The position numbers were made by a program, and so were the translations under genes. Positions 1 through 46,844 of a stretch of DNA of 46,844 nt are shown here, piece after piece. The stretch lies in assembly GCA_036376135.1 (NCBI GenBank), contig DASVAW010000054.1, forward strand, positions 1 through 46,844, given 5' to 3'. The notes beneath the pieces are model-generated. The model had not been told where the DNA came from. It did no database searches and saw nothing but the letters and a program-made list of their open reading frames with translations. Every line of letters starts with the position of its first letter. Positions within the stretch are counted from its first letter, which is position 1. The DNA comes from Candidatus Polarisedimenticolaceae bacterium. Its GTDB lineage: Bacteria; Acidobacteriota; Polarisedimenticolia; Polarisedimenticolales; DASRJG01.

Positions 1-1
1 G

Positions 2-3000
2 CTCTCGGACACCGCACGGGTCGACGTGCTCGACGTGCCGCCGACGGTGACGCTGGACAAGTCGGCGTCTCCGCTGACGCTGCCGGAGCCCGGTGGTGTC
101 TTCACGTACACGCTGACGGTCACGAACACCTCGGTGGAGGCGGTGACGATCGGCGCGCTGACCGATACGAACACGCTGTCGGCGGAGTGTCTGGCGCTGG
201 TGGGGACGACCCTGGCGCCGGGTGCTTCGGCGAGCTGCACCTACACGGTGACCCGCACCGACTCGGGCGTGTACCCGAACCAGGCGTCGGTGACGGTGTC
301 GGACGACGACGGGAACTCGGCGACCGCCACGGACAACGAGAGCGTGACGGTGACCGAGGTGGCGCCGGTGGTGGACATCACCAAGACGGCGGACCCGACG
401 ACGCTGCCGGAACCGCGCGGGGTCTTTACCTTCACGCTGGCGATCGCGAACGGCTCGGTGGAGCCGGTGACGATCACGGCGCTGGGCGACACGAACGCGC
501 TGTCGGCGGAGTGCCTGGCGCTGATCGGCCAGACCCTCGCGGTCGGGGAGACGAAGAGCTGCACCTACCCCGTGACCCACACGGAGTCGGGCAGCTACAG
601 CAACACGGCGACGGTGACCGTGACCGACGACGACGGCGAGACGGCGACCGACACCGACGACGAGACGGTGACAGTGACCGACGTGCTGCCGACGGTGACG
701 CTGGACAAGTCGGTGACGCCGTCGACGATGCCGGAGCCCGGCGGTGACTTCACGTACACGCTGACGGTCACCAATACCTCGGTGGAGGCGGTGACGATCG
801 GCGCGCTGACCGACGACAACCCGCTGTCGGCGGAGTGCCAGGCGCTGGTGGGGACGACCCTCGCGTCGGGTGCCTCGGCGAGCTGCACTTACACGGTGAC
901 CCGCACCGACTCGGGGGTGTACCCGAACCACGCGTCGGTGACGGTGACGGACAACGACGGGAACTCGGCGACCGCCGCGGACAACGAAAGCGTGACGGTG
1001 ACCGAGGTGGCGCCGGTGGTGGACATCACCAAGACGGCGGACCCGACGACGCGGCCGGAGCCCGGCGGGGTCTTCACGTTCACGCTGGCGATCGTGAACG
1101 GCTCGGTGGAGCCGGTGACGATCGCGGCGCTGGGCGATACGAACGCGCTGTCGGCGGAGTGCCTGGCGCTGATCGGCCAGACCCTCGCGGTCGGGGAGAC
1201 GAAAAGCTGCACCTACCCCGTGACCCACACGGAGTCGGGCAGCTACAGCAACACGGCGACGGTGACCGTGACGGACGACGACGGCGAGACGGCGACCGAC
1301 ACCGACGACGAGACGGTGACGGTGACCGACGAGATGCCGACGATCGACCTCGCGAAGGACGTGACGCCGGCCTCCCTGCCGGAGCCGGGCGGCGCCTTCC
1401 AGTACACGCTGACGATCACGAACAACTCGGTCGAGGACGTGACGATCACGGCGCTGACCGACGACAACGCGCTGCCGGCGGGGTGCACCGGCCTGATCGG
1501 CGACGTGCTGGCGCCGGGCGCGAGCGTGAGCTGCAACTACGACGTGACGCACACGGAGTCCGGCACGTACCCGAACACGGCGTCGGTGACGGTGTCGGAC
1601 AACGAGGGCAACACGGCAAGCGACAGCGACAACGAGACGGTGAGCGTCGTCGACGTCCTGCCGACCGTCGATCTGACCAAGTCCGTCTCGCCGAGCTCGT
1701 ATGCCGAGCCGGGCGGCACGTTCACGTTCACCCTCACGGTGAAGAACACCTCGCCCGAGCTCGTCACGATCACCGCGCTCACCGACGACTACCCGTTGCC
1801 CGCGGCGTGCACCGGTCTGATCGGACAGACTCTCGCCGCCGGCCAGACCAAGAGCTGCATCTACACGGTCCCCCACGCCAACGCCGGTATCTACACGAAC
1901 ACGGCGAGCGTGACGGTTGCGGACAACGAGAGCAACACGGCGTCCGACACCGACGACGAGACGGTGACGGTTACGAACGTCGCGCCCGCCATCCGGGTCG
2001 ACAAGACCGCGACCCCCGGCGGCGTGGTCGCGCCGGGAGGCAACGTCACCTTCACCGTGGTCGTGACCAACCTCAGCAATTCGAGCGATCCCGTCACGAT
2101 CACCTCGCTCGTCGACGACGTCCACGGCAACCTGAACGGGCAGGGGAGCTGCATCGTGCCGCAGTTGATCGCGCCGAGCGGCAGCTACACGTGCTCCTTC
2201 ACCGCGTTCGTGGGCGTGCCCGCGGGCCAGGTGACCGGCAGCGAGACCGATACCGTGACCGCGTCCGGCACGGACGACGAGGGGACTCCGGTGAGCGACT
2301 CCGACGACGCCACCGTCACGATCTCCCCGCCGATCGCCGTGACCGACTCCTCGCTGTGCATCTTCGACTTCGGCTCGGAGGAGGGGCGCCAGTGGAAGAG
2401 GCTGTTCACGCCGGCGGCGCCGAACTACAAGTTCACCGCGACGAACCCCGGTCAGTTCTTCTACAACCTGAGCGTGACGGGGACCCCGGGACAGATCGTC
2501 GACGTGACGATCACGCTCCCGTGGCCGTTCGTGACCCAGGGCGCGATGCCGATCCACGTGTACGAGAGCGTGAGCTTCACCACCAACGCGTACGGCGAGA
2601 CCTGCTTCGTCCCCGGTAACGCGATCACGTCGATTCCGAAGTACGTCACCCTCAACGATCCCGCCAGCGACGCCAACTACCTGCCGCTCTACGACGTGCC
2701 GGGGAGCTCGACGGCGCTGACCGGCTACCTGGACGGCGTTCCGAAGACGGCCAGCGTGACCTTCCAGGTCACGATCCCGCAGGGCGGGTTCGTGTACATC
2801 AACCAGCACCTCGACGACGGGCTCAAGGGCCCGCAGATCGATCTCAACGGCAACGGCGCCGATCGGTACCTGCAGGGCTCGAGCGAGGTCGCGCTCGACC
2901 CGCTCAATTACCCGAACCTCTCCAACGTGCTCATTCCGGAGATGGCGTGGCACGAGTTCTGTACGTCGAACTCCACCGGCTTCAACGCCGGCTGCGACCA

Positions 3001-3394
3001 GATCCAGAACGACAACACGTTCAAGAAGAACCCCGGCGTCGCCGGAGCCGCGCAGTACGCGGGCGGCGACAAGCCCGCGAAGGGGCTCACGGTCGAGCTC
3101 GTCAACCCGAACCGCGCGGTCGTCGGCACGGCGGTGACCGACTCGGACGGCTTCTACCAGATCACCTACAAGCACAAGGGGAAGGCGGCGCAGTACACCG
3201 TCCGCTTCTCCCAGGATCCGGCGAAGAACGTCGGATGCACGCAGTCGAAGGTCGCCACGCTGAAGGGGAACGGCTACGACGAGGCCCACTTCAGCTCGAC
3301 GATGCTTCCCGAGGACAACCCGGCCGTGATCCTGACTTGCACGCCGGCGCCTCAGGGAGGCCCGGGCGGGCCGGGAGGGCCCGGCGGCTTCTAG
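2..3394 (+). CDS. Secreted DUF11-like repeat protein (5' end outside window)
   Basis: The reading frame is open to the left edge, so the true start and any signal peptide lie outside; 1130 residues are visible. It carries seven tandem domains of about 108 residues, each opening with a motif like VTLDKS or VDITKT followed by PEPGG and a YTLTVTNTS strand, typical of DUF11/DUF7507-type immunoglobulin-like adhesin repeats. The first six carry two cysteines (AEC or AGC/AAC, then SCTY-like), which suggests a disulfide in each domain. The seventh (PAIRVDK) is the most diverged. From about 2330 the sequence changes to a non-repeat beta-rich part, then a carboxypeptidase-regulatory or SdrD-B-like fold (GLTVELV ... 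DSDGFYQI) near 3080-3240, and ends in a Gly/Pro tail GGPGGPGGPGGF. A cell-surface or secreted stalk role is likely; no enzyme motif is seen. Confidence 0.8.
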   Translation, partial: LSDTARVDVLDVPPTVTLDKSASPLTLPEPGGVFTYTLTVTNTSVEAVTIGALTDTNTLSAECLALVGTTLAPGASASCTYTVTRTDSGVYPNQASVTVSDDDGNSATATDNESVTVTEVAPVVDITKTADPTTLPEPRGVFTFTLAIANGSVEPVTITALGDTNALSAECLALIGQTLAVGETKSCTYPVTHTESGSYSNTATVTVTDDDGETATDTDDETVTVTDVLPTVTLDKSVTPSTMPEPGGDFTYTLTVTNTSVEAVTIGALTDDNPLSAECQALVGTTLASGASASCTYTVTRTDSGVYPNHASVTVTDNDGNSATAADNESVTVTEVAPVVDITKTADPTTRPEPGGVFTFTLAIVNGSVEPVTIAALGDTNALSAECLALIGQTLAVGETKSCTYPVTHTESGSYSNTATVTVTDDDGETATDTDDETVTVTDEMPTIDLAKDVTPASLPEPGGAFQYTLTITNNSVEDVTITALTDDNALPAGCTGLIGDVLAPGASVSCNYDVTHTESGTYPNTASVTVSDNEGNTASDSDNETVSVVDVLPTVDLTKSVSPSSYAEPGGTFTFTLTVKNTSPELVTITALTDDYPLPAACTGLIGQTLAAGQTKSCIYTVPHANAGIYTNTASVTVADNESNTASDTDDETVTVTNVAPAIRVDKTATPGGVVAPGGNVTFTVVVTNLSNSSDPVTITSLVDDVHGNLNGQGSCIVPQLIAPSGSYTCSFTAFVGVPAGQVTGSETDTVTASGTDDEGTPVSDSDDATVTISPPIAVTDSSLCIFDFGSEEGRQWKRLFTPAAPNYKFTATNPGQFFYNLSVTGTPGQIVDVTITLPWPFVTQGAMPIHVYESVSFTTNAYGETCFVPGNAITSIPKYVTLNDPASDANYLPLYDVPGSSTALTGYLDGVPKTASVTFQVTIPQGGFVYINQHLDDGLKGPQIDLNGNGADRYLQGSSEVALDPLNYPNLSNVLIPEMAWHEFCTSNSTGFNAGCDQIQNDNTFKKNPGVAGAAQYAGGDKPAKGLTVELVNPNRAVVGTAVTDSDGFYQITYKHKGKAAQYTVRFSQDPAKNVGCTQSKVATLKGNGYDEAHFSSTMLPEDNPAVILTCTPAPQGGPGGPGGPGGF
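43..1338 (+). repeat. 648-bp tandem super-repeat (two 324-bp domain units per copy)
   Basis: Domains 1 and 2 of the surface protein recur almost unchanged as domains 3 and 4, offset by exactly 648 bases: the word GACGGTGACGCTGGACAAG begins at 43 and again at 691. Domains 5 to 7 downstream have the same 108-residue period but are more diverged. The pattern suggests recent in-frame duplication of a two-domain block on top of an older expansion. Confidence 0.85.
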
Positions 3395-3440
3395 TTCCGT
3401 CCCGAGACGCGGCCTGGGAGAGGCCGTCCTGATGAGGGAG

Positions 3441-3476
3441 ATCGCCGGGCCGGAAGGCCCGGCGATCCGTCGTTTT
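3441..3476 (+). terminator. Intrinsic terminator after the surface repeat gene
   Basis: A perfect 11-bp stem (ATCGCCGGGCC at 3441-3451 with GGCCCGGCGAT at 3456-3466) closes a GGAA loop and is followed by CCGTCGTTTT. It lies between the surface protein stop and the von Willebrand gene start, so these two genes are probably separate transcription units. Confidence 0.8.
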
Positions 3477-3485
3477 GGGGGAGCC

Positions 3486-4355
3486 ATGCAAACCGCGGTA
3501 TTTGCGGCGGTCGGGATGGCGCTGGTGCTGGCGGGAGGGGGTTCCTCGGCCGCCGACGAGGCCGCTCCGGCCCTCGACCTCGCCATCGCGATCGACACGA
3601 GCGGGACGATGGAACGTCTGCTCGACGCGGCGCGGACGGACGTCTGGGACTTCGCGGCCAGGCTGGCCGCGGAGGACCCGGAACGCACGCTCCGCGTCGC
3701 GGTGCTGACGTACGGCAACTTCCACGCGGGCGAGGACGCGGGCTGGGTCCGGATCGAGGCGCCGCTCACGACCGATCTGGACCTCGTCGTGTCGCGGCTG
3801 TTCGCGGCGAGGATCACGGGCGACACGGAGTACGTCGCCCGGGTCGTCCGCACGGCCGTCGAGGGACTCGAGTGGGACCCCGCCGGCTCGAGCCGGAGAA
3901 TCCTCGTCGTACTCGGGAACGAGCGGGCGACGCAGGATCCGCAGGTTTCGCTCGAGGAGTCGGTGCGGATCGCGCGGGACCGCGGGGTCGAGGTTCGCCC
4001 CGTCTACTGCGGAGCGCCGCGAAGCAGCGACGTCGCGTCGTGGACGCGGCTCGCGACCCTCGCCGGGACCTCGCTCGCGATCCTCGAGCCCGCGCCGGGG
4101 GGGCAGGCGACCACCCCCTTCGACGGCGAGATCGCGGCGCTCGGCAACGCGTTCGCCGCCACCTACGCGAAGAAGCGGGACGCGGGAGTCGAGGCGGCGG
4201 AGACGGAACGGACGCGACTGAAGGTGCGGATCCAGGACCTCGCGGCCCGCCGACGGCAGTTCGTGGAGTCGCGCGGCGGGTGGCGCAAGCCTGCGCCCGA
4301 GCTGTCGACGGTCCTGCTCGATCGGGTTCGGGAGGGGGACGCCCCGCGGGACTGA
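3486..4355 (+). CDS. Secreted von Willebrand factor type A domain protein
   Basis: The 289-residue product begins with a signal peptide (MQTAVFAAVGMALVLAGG...ADE). The von Willebrand A fold follows: strand ALDLAIAID, then DTSGT at residues 37-41, a variant of the DxSxS metal-binding (MIDAS) motif, and strands RVAVLTY and RILVVLGNE later. The last 60 residues are charged and helical. I chose the ATG at 3486, with GGGGGAG just before it, because an in-frame ATG at 3432 lies upstream of and across the terminator hairpin. Only 17 bases separate it from the Asp-box protein, so the two are probably co-transcribed. The role is likely metal-dependent protein binding in the periplasm or outside the cell; the partner is unknown. 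Confidence 0.8.
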   Translation: MQTAVFAAVGMALVLAGGGSSAADEAAPALDLAIAIDTSGTMERLLDAARTDVWDFAARLAAEDPERTLRVAVLTYGNFHAGEDAGWVRIEAPLTTDLDLVVSRLFAARITGDTEYVARVVRTAVEGLEWDPAGSSRRILVVLGNERATQDPQVSLEESVRIARDRGVEVRPVYCGAPRSSDVASWTRLATLAGTSLAILEPAPGGQATTPFDGEIAALGNAFAATYAKKRDAGVEAAETERTRLKVRIQDLAARRRQFVESRGGWRKPAPELSTVLLDRVREGDAPRD

Positions 4356-4372
4356 GCGGGGACGGGGGGAGG

Positions 4373-7300
4373 ATGAGATCCCTGTTGTGGGCGTGCACCG
4401 CCCTTGCGGTGTCCTGCACGGTGACGACGGCGGGCGAACGGGCGAAGCCCGACCTGCGCACCTTCCCCGAGGAACTCGAGAAGTTCCTGCTGCGGCAGCT
4501 GCAGCTCGAAGGACTCGACGGCGCATCGGCGGTCCGGGCCCTGCCGGCCGCGAGAACCGAAGGCACGATCGCCGGCGCCGGCCTCGCCGAGGTCCCGAGC
4601 GCCGAGATCGCCCTCGACCTCACGCTGGCGACGCAGGGGGCCTTCGACCGGCAGGCCGTCGTCCTCGGCCGTCCCGGGACCCCGGTCTGTGTCGTGGAGA
4701 TCGAGGACCACCGGCTCCGCTCGCTGCGCTCGTTCGACGGCGGCGCGACGTTCGCGCCCGCCGTCGACGTCTCCGGCGGCGCGGGGGCCGGCGCCGTGGT
4801 CGAGCTCGCCGCCGCCCTCGCGTCGGACGGAAAGGTCTACGCGGCGTGGAGCTTCGCGGACCCGGCGGGCGATCGCGGGCTGCGCTTCGCGCGCTCGAGC
4901 GACGGCTGCCAGTCGTGGAGCTCCCCGACCGAGCTCGTGGCGGGCGGCTCCGCGGCGCTGGGAGTGACGCTGCCCGCCGTGGCGACCGGCGCGTCGGGGC
5001 GCGTCGCCGTCGCGTTCGTCGGGAGGAACGGCTTCGCGGCGTACGTCGCCGCGTCCGCGGACTCCGGGGCGACGTGGAGCGGTCCCGTCCGTGTCGACGC
5101 CGGCTCGGGAGCGTCCTCGTACGCCGTCACCGGAATCGACGTCGCGATCGACGCGGCGTCCCACCGGATCCTCGCCGCCTTCGCCCAGAACCGTGGGACC
5201 ACGTCGTCGATCTGGCAGACGCGGTCGACGGACGGCGGCGCGACCTTCGCGGCCGAGCAGAACCTCGACGCGATCACCGCGAACAAGGCGGGCTCGGACC
5301 TGCCGAACGTGGAGGTCGTCGCGAACGGGGTCGTGTTGATCGCGTACTGGGACGACATCGGCAACAACAGCGTCTTCGTCGCGCGCAGTGAGGACGGCGG
5401 CGGGACCTATTCGGCCGCCTGGGACGACCCCGCGGGTTCCTCCGCGCGCAAACCCCCCCTCGTCCTGGCGTACGATCCCGCCGCCTCCACCATCCAGCTG
5501 GCGTTCGCCTACAACAATTCCCTCTGGCACACCCGCTCCACCGACGACGGGGCGACCTTCGACGTCCTGGCGGTCCTGAGCTCCACGGCCGACGCCGATC
5601 CTCGCGGCTCTCGCCCGGCCCCGCCGCCGGCGATCGCGCGCACGGAGAGCGGGACGTGGGTCCTCGCCTGGTCCGACACCCGTTCCGACGCCTACGCCGA
5701 CACCCGCAGCGACGTCTACGTGCGTCGATCGACGGACGGCGGCGCGACGTGGCAGGCGGATCTTCGCGCGGACACCGACGCGGCCGGCGCCGCCGGCTCG
5801 CAGCTGTCCGGCGTGGCGGCGACCGGCGGCGACGCCTTCTTCGCCGGCTGGATCGATCGCAGGAACGGGTCGGGGCGCGACGAGGACCTCTACGCCAACC
5901 GCTGGGCCGGAGCGTTCGGGAGCGACTACCGGATCGACACGGACGCCGCCACCGCCTCCGCGGCGGTGCTGGGGGACCCTGTGGTCGCGACCGACGGCGC
6001 CAACGGGGTCTACGTCGCCTTCACCGCGAAGGGGAACGGCCACGAATACGACGTCTGGGTCGCGCGCAGCAACGACGGGGGGTACACCTTCCCGGGCGCG
6101 GTGCGCGTCGGCTCCAACCCGGCGGGGCAGCGCGTGCAGGCGGTGCCGTATCTCGCCGCGACCTCGGATGGGCGCGTCTACCTCGTCTACTACGGCGACA
6201 ACCCCGCGACCGGGGAGCGCGAGCTGCGATTCAACCGCTCCCTCGACTTCGGGGTGACGTGGTCGCCGCTCGACACGATCCTCGACTCCTGGCCCCAGAC
6301 CCCGGGATACGTCGTGCCGAGCTTCGACTACCCCAACGTGCAGCTCGTCTCGCCGGGCGCCGGCGCCGTCTACGTCGCCTGGTCGGACAACGTGAACGTC
6401 TTTCTGGCCCGCTCGTTCGACGGCGGCGCGACGTTCAGCACCGCCGACGTCGACCAGGACGCGCGGGGGTACAACCGCCACCCGGCGCTGTGCGCGCAGG
6501 GGAACCAGATCGTCCTCGCGATCATGGCCCCCAAGGTCGCCTTCGACTACTTCAGCGTCTGGGGGACGGTCAGTACGAACCAGGGAGCCTCGTGGAGCTC
6601 CCTCGCGCAGCTGCGCTCGGAGTCGACCGCGGAGCGCGGGGTCCTCCCCGTCGTCGCCTGCGACGGGTCGAACAAGGCCGCCGTCGTCTGGATGGACCGG
6701 CGCGACGGCGCGTCGTACGTGTTGCGCTCGAACCGGTGGACCGGGTCGGCGTGGGGAGGCGACGTCGCGGTGAGCGGCCCCGCGGGGGTGCAGCACTTCT
6801 ACCCGCGTATCGCCTACGCGGGAGCGACGAAGCCGATCGTGGTCTACCAGGACCTCAACGGCTCGGTCTACGCGTCCCGCTCCTCGGATTCCGGGGCGAG
6901 CTTCCCGGCCTACGTCCGACTCGACGCGACGGCTCCGGATCCCGCGCAGGTCTCGGACACGCCCCGGATCGCCTCCGACGGCAACGACGCCTGGACCTTC
7001 TGGATCGAGCGGAGCGCCGGAGAACGCTCGGTCGTCGCGCGCGTGACCCGAGACGGCGGCGTGAACTTCGACGCGGTGCGGCGGATCGACCGGGAGACGC
7101 CGCAGGGGGCCTTCTACAACGGGTACTACGTCATCAACGCCGCGCCGGCGGCGGTCGCCGACGCGGGATTCCTGGCGTGGGCGGGGGTCCGCGGGGACGG
7201 TCGGCGGGACGTCCTGGTGAACGTCGTCGACCTCGACGACGCCGATCGGGACGGGGCCGCGACCGCCACGGACTGCGACGACTCCGACCCCGCGTCTCGC

Positions 7301-7645
7301 GCGGTGCCGTCGGAGGTGGCGGCGCTGGCCCTTTCCAAGGTCGGCTCCACGACGCGTCTGAACTGGACGTCGCAGGACGGGTCCGCGGGAGCGGGGACCT
7401 CCTACGAGGTCAAGTCCGGGTCGATCGCGCAACTGCGAGGCACCGGCGGCTTTGCGGACGCGGTCTGCGTGGGCGCGGCCGTCGCCGATCCGCCCTTTGA
7501 CGACCCGCGCGACCCGCCGGCCGTGGGCGCCGGTTACTACTACCTCCTGCGGGCTCGGAACGGCTGCGGGACGGGGACGTTCGGCGACTCGGGAAGGAGC
7601 CCCGATCCGCGCGACGGCCTCGACGCGGGGGCGGCGTGCCCGTGA
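4373..7645 (+). CDS. Exported Asp-box (BNR) propeller protein with C-terminal fibronectin-like module
   Basis: The product is 1090 residues and starts at an ATG preceded by GGGGGGAGG. The N-terminus MRSLLWACTALAVSC is a signal peptide, perhaps a loose lipobox. About thirteen Asp-box-like motifs (SFDGGATF, SADSGATW, STDGGATW, SNDGGYTF, SLDFGVTW and others) are spread over residues 110-910, as in sialidase-type propellers. I do not see the arginine triad of true sialidases clearly, so enzyme activity is not claimed. Near residue 960 a short acidic stretch (DADRDGAATATDCDDSD) leads into a fibronectin-like module beginning EVAALAL and ending GAACP at the C-terminus; the same module occurs in the proteins at 12142 and 44442. 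It follows the von Willebrand gene by 17 bases. Confidence 0.8.
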   Translation: MRSLLWACTALAVSCTVTTAGERAKPDLRTFPEELEKFLLRQLQLEGLDGASAVRALPAARTEGTIAGAGLAEVPSAEIALDLTLATQGAFDRQAVVLGRPGTPVCVVEIEDHRLRSLRSFDGGATFAPAVDVSGGAGAGAVVELAAALASDGKVYAAWSFADPAGDRGLRFARSSDGCQSWSSPTELVAGGSAALGVTLPAVATGASGRVAVAFVGRNGFAAYVAASADSGATWSGPVRVDAGSGASSYAVTGIDVAIDAASHRILAAFAQNRGTTSSIWQTRSTDGGATFAAEQNLDAITANKAGSDLPNVEVVANGVVLIAYWDDIGNNSVFVARSEDGGGTYSAAWDDPAGSSARKPPLVLAYDPAASTIQLAFAYNNSLWHTRSTDDGATFDVLAVLSSTADADPRGSRPAPPPAIARTESGTWVLAWSDTRSDAYADTRSDVYVRRSTDGGATWQADLRADTDAAGAAGSQLSGVAATGGDAFFAGWIDRRNGSGRDEDLYANRWAGAFGSDYRIDTDAATASAAVLGDPVVATDGANGVYVAFTAKGNGHEYDVWVARSNDGGYTFPGAVRVGSNPAGQRVQAVPYLAATSDGRVYLVYYGDNPATGERELRFNRSLDFGVTWSPLDTILDSWPQTPGYVVPSFDYPNVQLVSPGAGAVYVAWSDNVNVFLARSFDGGATFSTADVDQDARGYNRHPALCAQGNQIVLAIMAPKVAFDYFSVWGTVSTNQGASWSSLAQLRSESTAERGVLPVVACDGSNKAAVVWMDRRDGASYVLRSNRWTGSAWGGDVAVSGPAGVQHFYPRIAYAGATKPIVVYQDLNGSVYASRSSDSGASFPAYVRLDATAPDPAQVSDTPRIASDGNDAWTFWIERSAGERSVVARVTRDGGVNFDAVRRIDRETPQGAFYNGYYVINAAPAAVADAGFLAWAGVRGDGRRDVLVNVVDLDDADRDGAATATDCDDSDPASRAVPSEVAALALSKVGSTTRLNWTSQDGSAGAGTSYEVKSGSIAQLRGTGGFADAVCVGAAVADPPFDDPRDPPAVGAGYYYLLRARNGCGTGTFGDSGRSPDPRDGLDAGAACP

Positions 7646-7687
7646 GGGCCCGCGCGGGGGCGGTCCCCGGGCCGTTTCTTCGTTGAC

Positions 7688-7717
7688 TTGACCGGCTGCC
7701 CGCCGCGCGGCTAGCGT
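7688..7717 (+). promoter_or_regulatory. Possible promoter for the potassium operon
   Basis: TTGACC at 7688-7693 is followed after 18 bases by TAGCGT at 7712-7717, close to the ATG at 7728. The -35 part is good and the -10 part poor, so this is only a candidate. If real, the transcript would be nearly leaderless. Confidence 0.25.
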
Positions 7718-7727
7718 GCCCGCCGTC

Positions 7728-9701
7728 ATGCTGACCGTAGGAGGGGAGGCGCCCACCCCGGTACTGGATCGGGCGTCCGAGGCGGCGCCCCGACGGAGTT
7801 GGCGCACGTGGCTGTTCGGCCGACCGCTTCCCAACGCGGCGGCCGAACACGAGTCCGTCAACAAGACGGTCGGCCTCGCGGTCTTCTCCTCCGACGCCCT
7901 CTCGTCCACCGCCTACGCGACCCAGGAGATCCTCATCATCCTGGCCGCCGCGGGGTCCGCCGCCCTCGCGTTCTCCTTCCCCATCGCGATCGCCATCGCC
8001 GGGCTGATGGCGATCGTCACCGTGTCGTATCGGCAGACGATCTACGCCTATCCGGACGGAGGCGGGGCCTACACCGTCTCCCGCGACAACCTCGGGGAGT
8101 TCCCGGCGCAGATCGCGAGCGCGGCGCTCCTCACCGACTACATCCTCACGGTCGCCGTGTCGATGTCGTCGGGGGTCGCGCAACTCGCGTCGGCGTTCCC
8201 GCCGCTGCAGGAACACAAGGTGCTCGTCGCCGTGATCTTCGTCGCCGCCGTGACGGTGATCAACCTGCGCGGCGTGCGCGAGTCGGGGGCGATCTTCGCG
8301 ATCCCCACCTACGCGTTCGTCTTCGCGATGACGACGACCGTCGGGCTCGGGCTCTGGCGCGCGTTCTCGGGAACGCTCGCTTCCGTCGAGAATCCGCCGC
8401 CGCTTCAGTTCCACGGGGAGCACACGGCGATCACGGCGTTCCTGATCCTGCACGCGTTCTCGAGCGGGACCGCCGCCCTCACGGGGATCGAGGCCATCTC
8501 GAACGGCATCACCGCGTTCCGGAAGCCTCGCAGCCACAACGCGGCGATCACGCTCCTGTGGATGTCGACGATCCTGGGGACGTTGTTCCTCGGCATCACC
8601 TACCTCGCGCGCTCGATCGGCGCCGTCCCCTCCGAGACCGAGACCGTGATCTCCCAACTCGCGCGGACCGTGCTCGGCGGGTCGGGGCTTCCCTACCTGT
8701 TCGCGATCGCGACGACGACGCTGATCCTGATCATGGCGGCGAACACCGCGTTCAACGGCTTCCCGAGACTCTCCGCGCTGCAGGCGGCCGACGGGTACCT
8801 CCCCAAGCAGCTCACCTACCGCGGGAGCCGGCTCGTCTTCTCGCGGGGGATCATCGTCCTCGCCTTGACCGCGTCGCTACTGATCTGGGCGTTCGACGCG
8901 AGCGTCACCGCCCTCATCCCGCTCTACGCCATCGGGGTCTTCCTCTCCTTCACGCTTTCGCAGGTCGGGATGACGCGCAGGCTCTGGAAGTCCGGCCGCC
9001 TCGCCCCCGGCGAGACGCGCGCGGAGCGGGGCTCGACCCTGGAGCACGATCCCGGCTGGCGCCTCAAGCTGGCGATCAACGCCTTCGGCGCGACCTGCAC
9101 CGCGACCGTGACGATCGTCTTCGCGGTGACGAAGTTCCGGGACGGCGCATGGATCGTGATCGTCCTGATCCCGCTCCTCATCGGGGTCTTCTACGCGATT
9201 CACCGGCATTACCGCGACCTCGCGGGACGCCTCGCGCTCGACCCGTTCGGCTCGCCCCCGCGCGTCGCGCGACACCGCGTCATCGTCCCGGTGAGCTCGG
9301 TCCACCGCGGCACGGTCGCCGCGCTGCGGTACGCCCGGGCCCTCTCGGACGACATCACCGCGGTGCACGTGACCTCCGACGCCGAATCGCTCGAGCGTTT
9401 CCGCGGCGACTGGTCGCGGTGGGGGGACGGCGTGCGCCTGGTCGTCCTCGACTCGCCTTACCGCCTGCTGATCGAGCCGCTGCTCGACTACGTCCGCACG
9501 GTCACCGCGTGCATGCGGCCCAACGAGGTCCTCACGATCGTCGTGCCGCAGTTCGTGCCGCGACGCCGGTGGCACAACCTGCTGCACGCGCAGACCGCCG
9601 CGTTCCTGCGCCTGGCCCTGATGTTCCGGCGCGGGATCGTCATCACGAGCGTTCCCTACCACGTCCGCGAGGATCGGGAGCGCGACCGAGGTTCGGCATG
9701 A
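7728..9701 (+). CDS. KimA-family potassium importer (APC superfamily)
   Basis: This 657-residue multi-pass membrane protein resembles Bacillus subtilis KimA (YdaO), a high-affinity K+/H+ symporter, along its whole length. Shared features include the N-terminal GRPL, the LSSDALSS-like SSDALSSTAY segment, YRQTIYAYPDGGGAY in the first helices, LTDYILTVAVS, LTGIEAISN, and a cytoplasmic C-terminal USP-like domain (VIVPVSSVHRGTVAAL ... VPQFVPRRRWH ... PYHV). KimA proteins are known to be inhibited by cyclic di-AMP through that domain; whether this one is cannot be seen. The ATG at 7728 is preferred to a GTG four codons earlier, but neither has a clear ribosome site. The stop overlaps the next start as ATGA. 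Confidence 0.88.
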   Translation: MLTVGGEAPTPVLDRASEAAPRRSWRTWLFGRPLPNAAAEHESVNKTVGLAVFSSDALSSTAYATQEILIILAAAGSAALAFSFPIAIAIAGLMAIVTVSYRQTIYAYPDGGGAYTVSRDNLGEFPAQIASAALLTDYILTVAVSMSSGVAQLASAFPPLQEHKVLVAVIFVAAVTVINLRGVRESGAIFAIPTYAFVFAMTTTVGLGLWRAFSGTLASVENPPPLQFHGEHTAITAFLILHAFSSGTAALTGIEAISNGITAFRKPRSHNAAITLLWMSTILGTLFLGITYLARSIGAVPSETETVISQLARTVLGGSGLPYLFAIATTTLILIMAANTAFNGFPRLSALQAADGYLPKQLTYRGSRLVFSRGIIVLALTASLLIWAFDASVTALIPLYAIGVFLSFTLSQVGMTRRLWKSGRLAPGETRAERGSTLEHDPGWRLKLAINAFGATCTATVTIVFAVTKFRDGAWIVIVLIPLLIGVFYAIHRHYRDLAGRLALDPFGSPPRVARHRVIVPVSSVHRGTVAALRYARALSDDITAVHVTSDAESLERFRGDWSRWGDGVRLVVLDSPYRLLIEPLLDYVRTVTACMRPNEVLTIVVPQFVPRRRWHNLLHAQTAAFLRLALMFRRGIVITSVPYHVREDRERDRGSA

Positions 9702-10351
9702 AGATCGTCGTCGTCGGCTGCGGCCGCGCGGGGGCGGAGCTCGCGGTGCGCATGTCGCGCAGCGGGCACGAGGTCACGGTGATCGACGGGTCGGGGATGG
9801 CGTTCGCCAACCTCCCTCCGGAGTTCCGCGGCCGCACGATCCAGGGGGACGCCCTCGCGGAGGGGACGCTCGCGTCGGCGGGGGCGGGACAGGCGGACGG
9901 CCTGGCGGCCGTCACCGCCTCCGACGCGGTCAACGCCGTCGTCGCCCACGCCGCCCGCGCGATCTTCGGGGTGAAACGCGTCGTCGTCCGCAGCTACGCG
10001 CCCAGCCGCGAGTCGATCCACGAGGCTTTCGGCCACCACGCCATCAGCTCGACGATGTGGGGCGCGCAGCGCCTCGAGGAACGCCTCGAGGACGAGGTGG
10101 GCGAGAGCGAGGCCTCGCTCGGCTCGGGGGAGGTCCGCGTCTGGCGCGTGGCGATCCCCGACGGGGCTCCGGCGAGGACGCTCCCGCTGCGCGGCGACGG
10201 ATACGCGATCGTCGCCCTCACGCGCAAGGGCTCGACGTCGATCCCCGCCGACGCGGTCGACGCGGTCGCCGGCGACGTCCTCCACGTCGCGTGCGCCCCC
10301 GACCGCCTGGGTGCGGCGCGCCGCTCCCTAGCCGGCGAAGGGGGGCGTTGA
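9698..10351 (+). CDS. TrkA/RCK-type potassium uptake regulator, first copy
   Basis: The 217-residue protein has an N-terminal Rossmann NAD-binding domain (MKIVVVGCGRAGAELA, then the acidic VTVID at the end of strand 2) and a short C-terminal TrkA-C-like part (VWRVAIPDGAPARTL ... DGYAIVALTRKGS). Its start overlaps the importer stop by four bases, so translation is probably coupled. TrkA/KtrA proteins gate potassium channels by binding nucleotides. Here two such proteins sit next to a KimA-like importer, an arrangement like actinobacterial ceoB/ceoC beside an APC-type membrane protein. No channel-type TrkH or KtrB is present in the window. Confidence 0.87.
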   Translation: MKIVVVGCGRAGAELAVRMSRSGHEVTVIDGSGMAFANLPPEFRGRTIQGDALAEGTLASAGAGQADGLAAVTASDAVNAVVAHAARAIFGVKRVVVRSYAPSRESIHEAFGHHAISSTMWGAQRLEERLEDEVGESEASLGSGEVRVWRVAIPDGAPARTLPLRGDGYAIVALTRKGSTSIPADAVDAVAGDVLHVACAPDRLGAARRSLAGEGGR

Positions 10352-10352
10352 C

Positions 10353-11036
10353 ATGCTGGTCGTGATCGCCGGAGGGGGCCGGACCGGCGCGACCCTCGCC
10401 GCGGTGCTCCTCCACCAGGGACACGACGTCCGCGTGGTCGAGCATCGTGCCGACGTCCTGGCGCACCTTCACCGCGAGCTCCCCACCGAGAAGATCGTCC
10501 AGGGGAGCGCCTTCAACCCCGAGGTCCTCGTCAACGCCGACATCGCGAAGGCCGACGGGATCGCGGCGTGCCTTCCGGACGACGCGGACAACCTCGCGGT
10601 GTGTTTCCTCGCCCGCACGCGCTTCGCGGTGCCGCGCACGATCGCGTGCATCAACAACCCGCGCTGCGCGTGGCTGTTCTCGGCGACCTTCCAGGTGGAC
10701 GTCGCGCTCAATCAGGCCCAGATCCTCGCGAGCCTGATCCAGGAGGAGGTGTCGCTGGGCGACATGATGACCCTCCTGAAGATCCGTCGCGGGAAGTACT
10801 CCCTCGTGGAGGAGAAGATTCCGAAGGGCGCCCCCGCCGACGGCATGGCGATCAAGGACCTCCCCCTCCCGCCCGGCGCCGTCATCGCGGCGGTGCTGCG
10901 TCGGGGGGAGATGGTGATCCCGCGCGGCGCGGTCGTGCTCGAGGCCGACGACGAGATCCTCGCGATCTGCGACGCCGAGGCCGCGCGCCAGCTCGCCGTG
11001 CTCTTCGGGGCCAAGCCGGCCCGACCGTCGGCGTGA
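10353..11036 (+). CDS. TrkA/RCK-type potassium uptake regulator, second copy
   Basis: The 227-residue protein has a TrkA-N domain (MLVVIAGGGRTGATLA, VRVVEHR) with LPDDADNLAVCFLAR in the NAD-binding half, followed by a complete TrkA-C domain (GDMMTLLKIRRGKYSLVE ... GEMVIPRGAVVLEADDEIL). It starts one base after the previous stop; a GGGGGG tract in the preceding gene serves as ribosome site. It is longer at the C-terminus than its neighbour. The two are probably a heteromeric pair controlling the importer at 7728. Confidence 0.87.
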   Translation: MLVVIAGGGRTGATLAAVLLHQGHDVRVVEHRADVLAHLHRELPTEKIVQGSAFNPEVLVNADIAKADGIAACLPDDADNLAVCFLARTRFAVPRTIACINNPRCAWLFSATFQVDVALNQAQILASLIQEEVSLGDMMTLLKIRRGKYSLVEEKIPKGAPADGMAIKDLPLPPGAVIAAVLRRGEMVIPRGAVVLEADDEILAICDAEAARQLAVLFGAKPARPSA

Positions 11037-12100
11037 TCGAAGTCTCGCTGGAGGTCCCGCTCGCGGCGTTCGAGCTCCGGGTCGAGTTGTCCACTCCCGC
11101 GAAGGCGATCGGGGTCTTCGGTCCTTCGGGCGCGGGGAAGACCTCGCTCGTCGAGGCGATCGCGGGGCTCAGGCGCGAAACGAGGGGCCGGATCGCCGTC
11201 GAGGGGAACGTCTGGCAGGACGACGCGAAGAGGATCTTCGTTCCGCCGGAGACGCGAGGCTCCGGGTACGTCCCACAGGACGTGGCGCTGTTCCCGCACC
11301 TCGACGTGAAGGGGAACCTCCTCGCCTCGACGCGCGCGACGCCGGACGGCCTTTTCGACACCGTCGTCGGAACGCTCGAGCTCGCCCCGCTCCTGGCGCG
11401 CGACGTGAAAGACCTGTCGGGGGGCGAGCGGCGTCGCGTGGCCCTCGGCCGCGCGTTGTGCTCGCGGCCGAAGCTGCTCCTGCTCGACGAGCCCCTCGCG
11501 GGTCTCGACGCCTCGCTTCACGGCCGCGTGGTCGCGTTCCTGCGCCGGGTCCTCGAGACGTTCCCCGTCCCGATGCTCCTCGTTTCCCACGACCCCGCGA
11601 CCGTGCAGGCGTTGTGCGAGACGCTGATCGTGATCGAGCGGGGACGCGTGCGGGCGCACGGCACGCCGCGGGAGGTGCTGGCGTCGCCGTCGGTCTTCCC
11701 GCTCGCGCTCGCGGAGGGGTTCCGCAACCTCGTCCCGTGCCGCCCCGTCTCACGATCGGGCGGTCAGGCGGTCGTCCGACTGGGAGAGACGGGGGAGGGC
11801 CCGGAGATCCACGTCCTCGGCGAAGACCTTCCCGAGGAGCCGCGCCTGCTGGGGCTCCGCGCGACCGACATCCTCCTCGCGATCGAGGCGCCGCGCGGGC
11901 TCTCGGCCCGGAACGTCCTGCCCGCGGTTGTGGTCGCGATCGACGCCGTGGGAGGCGCTCGCCTCTGCCGCTGCGCCGTGCCGGGGACCTCGGTCGAGAT
12001 CGCCGCGGAGCTGACCCCCGAGGCATGCGACGAGCTGGGGCTCGCCCCCGGGAAAGCGGTGCACCTCGTCGCGAAATCGGCGGCATGTACGGTGTGGTGA
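11033..12100 (+). CDS. ModC-like ABC transporter ATP-binding protein (orphan)
   Basis: The 355-residue ATPase starts at a GTG that overlaps the preceding stop (GTGA). It shows Walker A GPSGAGKTS (residues 30-38), signature LSGGERRR (128-135), Walker B LLLLDEP (148-154) and the H-loop histidine in LLVSHDP (186). A C-terminal TOBE/Mop-like region (about 285-355: GLRATDILLAIEAPRG ... VVVAIDAVGG ... LGLAPGKAVHLVAKS) is the arrangement of molybdate importer ModC. No ModA binding protein or ModB permease lies nearby, so the substrate and membrane partner are unknown. Sulfate/thiosulfate CysA or other CUT1-type ATPases are less likely because of the short N-terminal strands and TOBE layout. Confidence 0.78.
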   Translation: MIEVSLEVPLAAFELRVELSTPAKAIGVFGPSGAGKTSLVEAIAGLRRETRGRIAVEGNVWQDDAKRIFVPPETRGSGYVPQDVALFPHLDVKGNLLASTRATPDGLFDTVVGTLELAPLLARDVKDLSGGERRRVALGRALCSRPKLLLLDEPLAGLDASLHGRVVAFLRRVLETFPVPMLLVSHDPATVQALCETLIVIERGRVRAHGTPREVLASPSVFPLALAEGFRNLVPCRPVSRSGGQAVVRLGETGEGPEIHVLGEDLPEEPRLLGLRATDILLAIEAPRGLSARNVLPAVVVAIDAVGGARLCRCAVPGTSVEIAAELTPEACDELGLAPGKAVHLVAKSAACTVW

Positions 12101-12107
12101 CCGTACA
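12086..12107. other. Perfect 8-bp inverted repeat at the end of the potassium operon
   Basis: TGTACGGT (12086-12093) pairs with ACCGTACA (12100-12107) around a 6-base loop. It spans the stop codon of the ModC-like gene. No T-run follows, so it is a weak terminator at best; an operator or RNA-end-protecting hairpin is equally possible. Confidence 0.45.
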
Positions 12108-12141
12108 AATCCCCGACCGATCCGACTTCGGGGGGGTATCT

Positions 12142-14910
12142 GTGCGTCTTCGCCCGACCTTCGCGCTGGTGTGCTGCGTTCTCTTCGTTTCCGGCTGCGT
12201 CTCGAGCCTTCGGCCTCCCTCGACGCGGCCCCCCGCCGCGGCGGTGAAGGAGGAGAAGAAGAAAGGGCCTCCGCCCCGCCGGGACGACCTCGGCCCGGGG
12301 GTCAAGCAGCGCAGCCCGCAACCCGACGCCCTTCCGGGGGCCGACGCGCGGGTGAACCAGGACTCCTCCGGCCAGAACCAGAACGAGACCTCGGTCGCGG
12401 TGAGCCCGGCGGACCCGAACCGCGTGGTCGGCGCGTGGAACGACTACTTCATCCGGACGCCGGGGCAGAACACCGTCATCGGCTACGGATGGACCACCGA
12501 CGGCGGCCAGACCTGGCAGTCCGACCGGATCAATTTCTCCACGATCCCCTCGACGACTTCCACCGGCGACCCCGTGATCGTGGCGGACTCGATCGGCACC
12601 TTCTACATGGGCATCCTCGCTTACAGCGGGTCGGGAGCCGGGATCCTGGTCGCCCGCTCGACCGACGGCGGCGTGACCTTCGCCGAGCCGGTGCGCCTGG
12701 ACAACGGCGGCGACAAGGAATACCTCGCCGTCGACTACCGGAACGACCACGCCTACACGGTCTGGGAGAACACGGGCTCCCTCGGAAACCAGGGGATCTA
12801 CGTCTCCAAGACCACCGACCGCGGCCTGAGCTGGTCGACGCGGCGGCAGATCTCGACGAACAACGGCGGCACGAACAACGGCGCGACGCCGTCGATCGGG
12901 CCCAACGGGGAGGTCTACGTCGTCTGGTCGAACTTCGGGAACACGGTCTGGTTCCAGCGCTCCCTCGACGGCGGGACGACTTGGCTCCCCGCCGACAAGG
13001 TGATCCGCAACGACGTGAACCCGCCGCCGTCCCCGCTCAACGGCGGCTTCCGCAACCCCCCGATCGCCTCGAGCGCGTGCGACGCCACGACGGGGCCGTG
13101 GTCGGGGCGGATCTACGCGGTGTGGGGCGACGACCGGTTCGGCGACCCCGACGTGCTGCTTTCGTGGTCGTCGGACCAGGGAAACACGTGGAGCGCGCCG
13201 ATCCGCGTCAACGACGACGTGGTCGGCAACGGCGCCGACCAGTTCTTCCCGTGGGTGCACGTGGACGAGAACGGGACGGTCTTCGTGACCTTCCTCGACC
13301 GTCGTGAGGACCCGGCGAACTTCCTGATCTCGACGTGGCTTGCGACCTCGACGGACGGCGGGCAGACCTTCGGGCCGAACATCAGGATGTCCGACGGCAA
13401 CTACGGTCCGACCGGGTTCGGCTTCCTCGGCGACTACATCGGCTCCTCCACGGGAGGCGGGAAGATCTTCCCGCTCTGGCCCGACGGCCGGAACGGCAAC
13501 CCCGACGTCTTCTCCGTCGCGGTCGACACCGTCGATTTCGACAAGGACGGGATCCTCAACGACGGAAGCAACGACGGGCAATACGCGAACCTGCGCTGCT
13601 CGGCGGGGCAGACCGTCCTCTGCGACGACAACTGTCCCGGTTCACCCAACCCCACGCAGGTCGACGGCGACGGGGACCTCGTCGGCGACGCGTGCGACAA
13701 CTGCCCGCTCGTGTCGAACACGAACCAGTTCGACTCCGACCAGGACGCCTTCGGCGACGTCTGCGACGCCTGTCCGGGAGTGATCGGCGGCGACGCGAGC
13801 GATCCCGATCTCGACGGAAAGGGGAACTGCGTCGACAACTGCCCGAACGTCCCGAACGGCGACCAGCTCAACACCGACGGCGACGCTCTCGGCGACCTCT
13901 GCGATCCGTGCCCGCTGACGGCGGCCAACGACCTCGACGGCGACACCGTCTGCGGGAACGTGGACAACTGCGCCGCGGTCTTCAACCCCGCGCAGGCCGA
14001 CAGCGACCTCGACGGCCGCGGCGACCTTTGCGACGTCTGTCCATCCACCGCGGACGCGGCGCAGACCGACAGCGACGGCGACGGACGCGGCGACGCGTGC
14101 GATTGCCAACCTTCCGACCCCGGCGACCGGCGGCCCGCCGAGGTCGCGATCCTCAATGCGACGCGGGGAGGCGCGGGGGAGACCCAGCTCTCGTGGACCA
14201 CCGCGGCCGCCGCCGACCGCTACCAGGTCACGCGCGGGATCCTCCGATCGTTCACGGGGGGCGACTACGGTCCCTGCCTGGCGCAGGGGATCGCCGGTAC
14301 CGCGACGGAGGACGCGTCGGTCCCCGCCGCGGGGGAGGGATTCTTCTATCTCGTCGCCGGGCAGAACTTCGACTGCGGCACGGGGCCGCTCGGCACGACC
14401 TCCGAGGAGAGCGAGCGCTCGAACTCGAACCCGGGTTCGTGTTCCGGGGTCGCGGTCATCGACCGGTTCCCGACTTCGGAAACGGCCGTCGCCGGGACCG
14501 TGACCGGGACGTTCAACGACCTCGCGACCTCGAACAACGTGCGCGAGGCGATCCAGGAAACGGTTTCACAGGGTGGGAACCCGGGATCCCGGTTCACCTT
14601 CCTCGAGCACCGGTGGACGATCTCCGTCGCCGCCGGATCCGCGGTCGAGCTGCACGTCGAGGGGTCCCGGACGGCTGCGGGGGACGGCGACAACTTCCGC
14701 TTCGAGTGGTCCACCGACGGGACCAACTGGACGGATTCGGGGCTTCCCAGTCTCCCGACCTCCGAGAGCAGCGACGCCCAGGTGGCACTCCCGGCTTCCG
14801 TCGCCGGGGTGACGGTCGAGATCCGGGTCGTCGACACGGTCCGCTCCGCCGGATCCCTGAACCTCGACACGGTATCGGTCGACCAAATGTGGATCCGAAC
14901 CGTTCCCTGA
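12142..14910 (+). CDS. Asp-box (BNR) lipoprotein with thrombospondin-3 repeats and fibronectin-like module
   Basis: The 922-residue product is best started at GTG 12142, with GGGGGGT before it, because this gives a classic lipoprotein signal: MRLRPTFALVCCVLFVSGC. A Lys/Pro-rich linker follows. Residues about 90-460 hold six Asp-box-like motifs (TTDGGQTW, STDGGVTF, TTDRGLSW, SLDGGTTW, SSDQGNTW, STDGGQTF), probably one beta-propeller. Residues about 470-660 are thrombospondin type 3 repeats rich in Asp and Cys (DGDGDLVGDACDNCP type), likely calcium-binding. Then comes the fibronectin-like module (EVAILNATRG ... CGTGPLGTTS) shared with two other proteins here, and a last 150-residue beta-sandwich. 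The catalytic residues of sialidases are not evident. Surface anchoring is likely. Confidence 0.8.
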   Translation: MRLRPTFALVCCVLFVSGCVSSLRPPSTRPPAAAVKEEKKKGPPPRRDDLGPGVKQRSPQPDALPGADARVNQDSSGQNQNETSVAVSPADPNRVVGAWNDYFIRTPGQNTVIGYGWTTDGGQTWQSDRINFSTIPSTTSTGDPVIVADSIGTFYMGILAYSGSGAGILVARSTDGGVTFAEPVRLDNGGDKEYLAVDYRNDHAYTVWENTGSLGNQGIYVSKTTDRGLSWSTRRQISTNNGGTNNGATPSIGPNGEVYVVWSNFGNTVWFQRSLDGGTTWLPADKVIRNDVNPPPSPLNGGFRNPPIASSACDATTGPWSGRIYAVWGDDRFGDPDVLLSWSSDQGNTWSAPIRVNDDVVGNGADQFFPWVHVDENGTVFVTFLDRREDPANFLISTWLATSTDGGQTFGPNIRMSDGNYGPTGFGFLGDYIGSSTGGGKIFPLWPDGRNGNPDVFSVAVDTVDFDKDGILNDGSNDGQYANLRCSAGQTVLCDDNCPGSPNPTQVDGDGDLVGDACDNCPLVSNTNQFDSDQDAFGDVCDACPGVIGGDASDPDLDGKGNCVDNCPNVPNGDQLNTDGDALGDLCDPCPLTAANDLDGDTVCGNVDNCAAVFNPAQADSDLDGRGDLCDVCPSTADAAQTDSDGDGRGDACDCQPSDPGDRRPAEVAILNATRGGAGETQLSWTTAAAADRYQVTRGILRSFTGGDYGPCLAQGIAGTATEDASVPAAGEGFFYLVAGQNFDCGTGPLGTTSEESERSNSNPGSCSGVAVIDRFPTSETAVAGTVTGTFNDLATSNNVREAIQETVSQGGNPGSRFTFLEHRWTISVAAGSAVELHVEGSRTAAGDGDNFRFEWSTDGTNWTDSGLPSLPTSESSDAQVALPASVAGVTVEIRVVDTVRSAGSLNLDTVSVDQMWIRTVP

Positions 14911-15058
14911 CGCTTGACGTAGCGCAAAGGCCGGATTCTCCCGAGCCTCCTAGACTCCGCCACCGCCCCGGGTACCCCGGGTCGGCGTTCGGCGGGGCAC
15001 ACGGCCGTCTCGTCGCCGGGCCGGGCAGGAACCAGACACGACGGCCGGGGAACTGGAA
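14911..15058 (+). other. Leader region of the OmpW-like gene
   Basis: This 148-base gap holds TTGACG at 14914-14919 and TAGACT at 14951-14956. The 31-base spacing is too long for one sigma-70 promoter, so only the TAGACT box is suggestive. A GGGGAA sequence lies just before the ATG. No terminator is visible after the preceding lipoprotein gene. Confidence 0.3.
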
Positions 15059-15697
15059 ATGCTCAAGAAGACCCTTTGGATCGCTCTGATCGCGCTCGTC
15101 GTGTTCGCCCCGACCCTCGCGGACGCCGGTGACTGGAAGCTCCGCGGCCGCGTCATCAACGTGGCGCCGACCGACGAGAGCGAGTCGGTGGACGACGCCG
15201 GCGGGACGATCGAAGCCGATTCCGCCACGACGGTCGAAGTCGACGTCACGTACATGTTCAGCGAGAAGTGGGGCCTCGAGGTGATCGCCGCGATGCCGTC
15301 GCACGACGTCATCGGGAAGGGCGGCGACGTCGACGGCTTCAACTACGGCACCGCCGACCTGATCCCCCCGTGCTTCACCGCCCAGTACTTCTTCGGCAAG
15401 GGGGCCTTCAAGCCGTACATCGGCGCCGGGCTCAACTACACCTTCTTCAGCTTCGACGAGTCCCAGGCGGTGAAGGACGCCGGGCTCGAGATCGACCTCG
15501 ACGACAGCATCGGGTTCGTCGCCAACGCCGGAATCGACTGGAACCTCGGGAAGGGGAACTGGCTCCTGAACTTCGACGTCAAGTACGTCGACCTCTCCAC
15601 CGACGCGACCCTCAAGGCCGGGGGTGTGGAAGTCGGCACGATCGACGTGGGGATCACTCCCTGGATCGTCGGCGTCGGCGTCGGCTACAAGTTCTGA
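15059..15697 (+). CDS. OmpW-like outer membrane beta-barrel protein
   Basis: The 212-residue product has a signal peptide (MLKKTLWIALIALVVFAPTLADA) and a mature part of alternating amphipathic strands. The features match the OmpW family: WKLRGRVINVAPTDES at the start, a YMFSEKWGLEVIAAMPSHD segment, LIPPCFTAQYFF, YIGAGLNYTFF, and a terminal aromatic in GVGVGYKF as expected for BAM-dependent barrels. OmpW proteins are eight-stranded barrels thought to pass small hydrophobic molecules. The gene stands alone and is closed by a strong terminator. A second OmpW-like barrel lies at 38028. Confidence 0.88.
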   Translation: MLKKTLWIALIALVVFAPTLADAGDWKLRGRVINVAPTDESESVDDAGGTIEADSATTVEVDVTYMFSEKWGLEVIAAMPSHDVIGKGGDVDGFNYGTADLIPPCFTAQYFFGKGAFKPYIGAGLNYTFFSFDESQAVKDAGLEIDLDDSIGFVANAGIDWNLGKGNWLLNFDVKYVDLSTDATLKAGGVEVGTIDVGITPWIVGVGVGYKF

Positions 15698-15714
15698 TTC
15701 GGACGGGTTCGAAG

Positions 15715-15753
15715 AACGCCCGCGGCGGGGCAACCTGCCGCGGGCGTTTTCTT
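15715..15753. terminator. Bidirectional intrinsic terminator
   Basis: AACGCCCGCGGC (15715-15726) pairs perfectly with GCCGCGGGCGTT (15737-15748); the stem can extend inward to a GCAA loop. TTTTCTT follows on the plus strand, and TTCTTC follows on the minus strand. It separates the OmpW gene from the convergent acyl-CoA dehydrogenase and slightly overlaps that gene's stop. Confidence 0.88.
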
Positions 15754-16930
15754 ATCCCCTGGACGCACCCCGCGAGGCCAGCTTGACGAGGTGCGCGGCG
15801 ACCACGTTGCGCTGGATCTGGTTCGTCCCTTCGTAGATCTGCGTGATCTTCGCGTCGCGCATCATCTTCTCGACCGGATAGTCCTTCATGTAGCCGTACC
15901 CGCCGAAGACCTGGACGGCGTCGGTCGTGACCTTCATCGCGACGTCCGAGGCGAAGACCTTCGCGGCGGCGGAGAGGTGCGCGATCTCCTGCGCCTCGCC
16001 GCGGTCGATCCGATGGGCGACGTGGTAGACGAGCGAGCGCGCCGCCTCGATCTGGATCGACATGTCCGCGAGCATCCACTGCAGCCCCTGGAACTGCAGG
16101 ATGGACTTCCCGAACTGCCGGCGGGTCTGGACGTAGGCGAGCGCCTCGTCGAGCGCGCCCTCCGCGATCCCCACCGCCTGCGCGGCGACGCCCGGGCGGG
16201 AGAGGTCGAAGGTCTTCATCGCGACGAAGAACCCCATCCCTTCCTTCCCGAGCTGATTCTCGGCGGGGACGCGGCAGTTCTCGAAGATCAGCTCTCGGGT
16301 GGCGCTCGCGTGGATCCCGAGCTTGTGCTCGGTGCGCCCGAACGAGAAGCCGGGGGTTCCCTTCTCGACGATGAACGCGGTGGCGCCGCGCACGCCCCGA
16401 TCGGGGTTCGTCAGCGCGACGATGCTGTAGATCTCCGCCTCTCCGGCGTTGGTGATGAAGACCTTGGCGCCGTCGAGCACGAAGTGGCCGCCGTCGCGCC
16501 GCGCGGTGGTGCGGATCGACGAGGCGTCCGATCCCGCCTGGGGCTCGGTGAGCCCGAAGGCGGCGAGGCGTCTTCCCGAGGCGATGTCGGGGAGGAATCG
16601 GCGTTTCTGCTCCTCGTTCCCGAACACGACGATCGGAAGCGTCCCCAGCGCGGTCCCCGCGTACGCGAGGGCGATCCCGGCGCACGCGCGCGAGATCTCC
16701 TCGGTCACGAGGCACATGTCGACGATGCCGTGGCCCGACTCGACCAGGCCGTCGTATTCGGCGGGGATGAAGACGCGGAACAGGTCGGCCTGGGCGAGCT
16801 CGCGGACGATGTCCCAGGGGAAGACGTTCTCCTCGTCGTATCTCGCCCGGACCGGCTTGACCTTCTCCCGGGCGATCCGGCGCGCCAGCTCCTGCATGGC
16901 GCTCTGCTGCTCGTTCAAAAGGAAGTCCAT
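15752..16930 (-). CDS. Acyl-CoA dehydrogenase
   Basis: The 392-residue flavoprotein oxidises acyl-CoA to 2-enoyl-CoA in fatty-acid or amino-acid breakdown. Family marks include AFGLTEPQAGSDASS (FAD/substrate loop), KVFITNAGEAEIYSIVA, RRQFGKSILQFQGLQWMLADM, and IYEGTNQIQRNVVA, whose glutamate is the usual catalytic base of short-chain acyl-CoA dehydrogenases. Length is normal for the family. The ATG at 16930 is chosen because GGAGG lies five bases before it; an upstream in-frame start at 16987 has none. It lies 53 bases after gltB in the same direction, so co-transcription is possible although the functions are not obviously linked. Confidence 0.92.
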   Translation of the reverse strand: MDFLLNEQQSAMQELARRIAREKVKPVRARYDEENVFPWDIVRELAQADLFRVFIPAEYDGLVESGHGIVDMCLVTEEISRACAGIALAYAGTALGTLPIVVFGNEEQKRRFLPDIASGRRLAAFGLTEPQAGSDASSIRTTARRDGGHFVLDGAKVFITNAGEAEIYSIVALTNPDRGVRGATAFIVEKGTPGFSFGRTEHKLGIHASATRELIFENCRVPAENQLGKEGMGFFVAMKTFDLSRPGVAAQAVGIAEGALDEALAYVQTRRQFGKSILQFQGLQWMLADMSIQIEAARSLVYHVAHRIDRGEAQEIAHLSAAAKVFASDVAMKVTTDAVQVFGGYGYMKDYPVEKMMRDAKITQIYEGTNQIQRNVVAAHLVKLASRGASRG

Positions 16931-16983
16931 GACGCCTCCGGAACTCGGCGCATCGTAGGGCGCGCCGAAGCCGACGGCCCGCG

Positions 16984-19900
16984 TCATTCGTTAAGCAGGA
17001 CGCCCAGACGGCTCTCCACCGTCGCATCGTGGATCGCGCGGAAATCGACGATGTCGAGCGCCACGGGAACGACCTTCGCGAAGGCGCGACGATGCTCCGC
17101 CCAGGCGTCGAGCAGGGCCTGACCGGCGGGGGAGCCGGTGTGGAAGACGTGTTGGCGCAGCAGGCGCAAGAGCAGCGCCTCGTCCGCCGGGCCCGGGGTG
17201 TCGACGCGCACGAAGTCCGGGTTCACGCGGGAGGTGATCGAGCCTCCGGGGTCGAAGACGTAGGCCACCCCGCCGGTCATCCCCGCGCCGAAGTTCGTGC
17301 CCACGGTTCCGAGGACGACCACGGTCCCGCGGGTCATGTATTCGCAGCCGTGGTGGCCGATTCCCTCGACGACGGCGGTCGCGCCGCTGTTGCGCACGGC
17401 GAAGCGTTCTCCGGCGCGCCCCGCGACGAACAGCGTGCCCCCCGTCGCACCGTAGAGGGCGACGTTGCCGAGCACGGTCTGCGCGATTCCGGTCTCGCGC
17501 ACCTCGCGCGGCATCCGCACCGAGATCAGCCCACCGCTCATCCCCTTGCCGACGTAGTCGTTCGCCACCCCGCGCAGCCGGAGCTCGACCCCCTCGACCA
17601 GGAACGCGCCGAAGCTCTGTCCCGCCGCCCCGCGGAGCCTGAGCTGCACGTTGCCGCGGAACCCGCCCCGTCCGTAGAGGAACGCGAGCTCTCCCGAAAG
17701 CCGTGCTCCGACCGAGCGGTCGGTGTTGCGGATCGCGCGATGCGCGACCGCCTGGCCGTGCGTCACGATCTCCCGGCGCACCTCGTCGATCACGTCGTCG
17801 TCGAGGGTGCGCGCGCGCTCGGACGGCGCGCCCGAGGGGCGCGGGCGCCCGAGCGGCAGGCCTCGTCCCGCTCCGGCGTCGAGGATCGCGGAGAGGTCGA
17901 CTCCGCGCTCGGCGACGAGGGCGTCGTGCCGCGGGTCGAGGACGAGGCGGTCGTTGCGCCCGACCGCCTCGTCCACGGAACGGAATCCGGCGCCGGCGAG
18001 GGCCTCGCGCGTCTCGGCGGCGACCGAGCGGAGCCACGCGGCGACGTGTTCGGGCTTCCCCTCGAACTTGCGTCGCAGCGCCTCGTCCTGCGTCGCGATC
18101 CCGGCGGGGCAGGTGTTGAGGTGGCACTGGCGCGCCATCACGCACCCGAGCGCGACGAGAGACGCGGTCCCGAAGTCGTATTCCTCCGCGCCGAGCAGGG
18201 CCGCGATCGCGACGTCCCGGCCGGTCTGAAGCCCGCCGTCCACGCGCAGCACCACGCGGGTGCGCAACGACGCGGCGACGAGGGCCTGGTGGGCCTCGGC
18301 GAGGCCGAGCTCCCAGGGGAACCCGGTGTGTTTGAGCGAGCCGAGCGGGGAGGCGCCGGTTCCGCCGTCGCCGCCGGAGACGAGGACGACGTCGGCCCCG
18401 GCCTTGGCGACCCCGCAGGCGATCTGGCCGACGCCGGGCTGGGCGACGAGCTTCACCGACACGAGCGCGCGCGGGTTCACCGCCTTGAGGTCGTGCACGA
18501 GCTGCGCGAGGTCCTCGATGCTGTAGATGTCGTGGTGCGGGGGCGGGGAGATGAGCGGGACCCCCGGCGTCGCGCCGCGCGCGGCGGCGATCTGCAGCGT
18601 CACCTTGTGGCCGGGAAGTTGCCCTCCTTCGCCCGGTTTCGCCCCCTGGGCCATCTTGATCTGGATCTCGCGCGCGGCGGCGAGGTAATCGGCCGTCACG
18701 CCGAACCGCGCGCTCGCGAGTTGCTTCACCCGGCAGTTCGCGCTGGGATCGGGATTCCCCGGGGCGTACCGGTCGTAGGGTTCGCCCCCTTCGCCGCTCG
18801 ACGACCGCGCGCCGACGAGGTGGAATCCCTTCGCGAGGGTCCGGTGTGACTCGTCGGAGATCGCGCCGAACGAGATCGCCCCCGAGCCGAACCGCCGGAG
18901 GATCGCCTCGACCGACTCGACCGCGTCGAGCCGGACCGGAGGGCGCCCCTCGACGGCGAGCAGGTCGCGAAGGTAGACCGGCGGGTCGTTCTCGGCCGCG
19001 GGCGCCGGCCGTCCTTCGGCCAGGGCGTGGATGCGCTTGAAGCGCGCGGGGGCGAAGCCGTGCGCCTCCCCGCCGCGGCGGAACCGGAACAGCCCCGCGT
19101 CCCCGATCGCCGGCGCCTCGGGGCCCCACGCCCGGTGCGCGCGCTCGAGCATCGCGGCGCGCAGGTGCGCGATCCCGACGCCGCCGGCGCGGCCTTCGAT
19201 CGAGGGGAAATACGGCGCGAGGAGGGTGGGCGAGAGGCCCAGCGCGTAGAGCGTCATCGAGCCGTGGTAGCTGCTCAGCGTGGCGATCCCCATCTTCGAC
19301 ATGATCTTGAGCAGCCCTTTCTCGAGGGCCCAACGGTAGTTCTCGAGCCGCGACGGAAGGTCCTGCGTCCCGGCGAACCGGCGGCGCAGGATCGCGTAGG
19401 CCAGCCACGGGTAGACCGCGCTCGCGCCCACCGCGACGAGGCAGGCGACGTGGTGGTCCTCGACGAGGTCGCCGGTCGCGGCGACGATCGAGATGCCGCT
19501 GCGCTCGCGGCGCGCGACGAGGTGCTCGTGCACCGCGCAGGCCGCGAGCATCATCGGGACGGGCAGGCGATCCGCGTCCGCCTCCTCGTCGGAGAGCACC
19601 AGGATCCTCGCCCCCGACCGGGTGGCGCGTTGGGCCTCCTCGCAGAGGGACTCGAGGCGCTCGGACAGCGGGACGTGACGCTCGACCAGGCACGCCACGC
19701 GGGCGACGGGGAAGTCCGGGATCCTCCCGAGGATCTCGAACTCGCGAGGGGAGAGGACGGGGCCCTCCAGGTGGACCGCGCCGTGGAACTCCGGCGCGTC
19801 GCCGAGGAGGTTGTTCTCGCTCCCGAGGTGGCGGAACAGACCGGTCACGAAGCGCTCGCGGATCGGATCGATCGGGGGGTTCGTGACCTGCGCGAACGAC

Positions 19901-21411
19901 TGCTTGAAGTAGTCGTACAGGCGCCGGTCCTTGGACGAAAGGAACGCGGGCGGGGTGTCGTCGCCCATCGAGCCGACGCTTTCGCGTCCGGTCTCGGCCA
20001 TGGGGACCAGGAACCCCTTCACCTCGTCCTGCGTCCAGCCGAACGCGACGGGCACGCGGTCGTCGACCGCGGCCTCGCCGGCGAACTCGACCGCCGCGGC
20101 GCCGCGCTCCACCCGCGTGACGTGGCGTTCGAGCAGGCTCGACCACGGCGCGGACGCGGCGACGTGCGCCTTGATCTCCGCGTTCTCCCGGATCCTTGCG
20201 CCTCGAAGGTCGACCGCCAGGATCTCCCCGGAGGTCAGGTGGTGATGGGCGAGGAGGTTCTCCTCCGGGACGTCCACGACCCCCGCCTCCGACGCGACGA
20301 CGAGCAGGCCGTCGCGCGTGCGCATCGAGCGGAGCGGACGCAACCCGTTCCGGTCGAGCTTGGCGGCGACGACGTCGCCGTCGGTGAACACGACCGCCGC
20401 CGGGCCGTCCCACGGCTCCACGAGGTTCTCGTGGTAGACGAAGAAGTCCCGCAGCGCGGGGTCCATCGTGCGGTCGTAGGCGTAGGGGTCCGGGATCAGC
20501 ATCATCGCGGACAGCAGCGGGTCGCGCCCCGACCGCACGAGCAGCTCGAGCGCCTCGTCGAGGCTTCGCGAGTCGCTCGCCCGCTCGGTGAGGACCGGGA
20601 GCAGGGTGGCGAGATCCTCTCCCCAGAACGGCGAGGAGAGGCGCGCCTCTCGGGCGCGCATCCAGAGCCGGTTCCCCTTGATCGTGTTGATCTCGCCGTT
20701 GTGCGCGAGCATCCGGAACGGTTGCGCCATCGCCCAGGAGGGGACGGTGTTGGTCGCGAACCGCTCGTGGAAGATCGCGAAGCGCGAGACGTAGTCCTCA
20801 CGGGCGAGATCGGGGTAGAACCGGTCGATCTGGTGCGAGGTCATCAGCCCCTTGTAGACGACCGTCCTGGAGGAGAACGAGCAGATCGTCGACTGGGTCC
20901 GGCGGGGAAGCCGTTTCTCCACGGCACGCCGCGCGAGGTACAGGCGGGATTCGAGCGGCCGGGGATCCGACGACGCCGGGCAGGCGCAAAGCCCCTGGAA
21001 GACGATCGGACGGCAGGCGCGCGCGAGCTCCCCGAGCGCCTCCGGCTCGACCGGCACGCGCCGCAGCGACAGCCAGCGCAAGCCGTGCTCGGCGCACGTC
21101 GCCCGCAGAGCCTGCTCGACCCCGTCGGCCTCGAGGGGGGTCGTGAAGACCATCGCGACCGCGAGGGTCTCGCCGGGGCGGAGGTCCGCGTCGAAGAGCG
21201 CGCGGGGGAGGTCGGTCAGGAGGCCCGCGCCGTCGCCGCTCTTGCGGTCGGCGGCCTTGGCCCCCCGATGGAACAGCCGCTTCAACGCCTCGATCGCGAG
21301 GGCGACCGCGCGGCGCGAGGGCGCTCCCGAGGTCTCGGCGACGAACCCCGTCCCGCACGAGGCGCGCGTCGCCTCCGGATCGACGAGGGGGTATGGGCCG
21401 AAGCGACGCAT
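16984..21411 (-). CDS. gltB: Glutamate synthase, large (alpha) subunit
   Basis: The 1475-residue enzyme makes two glutamates from glutamine and 2-oxoglutarate. The class II glutaminase nucleophile is Cys19 in RASCGTGFVAE, after a short propeptide. The central and FMN domains follow (GAKPGEGGQLPGHKV, GGDGGTGASPLGSLKH), then the [3Fe-4S] cysteines in CVMARQCHLNTC near residue 1090, and the C-terminal beta-helix with Gly-rich repeats (GATGGTLFVAGRAGE, GMTGGVAYVFD). Length matches bacterial GltB. No small subunit gltD lies on either side, so the electron donor is encoded elsewhere or is ferredoxin. A -10-like box and a leader similar to that of the next gene lie upstream. Confidence 0.96.
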   Translation of the reverse strand: MRRFGPYPLVDPEATRASCGTGFVAETSGAPSRRAVALAIEALKRLFHRGAKAADRKSGDGAGLLTDLPRALFDADLRPGETLAVAMVFTTPLEADGVEQALRATCAEHGLRWLSLRRVPVEPEALGELARACRPIVFQGLCACPASSDPRPLESRLYLARRAVEKRLPRRTQSTICSFSSRTVVYKGLMTSHQIDRFYPDLAREDYVSRFAIFHERFATNTVPSWAMAQPFRMLAHNGEINTIKGNRLWMRAREARLSSPFWGEDLATLLPVLTERASDSRSLDEALELLVRSGRDPLLSAMMLIPDPYAYDRTMDPALRDFFVYHENLVEPWDGPAAVVFTDGDVVAAKLDRNGLRPLRSMRTRDGLLVVASEAGVVDVPEENLLAHHHLTSGEILAVDLRGARIRENAEIKAHVAASAPWSSLLERHVTRVERGAAAVEFAGEAAVDDRVPVAFGWTQDEVKGFLVPMAETGRESVGSMGDDTPPAFLSSKDRRLYDYFKQSFAQVTNPPIDPIRERFVTGLFRHLGSENNLLGDAPEFHGAVHLEGPVLSPREFEILGRIPDFPVARVACLVERHVPLSERLESLCEEAQRATRSGARILVLSDEEADADRLPVPMMLAACAVHEHLVARRERSGISIVAATGDLVEDHHVACLVAVGASAVYPWLAYAILRRRFAGTQDLPSRLENYRWALEKGLLKIMSKMGIATLSSYHGSMTLYALGLSPTLLAPYFPSIEGRAGGVGIAHLRAAMLERAHRAWGPEAPAIGDAGLFRFRRGGEAHGFAPARFKRIHALAEGRPAPAAENDPPVYLRDLLAVEGRPPVRLDAVESVEAILRRFGSGAISFGAISDESHRTLAKGFHLVGARSSSGEGGEPYDRYAPGNPDPSANCRVKQLASARFGVTADYLAAAREIQIKMAQGAKPGEGGQLPGHKVTLQIAAARGATPGVPLISPPPHHDIYSIEDLAQLVHDLKAVNPRALVSVKLVAQPGVGQIACGVAKAGADVVLVSGGDGGTGASPLGSLKHTGFPWELGLAEAHQALVAASLRTRVVLRVDGGLQTGRDVAIAALLGAEEYDFGTASLVALGCVMARQCHLNTCPAGIATQDEALRRKFEGKPEHVAAWLRSVAAETREALAGAGFRSVDEAVGRNDRLVLDPRHDALVAERGVDLSAILDAGAGRGLPLGRPRPSGAPSERARTLDDDVIDEVRREIVTHGQAVAHRAIRNTDRSVGARLSGELAFLYGRGGFRGNVQLRLRGAAGQSFGAFLVEGVELRLRGVANDYVGKGMSGGLISVRMPREVRETGIAQTVLGNVALYGATGGTLFVAGRAGERFAVRNSGATAVVEGIGHHGCEYMTRGTVVVLGTVGTNFGAGMTGGVAYVFDPGGSITSRVNPDFVRVDTPGPADEALLLRLLRQHVFHTGSPAGQALLDAWAEHRRAFAKVVPVALDIVDFRAIHDATVESRLGVLLNE

Positions 21412-21433
21412 GGGAACCCCGGGGGCCGGGATC

Positions 21434-21439
21434 CTTATA
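21434..21439 (-). promoter_or_regulatory. -10-like box upstream of gltB
   Basis: On the minus strand GGGCGC is followed by TATAAG, 22 bases before the gltB ATG. No -35 match is seen at the right distance. The context is shared with the box before the POT gene and several others in the window. Confidence 0.4.
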
Positions 21440-21460
21440 GCGCCCTCCGCTCGGGAACCG

Positions 21461-22762
21461 CTACTCCGACTGCGTCTGGAACTCCCCGGCGAACCGGACG
21501 AACGCGAGGAACGCGACCACCGCGAGGACCATGTGACCCGCGAGCACGTACCAGGCGCCCCCCGGATGGCCGATCCGCTCGAAGTACCCGTACATCGGCG
21601 CGTAGATGCCGCTCAGCGTCGCGCCGATCATCGTCCCGAGGAAGTTCGAGCCCATGTAGAGCCCGGCCTTCTCCTTCGGCGCGATCCACGTGATGTACTC
21701 CTGGATGCGCGGCGAGGTGATCATCTCGCCGACCGCGAACAGCGCGATGCCCAGGAAAACGAGCGCCGCCGCGCCGGTCGCCGCGAGCCCGATCACGGCG
21801 AATCCCGCCGCGGCGACCGCGAGCCCGAAGATGAACGACGGAAGCGCTCGGAACTTCTCGAAGACGAACGAGATCGGCAGCTGCAGCAGCATGATGATGT
21901 AGCCGGTGTGCGAGACCGACTCGCCGAGCACGCGGCGGACGCCGTCCACCTCGTGCGAGACGATCCCCACGATCCACGGGCCGAGCACCGGGATCCACGA
22001 GAGTCCCCTGTCGAGGCTCGCGTAGAGCGCCGCGGTATCGACCGCGCCGTCCACGTAGAGGGCGCACAGGTTGAAGAACCCCCAGAAGGGCAGCCAGAAG
22101 AACAGGCCCAGCAGGATCAGGAACGACGCGAACTTGACGTCGCGCAGCGTGACCAGGATGTCCTTGAGCTTCTTGCCGAGCGGCTCGACCGTCGCCGCGC
22201 GGGGCGGCTCCTTGTAGAAGAGCAGGGTGATCACGAACATCACGCCCACCGCGATGGCGGAGGACAGGAACGCGTGGTCCCAGGAGATGGCCCTCAGCTT
22301 TCCGGCCACGATCGGGCCGAACGAGCCTCCGATGTTCACCATCGCGTAGAAGATGCCGAAGCCCAGCGTCGTGTTCGTGGAGTCGGTCGTGACGCGCACC
22401 GTCCCCGCGATGAGCGGCTTGAAGATTCCGGCGGCGAACCCGATGCACAACATCGCCGCGGCGATCCCGGAGAAGGTCTTCGTGGCGAGAAGGAGCAGGA
22501 TCGCCGGGAGGTACGCCATGTACGAGACGATCAGGACCTTCTTGAACCCGTAGCGGTCGGCGAACGTCCCCGAGACGACCGGGATCATGTACGAGCAGAA
22601 GAGGAACAGGCTCTGGATGATCCCCAGCTGGTCGCGGGAGTACCCCAGCGACGCGAGGTAGATCCCGAACCCGAAGTAGATGCCGTAATACGCGAACCGC
22701 TCGAGCACCTCGATCAGGTTGGCGACCCAGAAGACCGGCGGGAACTTCGTGCGTGCGGCCAT
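21461..22762 (-). CDS. POT/PTR2-like peptide transporter (MFS)
   Basis: The 433-residue protein has about twelve membrane segments. Near the start it carries EVLERFAYYGIYFG, which matches the ExxER(F)xYYG signature of proton-coupled oligopeptide transporters, and later GNVG-like NIGGSFGPIVAG and a long loop between helices 6 and 7. Proton-driven import of di- or tripeptides is the likely role; the substrate is not readable. The ATG at 22762 has GGGAGG six bases upstream, but an in-frame ATG at 22774 sits in a leader nearly identical to that of gltB and may also be used. It begins 37 bases after prsW on the same strand. Confidence 0.8.
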   Translation of the reverse strand: MAARTKFPPVFWVANLIEVLERFAYYGIYFGFGIYLASLGYSRDQLGIIQSLFLFCSYMIPVVSGTFADRYGFKKVLIVSYMAYLPAILLLLATKTFSGIAAAMLCIGFAAGIFKPLIAGTVRVTTDSTNTTLGFGIFYAMVNIGGSFGPIVAGKLRAISWDHAFLSSAIAVGVMFVITLLFYKEPPRAATVEPLGKKLKDILVTLRDVKFASFLILLGLFFWLPFWGFFNLCALYVDGAVDTAALYASLDRGLSWIPVLGPWIVGIVSHEVDGVRRVLGESVSHTGYIIMLLQLPISFVFEKFRALPSFIFGLAVAAAGFAVIGLAATGAAALVFLGIALFAVGEMITSPRIQEYITWIAPKEKAGLYMGSNFLGTMIGATLSGIYAPMYGYFERIGHPGGAWYVLAGHMVLAVVAFLAFVRFAGEFQTQSE

Positions 22763-22796
22763 GCGACCTCCCATGGGAACCCGGGGACGGCCGCGG

Positions 22797-22802
22797 ATTC
22801 TA
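22797..22802 (-). promoter_or_regulatory. -10-like box upstream of the POT transporter
   Basis: Minus-strand TAGAAT preceded by GGGCGC overlaps the stop codon of the PrsW-like gene and lies 22 bases before the first possible ATG (22774). It suggests that the transporter has its own promoter even though it follows the signalling operon closely. Confidence 0.4.
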
Positions 22803-23825
22803 GCGCCCTTGGCCCCTCAATAGGGTCCATTGCCAGGCGTCGGCCGCCCCGGAGCGGATGAACGGGGCGAGCGCGAGCTTTCCGGCCGGTCCGATGCTGC
22901 GCTCGAGGAAGTCCATCTCGGCGAGCTGCTCCCGGGCCTCCTCGTCCGGCTCGGTGGGGAAACCGGCCTCGCGGAGCATCAGGAGCCCCTTGGCGCGCAG
23001 TCCCAGCTCCAGGCGGACCCGGAGGTAGTTCAGGAGGTCCGCGACGATGGGTCCCTCGAAGTGGCCCTTGAGGGAGTCGAGGTAGCGGCCGACCGGGGAC
23101 TCGGAGACCCGCCCGGAGAGGATCAGCTCCAGCATCTCGGTGTCGGCGTCGAACCCGAGGTTGAGCCACTCCCCGACCCGGCGTTCGGCCCATCGGAAGG
23201 CGGCGACGACCGACGCGGGGATCGCGACGGCGATCACCATCGCCGAGACGACCGGCGAGAGGAGGAAGTGGTTGTAGAGGGAGTGCAGGCCGACCGCAGC
23301 GGCGAATCCGGGGAGCCACGCGCCCCCCAGTCCCTTCGGCCGGCGGTCGAAGAGGGTCTTCGTCAGAACCGCGAAGACCGCGGCCGCGCCGGCGTGCATG
23401 ACCGCCGTCCCCACGCCCCGCACCAGCCAGACCGAAAACCCCGCGTCGCGGTGGCTCAGCCAGTAGAAGACGTTCTCCACGAGGGCGAACCCGGCCCCCG
23501 TCGCGAACCCCTGGATCGCCGCGTCGACGGCGAAACCGACCCGGTTCGTCCGCACGATCCAGGCGAGAAGGGCCGCCTTCAGCCCCTCCTCGAGGACCGG
23601 CGCCACGTAGCGGGAGAACAGCGGAGCGGAGATCGGAAGCGCGTCGGCGATCGGCGTCCCCGCCATGCGCGCGACGACGGCGAGCACCGCCCCCATGCCG
23701 ACGGTGTACAGGACGTGGCGGAGCCGCACGAGCTTGTAGGCGTCGAGGGCGGTCAGGGCGAGGAGCAGCGCGAGGACCGGAACGAAGCCTGCGGTGGCGG
23801 AGGCGAGAAGGGCACCCGCCGTCAC
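22800..23825 (-). CDS. PrsW-type intramembrane metalloprotease
   Basis: The 341-residue membrane protein carries the PrsW motif set: EE at residues 79-80 (APVLEEGLKA), EN at 117-118 (FALVENVFYW), His144 (AVMHAGAAAVFA), and GLHSLYNH with His181 and His186. In B. subtilis PrsW makes the first cut in the membrane anti-sigma factor RsiW and releases sigma-W. After about eight membrane segments there is a cytoplasmic tail of about 130 residues. I chose the GTG at 23825, which overlaps the stop of the upstream protease gene as GTGA, so the two are translationally coupled. Its place two genes after an ECF sigma/anti-sigma pair suggests a role in their regulated proteolysis. Confidence 0.85.
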   Translation of the reverse strand: MTAGALLASATAGFVPVLALLLALTALDAYKLVRLRHVLYTVGMGAVLAVVARMAGTPIADALPISAPLFSRYVAPVLEEGLKAALLAWIVRTNRVGFAVDAAIQGFATGAGFALVENVFYWLSHRDAGFSVWLVRGVGTAVMHAGAAAVFAVLTKTLFDRRPKGLGGAWLPGFAAAVGLHSLYNHFLLSPVVSAMVIAVAIPASVVAAFRWAERRVGEWLNLGFDADTEMLELILSGRVSESPVGRYLDSLKGHFEGPIVADLLNYLRVRLELGLRAKGLLMLREAGFPTEPDEEAREQLAEMDFLERSIGPAGKLALAPFIRSGAADAWQWTLLRGQGR

Positions 23826-26746
23826 CGGAGCACGCGCAACGACACCATCCCTTCGTCGCGGGGTTTGGTCCCCTCTTCGAACGCCGAGGCGTAACCGAAC
23901 GACAGGGTCATGTCGAGGCGAGAGAGTATCGTGAAACGCACGTCGATCTGCACCCCGACGTTTCCGATCCTGCGCCGCAGCGCGGAATCTCCCACGTCGG
24001 TCTCGATTCCCGTGGCGAAGATCGAGGTCCTCGCCCACGAGGCGTAGATGCCCGGCGAACCCGCCCGCGCGAATCGCAGGGGCGGGAGGTTCCATTCGGT
24101 CATCACCTTGGCGAAGGTCCGGCCGGCCAGGGCGTTGATCTCCTCGCCCGGGAAGCTCCACCACTCCCGGTACTTCTTCTCGTCGCCGTGGTCGACCCAG
24201 TTGTTCCCGAAGCCTCCGAAGTAGAAGGAGGCCAGCTCGTTCTCCCGGTCCCCCGAGGCGGCGCCCGCCGCGGTGCGGAGCCACACGGAGGAGTTCGACA
24301 GGGGGAGCGCCAGGCCTGCGTCCCAGGTCGCGACGAGCTTGGGGAACATCTCCCCGCCCGCGCGGTCGACCGCGCCGCTCAGGCTCGCCCGCTGCCCCTT
24401 GACGGCGTCCACTCCGCCCAGGGGCGTCCTCGCGTTCGACCACTCGAGGGTCGAGACGACCGAGGCGAGCCGGTCGGGGGCGACGACGTTCTGATAGAAG
24501 GGGAGGCGCTCGAGGTCGCCGAAGTACGCGGCGTCGACGTCGAGGCGGAGCCTGCGGGGACGGTCGTCGACGAGCGTCTTTCCCCAGCCCGCGCCGACCG
24601 ACCAGCCCTTGCGGCTGCGCTTGGTGGGGCCGAACAGGTCGTAGAAGTCGGCGTAGTTGTACGTGGCGCGGGCGCGCCAGTCGTAGCGCTCGTAGTGAAG
24701 GTCGGCGTGCGCCTTCTCGTCGCCGGCGAGGTCGGAGTCGGGGGTGTAGCTCGCGGTGAGCGAGATGCGGTTGAGCATCAGCGGATCCGAGAGGTTCATC
24801 CTCGCGCCGACGCCGATCGATTCCTTGTACCCCTGGAGCACCGGGTAGACCGACTCGACTCCGATGCCGCGTCCGGAGCGGTAGCTCCCCTGGCGCGTCA
24901 CGAGGGTGTCGATCGGGATCTCCGAGGGGGGGCCGACGTTCCAGTCCTTCAGCTCCGGGTGCGTCTCGATCACCTTCGTCCCGAGGAAGGTGATCGCCGC
25001 GAGGTCGGGGGCCTCCTTTCCGTCGAGCTCGACCGGGACGAAGCCGCCTTCGGCGTAACGGATCGCGTACAGCCTCCCGTCCTTCATGGGGAGCGGACGG
25101 AAGAACCCCGTCTCGGCGTTGGTGAGCGCGGAGAGGGCGTCGGTCCTCCAGTTCCAGCGGAGCACGTTCGCGACGCCGGTGTAGTAGGCGCTGCCGACCA
25201 GGTGGTCGCCGTCGGGGGTGAAGACGAAGTCGAGCGGGGCGGCCACGCCGAACCGGCGCTCGGCGACCACATTCGCCTCACCCTTGCGCAGGTCCGCGGT
25301 CCGGTAGAGGCGAAGGACCTGGCCGCCGTCCGCCTCTCCGACGGCGACGGCGAGGAGAGTTCCGTCGGGGGAGACCGCGAGGTTGCGCGGGACCTCGCCG
25401 TACGGGAAGGCCCGGGCGAGCTTCCACTCGGTGTACGGCTCCGGCACGGTCACGACCGAGGCCATGCCGTTGAAGTGCCGGACCCCCCACAACGCGCGCG
25501 TCACGGGATCGAAGGCGAGCTCGCCGAGTCGGGCGTCCTTGAGGAGCGTCCGCGACTCGCCGGTGTCGGGGTCGACCTCGCGCAGGTCGCGGTATTCCAC
25601 GTGGTCGGTGGTGTAGAGGATCTTCCGCCGGCCGGGATCCCAGGCGAGGGAGGTCACCGCATAGAGGATCGGCGCCTTCACGTCGACGATGCGCTTCATC
25701 TCGCCGCCCGCCGCGGGGAGCGAGCCGATGAACGCGACGCTCCCCGGGTACTGCACGGCGAGGAACAGCCGGTCGTCCCGCTCGTCGTAATGGAGACGCG
25801 AGACCGAGCCGAGCGGACGGTCGACGAGATCGCGGCCGTGGGTGACCGGGTAGGTCCGGATCGCCGCGAGATTCTCCGCCTGGAACTCCTTCTCGAATCC
25901 GGTCCACTGCGCCCACGCCTCGTCGAGCGAGATCCCGAAGACCTGCTTGAACTGCGAGGCGTAGTAGCGCTTCGAACCCTCGTCGCGCCGGATCCAGCGC
26001 ACGACGTGGTCGGGGGAACGGGTCAGGGCCAGCCACGAGATGAACCGGGTTCCGTACAGGTACGAGTTCACATCGACCTGGAAGTCGGTCTTCACCCCTT
26101 CGGCGACGAGGCCCAGGGGATCGCGCAGCGCGGCGTTCTCGAGGATCTTCGTCCGGAAGACCATCTCGTCCCAGGACCCCTGGGCGCGTCCCAGGCCGCC
26201 GGCCATCCACGTCTCCGCGAAGACGGCGATTCCTTCGTGGAACCAGCGGGGGGCGGCGTCGCGTGGGGAGGTCAGCCAGAACCAGAGGATCGATTCCGGC
26301 TGCTCGGCGGTGGGGACGACCTTCCCCGCGAAGAGCGTGCGCCAGCGGCGGTCGGCTTTCGTCGCCTTGTCCACGGTCGCGAGGTGGACGAGCTCGTGGT
26401 TCATCAGCCAGTTGAACCGCTCGTTCGGCGAGACCGTCTCGAACTCCATCCCGATCGGCGACGTCTCGAGGAGGAGCACCGTCCGGGGGGTCCCCATCGC
26501 GCTCGCGTTCCCGGAGTCCGAGAAGTCGTTGATCAGGACGGTGACGGGACGGGCGGGTTCCCAACCGAAGACGCGCTGCTGGAACTCGAGGGAGTTGTAG
26601 AAGCAGCGCGCGACCTGCGGGGCGAGGTGGGATTGCAGGGGCGCCCGGTGGACGAGCACGAGCTCGTCCGACTCCAACGTGGCGAGAGCCGCCGTCGCGC
26701 CCGCATCGTTGGCGAGCGCGACGGCGGCGAGAAGGGCTGCGATCAA
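23822..26746 (-). CDS. Exported zinc-protease-like protein with beta-propeller and outer-membrane barrel
   Basis: The 974-residue protein appears to have three parts. Residues about 25-270 are a gluzincin-like peptidase with HELVH (117-121) and a downstream WFHEGIAVFAE whose Glu171 could be the third zinc ligand. Residues about 280-560 look like a TolB-type propeller with repeated strands such as LAWDPGRRKILYTTD and LAVSPDGTLLAVAVG. Residues about 600-974 are alternating strands ending MVSLRVLR, as in a surface-antigen or BamA-like barrel. The only start in this frame after the preceding gene's stop is TTG at 26746, and the resulting signal peptide (MIAALLAAVALANDA) lacks a positive charge. 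It lies 9 bases after the anti-sigma-like gene and overlaps prsW by four bases. Confidence 0.75.
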   Translation of the reverse strand: MIAALLAAVALANDAGATAALATLESDELVLVHRAPLQSHLAPQVARCFYNSLEFQQRVFGWEPARPVTVLINDFSDSGNASAMGTPRTVLLLETSPIGMEFETVSPNERFNWLMNHELVHLATVDKATKADRRWRTLFAGKVVPTAEQPESILWFWLTSPRDAAPRWFHEGIAVFAETWMAGGLGRAQGSWDEMVFRTKILENAALRDPLGLVAEGVKTDFQVDVNSYLYGTRFISWLALTRSPDHVVRWIRRDEGSKRYYASQFKQVFGISLDEAWAQWTGFEKEFQAENLAAIRTYPVTHGRDLVDRPLGSVSRLHYDERDDRLFLAVQYPGSVAFIGSLPAAGGEMKRIVDVKAPILYAVTSLAWDPGRRKILYTTDHVEYRDLREVDPDTGESRTLLKDARLGELAFDPVTRALWGVRHFNGMASVVTVPEPYTEWKLARAFPYGEVPRNLAVSPDGTLLAVAVGEADGGQVLRLYRTADLRKGEANVVAERRFGVAAPLDFVFTPDGDHLVGSAYYTGVANVLRWNWRTDALSALTNAETGFFRPLPMKDGRLYAIRYAEGGFVPVELDGKEAPDLAAITFLGTKVIETHPELKDWNVGPPSEIPIDTLVTRQGSYRSGRGIGVESVYPVLQGYKESIGVGARMNLSDPLMLNRISLTASYTPDSDLAGDEKAHADLHYERYDWRARATYNYADFYDLFGPTKRSRKGWSVGAGWGKTLVDDRPRRLRLDVDAAYFGDLERLPFYQNVVAPDRLASVVSTLEWSNARTPLGGVDAVKGQRASLSGAVDRAGGEMFPKLVATWDAGLALPLSNSSVWLRTAAGAASGDRENELASFYFGGFGNNWVDHGDEKKYREWWSFPGEEINALAGRTFAKVMTEWNLPPLRFARAGSPGIYASWARTSIFATGIETDVGDSALRRRIGNVGVQIDVRFTILSRLDMTLSFGYASAFEEGTKPRDEGMVSLRVLR

Positions 26747-26755
26747 GGAACGGGA

Positions 26756-27760
26756 CTAGTTCGGCTTCGCTTCGTTCTTGAGCTCGTGCTTCATGGCGTC
26801 GCTCTTGAGCGCGTTCTTGAGGGCGTCGCCCGCGGCGATGGAGCGGCCGAGAGACTCGCTCTTGAGGGACTGCCGGAAGGCGTCGTTCTTGAGGGCGAGC
26901 TTCATCGCGTTGCTCGCGAGGACCTCGCGGAAGGCGCCGAGCTTCATGGCGTCGAGGAAGGACTCGTTCCGCATCGCGGTGCGGAGCGCCTCGTTCCCGA
27001 GGATCGTCGTGAGGGCGTCGCTCGTGAACGCGGTCTTGACGTCGCCGACCTTCATCGCGTCCAGCTTCGCCGCCTCGTTCTTGAGGGCGGACTTCACCGC
27101 TTCGGCGGTGGTCGCGTTCTTGAGGGCTTCGCTCCGGACGAACGGGCCGAACGCCGCGCTCTCGAACACCTGGCGGGCGGCGTCGCTCTTCAGCGCGTAG
27201 CGGATCGCGTCGTTGTCGAGGGCGGCCTGGAGATTGTCCGCCGTGACCGACTGCCGGACCGCGTCGACGCGCAGCGCCTGGAGGAAGGCGTCGTTGGAGA
27301 GAACCTCCACGATCGCCGGGTCCTTGACGATCTTGTCGAAGAGCTCGCTCTGGAGGAACGGGTCGGCGCCGATCCCCTCGACCGTGGTCGTCCCGGCGGG
27401 GACCTGCTCGGCCTGGTACTTGGTCGCGGGGCTGATGGTCCCGGCGACGTCCTGTTCGGCAGGGCCCGGTCCGCGGAAATAGACGATCCCGGCCACCGCC
27501 ACCACCGCCGCCGCTGCAAGCCACATGAGCCGGCTGGCTCCGCTCATCCCCGTCGAATGCTGCGTCATCGTCGTTCTCCTCCACTCCCGGTTACCGGGTT
27601 CCTGGTTCGTTGTTCCATACACGGCCCGCGGGGAAAGGTTGGACGCCGAATGGCGCTCGCGGACTTTCTCCATCACCGACGCCGCCAGGTCGGCCGGGGG
27701 TTCGGCGTCGGGGATCTTCGCCAGCAGGGTGTCGAGCTCGGGGTCCAGGGGTTCGTTCAT
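26756..27760 (-). CDS. Membrane anti-sigma-like protein with 20 nonapeptide repeats
   Basis: The 334-residue protein starts at an ATG overlapping the sigma-factor stop (ATGA). Residues 1-60 are cytoplasmic and helical (DPELDTLLAKIPDAEPPADL, then VMEKVRERH), like the short anti-sigma segments found beside ECF factors; no zinc HxxxCxxC motif is present. One membrane helix spans about 78-95 (LMWLAAAAVVAVAGIVYF). Residues 148-329 consist of twenty units of nine residues (two of ten) with consensus [DE]-A-hydrophobic-[KR]-x-x-[LMF]-x-[SN], for example DAFRQSLKS and DAIRYALKS. This region would face the periplasm. I recognise no named family for the repeats. An anti-sigma and sensor role is inferred from position and topology. 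Confidence 0.72.
   Translation of the reverse strand: MNEPLDPELDTLLAKIPDAEPPADLAASVMEKVRERHSASNLSPRAVYGTTNQEPGNREWRRTTMTQHSTGMSGASRLMWLAAAAVVAVAGIVYFRGPGPAEQDVAGTISPATKYQAEQVPAGTTTVEGIGADPFLQSELFDKIVKDPAIVEVLSNDAFLQALRVDAVRQSVTADNLQAALDNDAIRYALKSDAARQVFESAAFGPFVRSEALKNATTAEAVKSALKNEAAKLDAMKVGDVKTAFTSDALTTILGNEALRTAMRNESFLDAMKLGAFREVLASNAMKLALKNDAFRQSLKSESLGRSIAAGDALKNALKSDAMKHELKNEAKPN
26774..27319 (-). repeat. Degenerate 27-bp coding repeat (20 nonapeptide units)
   Basis: The DNA for residues 148-329 of the anti-sigma-like protein repeats every 27 bases. On the plus strand it is seen as recurring words like GCGTTCTTGAGGGCG. Eighteen units are nine codons and two are ten. The units have drifted in sequence but kept reading frame and hydrophobic spacing, so selection on the protein is likely. 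Confidence 0.8.
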
Positions 27761-28335
27761 TTCAGTATCCCCATGGTCTCGAGGCGGAGTCGCAGGGCGC
27801 GGCGGGCCTCGAAAAGGCGGGACTTGACGGTTTTCTCGGGGATCTCGAGCGCCACGGCGATCTCCTGGTAGGAGCCGTCGAGGAAGTGCCGGAGGATGAC
27901 GACCGCGCGGTGTTCCGGGGTGAGCGCGGCGAGCGCAGCCTGGACGGCGCGCTCGAGCTCGCGGCCTTCCATCCGACTTTCAGGACCCTTGTCGTCGTCG
28001 ACGACGTCCTCGACGAGAGGCTCCGGGCGTTTCCTGCGCTGGAGGTGGTTGATCGCCTCGTGAATCGCGATCCGGTAGATCCAGCTGAAGAACCGGTACC
28101 TGGGGTCGAACGTCCCGATCTGCTCGAAGGCCTTGAGGAATGCGGTCTGGGCGAGATCGCGGGCGTCTTCGGGATCGCGGACCATGCGGAGCACGGCGGA
28201 ATATACCGGGCGCTGATGTCGGCGTACCAAGATCTCGAACGCGTCGACATGGCCTTCGATGACCTCCCGGACGAGCGCGGCATCGTTCGCGCCGTCATCG
28301 GGAACTACAGGCCCGGGCCCCGAAGGTTGGCTCAT
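27757..28335 (-). CDS. ECF-type RNA polymerase sigma factor
   Basis: The 192-residue protein has sigma region 2 (DAFEILVRRHQRPVYSAVLR, DPEDARDLAQTAFLKAFEQI, RFFSWIYRIAIHEAINHLQR) and region 4 (LTPEHRAVVILRHFLDGSY, then a helix-turn-helix QEIAVALEIPEKTVKSRLFE), with no region 1 or 3, which defines an ECF factor of the RpoE/SigW type. Its ATG overlaps the STAS gene stop and its stop overlaps the next ATG, both as ATGA. The downstream membrane protein is the likely anti-sigma factor. No matching -35 AAC-type autoregulatory promoter was found with confidence. Confidence 0.94.
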   Translation of the reverse strand: MSQPSGPGPVVPDDGANDAALVREVIEGHVDAFEILVRRHQRPVYSAVLRMVRDPEDARDLAQTAFLKAFEQIGTFDPRYRFFSWIYRIAIHEAINHLQRRKRPEPLVEDVVDDDKGPESRMEGRELERAVQAALAALTPEHRAVVILRHFLDGSYQEIAVALEIPEKTVKSRLFEARRALRLRLETMGILK

Positions 28336-28622
28336 GCCCCCTCGATTTCGAAGATCCGGTCGAAGCCGGAGAACCGGAACACCTCTCGAAGGTGCGGCGA
28401 AAGCCCGCGAAGCCGCAATCCCGCGCCCCGGCCCATCAGCCGCTTCTGGGTCTTGAGAAGCGCGCCGAGCCCGAGGCTCGAGACGTATTCGAGCCCGGCG
28501 AGGTCGAGCGTCGCCGGCCCCTGCACGGCATCGAGGGTTTCCTCGAGCCTCGCGGCGTGGGATGCGTCCAGGCGTCCCGAGAGCGCGATCACGCCTTCCT
28601 CGCTCTGCCGGATCTCGAACAT
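28332..28622 (-). CDS. STAS-domain anti-sigma factor antagonist
   Basis: The 96-residue protein is a single STAS domain: MFEIRQSEEGVIALSGRLDA, then ATLDLAGLEYVSSLGLGALL, where one of the adjacent serines is the usual phosphorylation site. Such proteins bind RsbW/SpoIIAB-type kinases and so free a sigma factor; phosphorylation switches them off. It lies 5 bases after the kinase gene and overlaps the sigma-factor start by four bases. Whether its partner kinase controls this ECF factor or another target cannot be told. Confidence 0.9.
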   Translation of the reverse strand: MFEIRQSEEGVIALSGRLDASHAARLEETLDAVQGPATLDLAGLEYVSSLGLGALLKTQKRLMGRGAGLRLRGLSPHLREVFRFSGFDRIFEIEGA

Positions 28623-28627
28623 GCCGT

Positions 28628-29053
28628 TTACCCCAGTCTTCTCACGATCGTCGTCGTCGCGCGGCGCCCGTCGTGGTCGTAGTCGATTCGGTCCATCATG
28701 CGGCGGATCAGGTGGATACCGAGCCCGCCCGGCGTTCGCTCCGAGAGGGGGGCGTCCACGCGCGGCTCCGGCAGGCTCCGCGGGTCGAAGGCGTCGGCGT
28801 CGTGATCCGTCAGCACGAGGGTCGCCCGCCCGTCGTGGGCGTGCCCCTCGAGGTCGATACCGCCGCTCCCCGCAGGATTGTGGCGGACGGCGTTGGCGAA
28901 AAGCTCCTCGGCGGCCAGGCGCAGGGCGAAACGGTCCTCCTCCCCGAAGCCGCCGGCGTCGAACCACCGGTCCAGCCAGTCGAAGACCGCGCCGAGCGCG
29001 TCGAGACGGCGCTCGAATCGGGTTCGCGGGGCTCGGACCTCGGACAGGGCCAT
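28628..29053 (-). CDS. RsbW-like serine kinase / anti-sigma factor (HATPase fold)
   Basis: The product is about 141 residues. It has the N-box EELFANAVRHN, a G1-like segment TDHDADAFDP, and the G2 box TPGGLGIHLIRRMMDRIDY of GHKL ATPases in the RsbW family. The glycine normally found in the G1 box (DxG) is replaced, which might weaken ATP binding. The start is uncertain: ATG 29053 has AGAGG placed too close, while an in-frame GTG at 29089 has no clear ribosome site. It is followed after 5 bases by the STAS gene, the classic kinase-antagonist pair, here in the order kinase then antagonist. Confidence 0.85.
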   Translation of the reverse strand: MALSEVRAPRTRFERRLDALGAVFDWLDRWFDAGGFGEEDRFALRLAAEELFANAVRHNPAGSGGIDLEGHAHDGRATLVLTDHDADAFDPRSLPEPRVDAPLSERTPGGLGIHLIRRMMDRIDYDHDGRRATTTIVRRLG

Positions 29054-29099
29054 TCCTCTCGTTAGCGGGGGGCGCAAAGAATGCCACACTGGAGCGCGC

Positions 29100-29873
29100 T
29101 CAGTCGAGGACTCTCGCGCCCGCCGCGGCGGTCCATCCGAGGTCGACGATGACCGGCAGGTGATCGCTCGCCACCCTCGAGGCCCGCAGTCGGCAGGTCC
29201 TCGCGGCGAGGACGCGGAGCGGCCCCCGGACGTACACGCGGTCGAGCCCGCCCGTGGGGGAGAACGACGGGTACGTGCGCAGGCAGCGCCGCCCGTCCGG
29301 TGCGCGCTCCGTGGCGCACCGCATGCCGAGCACGCTCACGAACGCGGCGCGGAGCAGGTTCCGCCAGTCGTTGAAGTCCCCGGCCAGGACGCAGGGGCGC
29401 TGCGGGTCGAGGGCGGAGAACTCGCGGGCGTGCGCGAGCGCCGCGACCTGCAGGTCGCGCTCGCGGGCGGACAGGCCGAGGTGGAGATTGAAGACCTCGA
29501 CGTCGCGGGGCGCGCCGTGCGTGGGCAACACGCGGATCGTCGCGTGAAGGCATCCGCGTCGCTTCCGACCCCCGATCGTCAGGTCGATGTTCCGCTCGCG
29601 CACGATCGGATGCCGGGAGAGCGTCGCGTTCCCGTACCGGCCCTGGCGCAGTCGCACGTTGTGCCCGACCGCGAGGTGCGGGTAGCCCAGGAGCAGGGCC
29701 AGCTCCGCGGCGAGGTTGATGTGTCCGGAGCGGGGGGCGCCGTCGTCGACCTCCTGGAGGATCGCGACGTCCGGGTCGTGGTGCGCGACGATCTCCGCGA
29801 TGCGGTCGAGCCGGAACCGCCGGTCGACGCCGATGGCGCGGTGGATGTTGTAGGTCAGCACCCGCAGGCGCAT
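29100..29873 (-). CDS. Endonuclease/exonuclease/phosphatase family protein
   Basis: The 257-residue protein shows the EEP catalytic set: Asn in LTYNIHRAIG, Glu in ILQEVDDG, His in NLHLG, Asp/Asn in AGDFNDW, and the terminal SDHLPVIVDL. Substrates in this family range from DNA to phospholipid headgroups and inositol phosphates, so the exact reaction cannot be given. No signal peptide is seen, so it is probably cytoplasmic. The ATG has GGGAGG six bases upstream. It is preceded by polyphosphate kinase (43 bases) and followed by the signalling operon. Confidence 0.88.
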   Translation of the reverse strand: MRLRVLTYNIHRAIGVDRRFRLDRIAEIVAHHDPDVAILQEVDDGAPRSGHINLAAELALLLGYPHLAVGHNVRLRQGRYGNATLSRHPIVRERNIDLTIGGRKRRGCLHATIRVLPTHGAPRDVEVFNLHLGLSARERDLQVAALAHAREFSALDPQRPCVLAGDFNDWRNLLRAAFVSVLGMRCATERAPDGRRCLRTYPSFSPTGGLDRVYVRGPLRVLAARTCRLRASRVASDHLPVIVDLGWTAAAGARVLD

Positions 29874-29902
29874 GCCTGACCTCCCGGTCCGCCGCCGGGA
29901 AA

Positions 29903-29908
29903 ACTATA
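29903..29908 (-). promoter_or_regulatory. -10-like box upstream of the EEP gene
   Basis: Minus-strand TATAGT (five of six matches to TATAAT), preceded by CCGGCG, lies in the 43-base gap after ppk and 29 bases before the EEP start. No -35 match is seen. Confidence 0.4.
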
Positions 29909-29916
29909 CGCCGGCA

Positions 29917-32058
29917 TCAGACCGCCGGGATCGGGATCCCCGGCCCCGCGGACCGTCGGTCGCGGGCTCGGGCGGCCAGCGCGTCCTGCACCGCGATGCG
30001 GGTTTCTCCCGCCGCGGGGCGACGACGGACGTAGGAGCCGTCGGGGCGGCAGTCCCAGGCGGACGCGTTGTCCCGACGGTAGGTCTCGATGATCGCCTCC
30101 ACCTCGCGCCGCACCTCGGGATCGGCCAGCGGGACGATCGTCTCGACCCGGTTCTCGAGATTGCGTTTCATCCAGTCCGCCGAGCCGATCAGGTACTCCG
30201 GATCGCCTCCGTTCTCGAACCGGTAGATCCGGCTGTGCTCGAGGAACCGGCCGACCACGCTCCAGACCCTCACCGTCTCGGAGAGCCCGGGCACACCGGG
30301 CCTCAGGCAGCACAGGCCCCGGACGACGAGGTCGATCGGAACCCCCGCCCGGCTCGTCGCGTAGAGCTCGCGCATCACCTCGCGATCCTGCAGCTGGTTC
30401 AATTTGGCGAAGATCCCCGAAGGCCGTCCGGCCCGCGCGTGCTCCGCCTCGCGACGCATGCGGGACACGAACGCGTCACGCATGAAGGTGGGGGCCACGA
30501 GCAGGCGGCGATAGGCGGCGGTCGAGGACGCGCCGGTGAGCTCGTTGAAGATGCGCGCCACGTCGTCGCACACCTCGGGCTCGCACGTGAGCACGCCGAC
30601 GTCCTCGTAGAGTCGGGCCGTTCCCGTGTGGTAGTTGCCGGTGCCCAGGTGGGCGTAGCGGCGAAGCTCTCCCCCCTCCTCGCGAATCACGAGCGCCGCC
30701 TTCACGTGGGTCTTCAGGCGCTCGACGCCGTAGGCGACGTGGACCCCCTCGTTCTCGAGGAACTGCCCCCAGGCGATGTTCGGGGCCTCGTCGAATCGCG
30801 CGGTGATCTCGACGAGCACGGCCACCTGCTTGCCCCGCCGCGCCGCCTCCGCGAGTGCGCGCACGATCGGGGAGTCCTTGCTCGTGCGGTAGATCGTGAG
30901 CTTGATCGCGAGCACGTCGGGATCGACCGCCGCCGACTCCAGGAAACGCAGCACGGAGGAGTCGAAGCTCTGGTAAGGGTGGTGGAGGAACACGTCTCCG
31001 CGGCGGATCTCGTCGAAGAACGCCTCCGGGCTCGCCGTCGCGAGCTCCGCGAGCCGCGGGTGCGCGACGGGACGGTGGGGCGGCAGGTGCAGGTCCGGGC
31101 GGTCCGACACGTCGAGTTGGAGGAGGTCGCTCAATCCCAGGAAGTGGCGCTGCACGAAGACGTCCTGGGGCCCGACCCGCAGCTGGGCGCAGAGCCAGTC
31201 GGCGAGCGCCTGCGGCATGCCGGGCTCGACCTGCAGCCGGACCACCCCCGCGAACTTCCTCGCCTTGAGATCGTCGGCGACCAGGCGGACGATGCGGCCG
31301 GGCTCGAGCAGGTCGTCGTCCAGGCCGACGTCGGCCCGACCGTCGCGCTCGCCCTCCGCTCCACGCGTCACGCGGAACAGGTGGACGCTCTCGGGGGGGT
31401 GCGACGGGAACACGAGGTCCAGGTTCGCCGCGATCACCTGCTCCAAGGGAACGAAACCCGCGCGGGGGAGAGGGATGAAGCGCGGTCGGTTGTTCGGCAC
31501 CTTGACCCGAACGAACCGGGTGCGTGCGGTGCCCGGCTCCGGCAGCTGCACGGCGAGGTTGAGCCCGAGGTTGCTGATGAACGGAAAGGGGTGCTCGGCG
31601 TCGACCGCGAGCGGCGTCAGGATCGGCATCACCGACGCGACGAAGTATCGGCGCACGTGCTCGCGCGCCGAAGCGTCGAGCGCGTCGTGATCGTACAGCG
31701 GGATTCCGGCGTCCTCGAGCGCGGGACGCAACTCGTCGAGCACGCGCAGATCGAGCGTGGCGGTCTGGCGGAGGATCTCGTCGCGGCATGCCGCCAGCTC
31801 CTCCTCGGGGGTCCTGCCGTCGAGCGACCGGCGCCGCGAGCCCTTCTGCACGAGCTTCTTGAGGCCGCTGACGCGCTTCATGAAGAACTCGTCGTGGAGC
31901 ATCCCCATGATCCCCGCGAACTTGACCCTCTCCAGCAGAGGCAGCTCGGGGTCTTCGACGAGCGCGAGCACGCGCGCGGCGAAAGCCAGCCAGCTCAACT
32001 CTCGATTGAAGTACGCTTCGGGCTGGTCGGGACCGATGCCGACCGGCGGCGCGTCCAT
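29917..32058 (-). CDS. ppk1: Polyphosphate kinase 1
   Basis: The 713-residue enzyme reversibly makes polyphosphate from ATP. It shows the whole Ppk1 order: N-terminal YFNRELSWLAF, the head domain with HDEFFMKRVSGLKK, ILTPLAVDAEHPFPFISNL, then the two phospholipase-D-like C-terminal domains. HLGTGNYHTGTARLYED contains the histidine that is autophosphorylated in the E. coli enzyme, and FLEHSRIYRFENGG and YLIGSADWMKRNLE form the second active-site half. The ATG at 32058 has GGGAGA upstream and yields the usual length. It is divergent from the methyltransferase gene at 32139 with 80 bases between. Confidence 0.96.
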   Translation of the reverse strand: MDAPPVGIGPDQPEAYFNRELSWLAFAARVLALVEDPELPLLERVKFAGIMGMLHDEFFMKRVSGLKKLVQKGSRRRSLDGRTPEEELAACRDEILRQTATLDLRVLDELRPALEDAGIPLYDHDALDASAREHVRRYFVASVMPILTPLAVDAEHPFPFISNLGLNLAVQLPEPGTARTRFVRVKVPNNRPRFIPLPRAGFVPLEQVIAANLDLVFPSHPPESVHLFRVTRGAEGERDGRADVGLDDDLLEPGRIVRLVADDLKARKFAGVVRLQVEPGMPQALADWLCAQLRVGPQDVFVQRHFLGLSDLLQLDVSDRPDLHLPPHRPVAHPRLAELATASPEAFFDEIRRGDVFLHHPYQSFDSSVLRFLESAAVDPDVLAIKLTIYRTSKDSPIVRALAEAARRGKQVAVLVEITARFDEAPNIAWGQFLENEGVHVAYGVERLKTHVKAALVIREEGGELRRYAHLGTGNYHTGTARLYEDVGVLTCEPEVCDDVARIFNELTGASSTAAYRRLLVAPTFMRDAFVSRMRREAEHARAGRPSGIFAKLNQLQDREVMRELYATSRAGVPIDLVVRGLCCLRPGVPGLSETVRVWSVVGRFLEHSRIYRFENGGDPEYLIGSADWMKRNLENRVETIVPLADPEVRREVEAIIETYRRDNASAWDCRPDGSYVRRRPAAGETRIAVQDALAARARDRRSAGPGIPIPAV

Positions 32059-32138
32059 CGCGGCTCTCCCTTGGCCCGTGGGCGGTTCGAAACACCTCGT
32101 GCCGAGGAGGATCCTGACGAATCGGTGTCGCGGGCGCC

Positions 32139-33155
32139 ATGACGGAGGACAAGCTCTCCCAAGCGGTCGGACGGGCCCTGGAGGCCCGTCGCCTCGTCCT
32201 CGAGGGGTCGAGGGACGCCGCGGTGCGGCTGTTCGACGGTTTCCGCGAGGGCTGGCCCGGCCTCGTCGTCGATCTGTACGCACGGACGCTGGTCCTGTAC
32301 GACCGCGATGCGTCCGAGGAACGGGCCGGCCGCGTGGCGGCGCTCGTCGCATCCCGGGTTCCCGGCGTGAGGGCGGCGATCCGCAAGGCCCGCCACGGCC
32401 GGGACCCCGCGGAGCGGAACGGGCTCCCGATCCCCGGGTTCGATGGGGCCCCCGACCGCGAGGTCGTCGAGCACGGCGTCCGGTACGCGATCGAGCTGAC
32501 CCTCAACCGGGACGCGAGCTTCTACCTCGACACCCGCGAGCTGCGCCGGCTGCTGAAGGCGGAACTCGCCGGGGCGCGGGTGCTCAACGCCTTCGCCTAC
32601 ACCGGAAGCCTCGGGGTCGCCGCGCGCGCCGCTCCCGCCGCCGAGGTGATCCACCTCGACCGCACGCGCCGCTTTCTCGAGGTGGCGCGGGCGTCGTACG
32701 CCCTGAACGGCTTCGAGGTCCGCCGGCGCGATTTCCGGGCGCGCGACTTCTTCGTGGAGGCCGCCTCGCTCCGGCGCGAAGGGGCGCTGTTCGACGCCGT
32801 GATCGTCGACCCGCCGTTCTTCTCGACCGACGCGCGCGGGACCGTCGATCTCGAGCGGGGGATGGAGCGGCTGCTCAACAAGGTCCGGCCGCTCGTCGCC
32901 GACGGCGGCCGGATCTTCGCGGTGAACAACGGCCTGTTCGTCCCCGGCGCCGCGTACCTCGCCGCCCTCGAGGGAATCGGGCGCGACGGGTACGTGACCC
33001 TCGAGTCGATCGTGCCGGTTCCCGACGACGTCCTCGGCCCCGCGCGGTCCGGCCCGGTCCCGTACCCCGCCGATCCCGCGCCCTTCGCGCACCCGACGAA
33101 GATCGCGGTCCTCCGCGTCCGGCGGAAGGACGCGCGGGGGGCGGGACGGACGTAG
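32139..33155 (+). CDS. RlmI-like SAM-dependent rRNA methyltransferase (no PUA domain)
   Basis: The 338-residue protein matches the RlmI/YccW family of 23S rRNA cytosine-5 methyltransferases in its second and third domains: FREGWPGLVVDLYA, LTLNRDASFYLDTRELRRLL, the SAM motif VLNAFAYTGSLGVAA, IHLDRTRR and the catalytic VDPPFFS. The usual N-terminal PUA domain is absent, which accounts for the shorter length, so the RNA target may differ. There is no cysteine in the DPPFF motif position used by RlmI-type enzymes as far as I can see. It is divergent from ppk1. Confidence 0.82.
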   Translation: MTEDKLSQAVGRALEARRLVLEGSRDAAVRLFDGFREGWPGLVVDLYARTLVLYDRDASEERAGRVAALVASRVPGVRAAIRKARHGRDPAERNGLPIPGFDGAPDREVVEHGVRYAIELTLNRDASFYLDTRELRRLLKAELAGARVLNAFAYTGSLGVAARAAPAAEVIHLDRTRRFLEVARASYALNGFEVRRRDFRARDFFVEAASLRREGALFDAVIVDPPFFSTDARGTVDLERGMERLLNKVRPLVADGGRIFAVNNGLFVPGAAYLAALEGIGRDGYVTLESIVPVPDDVLGPARSGPVPYPADPAPFAHPTKIAVLRVRRKDARGAGRT

Positions 33156-33248
33156 ACTCCGGCCCCGGGGTCGCGTTCCCGGCGGGCAAGGCGATGCTCG
33201 ATCGGGCGGCGAGGTCGGGCCCTCCCAATCCAATCCGGCGAAACGCGG

Positions 33249-33256
33249 TATATAAC
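33249..33256 (+). promoter_or_regulatory. -10-like box TATATAAC upstream of the spermidine-synthase-like gene
   Basis: CGCGG precedes TATATAAC, 21 bases before the GTG start. The surrounding 122-base gap after the methyltransferase is locally AT-richer. No -35 match is found. Confidence 0.45.
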
Positions 33257-33277
33257 AAGGCTCTCGAGGAGCCCCCC

Positions 33278-35644
33278 GTGAGTCGTTCCCGATCTTCCGC
33301 GGCGTCCGCCGCCCGCGATGCCGCACCCGCCCGCGCCGCGCGCGTGGACGGAGTGACCCTCCTCTACGGGGCCGGGATCCTCTTCGGCGCCATGCTGCTG
33401 TTCCTCGTCCAGCCGATGGCGGCGAAGATGCTCCTCCCTTCGCTCGGGGGTAGCCCCGCCGTGTGGAACACGGCAATGGTCTTCTTCCAGGTCGCGTTGC
33501 TCGCGGGGTACGCCTACGCGCACCTGCTCGCGCGGCGGCTCTCGTGGGGCACCCAGGTCGCGGTGCACGCCGTCGTCCTCCTCGCGCCGCTCGCCTTCCT
33601 CCCCATGCGGATCGGCCAGACTCCCCCCGCGGACGGCGCCTCGCCGGCGTTCTGGGTGCTCGGGGCGCTGACGCTCTCGATCGGCGCCCCGTTCGTGGTG
33701 GTGTCGACGACCGGCCCGCTCCTCCAGCGCTGGTACGCGGCGAGCGGATCGGCCCGCTCTGAGGATCCGTATTTCCTGTACGCGGCGAGCAATCTCGGGA
33801 GTCTCGGGTCGCTTCTCGCGTATCCGCTGTTCCTCGAGCCTCGCCTGGCGGTCGCGACCGGCGGCTGGGCGAGCCAGACCGGGCTGTGGGCGATCGGCTA
33901 CGTCGTCTACGTCGTCCTGGTGGGGGCGTGCGGCGCGGTGTTGTGGCGGGCGCGCCGCGGCGAAGCGCCGGCGGTCCCCGCGCCCGTCGCGGGGGTCACG
34001 GCCCGGGAGGACCTCAAGACGAGGGCGACGTGGGTCGGGCTCGCGTTCATCCCCTCGAGCCTCATGCTCGGGACGACCCTCACGCTCTCCACCGACGTCG
34101 CCGCGGTGCCGCTGCTGTGGGTGCTGCCCCTTGCCGTCTACCTCGCGACGTTCGTCGTCGCGTTCTCGTCGTGGGGCCCCGCGGCCACGCAGGCGTCGCG
34201 GTGGGCGCTCCCGCCGCTCGTGCTCGTGCTCGTCTGGACGATGTGGACCACGGCCCGCCCCGATCCGACCGTCGGGGTCCCGCTGTTCCTCGGGGTGCTC
34301 GCGGCCGCCGGGCTCGCCGTCCACGGTCGCCTGGCCGCGATGCGGCCGCCGGTCGAGCGGCTCACGGGGTATTACCTGTGGATCTCGGTCGGCGGCGCGC
34401 TCGGCGGGATCTTCTGCGCCCTGGTGGCGCCGATGATCTTCACCTCGGTCGTCGAGTACCCGATCGCCCTGGGGGCCGCCTGCCTCGCGCTTCCCGGCGC
34501 CGCGGCGCGCGGGCGCGGCGTCGAGCGCCGCGCCCGCGTGATCGACCTCGTGGCTCCGGCGCTCCTCGCGATCGCGCTGGCGTTCGCGATCCTGCCGTTC
34601 CTGAAGGAGATCACCGGGGACCTGGTCTCGCACATGCGCAACGTGGCCCTGTTCGCGATCCTCGCGGCGGCGGCGTTCGTGCTGCGCCCGGTGCGGTTCG
34701 GGCTCGCCGTGTTCGTGTTGGTCTTCATCGGGCAGACCTGGCGCACGAGCGTGGGCGACATCGAATATTCGGCCCGGACGTTCTTCGGCGTGATGCGCAT
34801 CACGAAGGTGAACGGCATCGACTTCGAGGTGAAGAGCGGACCCGAGGCGGGACTCAAGGCGAACATCCCGTTCCACACGCTCTACCACGGCACGACGCTG
34901 CACGGCGCACAGCTCATGCACCCGCAGCTGCGTTACCGCGCGACGACCTACTTCCACGTCAAGGGGCCGCTCGGGCACGTGTTCCGCACGTACCGCCGGC
35001 AGTCCATCCTCGACGAGGTCGTGGTGGTGGGCCTTGGAGTCGGCTCGATCGGGGCGTACGCCGAGCGCGGCCAGCGCTTCCGGTTCTACGACATCGACCC
35101 GGAAGTGATCACGATCGCGCGGAACCCCGAGTGGTTCACCTACCTGCGCGACGCGGAGGCGCGCGGCGCGAAGATCGAGACGGCCGCGGGGGACGGTCGC
35201 AAGCTCCTCGAGCGGGAGCCCGACGGCAGCATCGGCCTGTTGATCATGGACGCCTTCAGCTCCGACGCTCCGCCGCTGCATCTCATGACGCGGGAGGCGA
35301 TGGACGTCTACTTCCGCAAGCTCCGCCCGGACGGCGTGCTCGCGGTGAACGTCAGCGTGGAGCACTTCGACTTCGTGCCCGTCCTGGCGGAGATCGCGGC
35401 GGCGACCGGGCGCACCGGGCTGTTCTGGTTCGACCTCGCCCAGCTCTCCGAGCAGGACCGCGTGGACGGAAGGTCCTCCGCGCGCTGGGTCGTGCTGGCC
35501 GAAAAGCCGGCGGTGCTCACCCCCCTGATGCTCGGCGGCGGCGGCTGGCAGCCCCTCGAGGGGTTCCGCGAGCCCGCGCGTTCGCGCGAGCTTCTCTGGA
35601 CCGACGACTTCGCCAGCCCGCTCTCGATCCTCCGCCGCGGGTAG
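33278..35644 (+). CDS. Membrane-fused spermidine-synthase-like protein
   Basis: The 788-residue protein starts at GTG 33278 after GAGGAG. Its first 480 residues form about ten to twelve membrane segments (ILFGAMLLFLVQPMAAKMLL, VWNTAMVFFQVALLAGYAYA, and others). The last 250 residues are a spermidine-synthase-type aminopropyltransferase fold with VVVVGLGVGSIGAYAERG (dcSAM/SAM site), FYDIDPEVITIA and LLIMDAFSSDAPPLHLMTRE. Such fused proteins are common in many phyla but their product and the use of the membrane part are not known. No SAM decarboxylase gene is nearby, so polyamine synthesis is unproven. Confidence 0.82.
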   Translation: MSRSRSSAASAARDAAPARAARVDGVTLLYGAGILFGAMLLFLVQPMAAKMLLPSLGGSPAVWNTAMVFFQVALLAGYAYAHLLARRLSWGTQVAVHAVVLLAPLAFLPMRIGQTPPADGASPAFWVLGALTLSIGAPFVVVSTTGPLLQRWYAASGSARSEDPYFLYAASNLGSLGSLLAYPLFLEPRLAVATGGWASQTGLWAIGYVVYVVLVGACGAVLWRARRGEAPAVPAPVAGVTAREDLKTRATWVGLAFIPSSLMLGTTLTLSTDVAAVPLLWVLPLAVYLATFVVAFSSWGPAATQASRWALPPLVLVLVWTMWTTARPDPTVGVPLFLGVLAAAGLAVHGRLAAMRPPVERLTGYYLWISVGGALGGIFCALVAPMIFTSVVEYPIALGAACLALPGAAARGRGVERRARVIDLVAPALLAIALAFAILPFLKEITGDLVSHMRNVALFAILAAAAFVLRPVRFGLAVFVLVFIGQTWRTSVGDIEYSARTFFGVMRITKVNGIDFEVKSGPEAGLKANIPFHTLYHGTTLHGAQLMHPQLRYRATTYFHVKGPLGHVFRTYRRQSILDEVVVVGLGVGSIGAYAERGQRFRFYDIDPEVITIARNPEWFTYLRDAEARGAKIETAAGDGRKLLEREPDGSIGLLIMDAFSSDAPPLHLMTREAMDVYFRKLRPDGVLAVNVSVEHFDFVPVLAEIAAATGRTGLFWFDLAQLSEQDRVDGRSSARWVVLAEKPAVLTPLMLGGGGWQPLEGFREPARSRELLWTDDFASPLSILRRG

Positions 35645-35670
35645 GAAACCGGGACCGTCGCCCGCGTCCG

Positions 35671-37620
35671 CTAGTCGGCGAGGGTGCTCAGGTCGCCGGG
35701 ATCCTCGCCGAGGGCCTTGGCCTTGAGGTACCGCCGGACGATCTTCCCCGAGCGGGTCTTGGGAAGCGCTTGGATGACCTCGATCTCGCTCGGTTGCGCG
35801 ATCGGCCCGAGATCCTCGCGCACGTGGTCCTTGATCGAGGCGCGGACGCCGGTCCCGAGCTTCACGCCGGGGCGGAGCACGACGTACGCCTTGATCCGTT
35901 CTCCCTTGAGCTCGTCGGGCAGACCGATGACCGCGCTTTCCGCGACCGCGGGATGCCGGAGCAGCGACGACTCCACGTCGGCGGTCGAGATGCGGTGCCC
36001 TGCGACGTTCATGACGTCGTCGGCGCGGCCCAGCACCGCGAAGTAGCCGTCCGCGTCGCGCACCGCGACGTCCCCCGCGCTGTAGCAGCCGGGGATCTGC
36101 TTCCAGTACTCCGCGTAGCGGTCGGGGTCGTTCCAGACCGTGCGCATCATGTAAGGGAGCGGGTCGCGGATCACGAGCAGGCCGCCGCTTCCCGCGGGCA
36201 CGGGGGCGCCCTCTTTCGAGACGACCTCGGCCCGCACCCCGGGCATCGCCTTGCCGACCTTCCCCAGGCGCGCCTCGTAGGTGGGGAGCGTCCCCAGCAC
36301 CGGTCCGGCGATCTCGGTCTGCCACCAGTTGTCGACGACCATGCCCCCCGACTGCGACACGAGGTGCTTCTGCGCCCAGCGGTGCGCCTCGGGGTTCAGC
36401 GGCTCCCCCGCGCAGGCGATCAGCCGCAGGCGCGAGAGGTCGAACTTCGCGGGGACGTCGCCGCCGTGGCTCATCCACATGCGCAGCGCCGTGGGGGCGG
36501 TGAACATCACGTTCACGCCGAACCGCTCGACCAGCTCCCAGGTCACCTCGGGGGTGGGGTAGTCGGGGACGCCCTCGCGGCAGAGGATCGTCGCGCCGAC
36601 GGACAGCGGCCCGTAGACGATGAAGGAGTGGCCGACGATCCAGCCGATGTCCGAGGTGCTCCAGTAGATGTCGCGCTCGCCGATCTGGTAGAAGGCCCGG
36701 CTGAGGTAGGTCACCCCGACCATGTATCCGCCGGTGGCGTGCACGACCCCTTTGGGCTTCCCGGTCGTCCCCGACGTGTAGAGGATGAACAGCGGGTGCT
36801 CGGCGTCCACCATCGCCGGCTCGCAATGGATCGCGCGCGGCTGCTGCACGTCGTAGTAATCGTGTTCGCGCTCGCTGTCGAACTTGAACGGCGGGTCGCC
36901 GGGGCGCGAGCCGCGGCGGTGCACGATGACGTGCTCGACGTCGATCAGGTCGCGGACGGCGTCGTCCACGATCCGTTTCAGGTCGATCGCCTTCCCGCGG
37001 CGGTAGGTGTAGTCGGAGCAGACGACGACCTTCGCCCCCGCGTCGACGATGCGGGAGCGAAGCGCCTCCTTCCCCATTCCGGCGTAGACGACCGAGTGGA
37101 TCGCGCCGATGCGCGCGCACGCGAGCATCGTGACGATCCCCTCGGGCACGAGCGGCATGTAGACGATCACGCGATCGCCCATGCCGACGCCGAGATCCTT
37201 GAGGGCGTTCGCGAAGCGGTTCACCTCACGGTAGAGCCGGGCGTAGGTGTAGGCGTGCTCCTCCCCGTTCTCACCGACCCAGAGGATCGCCGCCTTGTTG
37301 CGGCGCTCGCTGTGCGCGTGCCGGTCGATGCAGTTGACGGTCGCGTTGAGCTTGCCGCCGACGAACCATTCGTGTTTCGGCGCGTCCCAGCGCAGCACTT
37401 CCTTCCACGGCTCGGCCCACTCCAGCAGGGCCGCCTTCCGCGCCCAGAAGACGCGAAGGTCCCCCGCGGCGAGCGCGCGCTCGGCGTCGTAGTCGATCGC
37501 CGCGCCCTTCAGGAGGGACTCCGGAGGCTGGATCGTCTCGCCGCCTTTCGCGAGGGCGTCGATCGTCGCGCGCTGGGAGCCGGTGAGGTCGAGCCGGACG
37601 TCGTCTTGCGTTTCGGCCAT
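35671..37620 (-). CDS. acsA: Acetyl-CoA synthetase (AMP-forming)
   Basis: The 649-residue enzyme activates acetate to acetyl-CoA through acetyl-AMP. It shows the adenylate-forming motif YTSGTTGKPKG, WSTSDIGWIVGHSFIVYGPL, DNWWQTEIAGP, GRADDVMNVAGHRIST, and the C-terminal PKTRSGKIVRR whose lysine is the usual acetylation-controlled residue. Length matches Acs. The ATG at 37620 lies just after GAGGAGGG. It converges with the spermidine-synthase-like gene (26 bases between). A long AT-richer gap lies upstream. Confidence 0.96.
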   Translation of the reverse strand: MAETQDDVRLDLTGSQRATIDALAKGGETIQPPESLLKGAAIDYDAERALAAGDLRVFWARKAALLEWAEPWKEVLRWDAPKHEWFVGGKLNATVNCIDRHAHSERRNKAAILWVGENGEEHAYTYARLYREVNRFANALKDLGVGMGDRVIVYMPLVPEGIVTMLACARIGAIHSVVYAGMGKEALRSRIVDAGAKVVVCSDYTYRRGKAIDLKRIVDDAVRDLIDVEHVIVHRRGSRPGDPPFKFDSEREHDYYDVQQPRAIHCEPAMVDAEHPLFILYTSGTTGKPKGVVHATGGYMVGVTYLSRAFYQIGERDIYWSTSDIGWIVGHSFIVYGPLSVGATILCREGVPDYPTPEVTWELVERFGVNVMFTAPTALRMWMSHGGDVPAKFDLSRLRLIACAGEPLNPEAHRWAQKHLVSQSGGMVVDNWWQTEIAGPVLGTLPTYEARLGKVGKAMPGVRAEVVSKEGAPVPAGSGGLLVIRDPLPYMMRTVWNDPDRYAEYWKQIPGCYSAGDVAVRDADGYFAVLGRADDVMNVAGHRISTADVESSLLRHPAVAESAVIGLPDELKGERIKAYVVLRPGVKLGTGVRASIKDHVREDLGPIAQPSEIEVIQALPKTRSGKIVRRYLKAKALGEDPGDLSTLAD

Positions 37621-37792
37621 GGCGGGCCCTCCTCGAGACGGCGGGGGGCCGCGAGTCTGCACCAGAACCGCGCGCGCGGGATTAACGCGAGTCAAGTCCC
37701 CCTGCTCGGCGCCACGCCTCGCGCCGCTCCCGCGCGGCGGCCAGCGTGGGGCGTCCGCGACGGTCCATCGAGCGAATAAAAGACGAAATACG

Positions 37793-37828
37793 GCCAATTC
37801 GGCGCATAAAGGCTGCCCAATCGGCGCA
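37793..37828. repeat. Two direct copies of CCAAT(T)CGGCGCA
   Basis: CCAATTCGGCGCA at 37793-37805 recurs as CCAATCGGCGCA at 37817-37828, 24 bases apart (about two helix turns). Such spacing fits a dimeric regulator site serving acsA or the OmpW-like gene. Confidence 0.4.
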
Positions 37829-37957
37829 GGAAACAAGAGCCTAGGCTTGGGGCTGGATTCGAAAAAACCCATTTATTTCAACACATGCTACGTACTTCCC
37901 CCCACGGCCCAGAACTTGCCCTATTGCTACGCTCGTCCCGAACGAAACCTGCCGGCA

Positions 37958-38003
37958 TCTTGAGTGTTCCGGTAGGGGAAGAACACAAGACCCGCAAGAC
38001 GGG
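37958..38003 (+). promoter_or_regulatory. Two adjacent leader hairpins before the OmpW-like gene
   Basis: TCTTG-AG-TGTTC (37958-37969) pairs with GAACA-CAAGA (37981-37990) with a two-base bulge and an 11-base loop. Immediately next, CCCG-CAAGA-CGGG (37991-38003) forms a short hairpin. The ribosome site follows about 10 bases later. They may stabilise the mRNA or control translation; no known riboswitch consensus was recognised. Confidence 0.4.
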
Positions 38004-38027
38004 CGATTCGAGAAGGAGAGACCCCCC

Positions 38028-38609
38028 ATGAAGAAGACGATCCTGGCGATGGTGGCGGCGGCGGCAGTGGCCGTCCCGGCGACGGCCGCCGACGAGACCC
38101 TGATCTTCCGCGGCAACGTCGCGTTCATCACGCCGACTGCCGACTCGACGATCGACGACATCAAGTTCGAAGCCGACTCGGCGGTCGGGCTGGACGCGTC
38201 CTTCGAATACAAGTTCGCGAAGGCGTGGGGCGTCGAGGCAGCCGTCCTTTACGCCAAGCACGACGTCAAGGCCGACGGCTCCAAGTTCGCCGAAATCGAT
38301 CAGACCCCCCTCCTCATCAGCGCCAACTACCACTTCCCCACCGCCGGGAACGCCGACTGGTACGTCGGACCGACCGTCGGCTACACCTTCTGGGGCGACG
38401 TCGACGTCGATAACCCCGCCGCCGTGGACCCGAGCACCGACGGGGAGTTCACCTACGGCGTGAACGCCGGTGTGGACGTCCCGATCAAGGGCAGCTGGGC
38501 CTTCACCGGAGGTCTGCGCTACCTCTTCAGCAAGGCCAACGGCGACGGCGTCGGCGACGTCGACGTGAACCCGCTGGTCCTGCGCGCGGGCGTCGCCTAC
38601 CGCTTCTAA
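38028..38609 (+). CDS. Small OmpW-like outer membrane beta-barrel protein
   Basis: The 193-residue product has a signal peptide (MKKTILAMVAAAAVAVPATA) and strands of an eight-stranded barrel, ending in VLRAGVAYRF with the terminal aromatic needed for outer-membrane insertion. Segments RGNVAFITPTADS, AWGVEAAVLYAKHD and TPLLISANYHFP parallel the OmpW-like protein at 15059 (RGRVINVAPTDES, WGLEVIAAMPSHD), so the two are probably paralogues. AGGAGAG lies 7 bases before the ATG. The long structured leader and the strong terminator suggest a highly expressed single gene. Confidence 0.85.
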   Translation: MKKTILAMVAAAAVAVPATAADETLIFRGNVAFITPTADSTIDDIKFEADSAVGLDASFEYKFAKAWGVEAAVLYAKHDVKADGSKFAEIDQTPLLISANYHFPTAGNADWYVGPTVGYTFWGDVDVDNPAAVDPSTDGEFTYGVNAGVDVPIKGSWAFTGGLRYLFSKANGDGVGDVDVNPLVLRAGVAYRF

Positions 38610-38630
38610 GGTCCGCCGTCCCGAACCGAC

Positions 38631-38665
38631 CGAAGGGCCCGCTCCGGCGGGCCCTTCGTGTTTTT
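38631..38665 (+). terminator. Intrinsic terminator after the small OmpW-like gene
   Basis: A perfect 12-bp stem (CGAAGGGCCCGC at 38631-38642 with GCGGGCCCTTCG at 38647-38658) with loop TCCG is followed by TGTTTTT. Confidence 0.92.
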
Positions 38666-38677
38666 GCCCGCGATTCA

Positions 38678-38706
38678 TGGAAAAAACCCCACTCGTCGGA
38701 TAGAGT
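38678..38706 (+). promoter_or_regulatory. Possible promoter of the OmpA-like gene
   Basis: TGGAAA (38678-38683), a 17-base spacer and TAGAGT (38701-38706) give a fair sigma-70-like match just after the terminator. The leader to the ATG is about 80 bases and contains CCCGCC and GGCGGG that could pair (38739-38761). Confidence 0.35.
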
Positions 38707-38792
38707 TCGCGCTCGGACTGAATCCGGGGCCGAGCAGCCCCGCCGTCCGTCCTGAGGCGGGCGTGGTCGCACCGAAAGTGGAGGGAACAGCG

Positions 38793-40196
38793 ATGCGGTT
38801 GAATCTGCGGAAGGCCGCCCTTGCCGCCGTGGCGGGGCTCGTCGCGTGTGCGCCGGCGCTCGCGGCGGACACGGGTCCGGAAACCGATCTGAGCCTGCTG
38901 CTCGGCGCGGGGGTCGGCGACAACAAGCTCGTCGGAGACGACAACGACTCCGACTTGCGCCCGCTGCTCGGGCTTCGATTGGGTCACGGCATCAGTGACT
39001 CGCTCGGAGCCTTCGCCGATCTCACGGCGCTCAAGTACAACGGCGACGATGCGCTCTTCGGCGACGTCACCGAGGTCGCCGGTCGTGCCGGCATCCAGTG
39101 GTTCATGTTCGGCCAGAAGTGGCGGACGTTCCTCTCGCCCGGCCTCGGTTTCGCGGTGTTCAACCCCTCCGGCTCGGGGAACGCATTGCGCCCGTTCGCG
39201 TCCCTGGGCTTCGGCCAGCGCCGCGCTTACGGCGACAACGGCGTGTTCTCCTGGGAGCTGCGTGCCGACCAGACCTTCTGGGACTCGGGACTCAACGAGG
39301 AGAACTTCCTCAACTACAAGGCCCTCGTCGGCCTCGGCTGGGGCGTGGGTGGTCCGCCGAAGGACACCGACGGCGACGGCGTTCCCGACAAGAAGGACAA
39401 GTGCCCCGACACGCCGCGCGGCGCGATCGTGGACGAAAAGGGCTGCCCGAAGGATTCGGACGGGGACGGCGTCCTCGACGGACTCGACCAGTGCCCGGGC
39501 ACCCCGGCCGGCGTTCCGGTCGACGAGAAGGGCTGCACCAAGGACACCGACGGCGACGGCGTGCACGACGGCATCGACAAGTGCCCGAACACGCCCAAGG
39601 GCGCCAAGGTCGACGCCAACGGCTGCCCGATGGACACCGACGGCGACGGCGTCTACGACGGCATCGACCAGTGCCCCGGCACCACCAAGGGCTGCAAGGT
39701 CGACGCGAAGGGCTGCCCGATCGACAGCGATCGCGACGGCGTGTGCGACGGTCTCGACCAGTGTCCCGGCACCGAGGCCGGCCTGAAGGTCGACGAGAAG
39801 GGTTGCCCGCCGCCTCCGGCGCCGAAGGTTGCGCCGATCTTCACCCCCGAGCAGCGCGAGTTCATTCTCGAGGGGATCACCTTCGCGAACGACAGCGCCA
39901 CGATCACCACCGAGTCGACCTTCGTCCTCGACAAGGTCGTCCTCGCGCTGCAGGCCTATCCCGAGGCGACGTTCGAGATCCGTGGCCACACGGACTCGAA
40001 GGGCTCGGACGCCTACAACCTCAAGCTCTCCGATCGTCGCGCGAAGGCCGTGCAGGACTACTTCCTGTCGAAGGGGATCGCGGCTTCCCGGATGACGGCG
40101 AAGGGCTACGGCGAGAAGGAACCGATCGCCGACAACAAGACCGAAGAGGGCCGGGCGAAGAACCGCCGCGTCGCCCTGCGTCGCACGGACCAGTAG
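38793..40196 (+). CDS. OmpA/OprF-like protein with calcium-type repeats
   Basis: The 467-residue product begins with a signal peptide (MRLNLRKAALAAVAGLVACA...LAA). Residues 25-185 form a small outer-membrane barrel. Residues about 190-345 hold five thrombospondin-3-like repeats of the form DTDGDGVxDxxDxCPxTPxGxxVDxxGCP, likely calcium-binding. The last 120 residues are an OmpA C-terminal domain that binds peptidoglycan: FEIRGHTDSKGSDAYNLKLS, DRRAKAVQDYFLSKGI, GYGEKEPIADNKT and NRRV. It tethers the outer membrane to the wall, as OprF does. The ATG at 38793 follows GGAGGG. It is closed by a strong terminator. Confidence 0.95.
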   Translation: MRLNLRKAALAAVAGLVACAPALAADTGPETDLSLLLGAGVGDNKLVGDDNDSDLRPLLGLRLGHGISDSLGAFADLTALKYNGDDALFGDVTEVAGRAGIQWFMFGQKWRTFLSPGLGFAVFNPSGSGNALRPFASLGFGQRRAYGDNGVFSWELRADQTFWDSGLNEENFLNYKALVGLGWGVGGPPKDTDGDGVPDKKDKCPDTPRGAIVDEKGCPKDSDGDGVLDGLDQCPGTPAGVPVDEKGCTKDTDGDGVHDGIDKCPNTPKGAKVDANGCPMDTDGDGVYDGIDQCPGTTKGCKVDAKGCPIDSDRDGVCDGLDQCPGTEAGLKVDEKGCPPPPAPKVAPIFTPEQREFILEGITFANDSATITTESTFVLDKVVLALQAYPEATFEIRGHTDSKGSDAYNLKLSDRRAKAVQDYFLSKGIAASRMTAKGYGEKEPIADNKTEEGRAKNRRVALRRTDQ

Positions 40197-40220
40197 GTCC
40201 GCTCACTCATCGACCGGAGG

Positions 40221-40251
40221 AAGCGGGGGCCGCGGGGCCCCCGCTTTTTTT
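40221..40251 (+). terminator. Intrinsic terminator after the OmpA-like gene
   Basis: AAGCGGGGGCC (40221-40231) pairs with GGCCCCCGCTT (40236-40246) around GCGG, followed by a run of seven T (40245-40251). Its last T is the first base of the palindromic element. Confidence 0.93.
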
Positions 40252-40377
40252 GGGGACAGCAACCTATTTCGCAACTGGGGACAGTCACCCGATCCCCCCA
40301 GCGCCGTAAAGGCGAGGTTTTCGGGGATGGGTGAATCGGGTGGCTGTCCCCAGTTGCGAAATAGGTTGCTGTCCCCA
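40251..40377. repeat. 127-bp palindromic REP/MITE-like element
   Basis: Left arm 40251-40293 starts TGGGGACAGCAACCTATTTC, and the right arm 40335-40377 is its inverse complement over 43 bases with a single mismatch. The 41-base centre contains CGCC-GTAAA-GGCG, so the whole folds into one long hairpin. Ends TGGGGACAG and CTGTCCCCA resemble the GGGGACAG...ATTT words seen near Y1/RAYT-type transposases in other bacteria. It codes for nothing. It is wedged between the T-run of the OmpA terminator and the stop codon of the TauE gene, with no base to spare on either side, and could also stop transcription from both sides. Confidence 0.8.
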
Positions 40378-41151
40378 TTAAACGACGCCGGCGGCCAGAA
40401 GCACGGCGATCAGCACGAGCATCGCGGCGACGGTGCGCTTCACGGCGCGCAGGGTCACCTTGTGCATCAGCCGCGTGCCGGCGAAGGCGCCGGCGAAGGC
40501 GGCGGCGGTCGCCGCCGCGACGAGCCCGAGGTTCTCGCGCACCCCCGACGCGCTGAAATGCCCGGCGTAGACCGACAGGCGCGTGAGATCGACGAGGCAG
40601 GCGACCGAGATCCCCGTCGCGAGGAACGCCTCCTTCGAGAGGCCGGCCCGGACGAGGAACGCCGCGCGCAGCGCCCCCTGGTGCCCCGACAACCCGCCGA
40701 AGAACCCGCTCAGCAACCCTCCGACAGGAAGCCAGCGCGTCGGGAACTCCAGGCGGTCGGCCGCCGGCGAGATCTCGAGGAGTGCGAAGGCGACCATCAG
40801 CGCCGCCATCGCGAGGTTGATCGGCTCGATCGCGAAGCTGCGCGGGCCCCAGGACCACGTCGCGACGGGAGCGAGCGACGAGAGCCCGACGAGCGCCGCC
40901 GCCCCCGCGAAGGACGCGACGATGGCGGGGATCCCGAAGCGCAGCACGACCCCGCGATCGGCGCGGCGGCCGAGGAGCGCCAGCTTGAACAGGTTGTTGA
41001 GGAGGTGGACGACCGCCGTCATGGCGACCGCCAGGTCGGCCGGGAAGAACAACGCGAACGCCGGCAGCAGGATCGTCCCCAGCCCGAATCCGGAGAACAA
41101 CGTGAGCGCCGAGGCGCCGAGGGCCACGAGCGGAACGAGCAGGAGCTCCAT
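40378..41151 (-). CDS. TauE/SafE-family membrane permease
   Basis: The 257-residue membrane protein has about eight segments in two halves, with the family's Gly-rich patches (LFSGFGLGTILLPAFALFFP at the start and LPVGGLLSGFFGGLSGHQGA in the middle). Members export sulfite, sulfoacetate or related organosulfonates, but the substrate cannot be read here. The stop TAA directly touches the palindromic element. The ATG at 41151 has no clear ribosome site and the gene is divergent from the GNAT gene with 36 bases between. Confidence 0.85.
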   Translation of the reverse strand: MELLLVPLVALGASALTLFSGFGLGTILLPAFALFFPADLAVAMTAVVHLLNNLFKLALLGRRADRGVVLRFGIPAIVASFAGAAALVGLSSLAPVATWSWGPRSFAIEPINLAMAALMVAFALLEISPAADRLEFPTRWLPVGGLLSGFFGGLSGHQGALRAAFLVRAGLSKEAFLATGISVACLVDLTRLSVYAGHFSASGVRENLGLVAAATAAAFAGAFAGTRLMHKVTLRAVKRTVAAMLVLIAVLLAAGVV

Positions 41152-41158
41152 GGCGCGG

Positions 41159-41164
41159 TAGACT
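41159..41164 (+). promoter_or_regulatory. -10-like box upstream of the GNAT gene
   Basis: TAGACT preceded by GGCGCGG lies 23 bases before the ATG at 41188. No -35 match. The short divergent gap leaves little other room for a promoter. Confidence 0.35.
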
Positions 41165-41187
41165 GCGCGATCCGGGAGGGAATCGCC

Positions 41188-41604
41188 ATGGCCCTGACGT
41201 GGATCCACGAGGACAACCCGAGCTGGGACGCCGGCAAGGACCGCATCCTCGGCGGCGCCCCCGCGGGGGTGTTCGACCTTTCGCATCTGCGCCAGGGGAG
41301 CCTCGCCCCGGGCGAGTGGTTCCGCGTCGAGGACGGCGGCGCGATCGTCGGATACGGCTGGATGGACTGCACCTGGGGGGATGCGGAGGTCCTCCTGGCG
41401 GTCGACCCGTCCGCGCGGTCGAGGGGGGTCGGGGCGTTCATCCTCGACGGCCTCGAGAAGGAAGCCGCCTCGCGCGGCCTGAACTACCTCTACAACGCCG
41501 TGCGCCCCACGCACCCGGACGGGGAGCACGTGACGCGCTGGCTCGTCTCGCACGGATTCGCGCCGTCGGGGGACGGCCTGCTCAAACGCCGCGTGCACCG
41601 CTGA
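41188..41604 (+). CDS. GNAT-family N-acetyltransferase
   Basis: The 138-residue protein has the GNAT acetyl-CoA loop in LLAVDPSARSRGVGAFILDG (R-x-x-G-x-G type), followed by helix LEKEAASRG and strand NYLYNAVRP, and ends GFAPSGDGLLKRRV, a typical last strand. The acceptor substrate is unknown. GGGAGGG lies 7 bases before the ATG. The EamA gene begins 52 bases downstream on the same strand. Confidence 0.85.
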   Translation: MALTWIHEDNPSWDAGKDRILGGAPAGVFDLSHLRQGSLAPGEWFRVEDGGAIVGYGWMDCTWGDAEVLLAVDPSARSRGVGAFILDGLEKEAASRGLNYLYNAVRPTHPDGEHVTRWLVSHGFAPSGDGLLKRRVHR

Positions 41605-41656
41605 GGCTCCGTCCACGCGCTGGCGCGAAACCGCCCGCATCGACGTAATCGAGAGC

Positions 41657-42541
41657 ATGGGCGATCGCGCGTTCCGAACGAAGCTCCTACTCGCCTTCGC
41701 GGCGGTTTACCTCATCTGGGGATCGACCTACCTCGCCATCCGCTACGCGGTCGAGACGCTTCCGCCGTTCGGCATGGCGTCGGCGCGGTTTCTCCTCGCG
41801 GGGTCGATCCTCTTCGCCGCGGCTCGCCTTCGGGGCGCCGGCTCCCCGACGCCGCGCATGTGGCGCGACGCGACGATCGTCGGGTCGCTGCTGCTTCTCG
41901 GTGGGAACGGCCTCGTCACCTGGGCCGAGCAGAGGGTTCCCTCGGGGATCGCGGCGCTGATCGTCGCCTGCGTGCCCCTCTTCATGGTCGCCCTCCAGCG
42001 CCGCGTCCCCGGAGTCCGCGAGGGGGCGGGCCTGGCCGGAGGACTGATCGGGATCGTGCTGCTGGTCGGTCGACCCGGGAGCGACGGCGCCGTCGATCTC
42101 CTCGGCGCGGGAGCGCTCGTCCTCGCGTCGCTGTCGTGGGCGGTCGGGTCTCTGTTCTCGCGCCGGGCGGTCCTCCCCGAGTCGGGGCTCCTCGCGACGG
42201 GGATGGAGATGCTCGGCGGCGGCGCCGCGCTCGCGATCGTGTCGCTGCTGCGCGGCGAGCCGGCGTCGTTCGACGCGGCGCGCGTGACCGCCTCGTCCTG
42301 TCTGGCGCTCGCCTACCTCGTGACCTTCGGGGCGATCGTCGGGTACAGCGCGTACATGTGGCTTCTCTCCGCGACGACCCCCGCGCGGGCCGCGACGTAC
42401 GCCTACGTCAACCCCGTCGTCGCCGTGTTCCTCGGCTGGGCGATCGCCGGGGAGCCCCTGACCGGACGCACCGTCGCGGCGGCGGCCGTGATCGTCGTTT
42501 CGGTGGCCCTGATCGTGAGCGCCCCTTCGCGCGGCCGCTAG
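41657..42541 (+). CDS. EamA-family (DMT) transporter
   Basis: The 294-residue protein has ten predicted membrane helices in two EamA repeats. The start AAVYLIWGSTYLAIRYAVET and the second-half YVNPVVAVFLGWAIAGEPL are typical of the YedA/RhaT-like drug/metabolite exporters. Substrate unknown. The ribosome site (GAGAGC) is weak. The stop TAG is part of a -10-like TAGAAT for the next gene. Confidence 0.9.
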   Translation: MGDRAFRTKLLLAFAAVYLIWGSTYLAIRYAVETLPPFGMASARFLLAGSILFAAARLRGAGSPTPRMWRDATIVGSLLLLGGNGLVTWAEQRVPSGIAALIVACVPLFMVALQRRVPGVREGAGLAGGLIGIVLLVGRPGSDGAVDLLGAGALVLASLSWAVGSLFSRRAVLPESGLLATGMEMLGGGAALAIVSLLRGEPASFDAARVTASSCLALAYLVTFGAIVGYSAYMWLLSATTPARAATYAYVNPVVAVFLGWAIAGEPLTGRTVAAAAVIVVSVALIVSAPSRGR

Positions 42542-42544
42542 AAT
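42539..42544 (+). promoter_or_regulatory. -10-like box upstream of the MscS gene
   Basis: TAGAAT preceded by GGCCGC overlaps the EamA stop codon and lies 24 bases before the MscS ATG. No -35 match. Confidence 0.35.
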
Positions 42545-42568
42545 GCCGCGATCGGAGGTCGCTCACGC

Positions 42569-44437
42569 ATGCGTCGACTCGCCGCGCTCGTCCTCGTCCT
42601 CGGCACGTCCGCTCCCGCGCTCGCGCAGGCGGATGCCTCCAAACGCAGGCTGCTGGCGGGAGCGGGGGCCGTCGCGACCACCGGCGCGGCGGCCGATTCC
42701 GCGCCGAAGGAGGAGGCGGCGCCGGGGTTTCTCCCGCTTCCAAGCAAGCTGATCGCGGAGGCCGGCGGCACGAGCGGCGCGGAGGTCGCGGGCCCCGATA
42801 CGCCGCGCGGCGCGGTCGTCGCGTACCTGCGCGCGTCGCGGGCCCGGAGCTGGGCGGAGGCCGCGCACTACCTCGACCTCGCGGACGTTCCCGAGGCGGA
42901 GCGGGCCGCCGCGGGTCCCATGCTCGCGCGCCGGCTGAAGATCGTCCTCGACCAGAAGTTGTGGATCGACACGAGCTCCCTGTCGCCGCTGCCCGGCGGC
43001 GAGCCCGAGGACGGACTTCCGGACGAAGTCGACCGGGTGGGCGCCATCGAGGCGGATGGGACCTCCTACGAGATCAACCTCTGGAAGCGCGAGCCGGAGC
43101 CGGGGAAGTTCGTCTGGCAGTTCACGCCCGGAACCCTCAGGCGCCTCGAGCCCCTGTACGAGGCTTACGGCTGGGGGGCGCTGGGCGACCGGATCCCGGA
43201 CTGGCTGACGGGGACCCGGGTCGGCAACGTCGCGGCGTGGCAGTGGATCGGCCTCGTCCTCCTCGCCGCGATCGCCTACGGCCTCTCGTTCTCGGTCAAC
43301 TGGACCTTCTACCGCGTCCTTCGATTCATCACGCGGCGCACCCATACGACCCTCGACGACGTCGTCATCGACGCGGCCTACCGACCCGTGCGCGGAATGA
43401 TGGCGCTGCTGCTGTTCATCGTGGGGTCGGTGGTGCTGCACCTGTCGATCCCGGCGCGGCAGGGGGTGATGCGCCTCGCGGGGCTGATCTGGATCGCGCT
43501 CGTGGCGTGGGCGCTCGTCCGCCTGGTCGACGGATTGCTCCACACGATCACCCGACGGATGGTCGAGCAGGGGAGATCGGAGTCCCTCGCGACCCTGGCG
43601 GTCATGCGCCGCACCCTCAAGGCGCTCGTGATCTTCCTCGCCGTCCTGGCCGCGCTGCAGAACTGGGGCGTGAACGTCAGCTCGCTGCTGGCCGGGCTCG
43701 GGATCGTCGGCATCGCGGTGTCGCTCGCCGCCCAGAAGACGATCGAGAACGTCTTCGGCGGGATCGTGCTCTCGGCCGACCAGCCGGTCCGGGTCGGCGA
43801 CTTCTGCCGCTTCGGCGACAAGGAGGGGACGATCGAGGACATCGGCCTGCGCTCCACGCGGGTGCGCACCCTCGACCGCACGGTGATCTCGGTTCCGAAC
43901 GCGGAGTTCTCGACCGTCCAGATCGAGAACTTCAACGTGCGCGACAAGATCCGCCTGCGCACGGTGCTGAACCTGCGTTACGAGACGACGCCGGACCAGC
44001 TGCGTTTCCTGCTCACGAATCTGCGCGAGTTGCTTCTCGCGCACCCGAAGGTCGACCCGGAGGGGCTGCGCGTGCGTTTCATCGCCTTCGGCGCCGCCTC
44101 GCTGGACGTCGAGGTCCTCGCGTACGTCCAGTCGCGCGACTTCAACGAGTTCGCGGCGATCCGCGAGGACATCCTCCTGCGGGTGATGGACCTCGTCGGC
44201 GCCGCCGGGACCGGCTTCGCCTTCCCGTCGCAGACCCTGTACCTGCGGCGCGACGCCGGCAACGACGAGGAGGCGAGGACGCGGGCGGAATCGCAGGTCC
44301 GCGACTGGCGCTCCCGCGGGACGCTCCCCTTCCCGGAGATCCCGCCCGAGCGCGCGACCGAGCTTCGCGGCACCCTCGACTACCCGCCCAGGGGGTCCGG
44401 CGAAGCCCCGCCCCCGAAACCCGTCGAGGAAGGGTAG
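42569..44437 (+). CDS. MscS-family mechanosensitive channel with large periplasmic N-terminus
   Basis: The 622-residue protein begins with a signal peptide (MRRLAALVLVLGTSAPALAQA). Residues about 25-215 are a soluble periplasmic domain (PDTPRGAVVAYLRASRAR, AAHYLDLADVP), then membrane helices between about 225 and 370. The pore helix and beta domain are canonical MscS: LLAGLGIVGIAVSLAAQKTI, then NVFGGIVLSADQPVRVGDF and GTIEDIGLRSTRVRTLDRTV and PNAEFST. It opens under membrane tension during osmotic downshock. GGAGGT lies 9 bases before the ATG. It is far longer than E. coli MscS (286 residues), more like the YnaI/MscM-type forms. Confidence 0.92.
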   Translation: MRRLAALVLVLGTSAPALAQADASKRRLLAGAGAVATTGAAADSAPKEEAAPGFLPLPSKLIAEAGGTSGAEVAGPDTPRGAVVAYLRASRARSWAEAAHYLDLADVPEAERAAAGPMLARRLKIVLDQKLWIDTSSLSPLPGGEPEDGLPDEVDRVGAIEADGTSYEINLWKREPEPGKFVWQFTPGTLRRLEPLYEAYGWGALGDRIPDWLTGTRVGNVAAWQWIGLVLLAAIAYGLSFSVNWTFYRVLRFITRRTHTTLDDVVIDAAYRPVRGMMALLLFIVGSVVLHLSIPARQGVMRLAGLIWIALVAWALVRLVDGLLHTITRRMVEQGRSESLATLAVMRRTLKALVIFLAVLAALQNWGVNVSSLLAGLGIVGIAVSLAAQKTIENVFGGIVLSADQPVRVGDFCRFGDKEGTIEDIGLRSTRVRTLDRTVISVPNAEFSTVQIENFNVRDKIRLRTVLNLRYETTPDQLRFLLTNLRELLLAHPKVDPEGLRVRFIAFGAASLDVEVLAYVQSRDFNEFAAIREDILLRVMDLVGAAGTGFAFPSQTLYLRRDAGNDEEARTRAESQVRDWRSRGTLPFPEIPPERATELRGTLDYPPRGSGEAPPPKPVEEG

Positions 44438-44441
44438 ATCC

Positions 44442-46622
44442 CTACGGGCAGGCCGCCTCCCGCGGGGCGCCCCCCGAGGTCGCGCCGAGCGAGCCCGCGC
44501 CGCCGCAGCCCGCGTCGCGCCCGCGGACGAGGTAGCCGAATCCGGCCCCGTCGAGCGGAATGGCGGCGTCGTCCCACGGCGCGCCCGCGAGCCCCGAGGC
44601 CACGCACCCGCCGTACCCGGAGGGGATCGAGGCGAGATCGCCGCGCACCACCTCGTAGCTGTCCGAGCGCGCCGCCCCGGGCCACGACAACCGGGTCATG
44701 CCGGCATTGGGCTCGAGCGTGAGCGCCGCGACCTCCTCCGGCGTCCCCTGCGTCGCGTCGAAGGCGGCGCAGTCGGAGGCGTCGTCGAGCAGGTCGTCGT
44801 CGTCGTCGCCGTCGCAGGCGTCCCCCGCGCCGTCGACGTCGAAATCGAGCTGCCCCGCGTTCGCGATCGCCACGCAGTTGTCGTTGCGGTCGGGCACCCC
44901 GTCCACGTCGGCGTCGGCGAGAGGGATCTGCGTCTCGCCGTTCTTCAGGATCCAGTCGTCCTGGTCGAAGATCACGTTCGTCACGGGAACGCCGGTCGTG
45001 AGCACGAAATCCTGGTCGGCGGCGTCGTTCCACACCGTGCGGACGTCGTTCCCCGCGCCGGTGACGAGCGTGAGCCGCACGGGCATCGTGAAGGTCCCGG
45101 CGTTGGTCTGGATCTGCCGGATCCGCACGTAGGTCCGGAAGACCCCGCCTCCCGCGTCGGCGTTCTTGAAGCCGAATTCATAGACGGGCGAGTTTCCGTT
45201 GTAGACCCACTCCTGGAAGAAGAAGTCGAGGCCCGCCCCGTGCCGCGCCTCCATCGTCGCCTGGAACTGCGCGGTCGTCCCCGTGCCGTCCCGCCGCTGC
45301 TGATACCAGTCGCGCAGCCCGAGGAAGAACGGACCGTCCCCCATGACCCCGCGCAGCATGTGAAGGACCCAGCCCCCCTTGTCGTAGACCGTCGAGCCGA
45401 ACAGGTCGACCGGGTCGTAGACGGTCCCCGCGAAGTTCGACGAGTAGAGGGAATTCATGTAGCTGCGGTACTGCGACGCCCCGCCGAGGTGCTCGGCCCA
45501 CAGCGCCTCGGAGAAGGTCGCGAACCCTTCGTTGAGCCAGACCTCCGGCCACGTGTGCGGGCTGATGGAGTCTCCCCACCATTGGTGCGCGAGCTCGTGC
45601 GCGATGATGTAGTCGTAATTGTGCCCGCCGTTGATGAGCGAGTACCCGTAGGAGGTGTTGGTGGTGTGCTCCATCCCCCCCGAGAAGGGGAAGGCGCTCA
45701 TCCCGTACTTGTCCTCGAGGAACGGGTACTCGCCGAACTTCTGCGCGTAATACTCGATCATCGGGACGGTGGGCGTGAACGAAACCTGCGCGTCGGCGAG
45801 GTCCTCCGGATACACGTAGTACTCGACCGGCATCGTGGTGACGCCGTCGAGCGCCGTGTAGGTGTGCGAGAAGCTCGCGTAGTCGGTTCCGGCGATCGAC
45901 ACGAGGTAGGTCGTCAGCGGCCGCGTGGGCTTCCATTGGTACTGCGTCCGCCGGCCCCTCTTGACCGTCCCGATGAGCTTCCCGTTCCCGGTCGCGGTCC
46001 AGCCCTCTCCGACCGTCCACCACTCCTCGACCGTCGCCTTGTCGTCCGGCCGGTCCTTGCACGGCCACCACGTCCGCGCGCCCTCCGGCTCCGAGAGCGA
46101 CCAGACCGCGGCTCCTCCGCCGAAGCCCCCGCGGTTCCAGCCGAACGATCCGAAACCCACCGACTGCGGGGTCCCCGAGTAGGCGATCGTGAGATCGGCC
46201 TGCTCGTCCAGGGCGAGCGGCGTGTTGAGCGTGATCGTGAGGAGGTTGTTCTGGTGGGTGTGCGCGAGGTTGGTCCCGCCCCGCTTCACGCTCGACACCG
46301 ACATGTTGTCGTAGAGGTCGAAGGGGACCGTCGTGAGCGACGGGACGAGGCTCTTCACCGTCGCGGTGACCGTTCCGCTCACGTTGCGGCTCGACAGGGT
46401 GAACTCGAGGTCGAGAAAGTAGTGGAGGACGTCGAAGTCCTCCTGGGCCTCCCACGCCTCCGCGGCGGCCCGGGTCTTCGGGCCGAGCGGCGGGATATAG
46501 GACTTGTGGTTCTTGCGGAACTCCGCCCGTTCCTCCGGGGAGGGGATGATCAGCGGTTCGGCGGCGGAAACGAAGAGAGATGAGAAGCAGGCGAGCAGGA
46601 GCAGGGCACACGAACGGCGCAT
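44442..46622 (-). CDS. Secreted M1-family aminopeptidase with C-terminal fibronectin-like module
   Basis: The 726-residue protein has a signal peptide (MRRSCALLLLACFSSLFVSA). It is an M1 gluzincin: exopeptidase motif GGMEH (315-319), zinc site HELAH (342-346) and the third ligand Glu365 in VWLNEGFATF, 18 residues after the second His. The final 150 residues are a thrombospondin-3-like stretch (DADVDGVPDRNDNC ... DACDGDDDDD) followed by the fibronectin-like module EVAALTLEPNAGMTRLSW...REAACP shared with two propeller proteins here. It likely trims peptides outside the cell or in the periplasm. GGGGGGA precedes the ATG at 46622. It is divergent from the ArsR-type gene. Confidence 0.93.
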   Translation of the reverse strand: MRRSCALLLLACFSSLFVSAAEPLIIPSPEERAEFRKNHKSYIPPLGPKTRAAAEAWEAQEDFDVLHYFLDLEFTLSSRNVSGTVTATVKSLVPSLTTVPFDLYDNMSVSSVKRGGTNLAHTHQNNLLTITLNTPLALDEQADLTIAYSGTPQSVGFGSFGWNRGGFGGGAAVWSLSEPEGARTWWPCKDRPDDKATVEEWWTVGEGWTATGNGKLIGTVKRGRRTQYQWKPTRPLTTYLVSIAGTDYASFSHTYTALDGVTTMPVEYYVYPEDLADAQVSFTPTVPMIEYYAQKFGEYPFLEDKYGMSAFPFSGGMEHTTNTSYGYSLINGGHNYDYIIAHELAHQWWGDSISPHTWPEVWLNEGFATFSEALWAEHLGGASQYRSYMNSLYSSNFAGTVYDPVDLFGSTVYDKGGWVLHMLRGVMGDGPFFLGLRDWYQQRRDGTGTTAQFQATMEARHGAGLDFFFQEWVYNGNSPVYEFGFKNADAGGGVFRTYVRIRQIQTNAGTFTMPVRLTLVTGAGNDVRTVWNDAADQDFVLTTGVPVTNVIFDQDDWILKNGETQIPLADADVDGVPDRNDNCVAIANAGQLDFDVDGAGDACDGDDDDDLLDDASDCAAFDATQGTPEEVAALTLEPNAGMTRLSWPGAARSDSYEVVRGDLASIPSGYGGCVASGLAGAPWDDAAIPLDGAGFGYLVRGRDAGCGGAGSLGATSGGAPREAACP

Positions 46623-46651
46623 GAAGTCCCCCCGAAGTGGAAAACCGGCGG

Positions 46652-46658
46652 ATATATA
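46652..46658 (-). promoter_or_regulatory. -10-like box upstream of the M1 aminopeptidase
   Basis: Minus-strand TATATAT preceded by TTGGCG lies about 30 bases before the ATG at 46622. No clear -35. Confidence 0.4.
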
Positions 46659-46692
46659 CGCCAAACGGTCCGAACAAAAATCGTGTCCCGCT

Positions 46693-46724
46693 ATATTGAC
46701 AGTCATCGATATAAGTCGTATCCT
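46693..46724 (+). promoter_or_regulatory. Promoter and likely self-operator of the ArsR-type gene
   Basis: A perfect -35 TTGACA (46696-46701), a 17-base spacer and TATCCT (46719-46724) lie 10 bases before the ATG. An inverted repeat ATATTGA-N6-TCGATAT (46693-46699 and 46706-46712, one mismatch) covers the -35 and spacer, the place and form expected for an autorepressing ArsR/SmtB operator. Confidence 0.65.
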
Positions 46725-46734
46725 CCCCGGCGTC

Positions 46735-46844
46735 ATGGTCAAACGCGCCCTCAAGGTCCTGAACCCCCTCGCCGGCTGCTGCCCCCCCGGCGTTCCCCCC
46801 GGGGAAGTCCCCGCGGTCGCCGACTGGGTGCCGGTCCTCAAGGC
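46735..46844 (+). CDS. ArsR-type metalloregulator (5' part only)
   Basis: The reading frame runs off the right edge after 36 codons. The visible residues begin MVKRALKVLNPLAGCCPPG and include a Cys-Cys pair (15-16), like the N-terminal cysteines of some arsenite-sensing ArsR proteins, then end DWVPVLKA, where ArsR proteins usually continue into ALADPTRL. The DNA-binding domain is outside the window, so the call rests on this start and on the operator-like promoter. It may be a short leaderless transcript because the -10 box is only 10 bases from the ATG. Confidence 0.6.
   Translation, partial: MVKRALKVLNPLAGCCPPGVPPGEVPAVADWVPVLK

Follow-up and report, generated by a model that had tools for sequence, protein, structure and literature searches.

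An ECF sigma factor linked by conserved gene order and a promoter-like motif to a repeat protein, a peptidase-propeller-barrel protein and PrsW

FecI is an ECF sigma factor with a narrow regulon. The FecI-FecR-FecA logic (PMC8144685, PMC9249621) joins an ECF sigma factor to a one-pass anti-sigma factor and to an outer-membrane barrel made from the sigma factor's own target promoter. In Bacillus subtilis, SigW has a broad antibiosis regulon, and PrsW acts on the anti-sigma factor RsiW (PMC10202637); work on toxin fusions has also put PrsW forward as a protease that releases toxins (PMC3482391). In Bordetella, the PP2C, STAS and kinase genes btrU/btrV/btrW lie in one locus with the ECF sigma factor BtrS and a separate, secreted anti-sigma factor, BtrA, and serve type III secretion (PMC7498569).

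The locus described here comes nearest to these systems in its logic and has elements in common with each of them. With SigW-RsiW-PrsW it shares an ECF sigma factor, a PrsW-family protease and, in relatives, a one-pass anti-sigma factor with an RsiW-like fold, but it adds a repeat protein (REP), a peptidase-propeller-barrel protein (PEP) and partner switching. Unlike FecIRA, it has neither a TonB receptor nor a FecR domain (no Pfam match to either was found in P0004, P0005 or family members); its barrel protein is PEP, and its protease is PrsW. Unlike the Bordetella locus, it contains PrsW, REP and PEP. No description joining PrsW, partner switching and such repeats was found in the open-access literature, in line with the preliminary description, which knew of no system that combines these parts. 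A system built on an ECF sigma/anti-sigma pair and regulated proteolysis, in which two or more of the protein families have no Pfam model, is apparently undescribed. The features of the locus are given below for the window, meaning the whole stretch of 46,844 nucleotides that was analysed.

28628..29053, minus strand: RsbW-like serine kinase/anti-sigma factor, 141 aa (PF13581 HATPase_c_2, 4e-22)
28332..28622, minus strand: STAS anti-sigma antagonist with the serine pair S48-S49 (PF13466 STAS_2, 1.7e-18; TIGR00377 over cut-off)
27757..28335, minus strand: ECF sigma factor, 192 aa (PF04542, 3.2e-18; PF08281, r4_2, 5.1e-16; TIGR02937 over cut-off)
28306..28330, minus strand: promoter-like site 1, CCAACCTT-N13-TGTA, at the place that, in relatives, immediately precedes the start codon of sigma
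26756..27760, minus strand: P0004, shortened anti-sigma domain plus complete REP, 334 aa (REP family, 1.2e-21)
27662..27739, minus strand: remnant of the anti-sigma domain (ASD), P0004 residues 8-33 (positions 43-68 of 68, E=0.0057)
27618..27642, minus strand: promoter-like site 2, CCAACCTT-N13-TGTA, 74 nt before the REP start ATG at 27568
26756..27568, minus strand: REP proper from M65 (residues 65-334), with the SD sequence AGGAG at 27580-27576 and a promoter-like motif upstream
about 27535-27476, minus strand: REP membrane helix, one pass
27442-27434, minus strand: REP juxtamembrane element GTI
23822..26746, minus strand: PEP, with signal peptide, metallopeptidase, propeller and predicted barrel (model pLDDT 88.7)
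26398-26384, minus strand: HELVH motif of PEP (H117, E118, H121)
26236-26234, minus strand: E171 of PEP, the downstream Glu of HExxH...E
22800..23825, minus strand: PrsW-family intramembrane protease (PF13367, 2.9e-17, over cut-off)

The genes for RsbW, STAS, the ECF sigma factor, P0004, PEP and PrsW form a single minus-strand run at about 22800-29089, joined by 5 bases (28627-28623), ATGA (28335), ATGA (27760), 9 bases (26755-26747) and GTGA (23825). The six genes, coordinates and joins of the preliminary description were all reproduced, and its identification of the kinase, the STAS protein, the ECF sigma factor and PrsW is backed by Pfam. Its start for RsbW, GTG 29089, is replaced here by the more likely ATG 29053, which lies behind GAGAGGA. 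The characterization of the run as a self-contained operon holds for regulation, but the run has no clear border at the stated coordinates: PPK1 and an endonuclease/exonuclease/phosphatase (EEP-family) gene lie upstream on the same strand, spaced 43-47 bases, and an MFS gene follows about 37 bases downstream. None of these flanking genes is a conserved neighbour in the gene maps of relatives. Elsewhere in the window, the C-terminal part of a plus-strand frame at 31757-35644 resembles, by eye, a fused MFS/spermidine-synthase-like membrane protein, and the N-terminal part of this frame is probably non-coding.

A search for conserved gene order, which had been set as a test of the preliminary description, found it in at least five phyla. 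From 504 PEP-related stretches in the genome collection, 80 were kept, and the fuller order in relatives is PP2C, RsbW, STAS, sigma, anti-sigma (about 255 aa), REP, PEP and PrsW. PEP is followed by PrsW at 68 of 76 loci and preceded by REP at 51 of 56. The sigma factor is present at 23/33 loci, STAS and RsbW each at 21/32, and sigma, STAS, RsbW, REP and PrsW occur together at 17 of 30; these counts refer to loci with enough flanking sequence among the 80 closest to the query and describe that set rather than the whole family.

The window's sigma factor contains sigma-70 regions 2 and 4 without region 3 by Pfam, the arrangement that marks ECF factors. The RsbU/RsbV/RsbW type of partner switching is represented in the window by both an N-box HATPase kinase and a serine-bearing STAS protein. 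In RsbW, the N-box residues E49, E50 and N54 and the GGLG region are conserved (12 relatives), and in STAS the phosphorylatable serines S48 and S49, together with G51, are invariant in 12. There is no PP2C phosphatase beside the window locus, and 13 PF07228 (PP2C) matches lie elsewhere in the genome. PP2C is found upstream in 14 of the 27 relatives having enough sequence, and in Ignavibacteria it lies downstream instead. Partner switching here might act on some target other than sigma control.

P0004 had been described as a membrane anti-sigma-like protein. A complete membrane-anchored repeat protein is indeed present, but the sigma-binding domain is cut to its last third. Relatives have a full N-terminal ASD, separate or fused, while P0004 keeps only the last 26 of the 68 model positions (43-68), and this is the only ASD match in the window. 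An anti-sigma function of P0004 is doubtful in this window, and binding of sigma to P0004 residues 1-60 may fail here, given the truncated domain. The probable start of REP is residue 65, downstream of a promoter-like site of its own, and RsbW may be the remaining direct brake on sigma. Three ASD-only matches elsewhere in the genome were considered as the missing anti-sigma partner; each lies near an ECF sigma factor of its own, and they are probably unrelated pairs.

The anti-sigma and repeat proteins were modelled by separate ASD, ANTI and REP profiles. Members of the REP family have one membrane helix, then the conserved stretch GTI..A.RY.AEQI, then repeats, which in 44 of 59 proteins are best described by a lag of 9 or of some multiple of 9. 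In the window REP the period is 9 (z=6.1, best among lags 1-30), and the 27-base periodicity at the DNA level is largely worn down. The repeat sequences vary freely (FQELLKDAA, NADFANLMA and DPAFSGLLR among others), and the period itself has exceptions: about 10 in several alphaproteobacteria, 11 in one Eisenbacterium, and NAS triplets in one betaproteobacterium. In the latter, a fused anti-sigma/REP protein (L071:362-1450), a run of NAS triplets stands in place of the repeat region, and the spacer sequence seems to be replaceable. In some other relatives, for example at L055:9102-9738, the REP gene is a long 27-base tandem array of many similar units, which suggests that array length changes by recombination. 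Matches of REP to Pfam DUF826, NblA and ribosomal families were set aside as low-complexity repeat artefacts. Regular REPs also match the DP-type short-helix repeats of STI1/HOP (PF17830) weakly, at 7.5e-10 (L104) and 2e-5 (L093) for the whole protein, but no single stretch passes and low-complexity repeats inflate such scores, so that the likeness is a lead only.

A full ASD, by the 68-position model, is fused to REP in 12 relatives and separate in others, and the fusions tie the repeats to sigma control. In an AlphaFold model of one fused member (L093), the anti-sigma domain is helical and confidently predicted, and there follow a membrane helix and about 20 repeat helices, each of 7 residues and recurring every 9; for the repeats the model is moderate (pLDDT 75-82), with few sequences behind it. 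The anti-sigma part matches RsiW of the SigW-RsiW crystal with a probability of 0.99 and a Z of 7.0, at a loose rmsd of 9.4. Anti-sigma proteins and REPs have a further element in common: GT[IMVL] follows the membrane helix in 23 of 26 anti-sigma proteins and 54 of 58 REPs, as against 9 of 366 background ORFs, at a distance of 12-19 residues in the former and mostly 9-12 in the latter. This shared element is the best candidate for a PrsW recognition site common to both.

PrsW is present as a sole copy in the window's genome. Its EExxK, FxxxE, H144 and H181 are invariant in the six compared, as expected of the protease in a SigW-RsiW-PrsW system. It differs from the protease of B. subtilis in being operon-linked and in carrying a C-terminal extension, and it reaches 30.9 of the 225 bits required by the NCBIfam PrsW equivalog model. 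The extension, which follows the membrane core and is about 125 residues long (window 22800-23200), is itself conserved. An unlinked M50 site-2 protease is also encoded in the genome (4.4e-56).

PEP carries H117, E118, H121 and E171 invariant in 34 relatives, as in HExxH...E zinc metallopeptidases. No Pfam family matched it over cut-off, and among peptidase families BSP came to 0.023. In the AlphaFold model (pLDDT 88.7, pTM 0.86) a helical peptidase domain bears the HExxH helix, a TolB-like propeller spans residues 299-580, and about 16 long strands are predicted over residues 629-972. A C-terminal 16-strand barrel (residues 629-974) is predicted from these strands and from an Omp85_2 match that is below cut-off (0.02-0.09); POTRA was not matched. 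Residues 307-580 superpose on TolB of the Tol-Pal system (Z about 23; rmsd 2.7-2.8 A for 242-246 residues) at about 16% identity, but the PEP propeller is fused to a metallopeptidase and a barrel, and a propeller fold shows no function. The list from the structural comparison was filled by propellers, so that the peptidase and barrel domains were barely probed and the lack of a peptidase match there carries no weight, and a sequence search of solved structures with PEP gave weak propeller matches only.

A dyad search found CCAAC...GTA upstream of both sigma and REP. In 1.21 Mb of loci, CCAAC[CT]T-N13-16-GTA occurs 58 times in the sense direction, compared with 5 opposite-strand occurrences and 7 in the backward control. 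It lies at the sigma start in 26 of 33 loci and before REP in 19 of 54, where about 0.04 would be expected for each. Two exact CCAACCTT-N13-TGTA sites lie in the window, where 0.03 would be expected even with one mismatch allowed, and the strict motif has three exact matches in the whole 4.4-Mb genome. Since two of these three lie here, the sigma factor's main target looks like its own locus. The role of the motif as the promoter recognized by this sigma factor is putative; the motif and its near-confinement to the locus are read from the DNA itself. The preliminary description would have counted a separate promoter with unrelated expression for the protease genes against itself; REP-PEP-PrsW does have its own promoter-like site, but the site appears to be that of the same sigma factor.

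A larger sigma regulon was considered and rejected, none being visible. The relaxed motif shows no excess in the window's whole genome (8 matches versus 10 in controls), and in 12 relatives that have the sigma factor, matches elsewhere than in the locus are no more frequent than in controls and lie within genes or ahead of dissimilar ones. In three alphaproteobacteria that lack sigma, the counts are 0, 1 and 0. This near-confinement differs from the broad regulon of SigW (PMC10202637). A GGAAC-type ECF motif at the operon start was likewise dismissed, as nothing common was found in 26 upstream regions. In single relatives, CCAACTTT-type sites lie before an RpoS-like sigma factor (L153), a sigma-54-activator-like gene (L152) and a response-regulator-like gene (L158), all named by eye; these sites are not conserved and are near control frequency.

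In most sigma-side copies (19 of 26, judged by eye), GTA is followed by N3 and then by the start codon. This spacing would imply either a leaderless sigma mRNA or a transcript that starts just inside the gene and serves only the genes downstream. In the window, site 1 lies in the orthologous place, but another codon stands there instead of the start codon; translation of sigma now begins at the upstream ATGA, and the first 12 or so sigma codons run through the site. Being inside the reading frame, site 1 cannot start a sigma mRNA with the present start codon. A similar arrangement is found at another acidobacterial locus (L100), where the site lies inside the REP frame, without a recognizable full ASD.

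We consider it on balance probable that REP-PEP-PrsW is an envelope machine of three proteins under the control of a dedicated, self-directed ECF sigma switch. The gene order, the fusion to REP and the shared promoter-like motif link sigma to these three genes, and the reading draws on what can be taken from sequence: besides gene order, the ASD-REP fusions, the shared GT element, the intact catalytic motifs and the near-confinement of the motif. REP would be anchored in the inner membrane and reach into the periplasm as a string of short helices, and PEP would place a barrel in the outer membrane, with its TolB-like propeller and zinc-peptidase domain in the periplasm. Sigma would be held by a one-pass anti-sigma factor, separate or fused to REP, of which the window retains a remnant, and RsbW/STAS/PP2C partner switching could provide a second input. 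Freed sigma would transcribe mainly from two promoters, that of its own gene and that upstream of REP-PEP-PrsW. Probable substrates of PrsW, and perhaps of PEP, are REP and the anti-sigma factor, which would be cut at the common GT[IMV] beside the membrane, and in this way the state of the machine at the outer membrane may feed back on sigma.

More tentatively, the self-addressed sigma factor could drive a trans-envelope rod-and-protease device, in which REP is the rod, PEP the barrel, and PrsW cuts the membrane anchor of the rod, so that proteolysis would read the mechanical or chemical state between the two membranes and pass it on to sigma. If true, the device would represent a novel form of surveillance from the outer to the inner membrane, built from families outside Pfam. 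The system as a whole would assign PrsW a conserved and linked role beyond the Firmicutes, bring partner switching together with regulated proteolysis on a single ECF sigma factor, and introduce two families without a Pfam model, a nonapeptide-repeat rod and a peptidase-propeller-barrel. The promoter motif makes the regulon directly testable.

The mechanism of the preliminary description ran differently: the repeat-bearing anti-sigma factor senses the envelope, PEP acts as the site-1 protease and is followed by PrsW, and sigma is freed for a wider regulon, with partner switching as a second input. Such a stress-sensing pathway would fit the ASD-REP fusions, the common GT element, the M50 protease in the genome and the precedent of PrsW acting on RsiW (PMC10202637), and the conserved regulatory unit that it presumes is borne out by gene order, by these fusions and by the RsiW-like fold. 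Its direction, from proteases to a freed regulon, is weakened, in that no promoter set is visible beyond the locus, the only clear promoter-like sites of the sigma type being the two within it, and in that the window ASD is truncated and seven genomes carry REP and PEP in line with no match to the anti-sigma profile, which represents a weakly conserved family. We regard this pathway as rather doubtful. Of the seven genomes, six are alphaproteobacteria with PrsW also in line, and one is a member of the Terriglobia with PrsW nearby on the other strand. The alphaproteobacterial loci favour an order of machine first and sigma second; REP-PEP-PrsW looks like the machine and sigma like its control.

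The same six genomes could also speak for PrsW-dependent export or display, in which PrsW releases REP from the inner membrane, the PEP barrel captures or trims it at the surface, and the repeats are a displayed or shed product, the sigma module setting expression only. The repeats do vary in sequence and period (9, 10, 11, NAS) beside a conserved TM-GTI region, and the proposal of PrsW as a toxin release protease (PMC3482391) is of the same kind. We nevertheless consider export or display unlikely: the 12 ASD-REP fusions tie REP to sigma control, and beyond the TM no display or secretion signal was found. That unrelated genes, regulatory and housekeeping, simply lie close together here by chance or as loose neighbours in a GC-rich genome, as the tight packing of the same-strand flanking genes might suggest, is extremely improbable in view of the same order in at least five phyla, the shared promoter motif and the fusions.

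The 80 kept PEP loci are dispersed over acidobacteria, alpha-, beta- and gammaproteobacteria, Ignavibacteria, Balneolaceae, Krumholzibacteriota, Eisenbacteria, Zixibacteria and KSB1, the names being those of record titles, mostly of metagenome bins. One locus with PEP-PrsW (L045) is titled Bifidobacterium breve and is almost certainly a mislabelled or contaminated bin. Long PEP matches were found in six of 60 relative genomes, the window's own included, and in about 12 of 199 genomes drawn from its phylum, where weaker rows are mostly propeller matches. This patchy spread, about 12/199 within the phylum together with several other phyla, poses an evolutionary question. In the window's nearest relative, a member of the same family (L017:6865-10779), part of the sigma-REP unit occurs twice: a 120-aa frame that ends in a sigma-like C terminus lies between two REP genes, and the locus contains three copies of the CCAAC motif.
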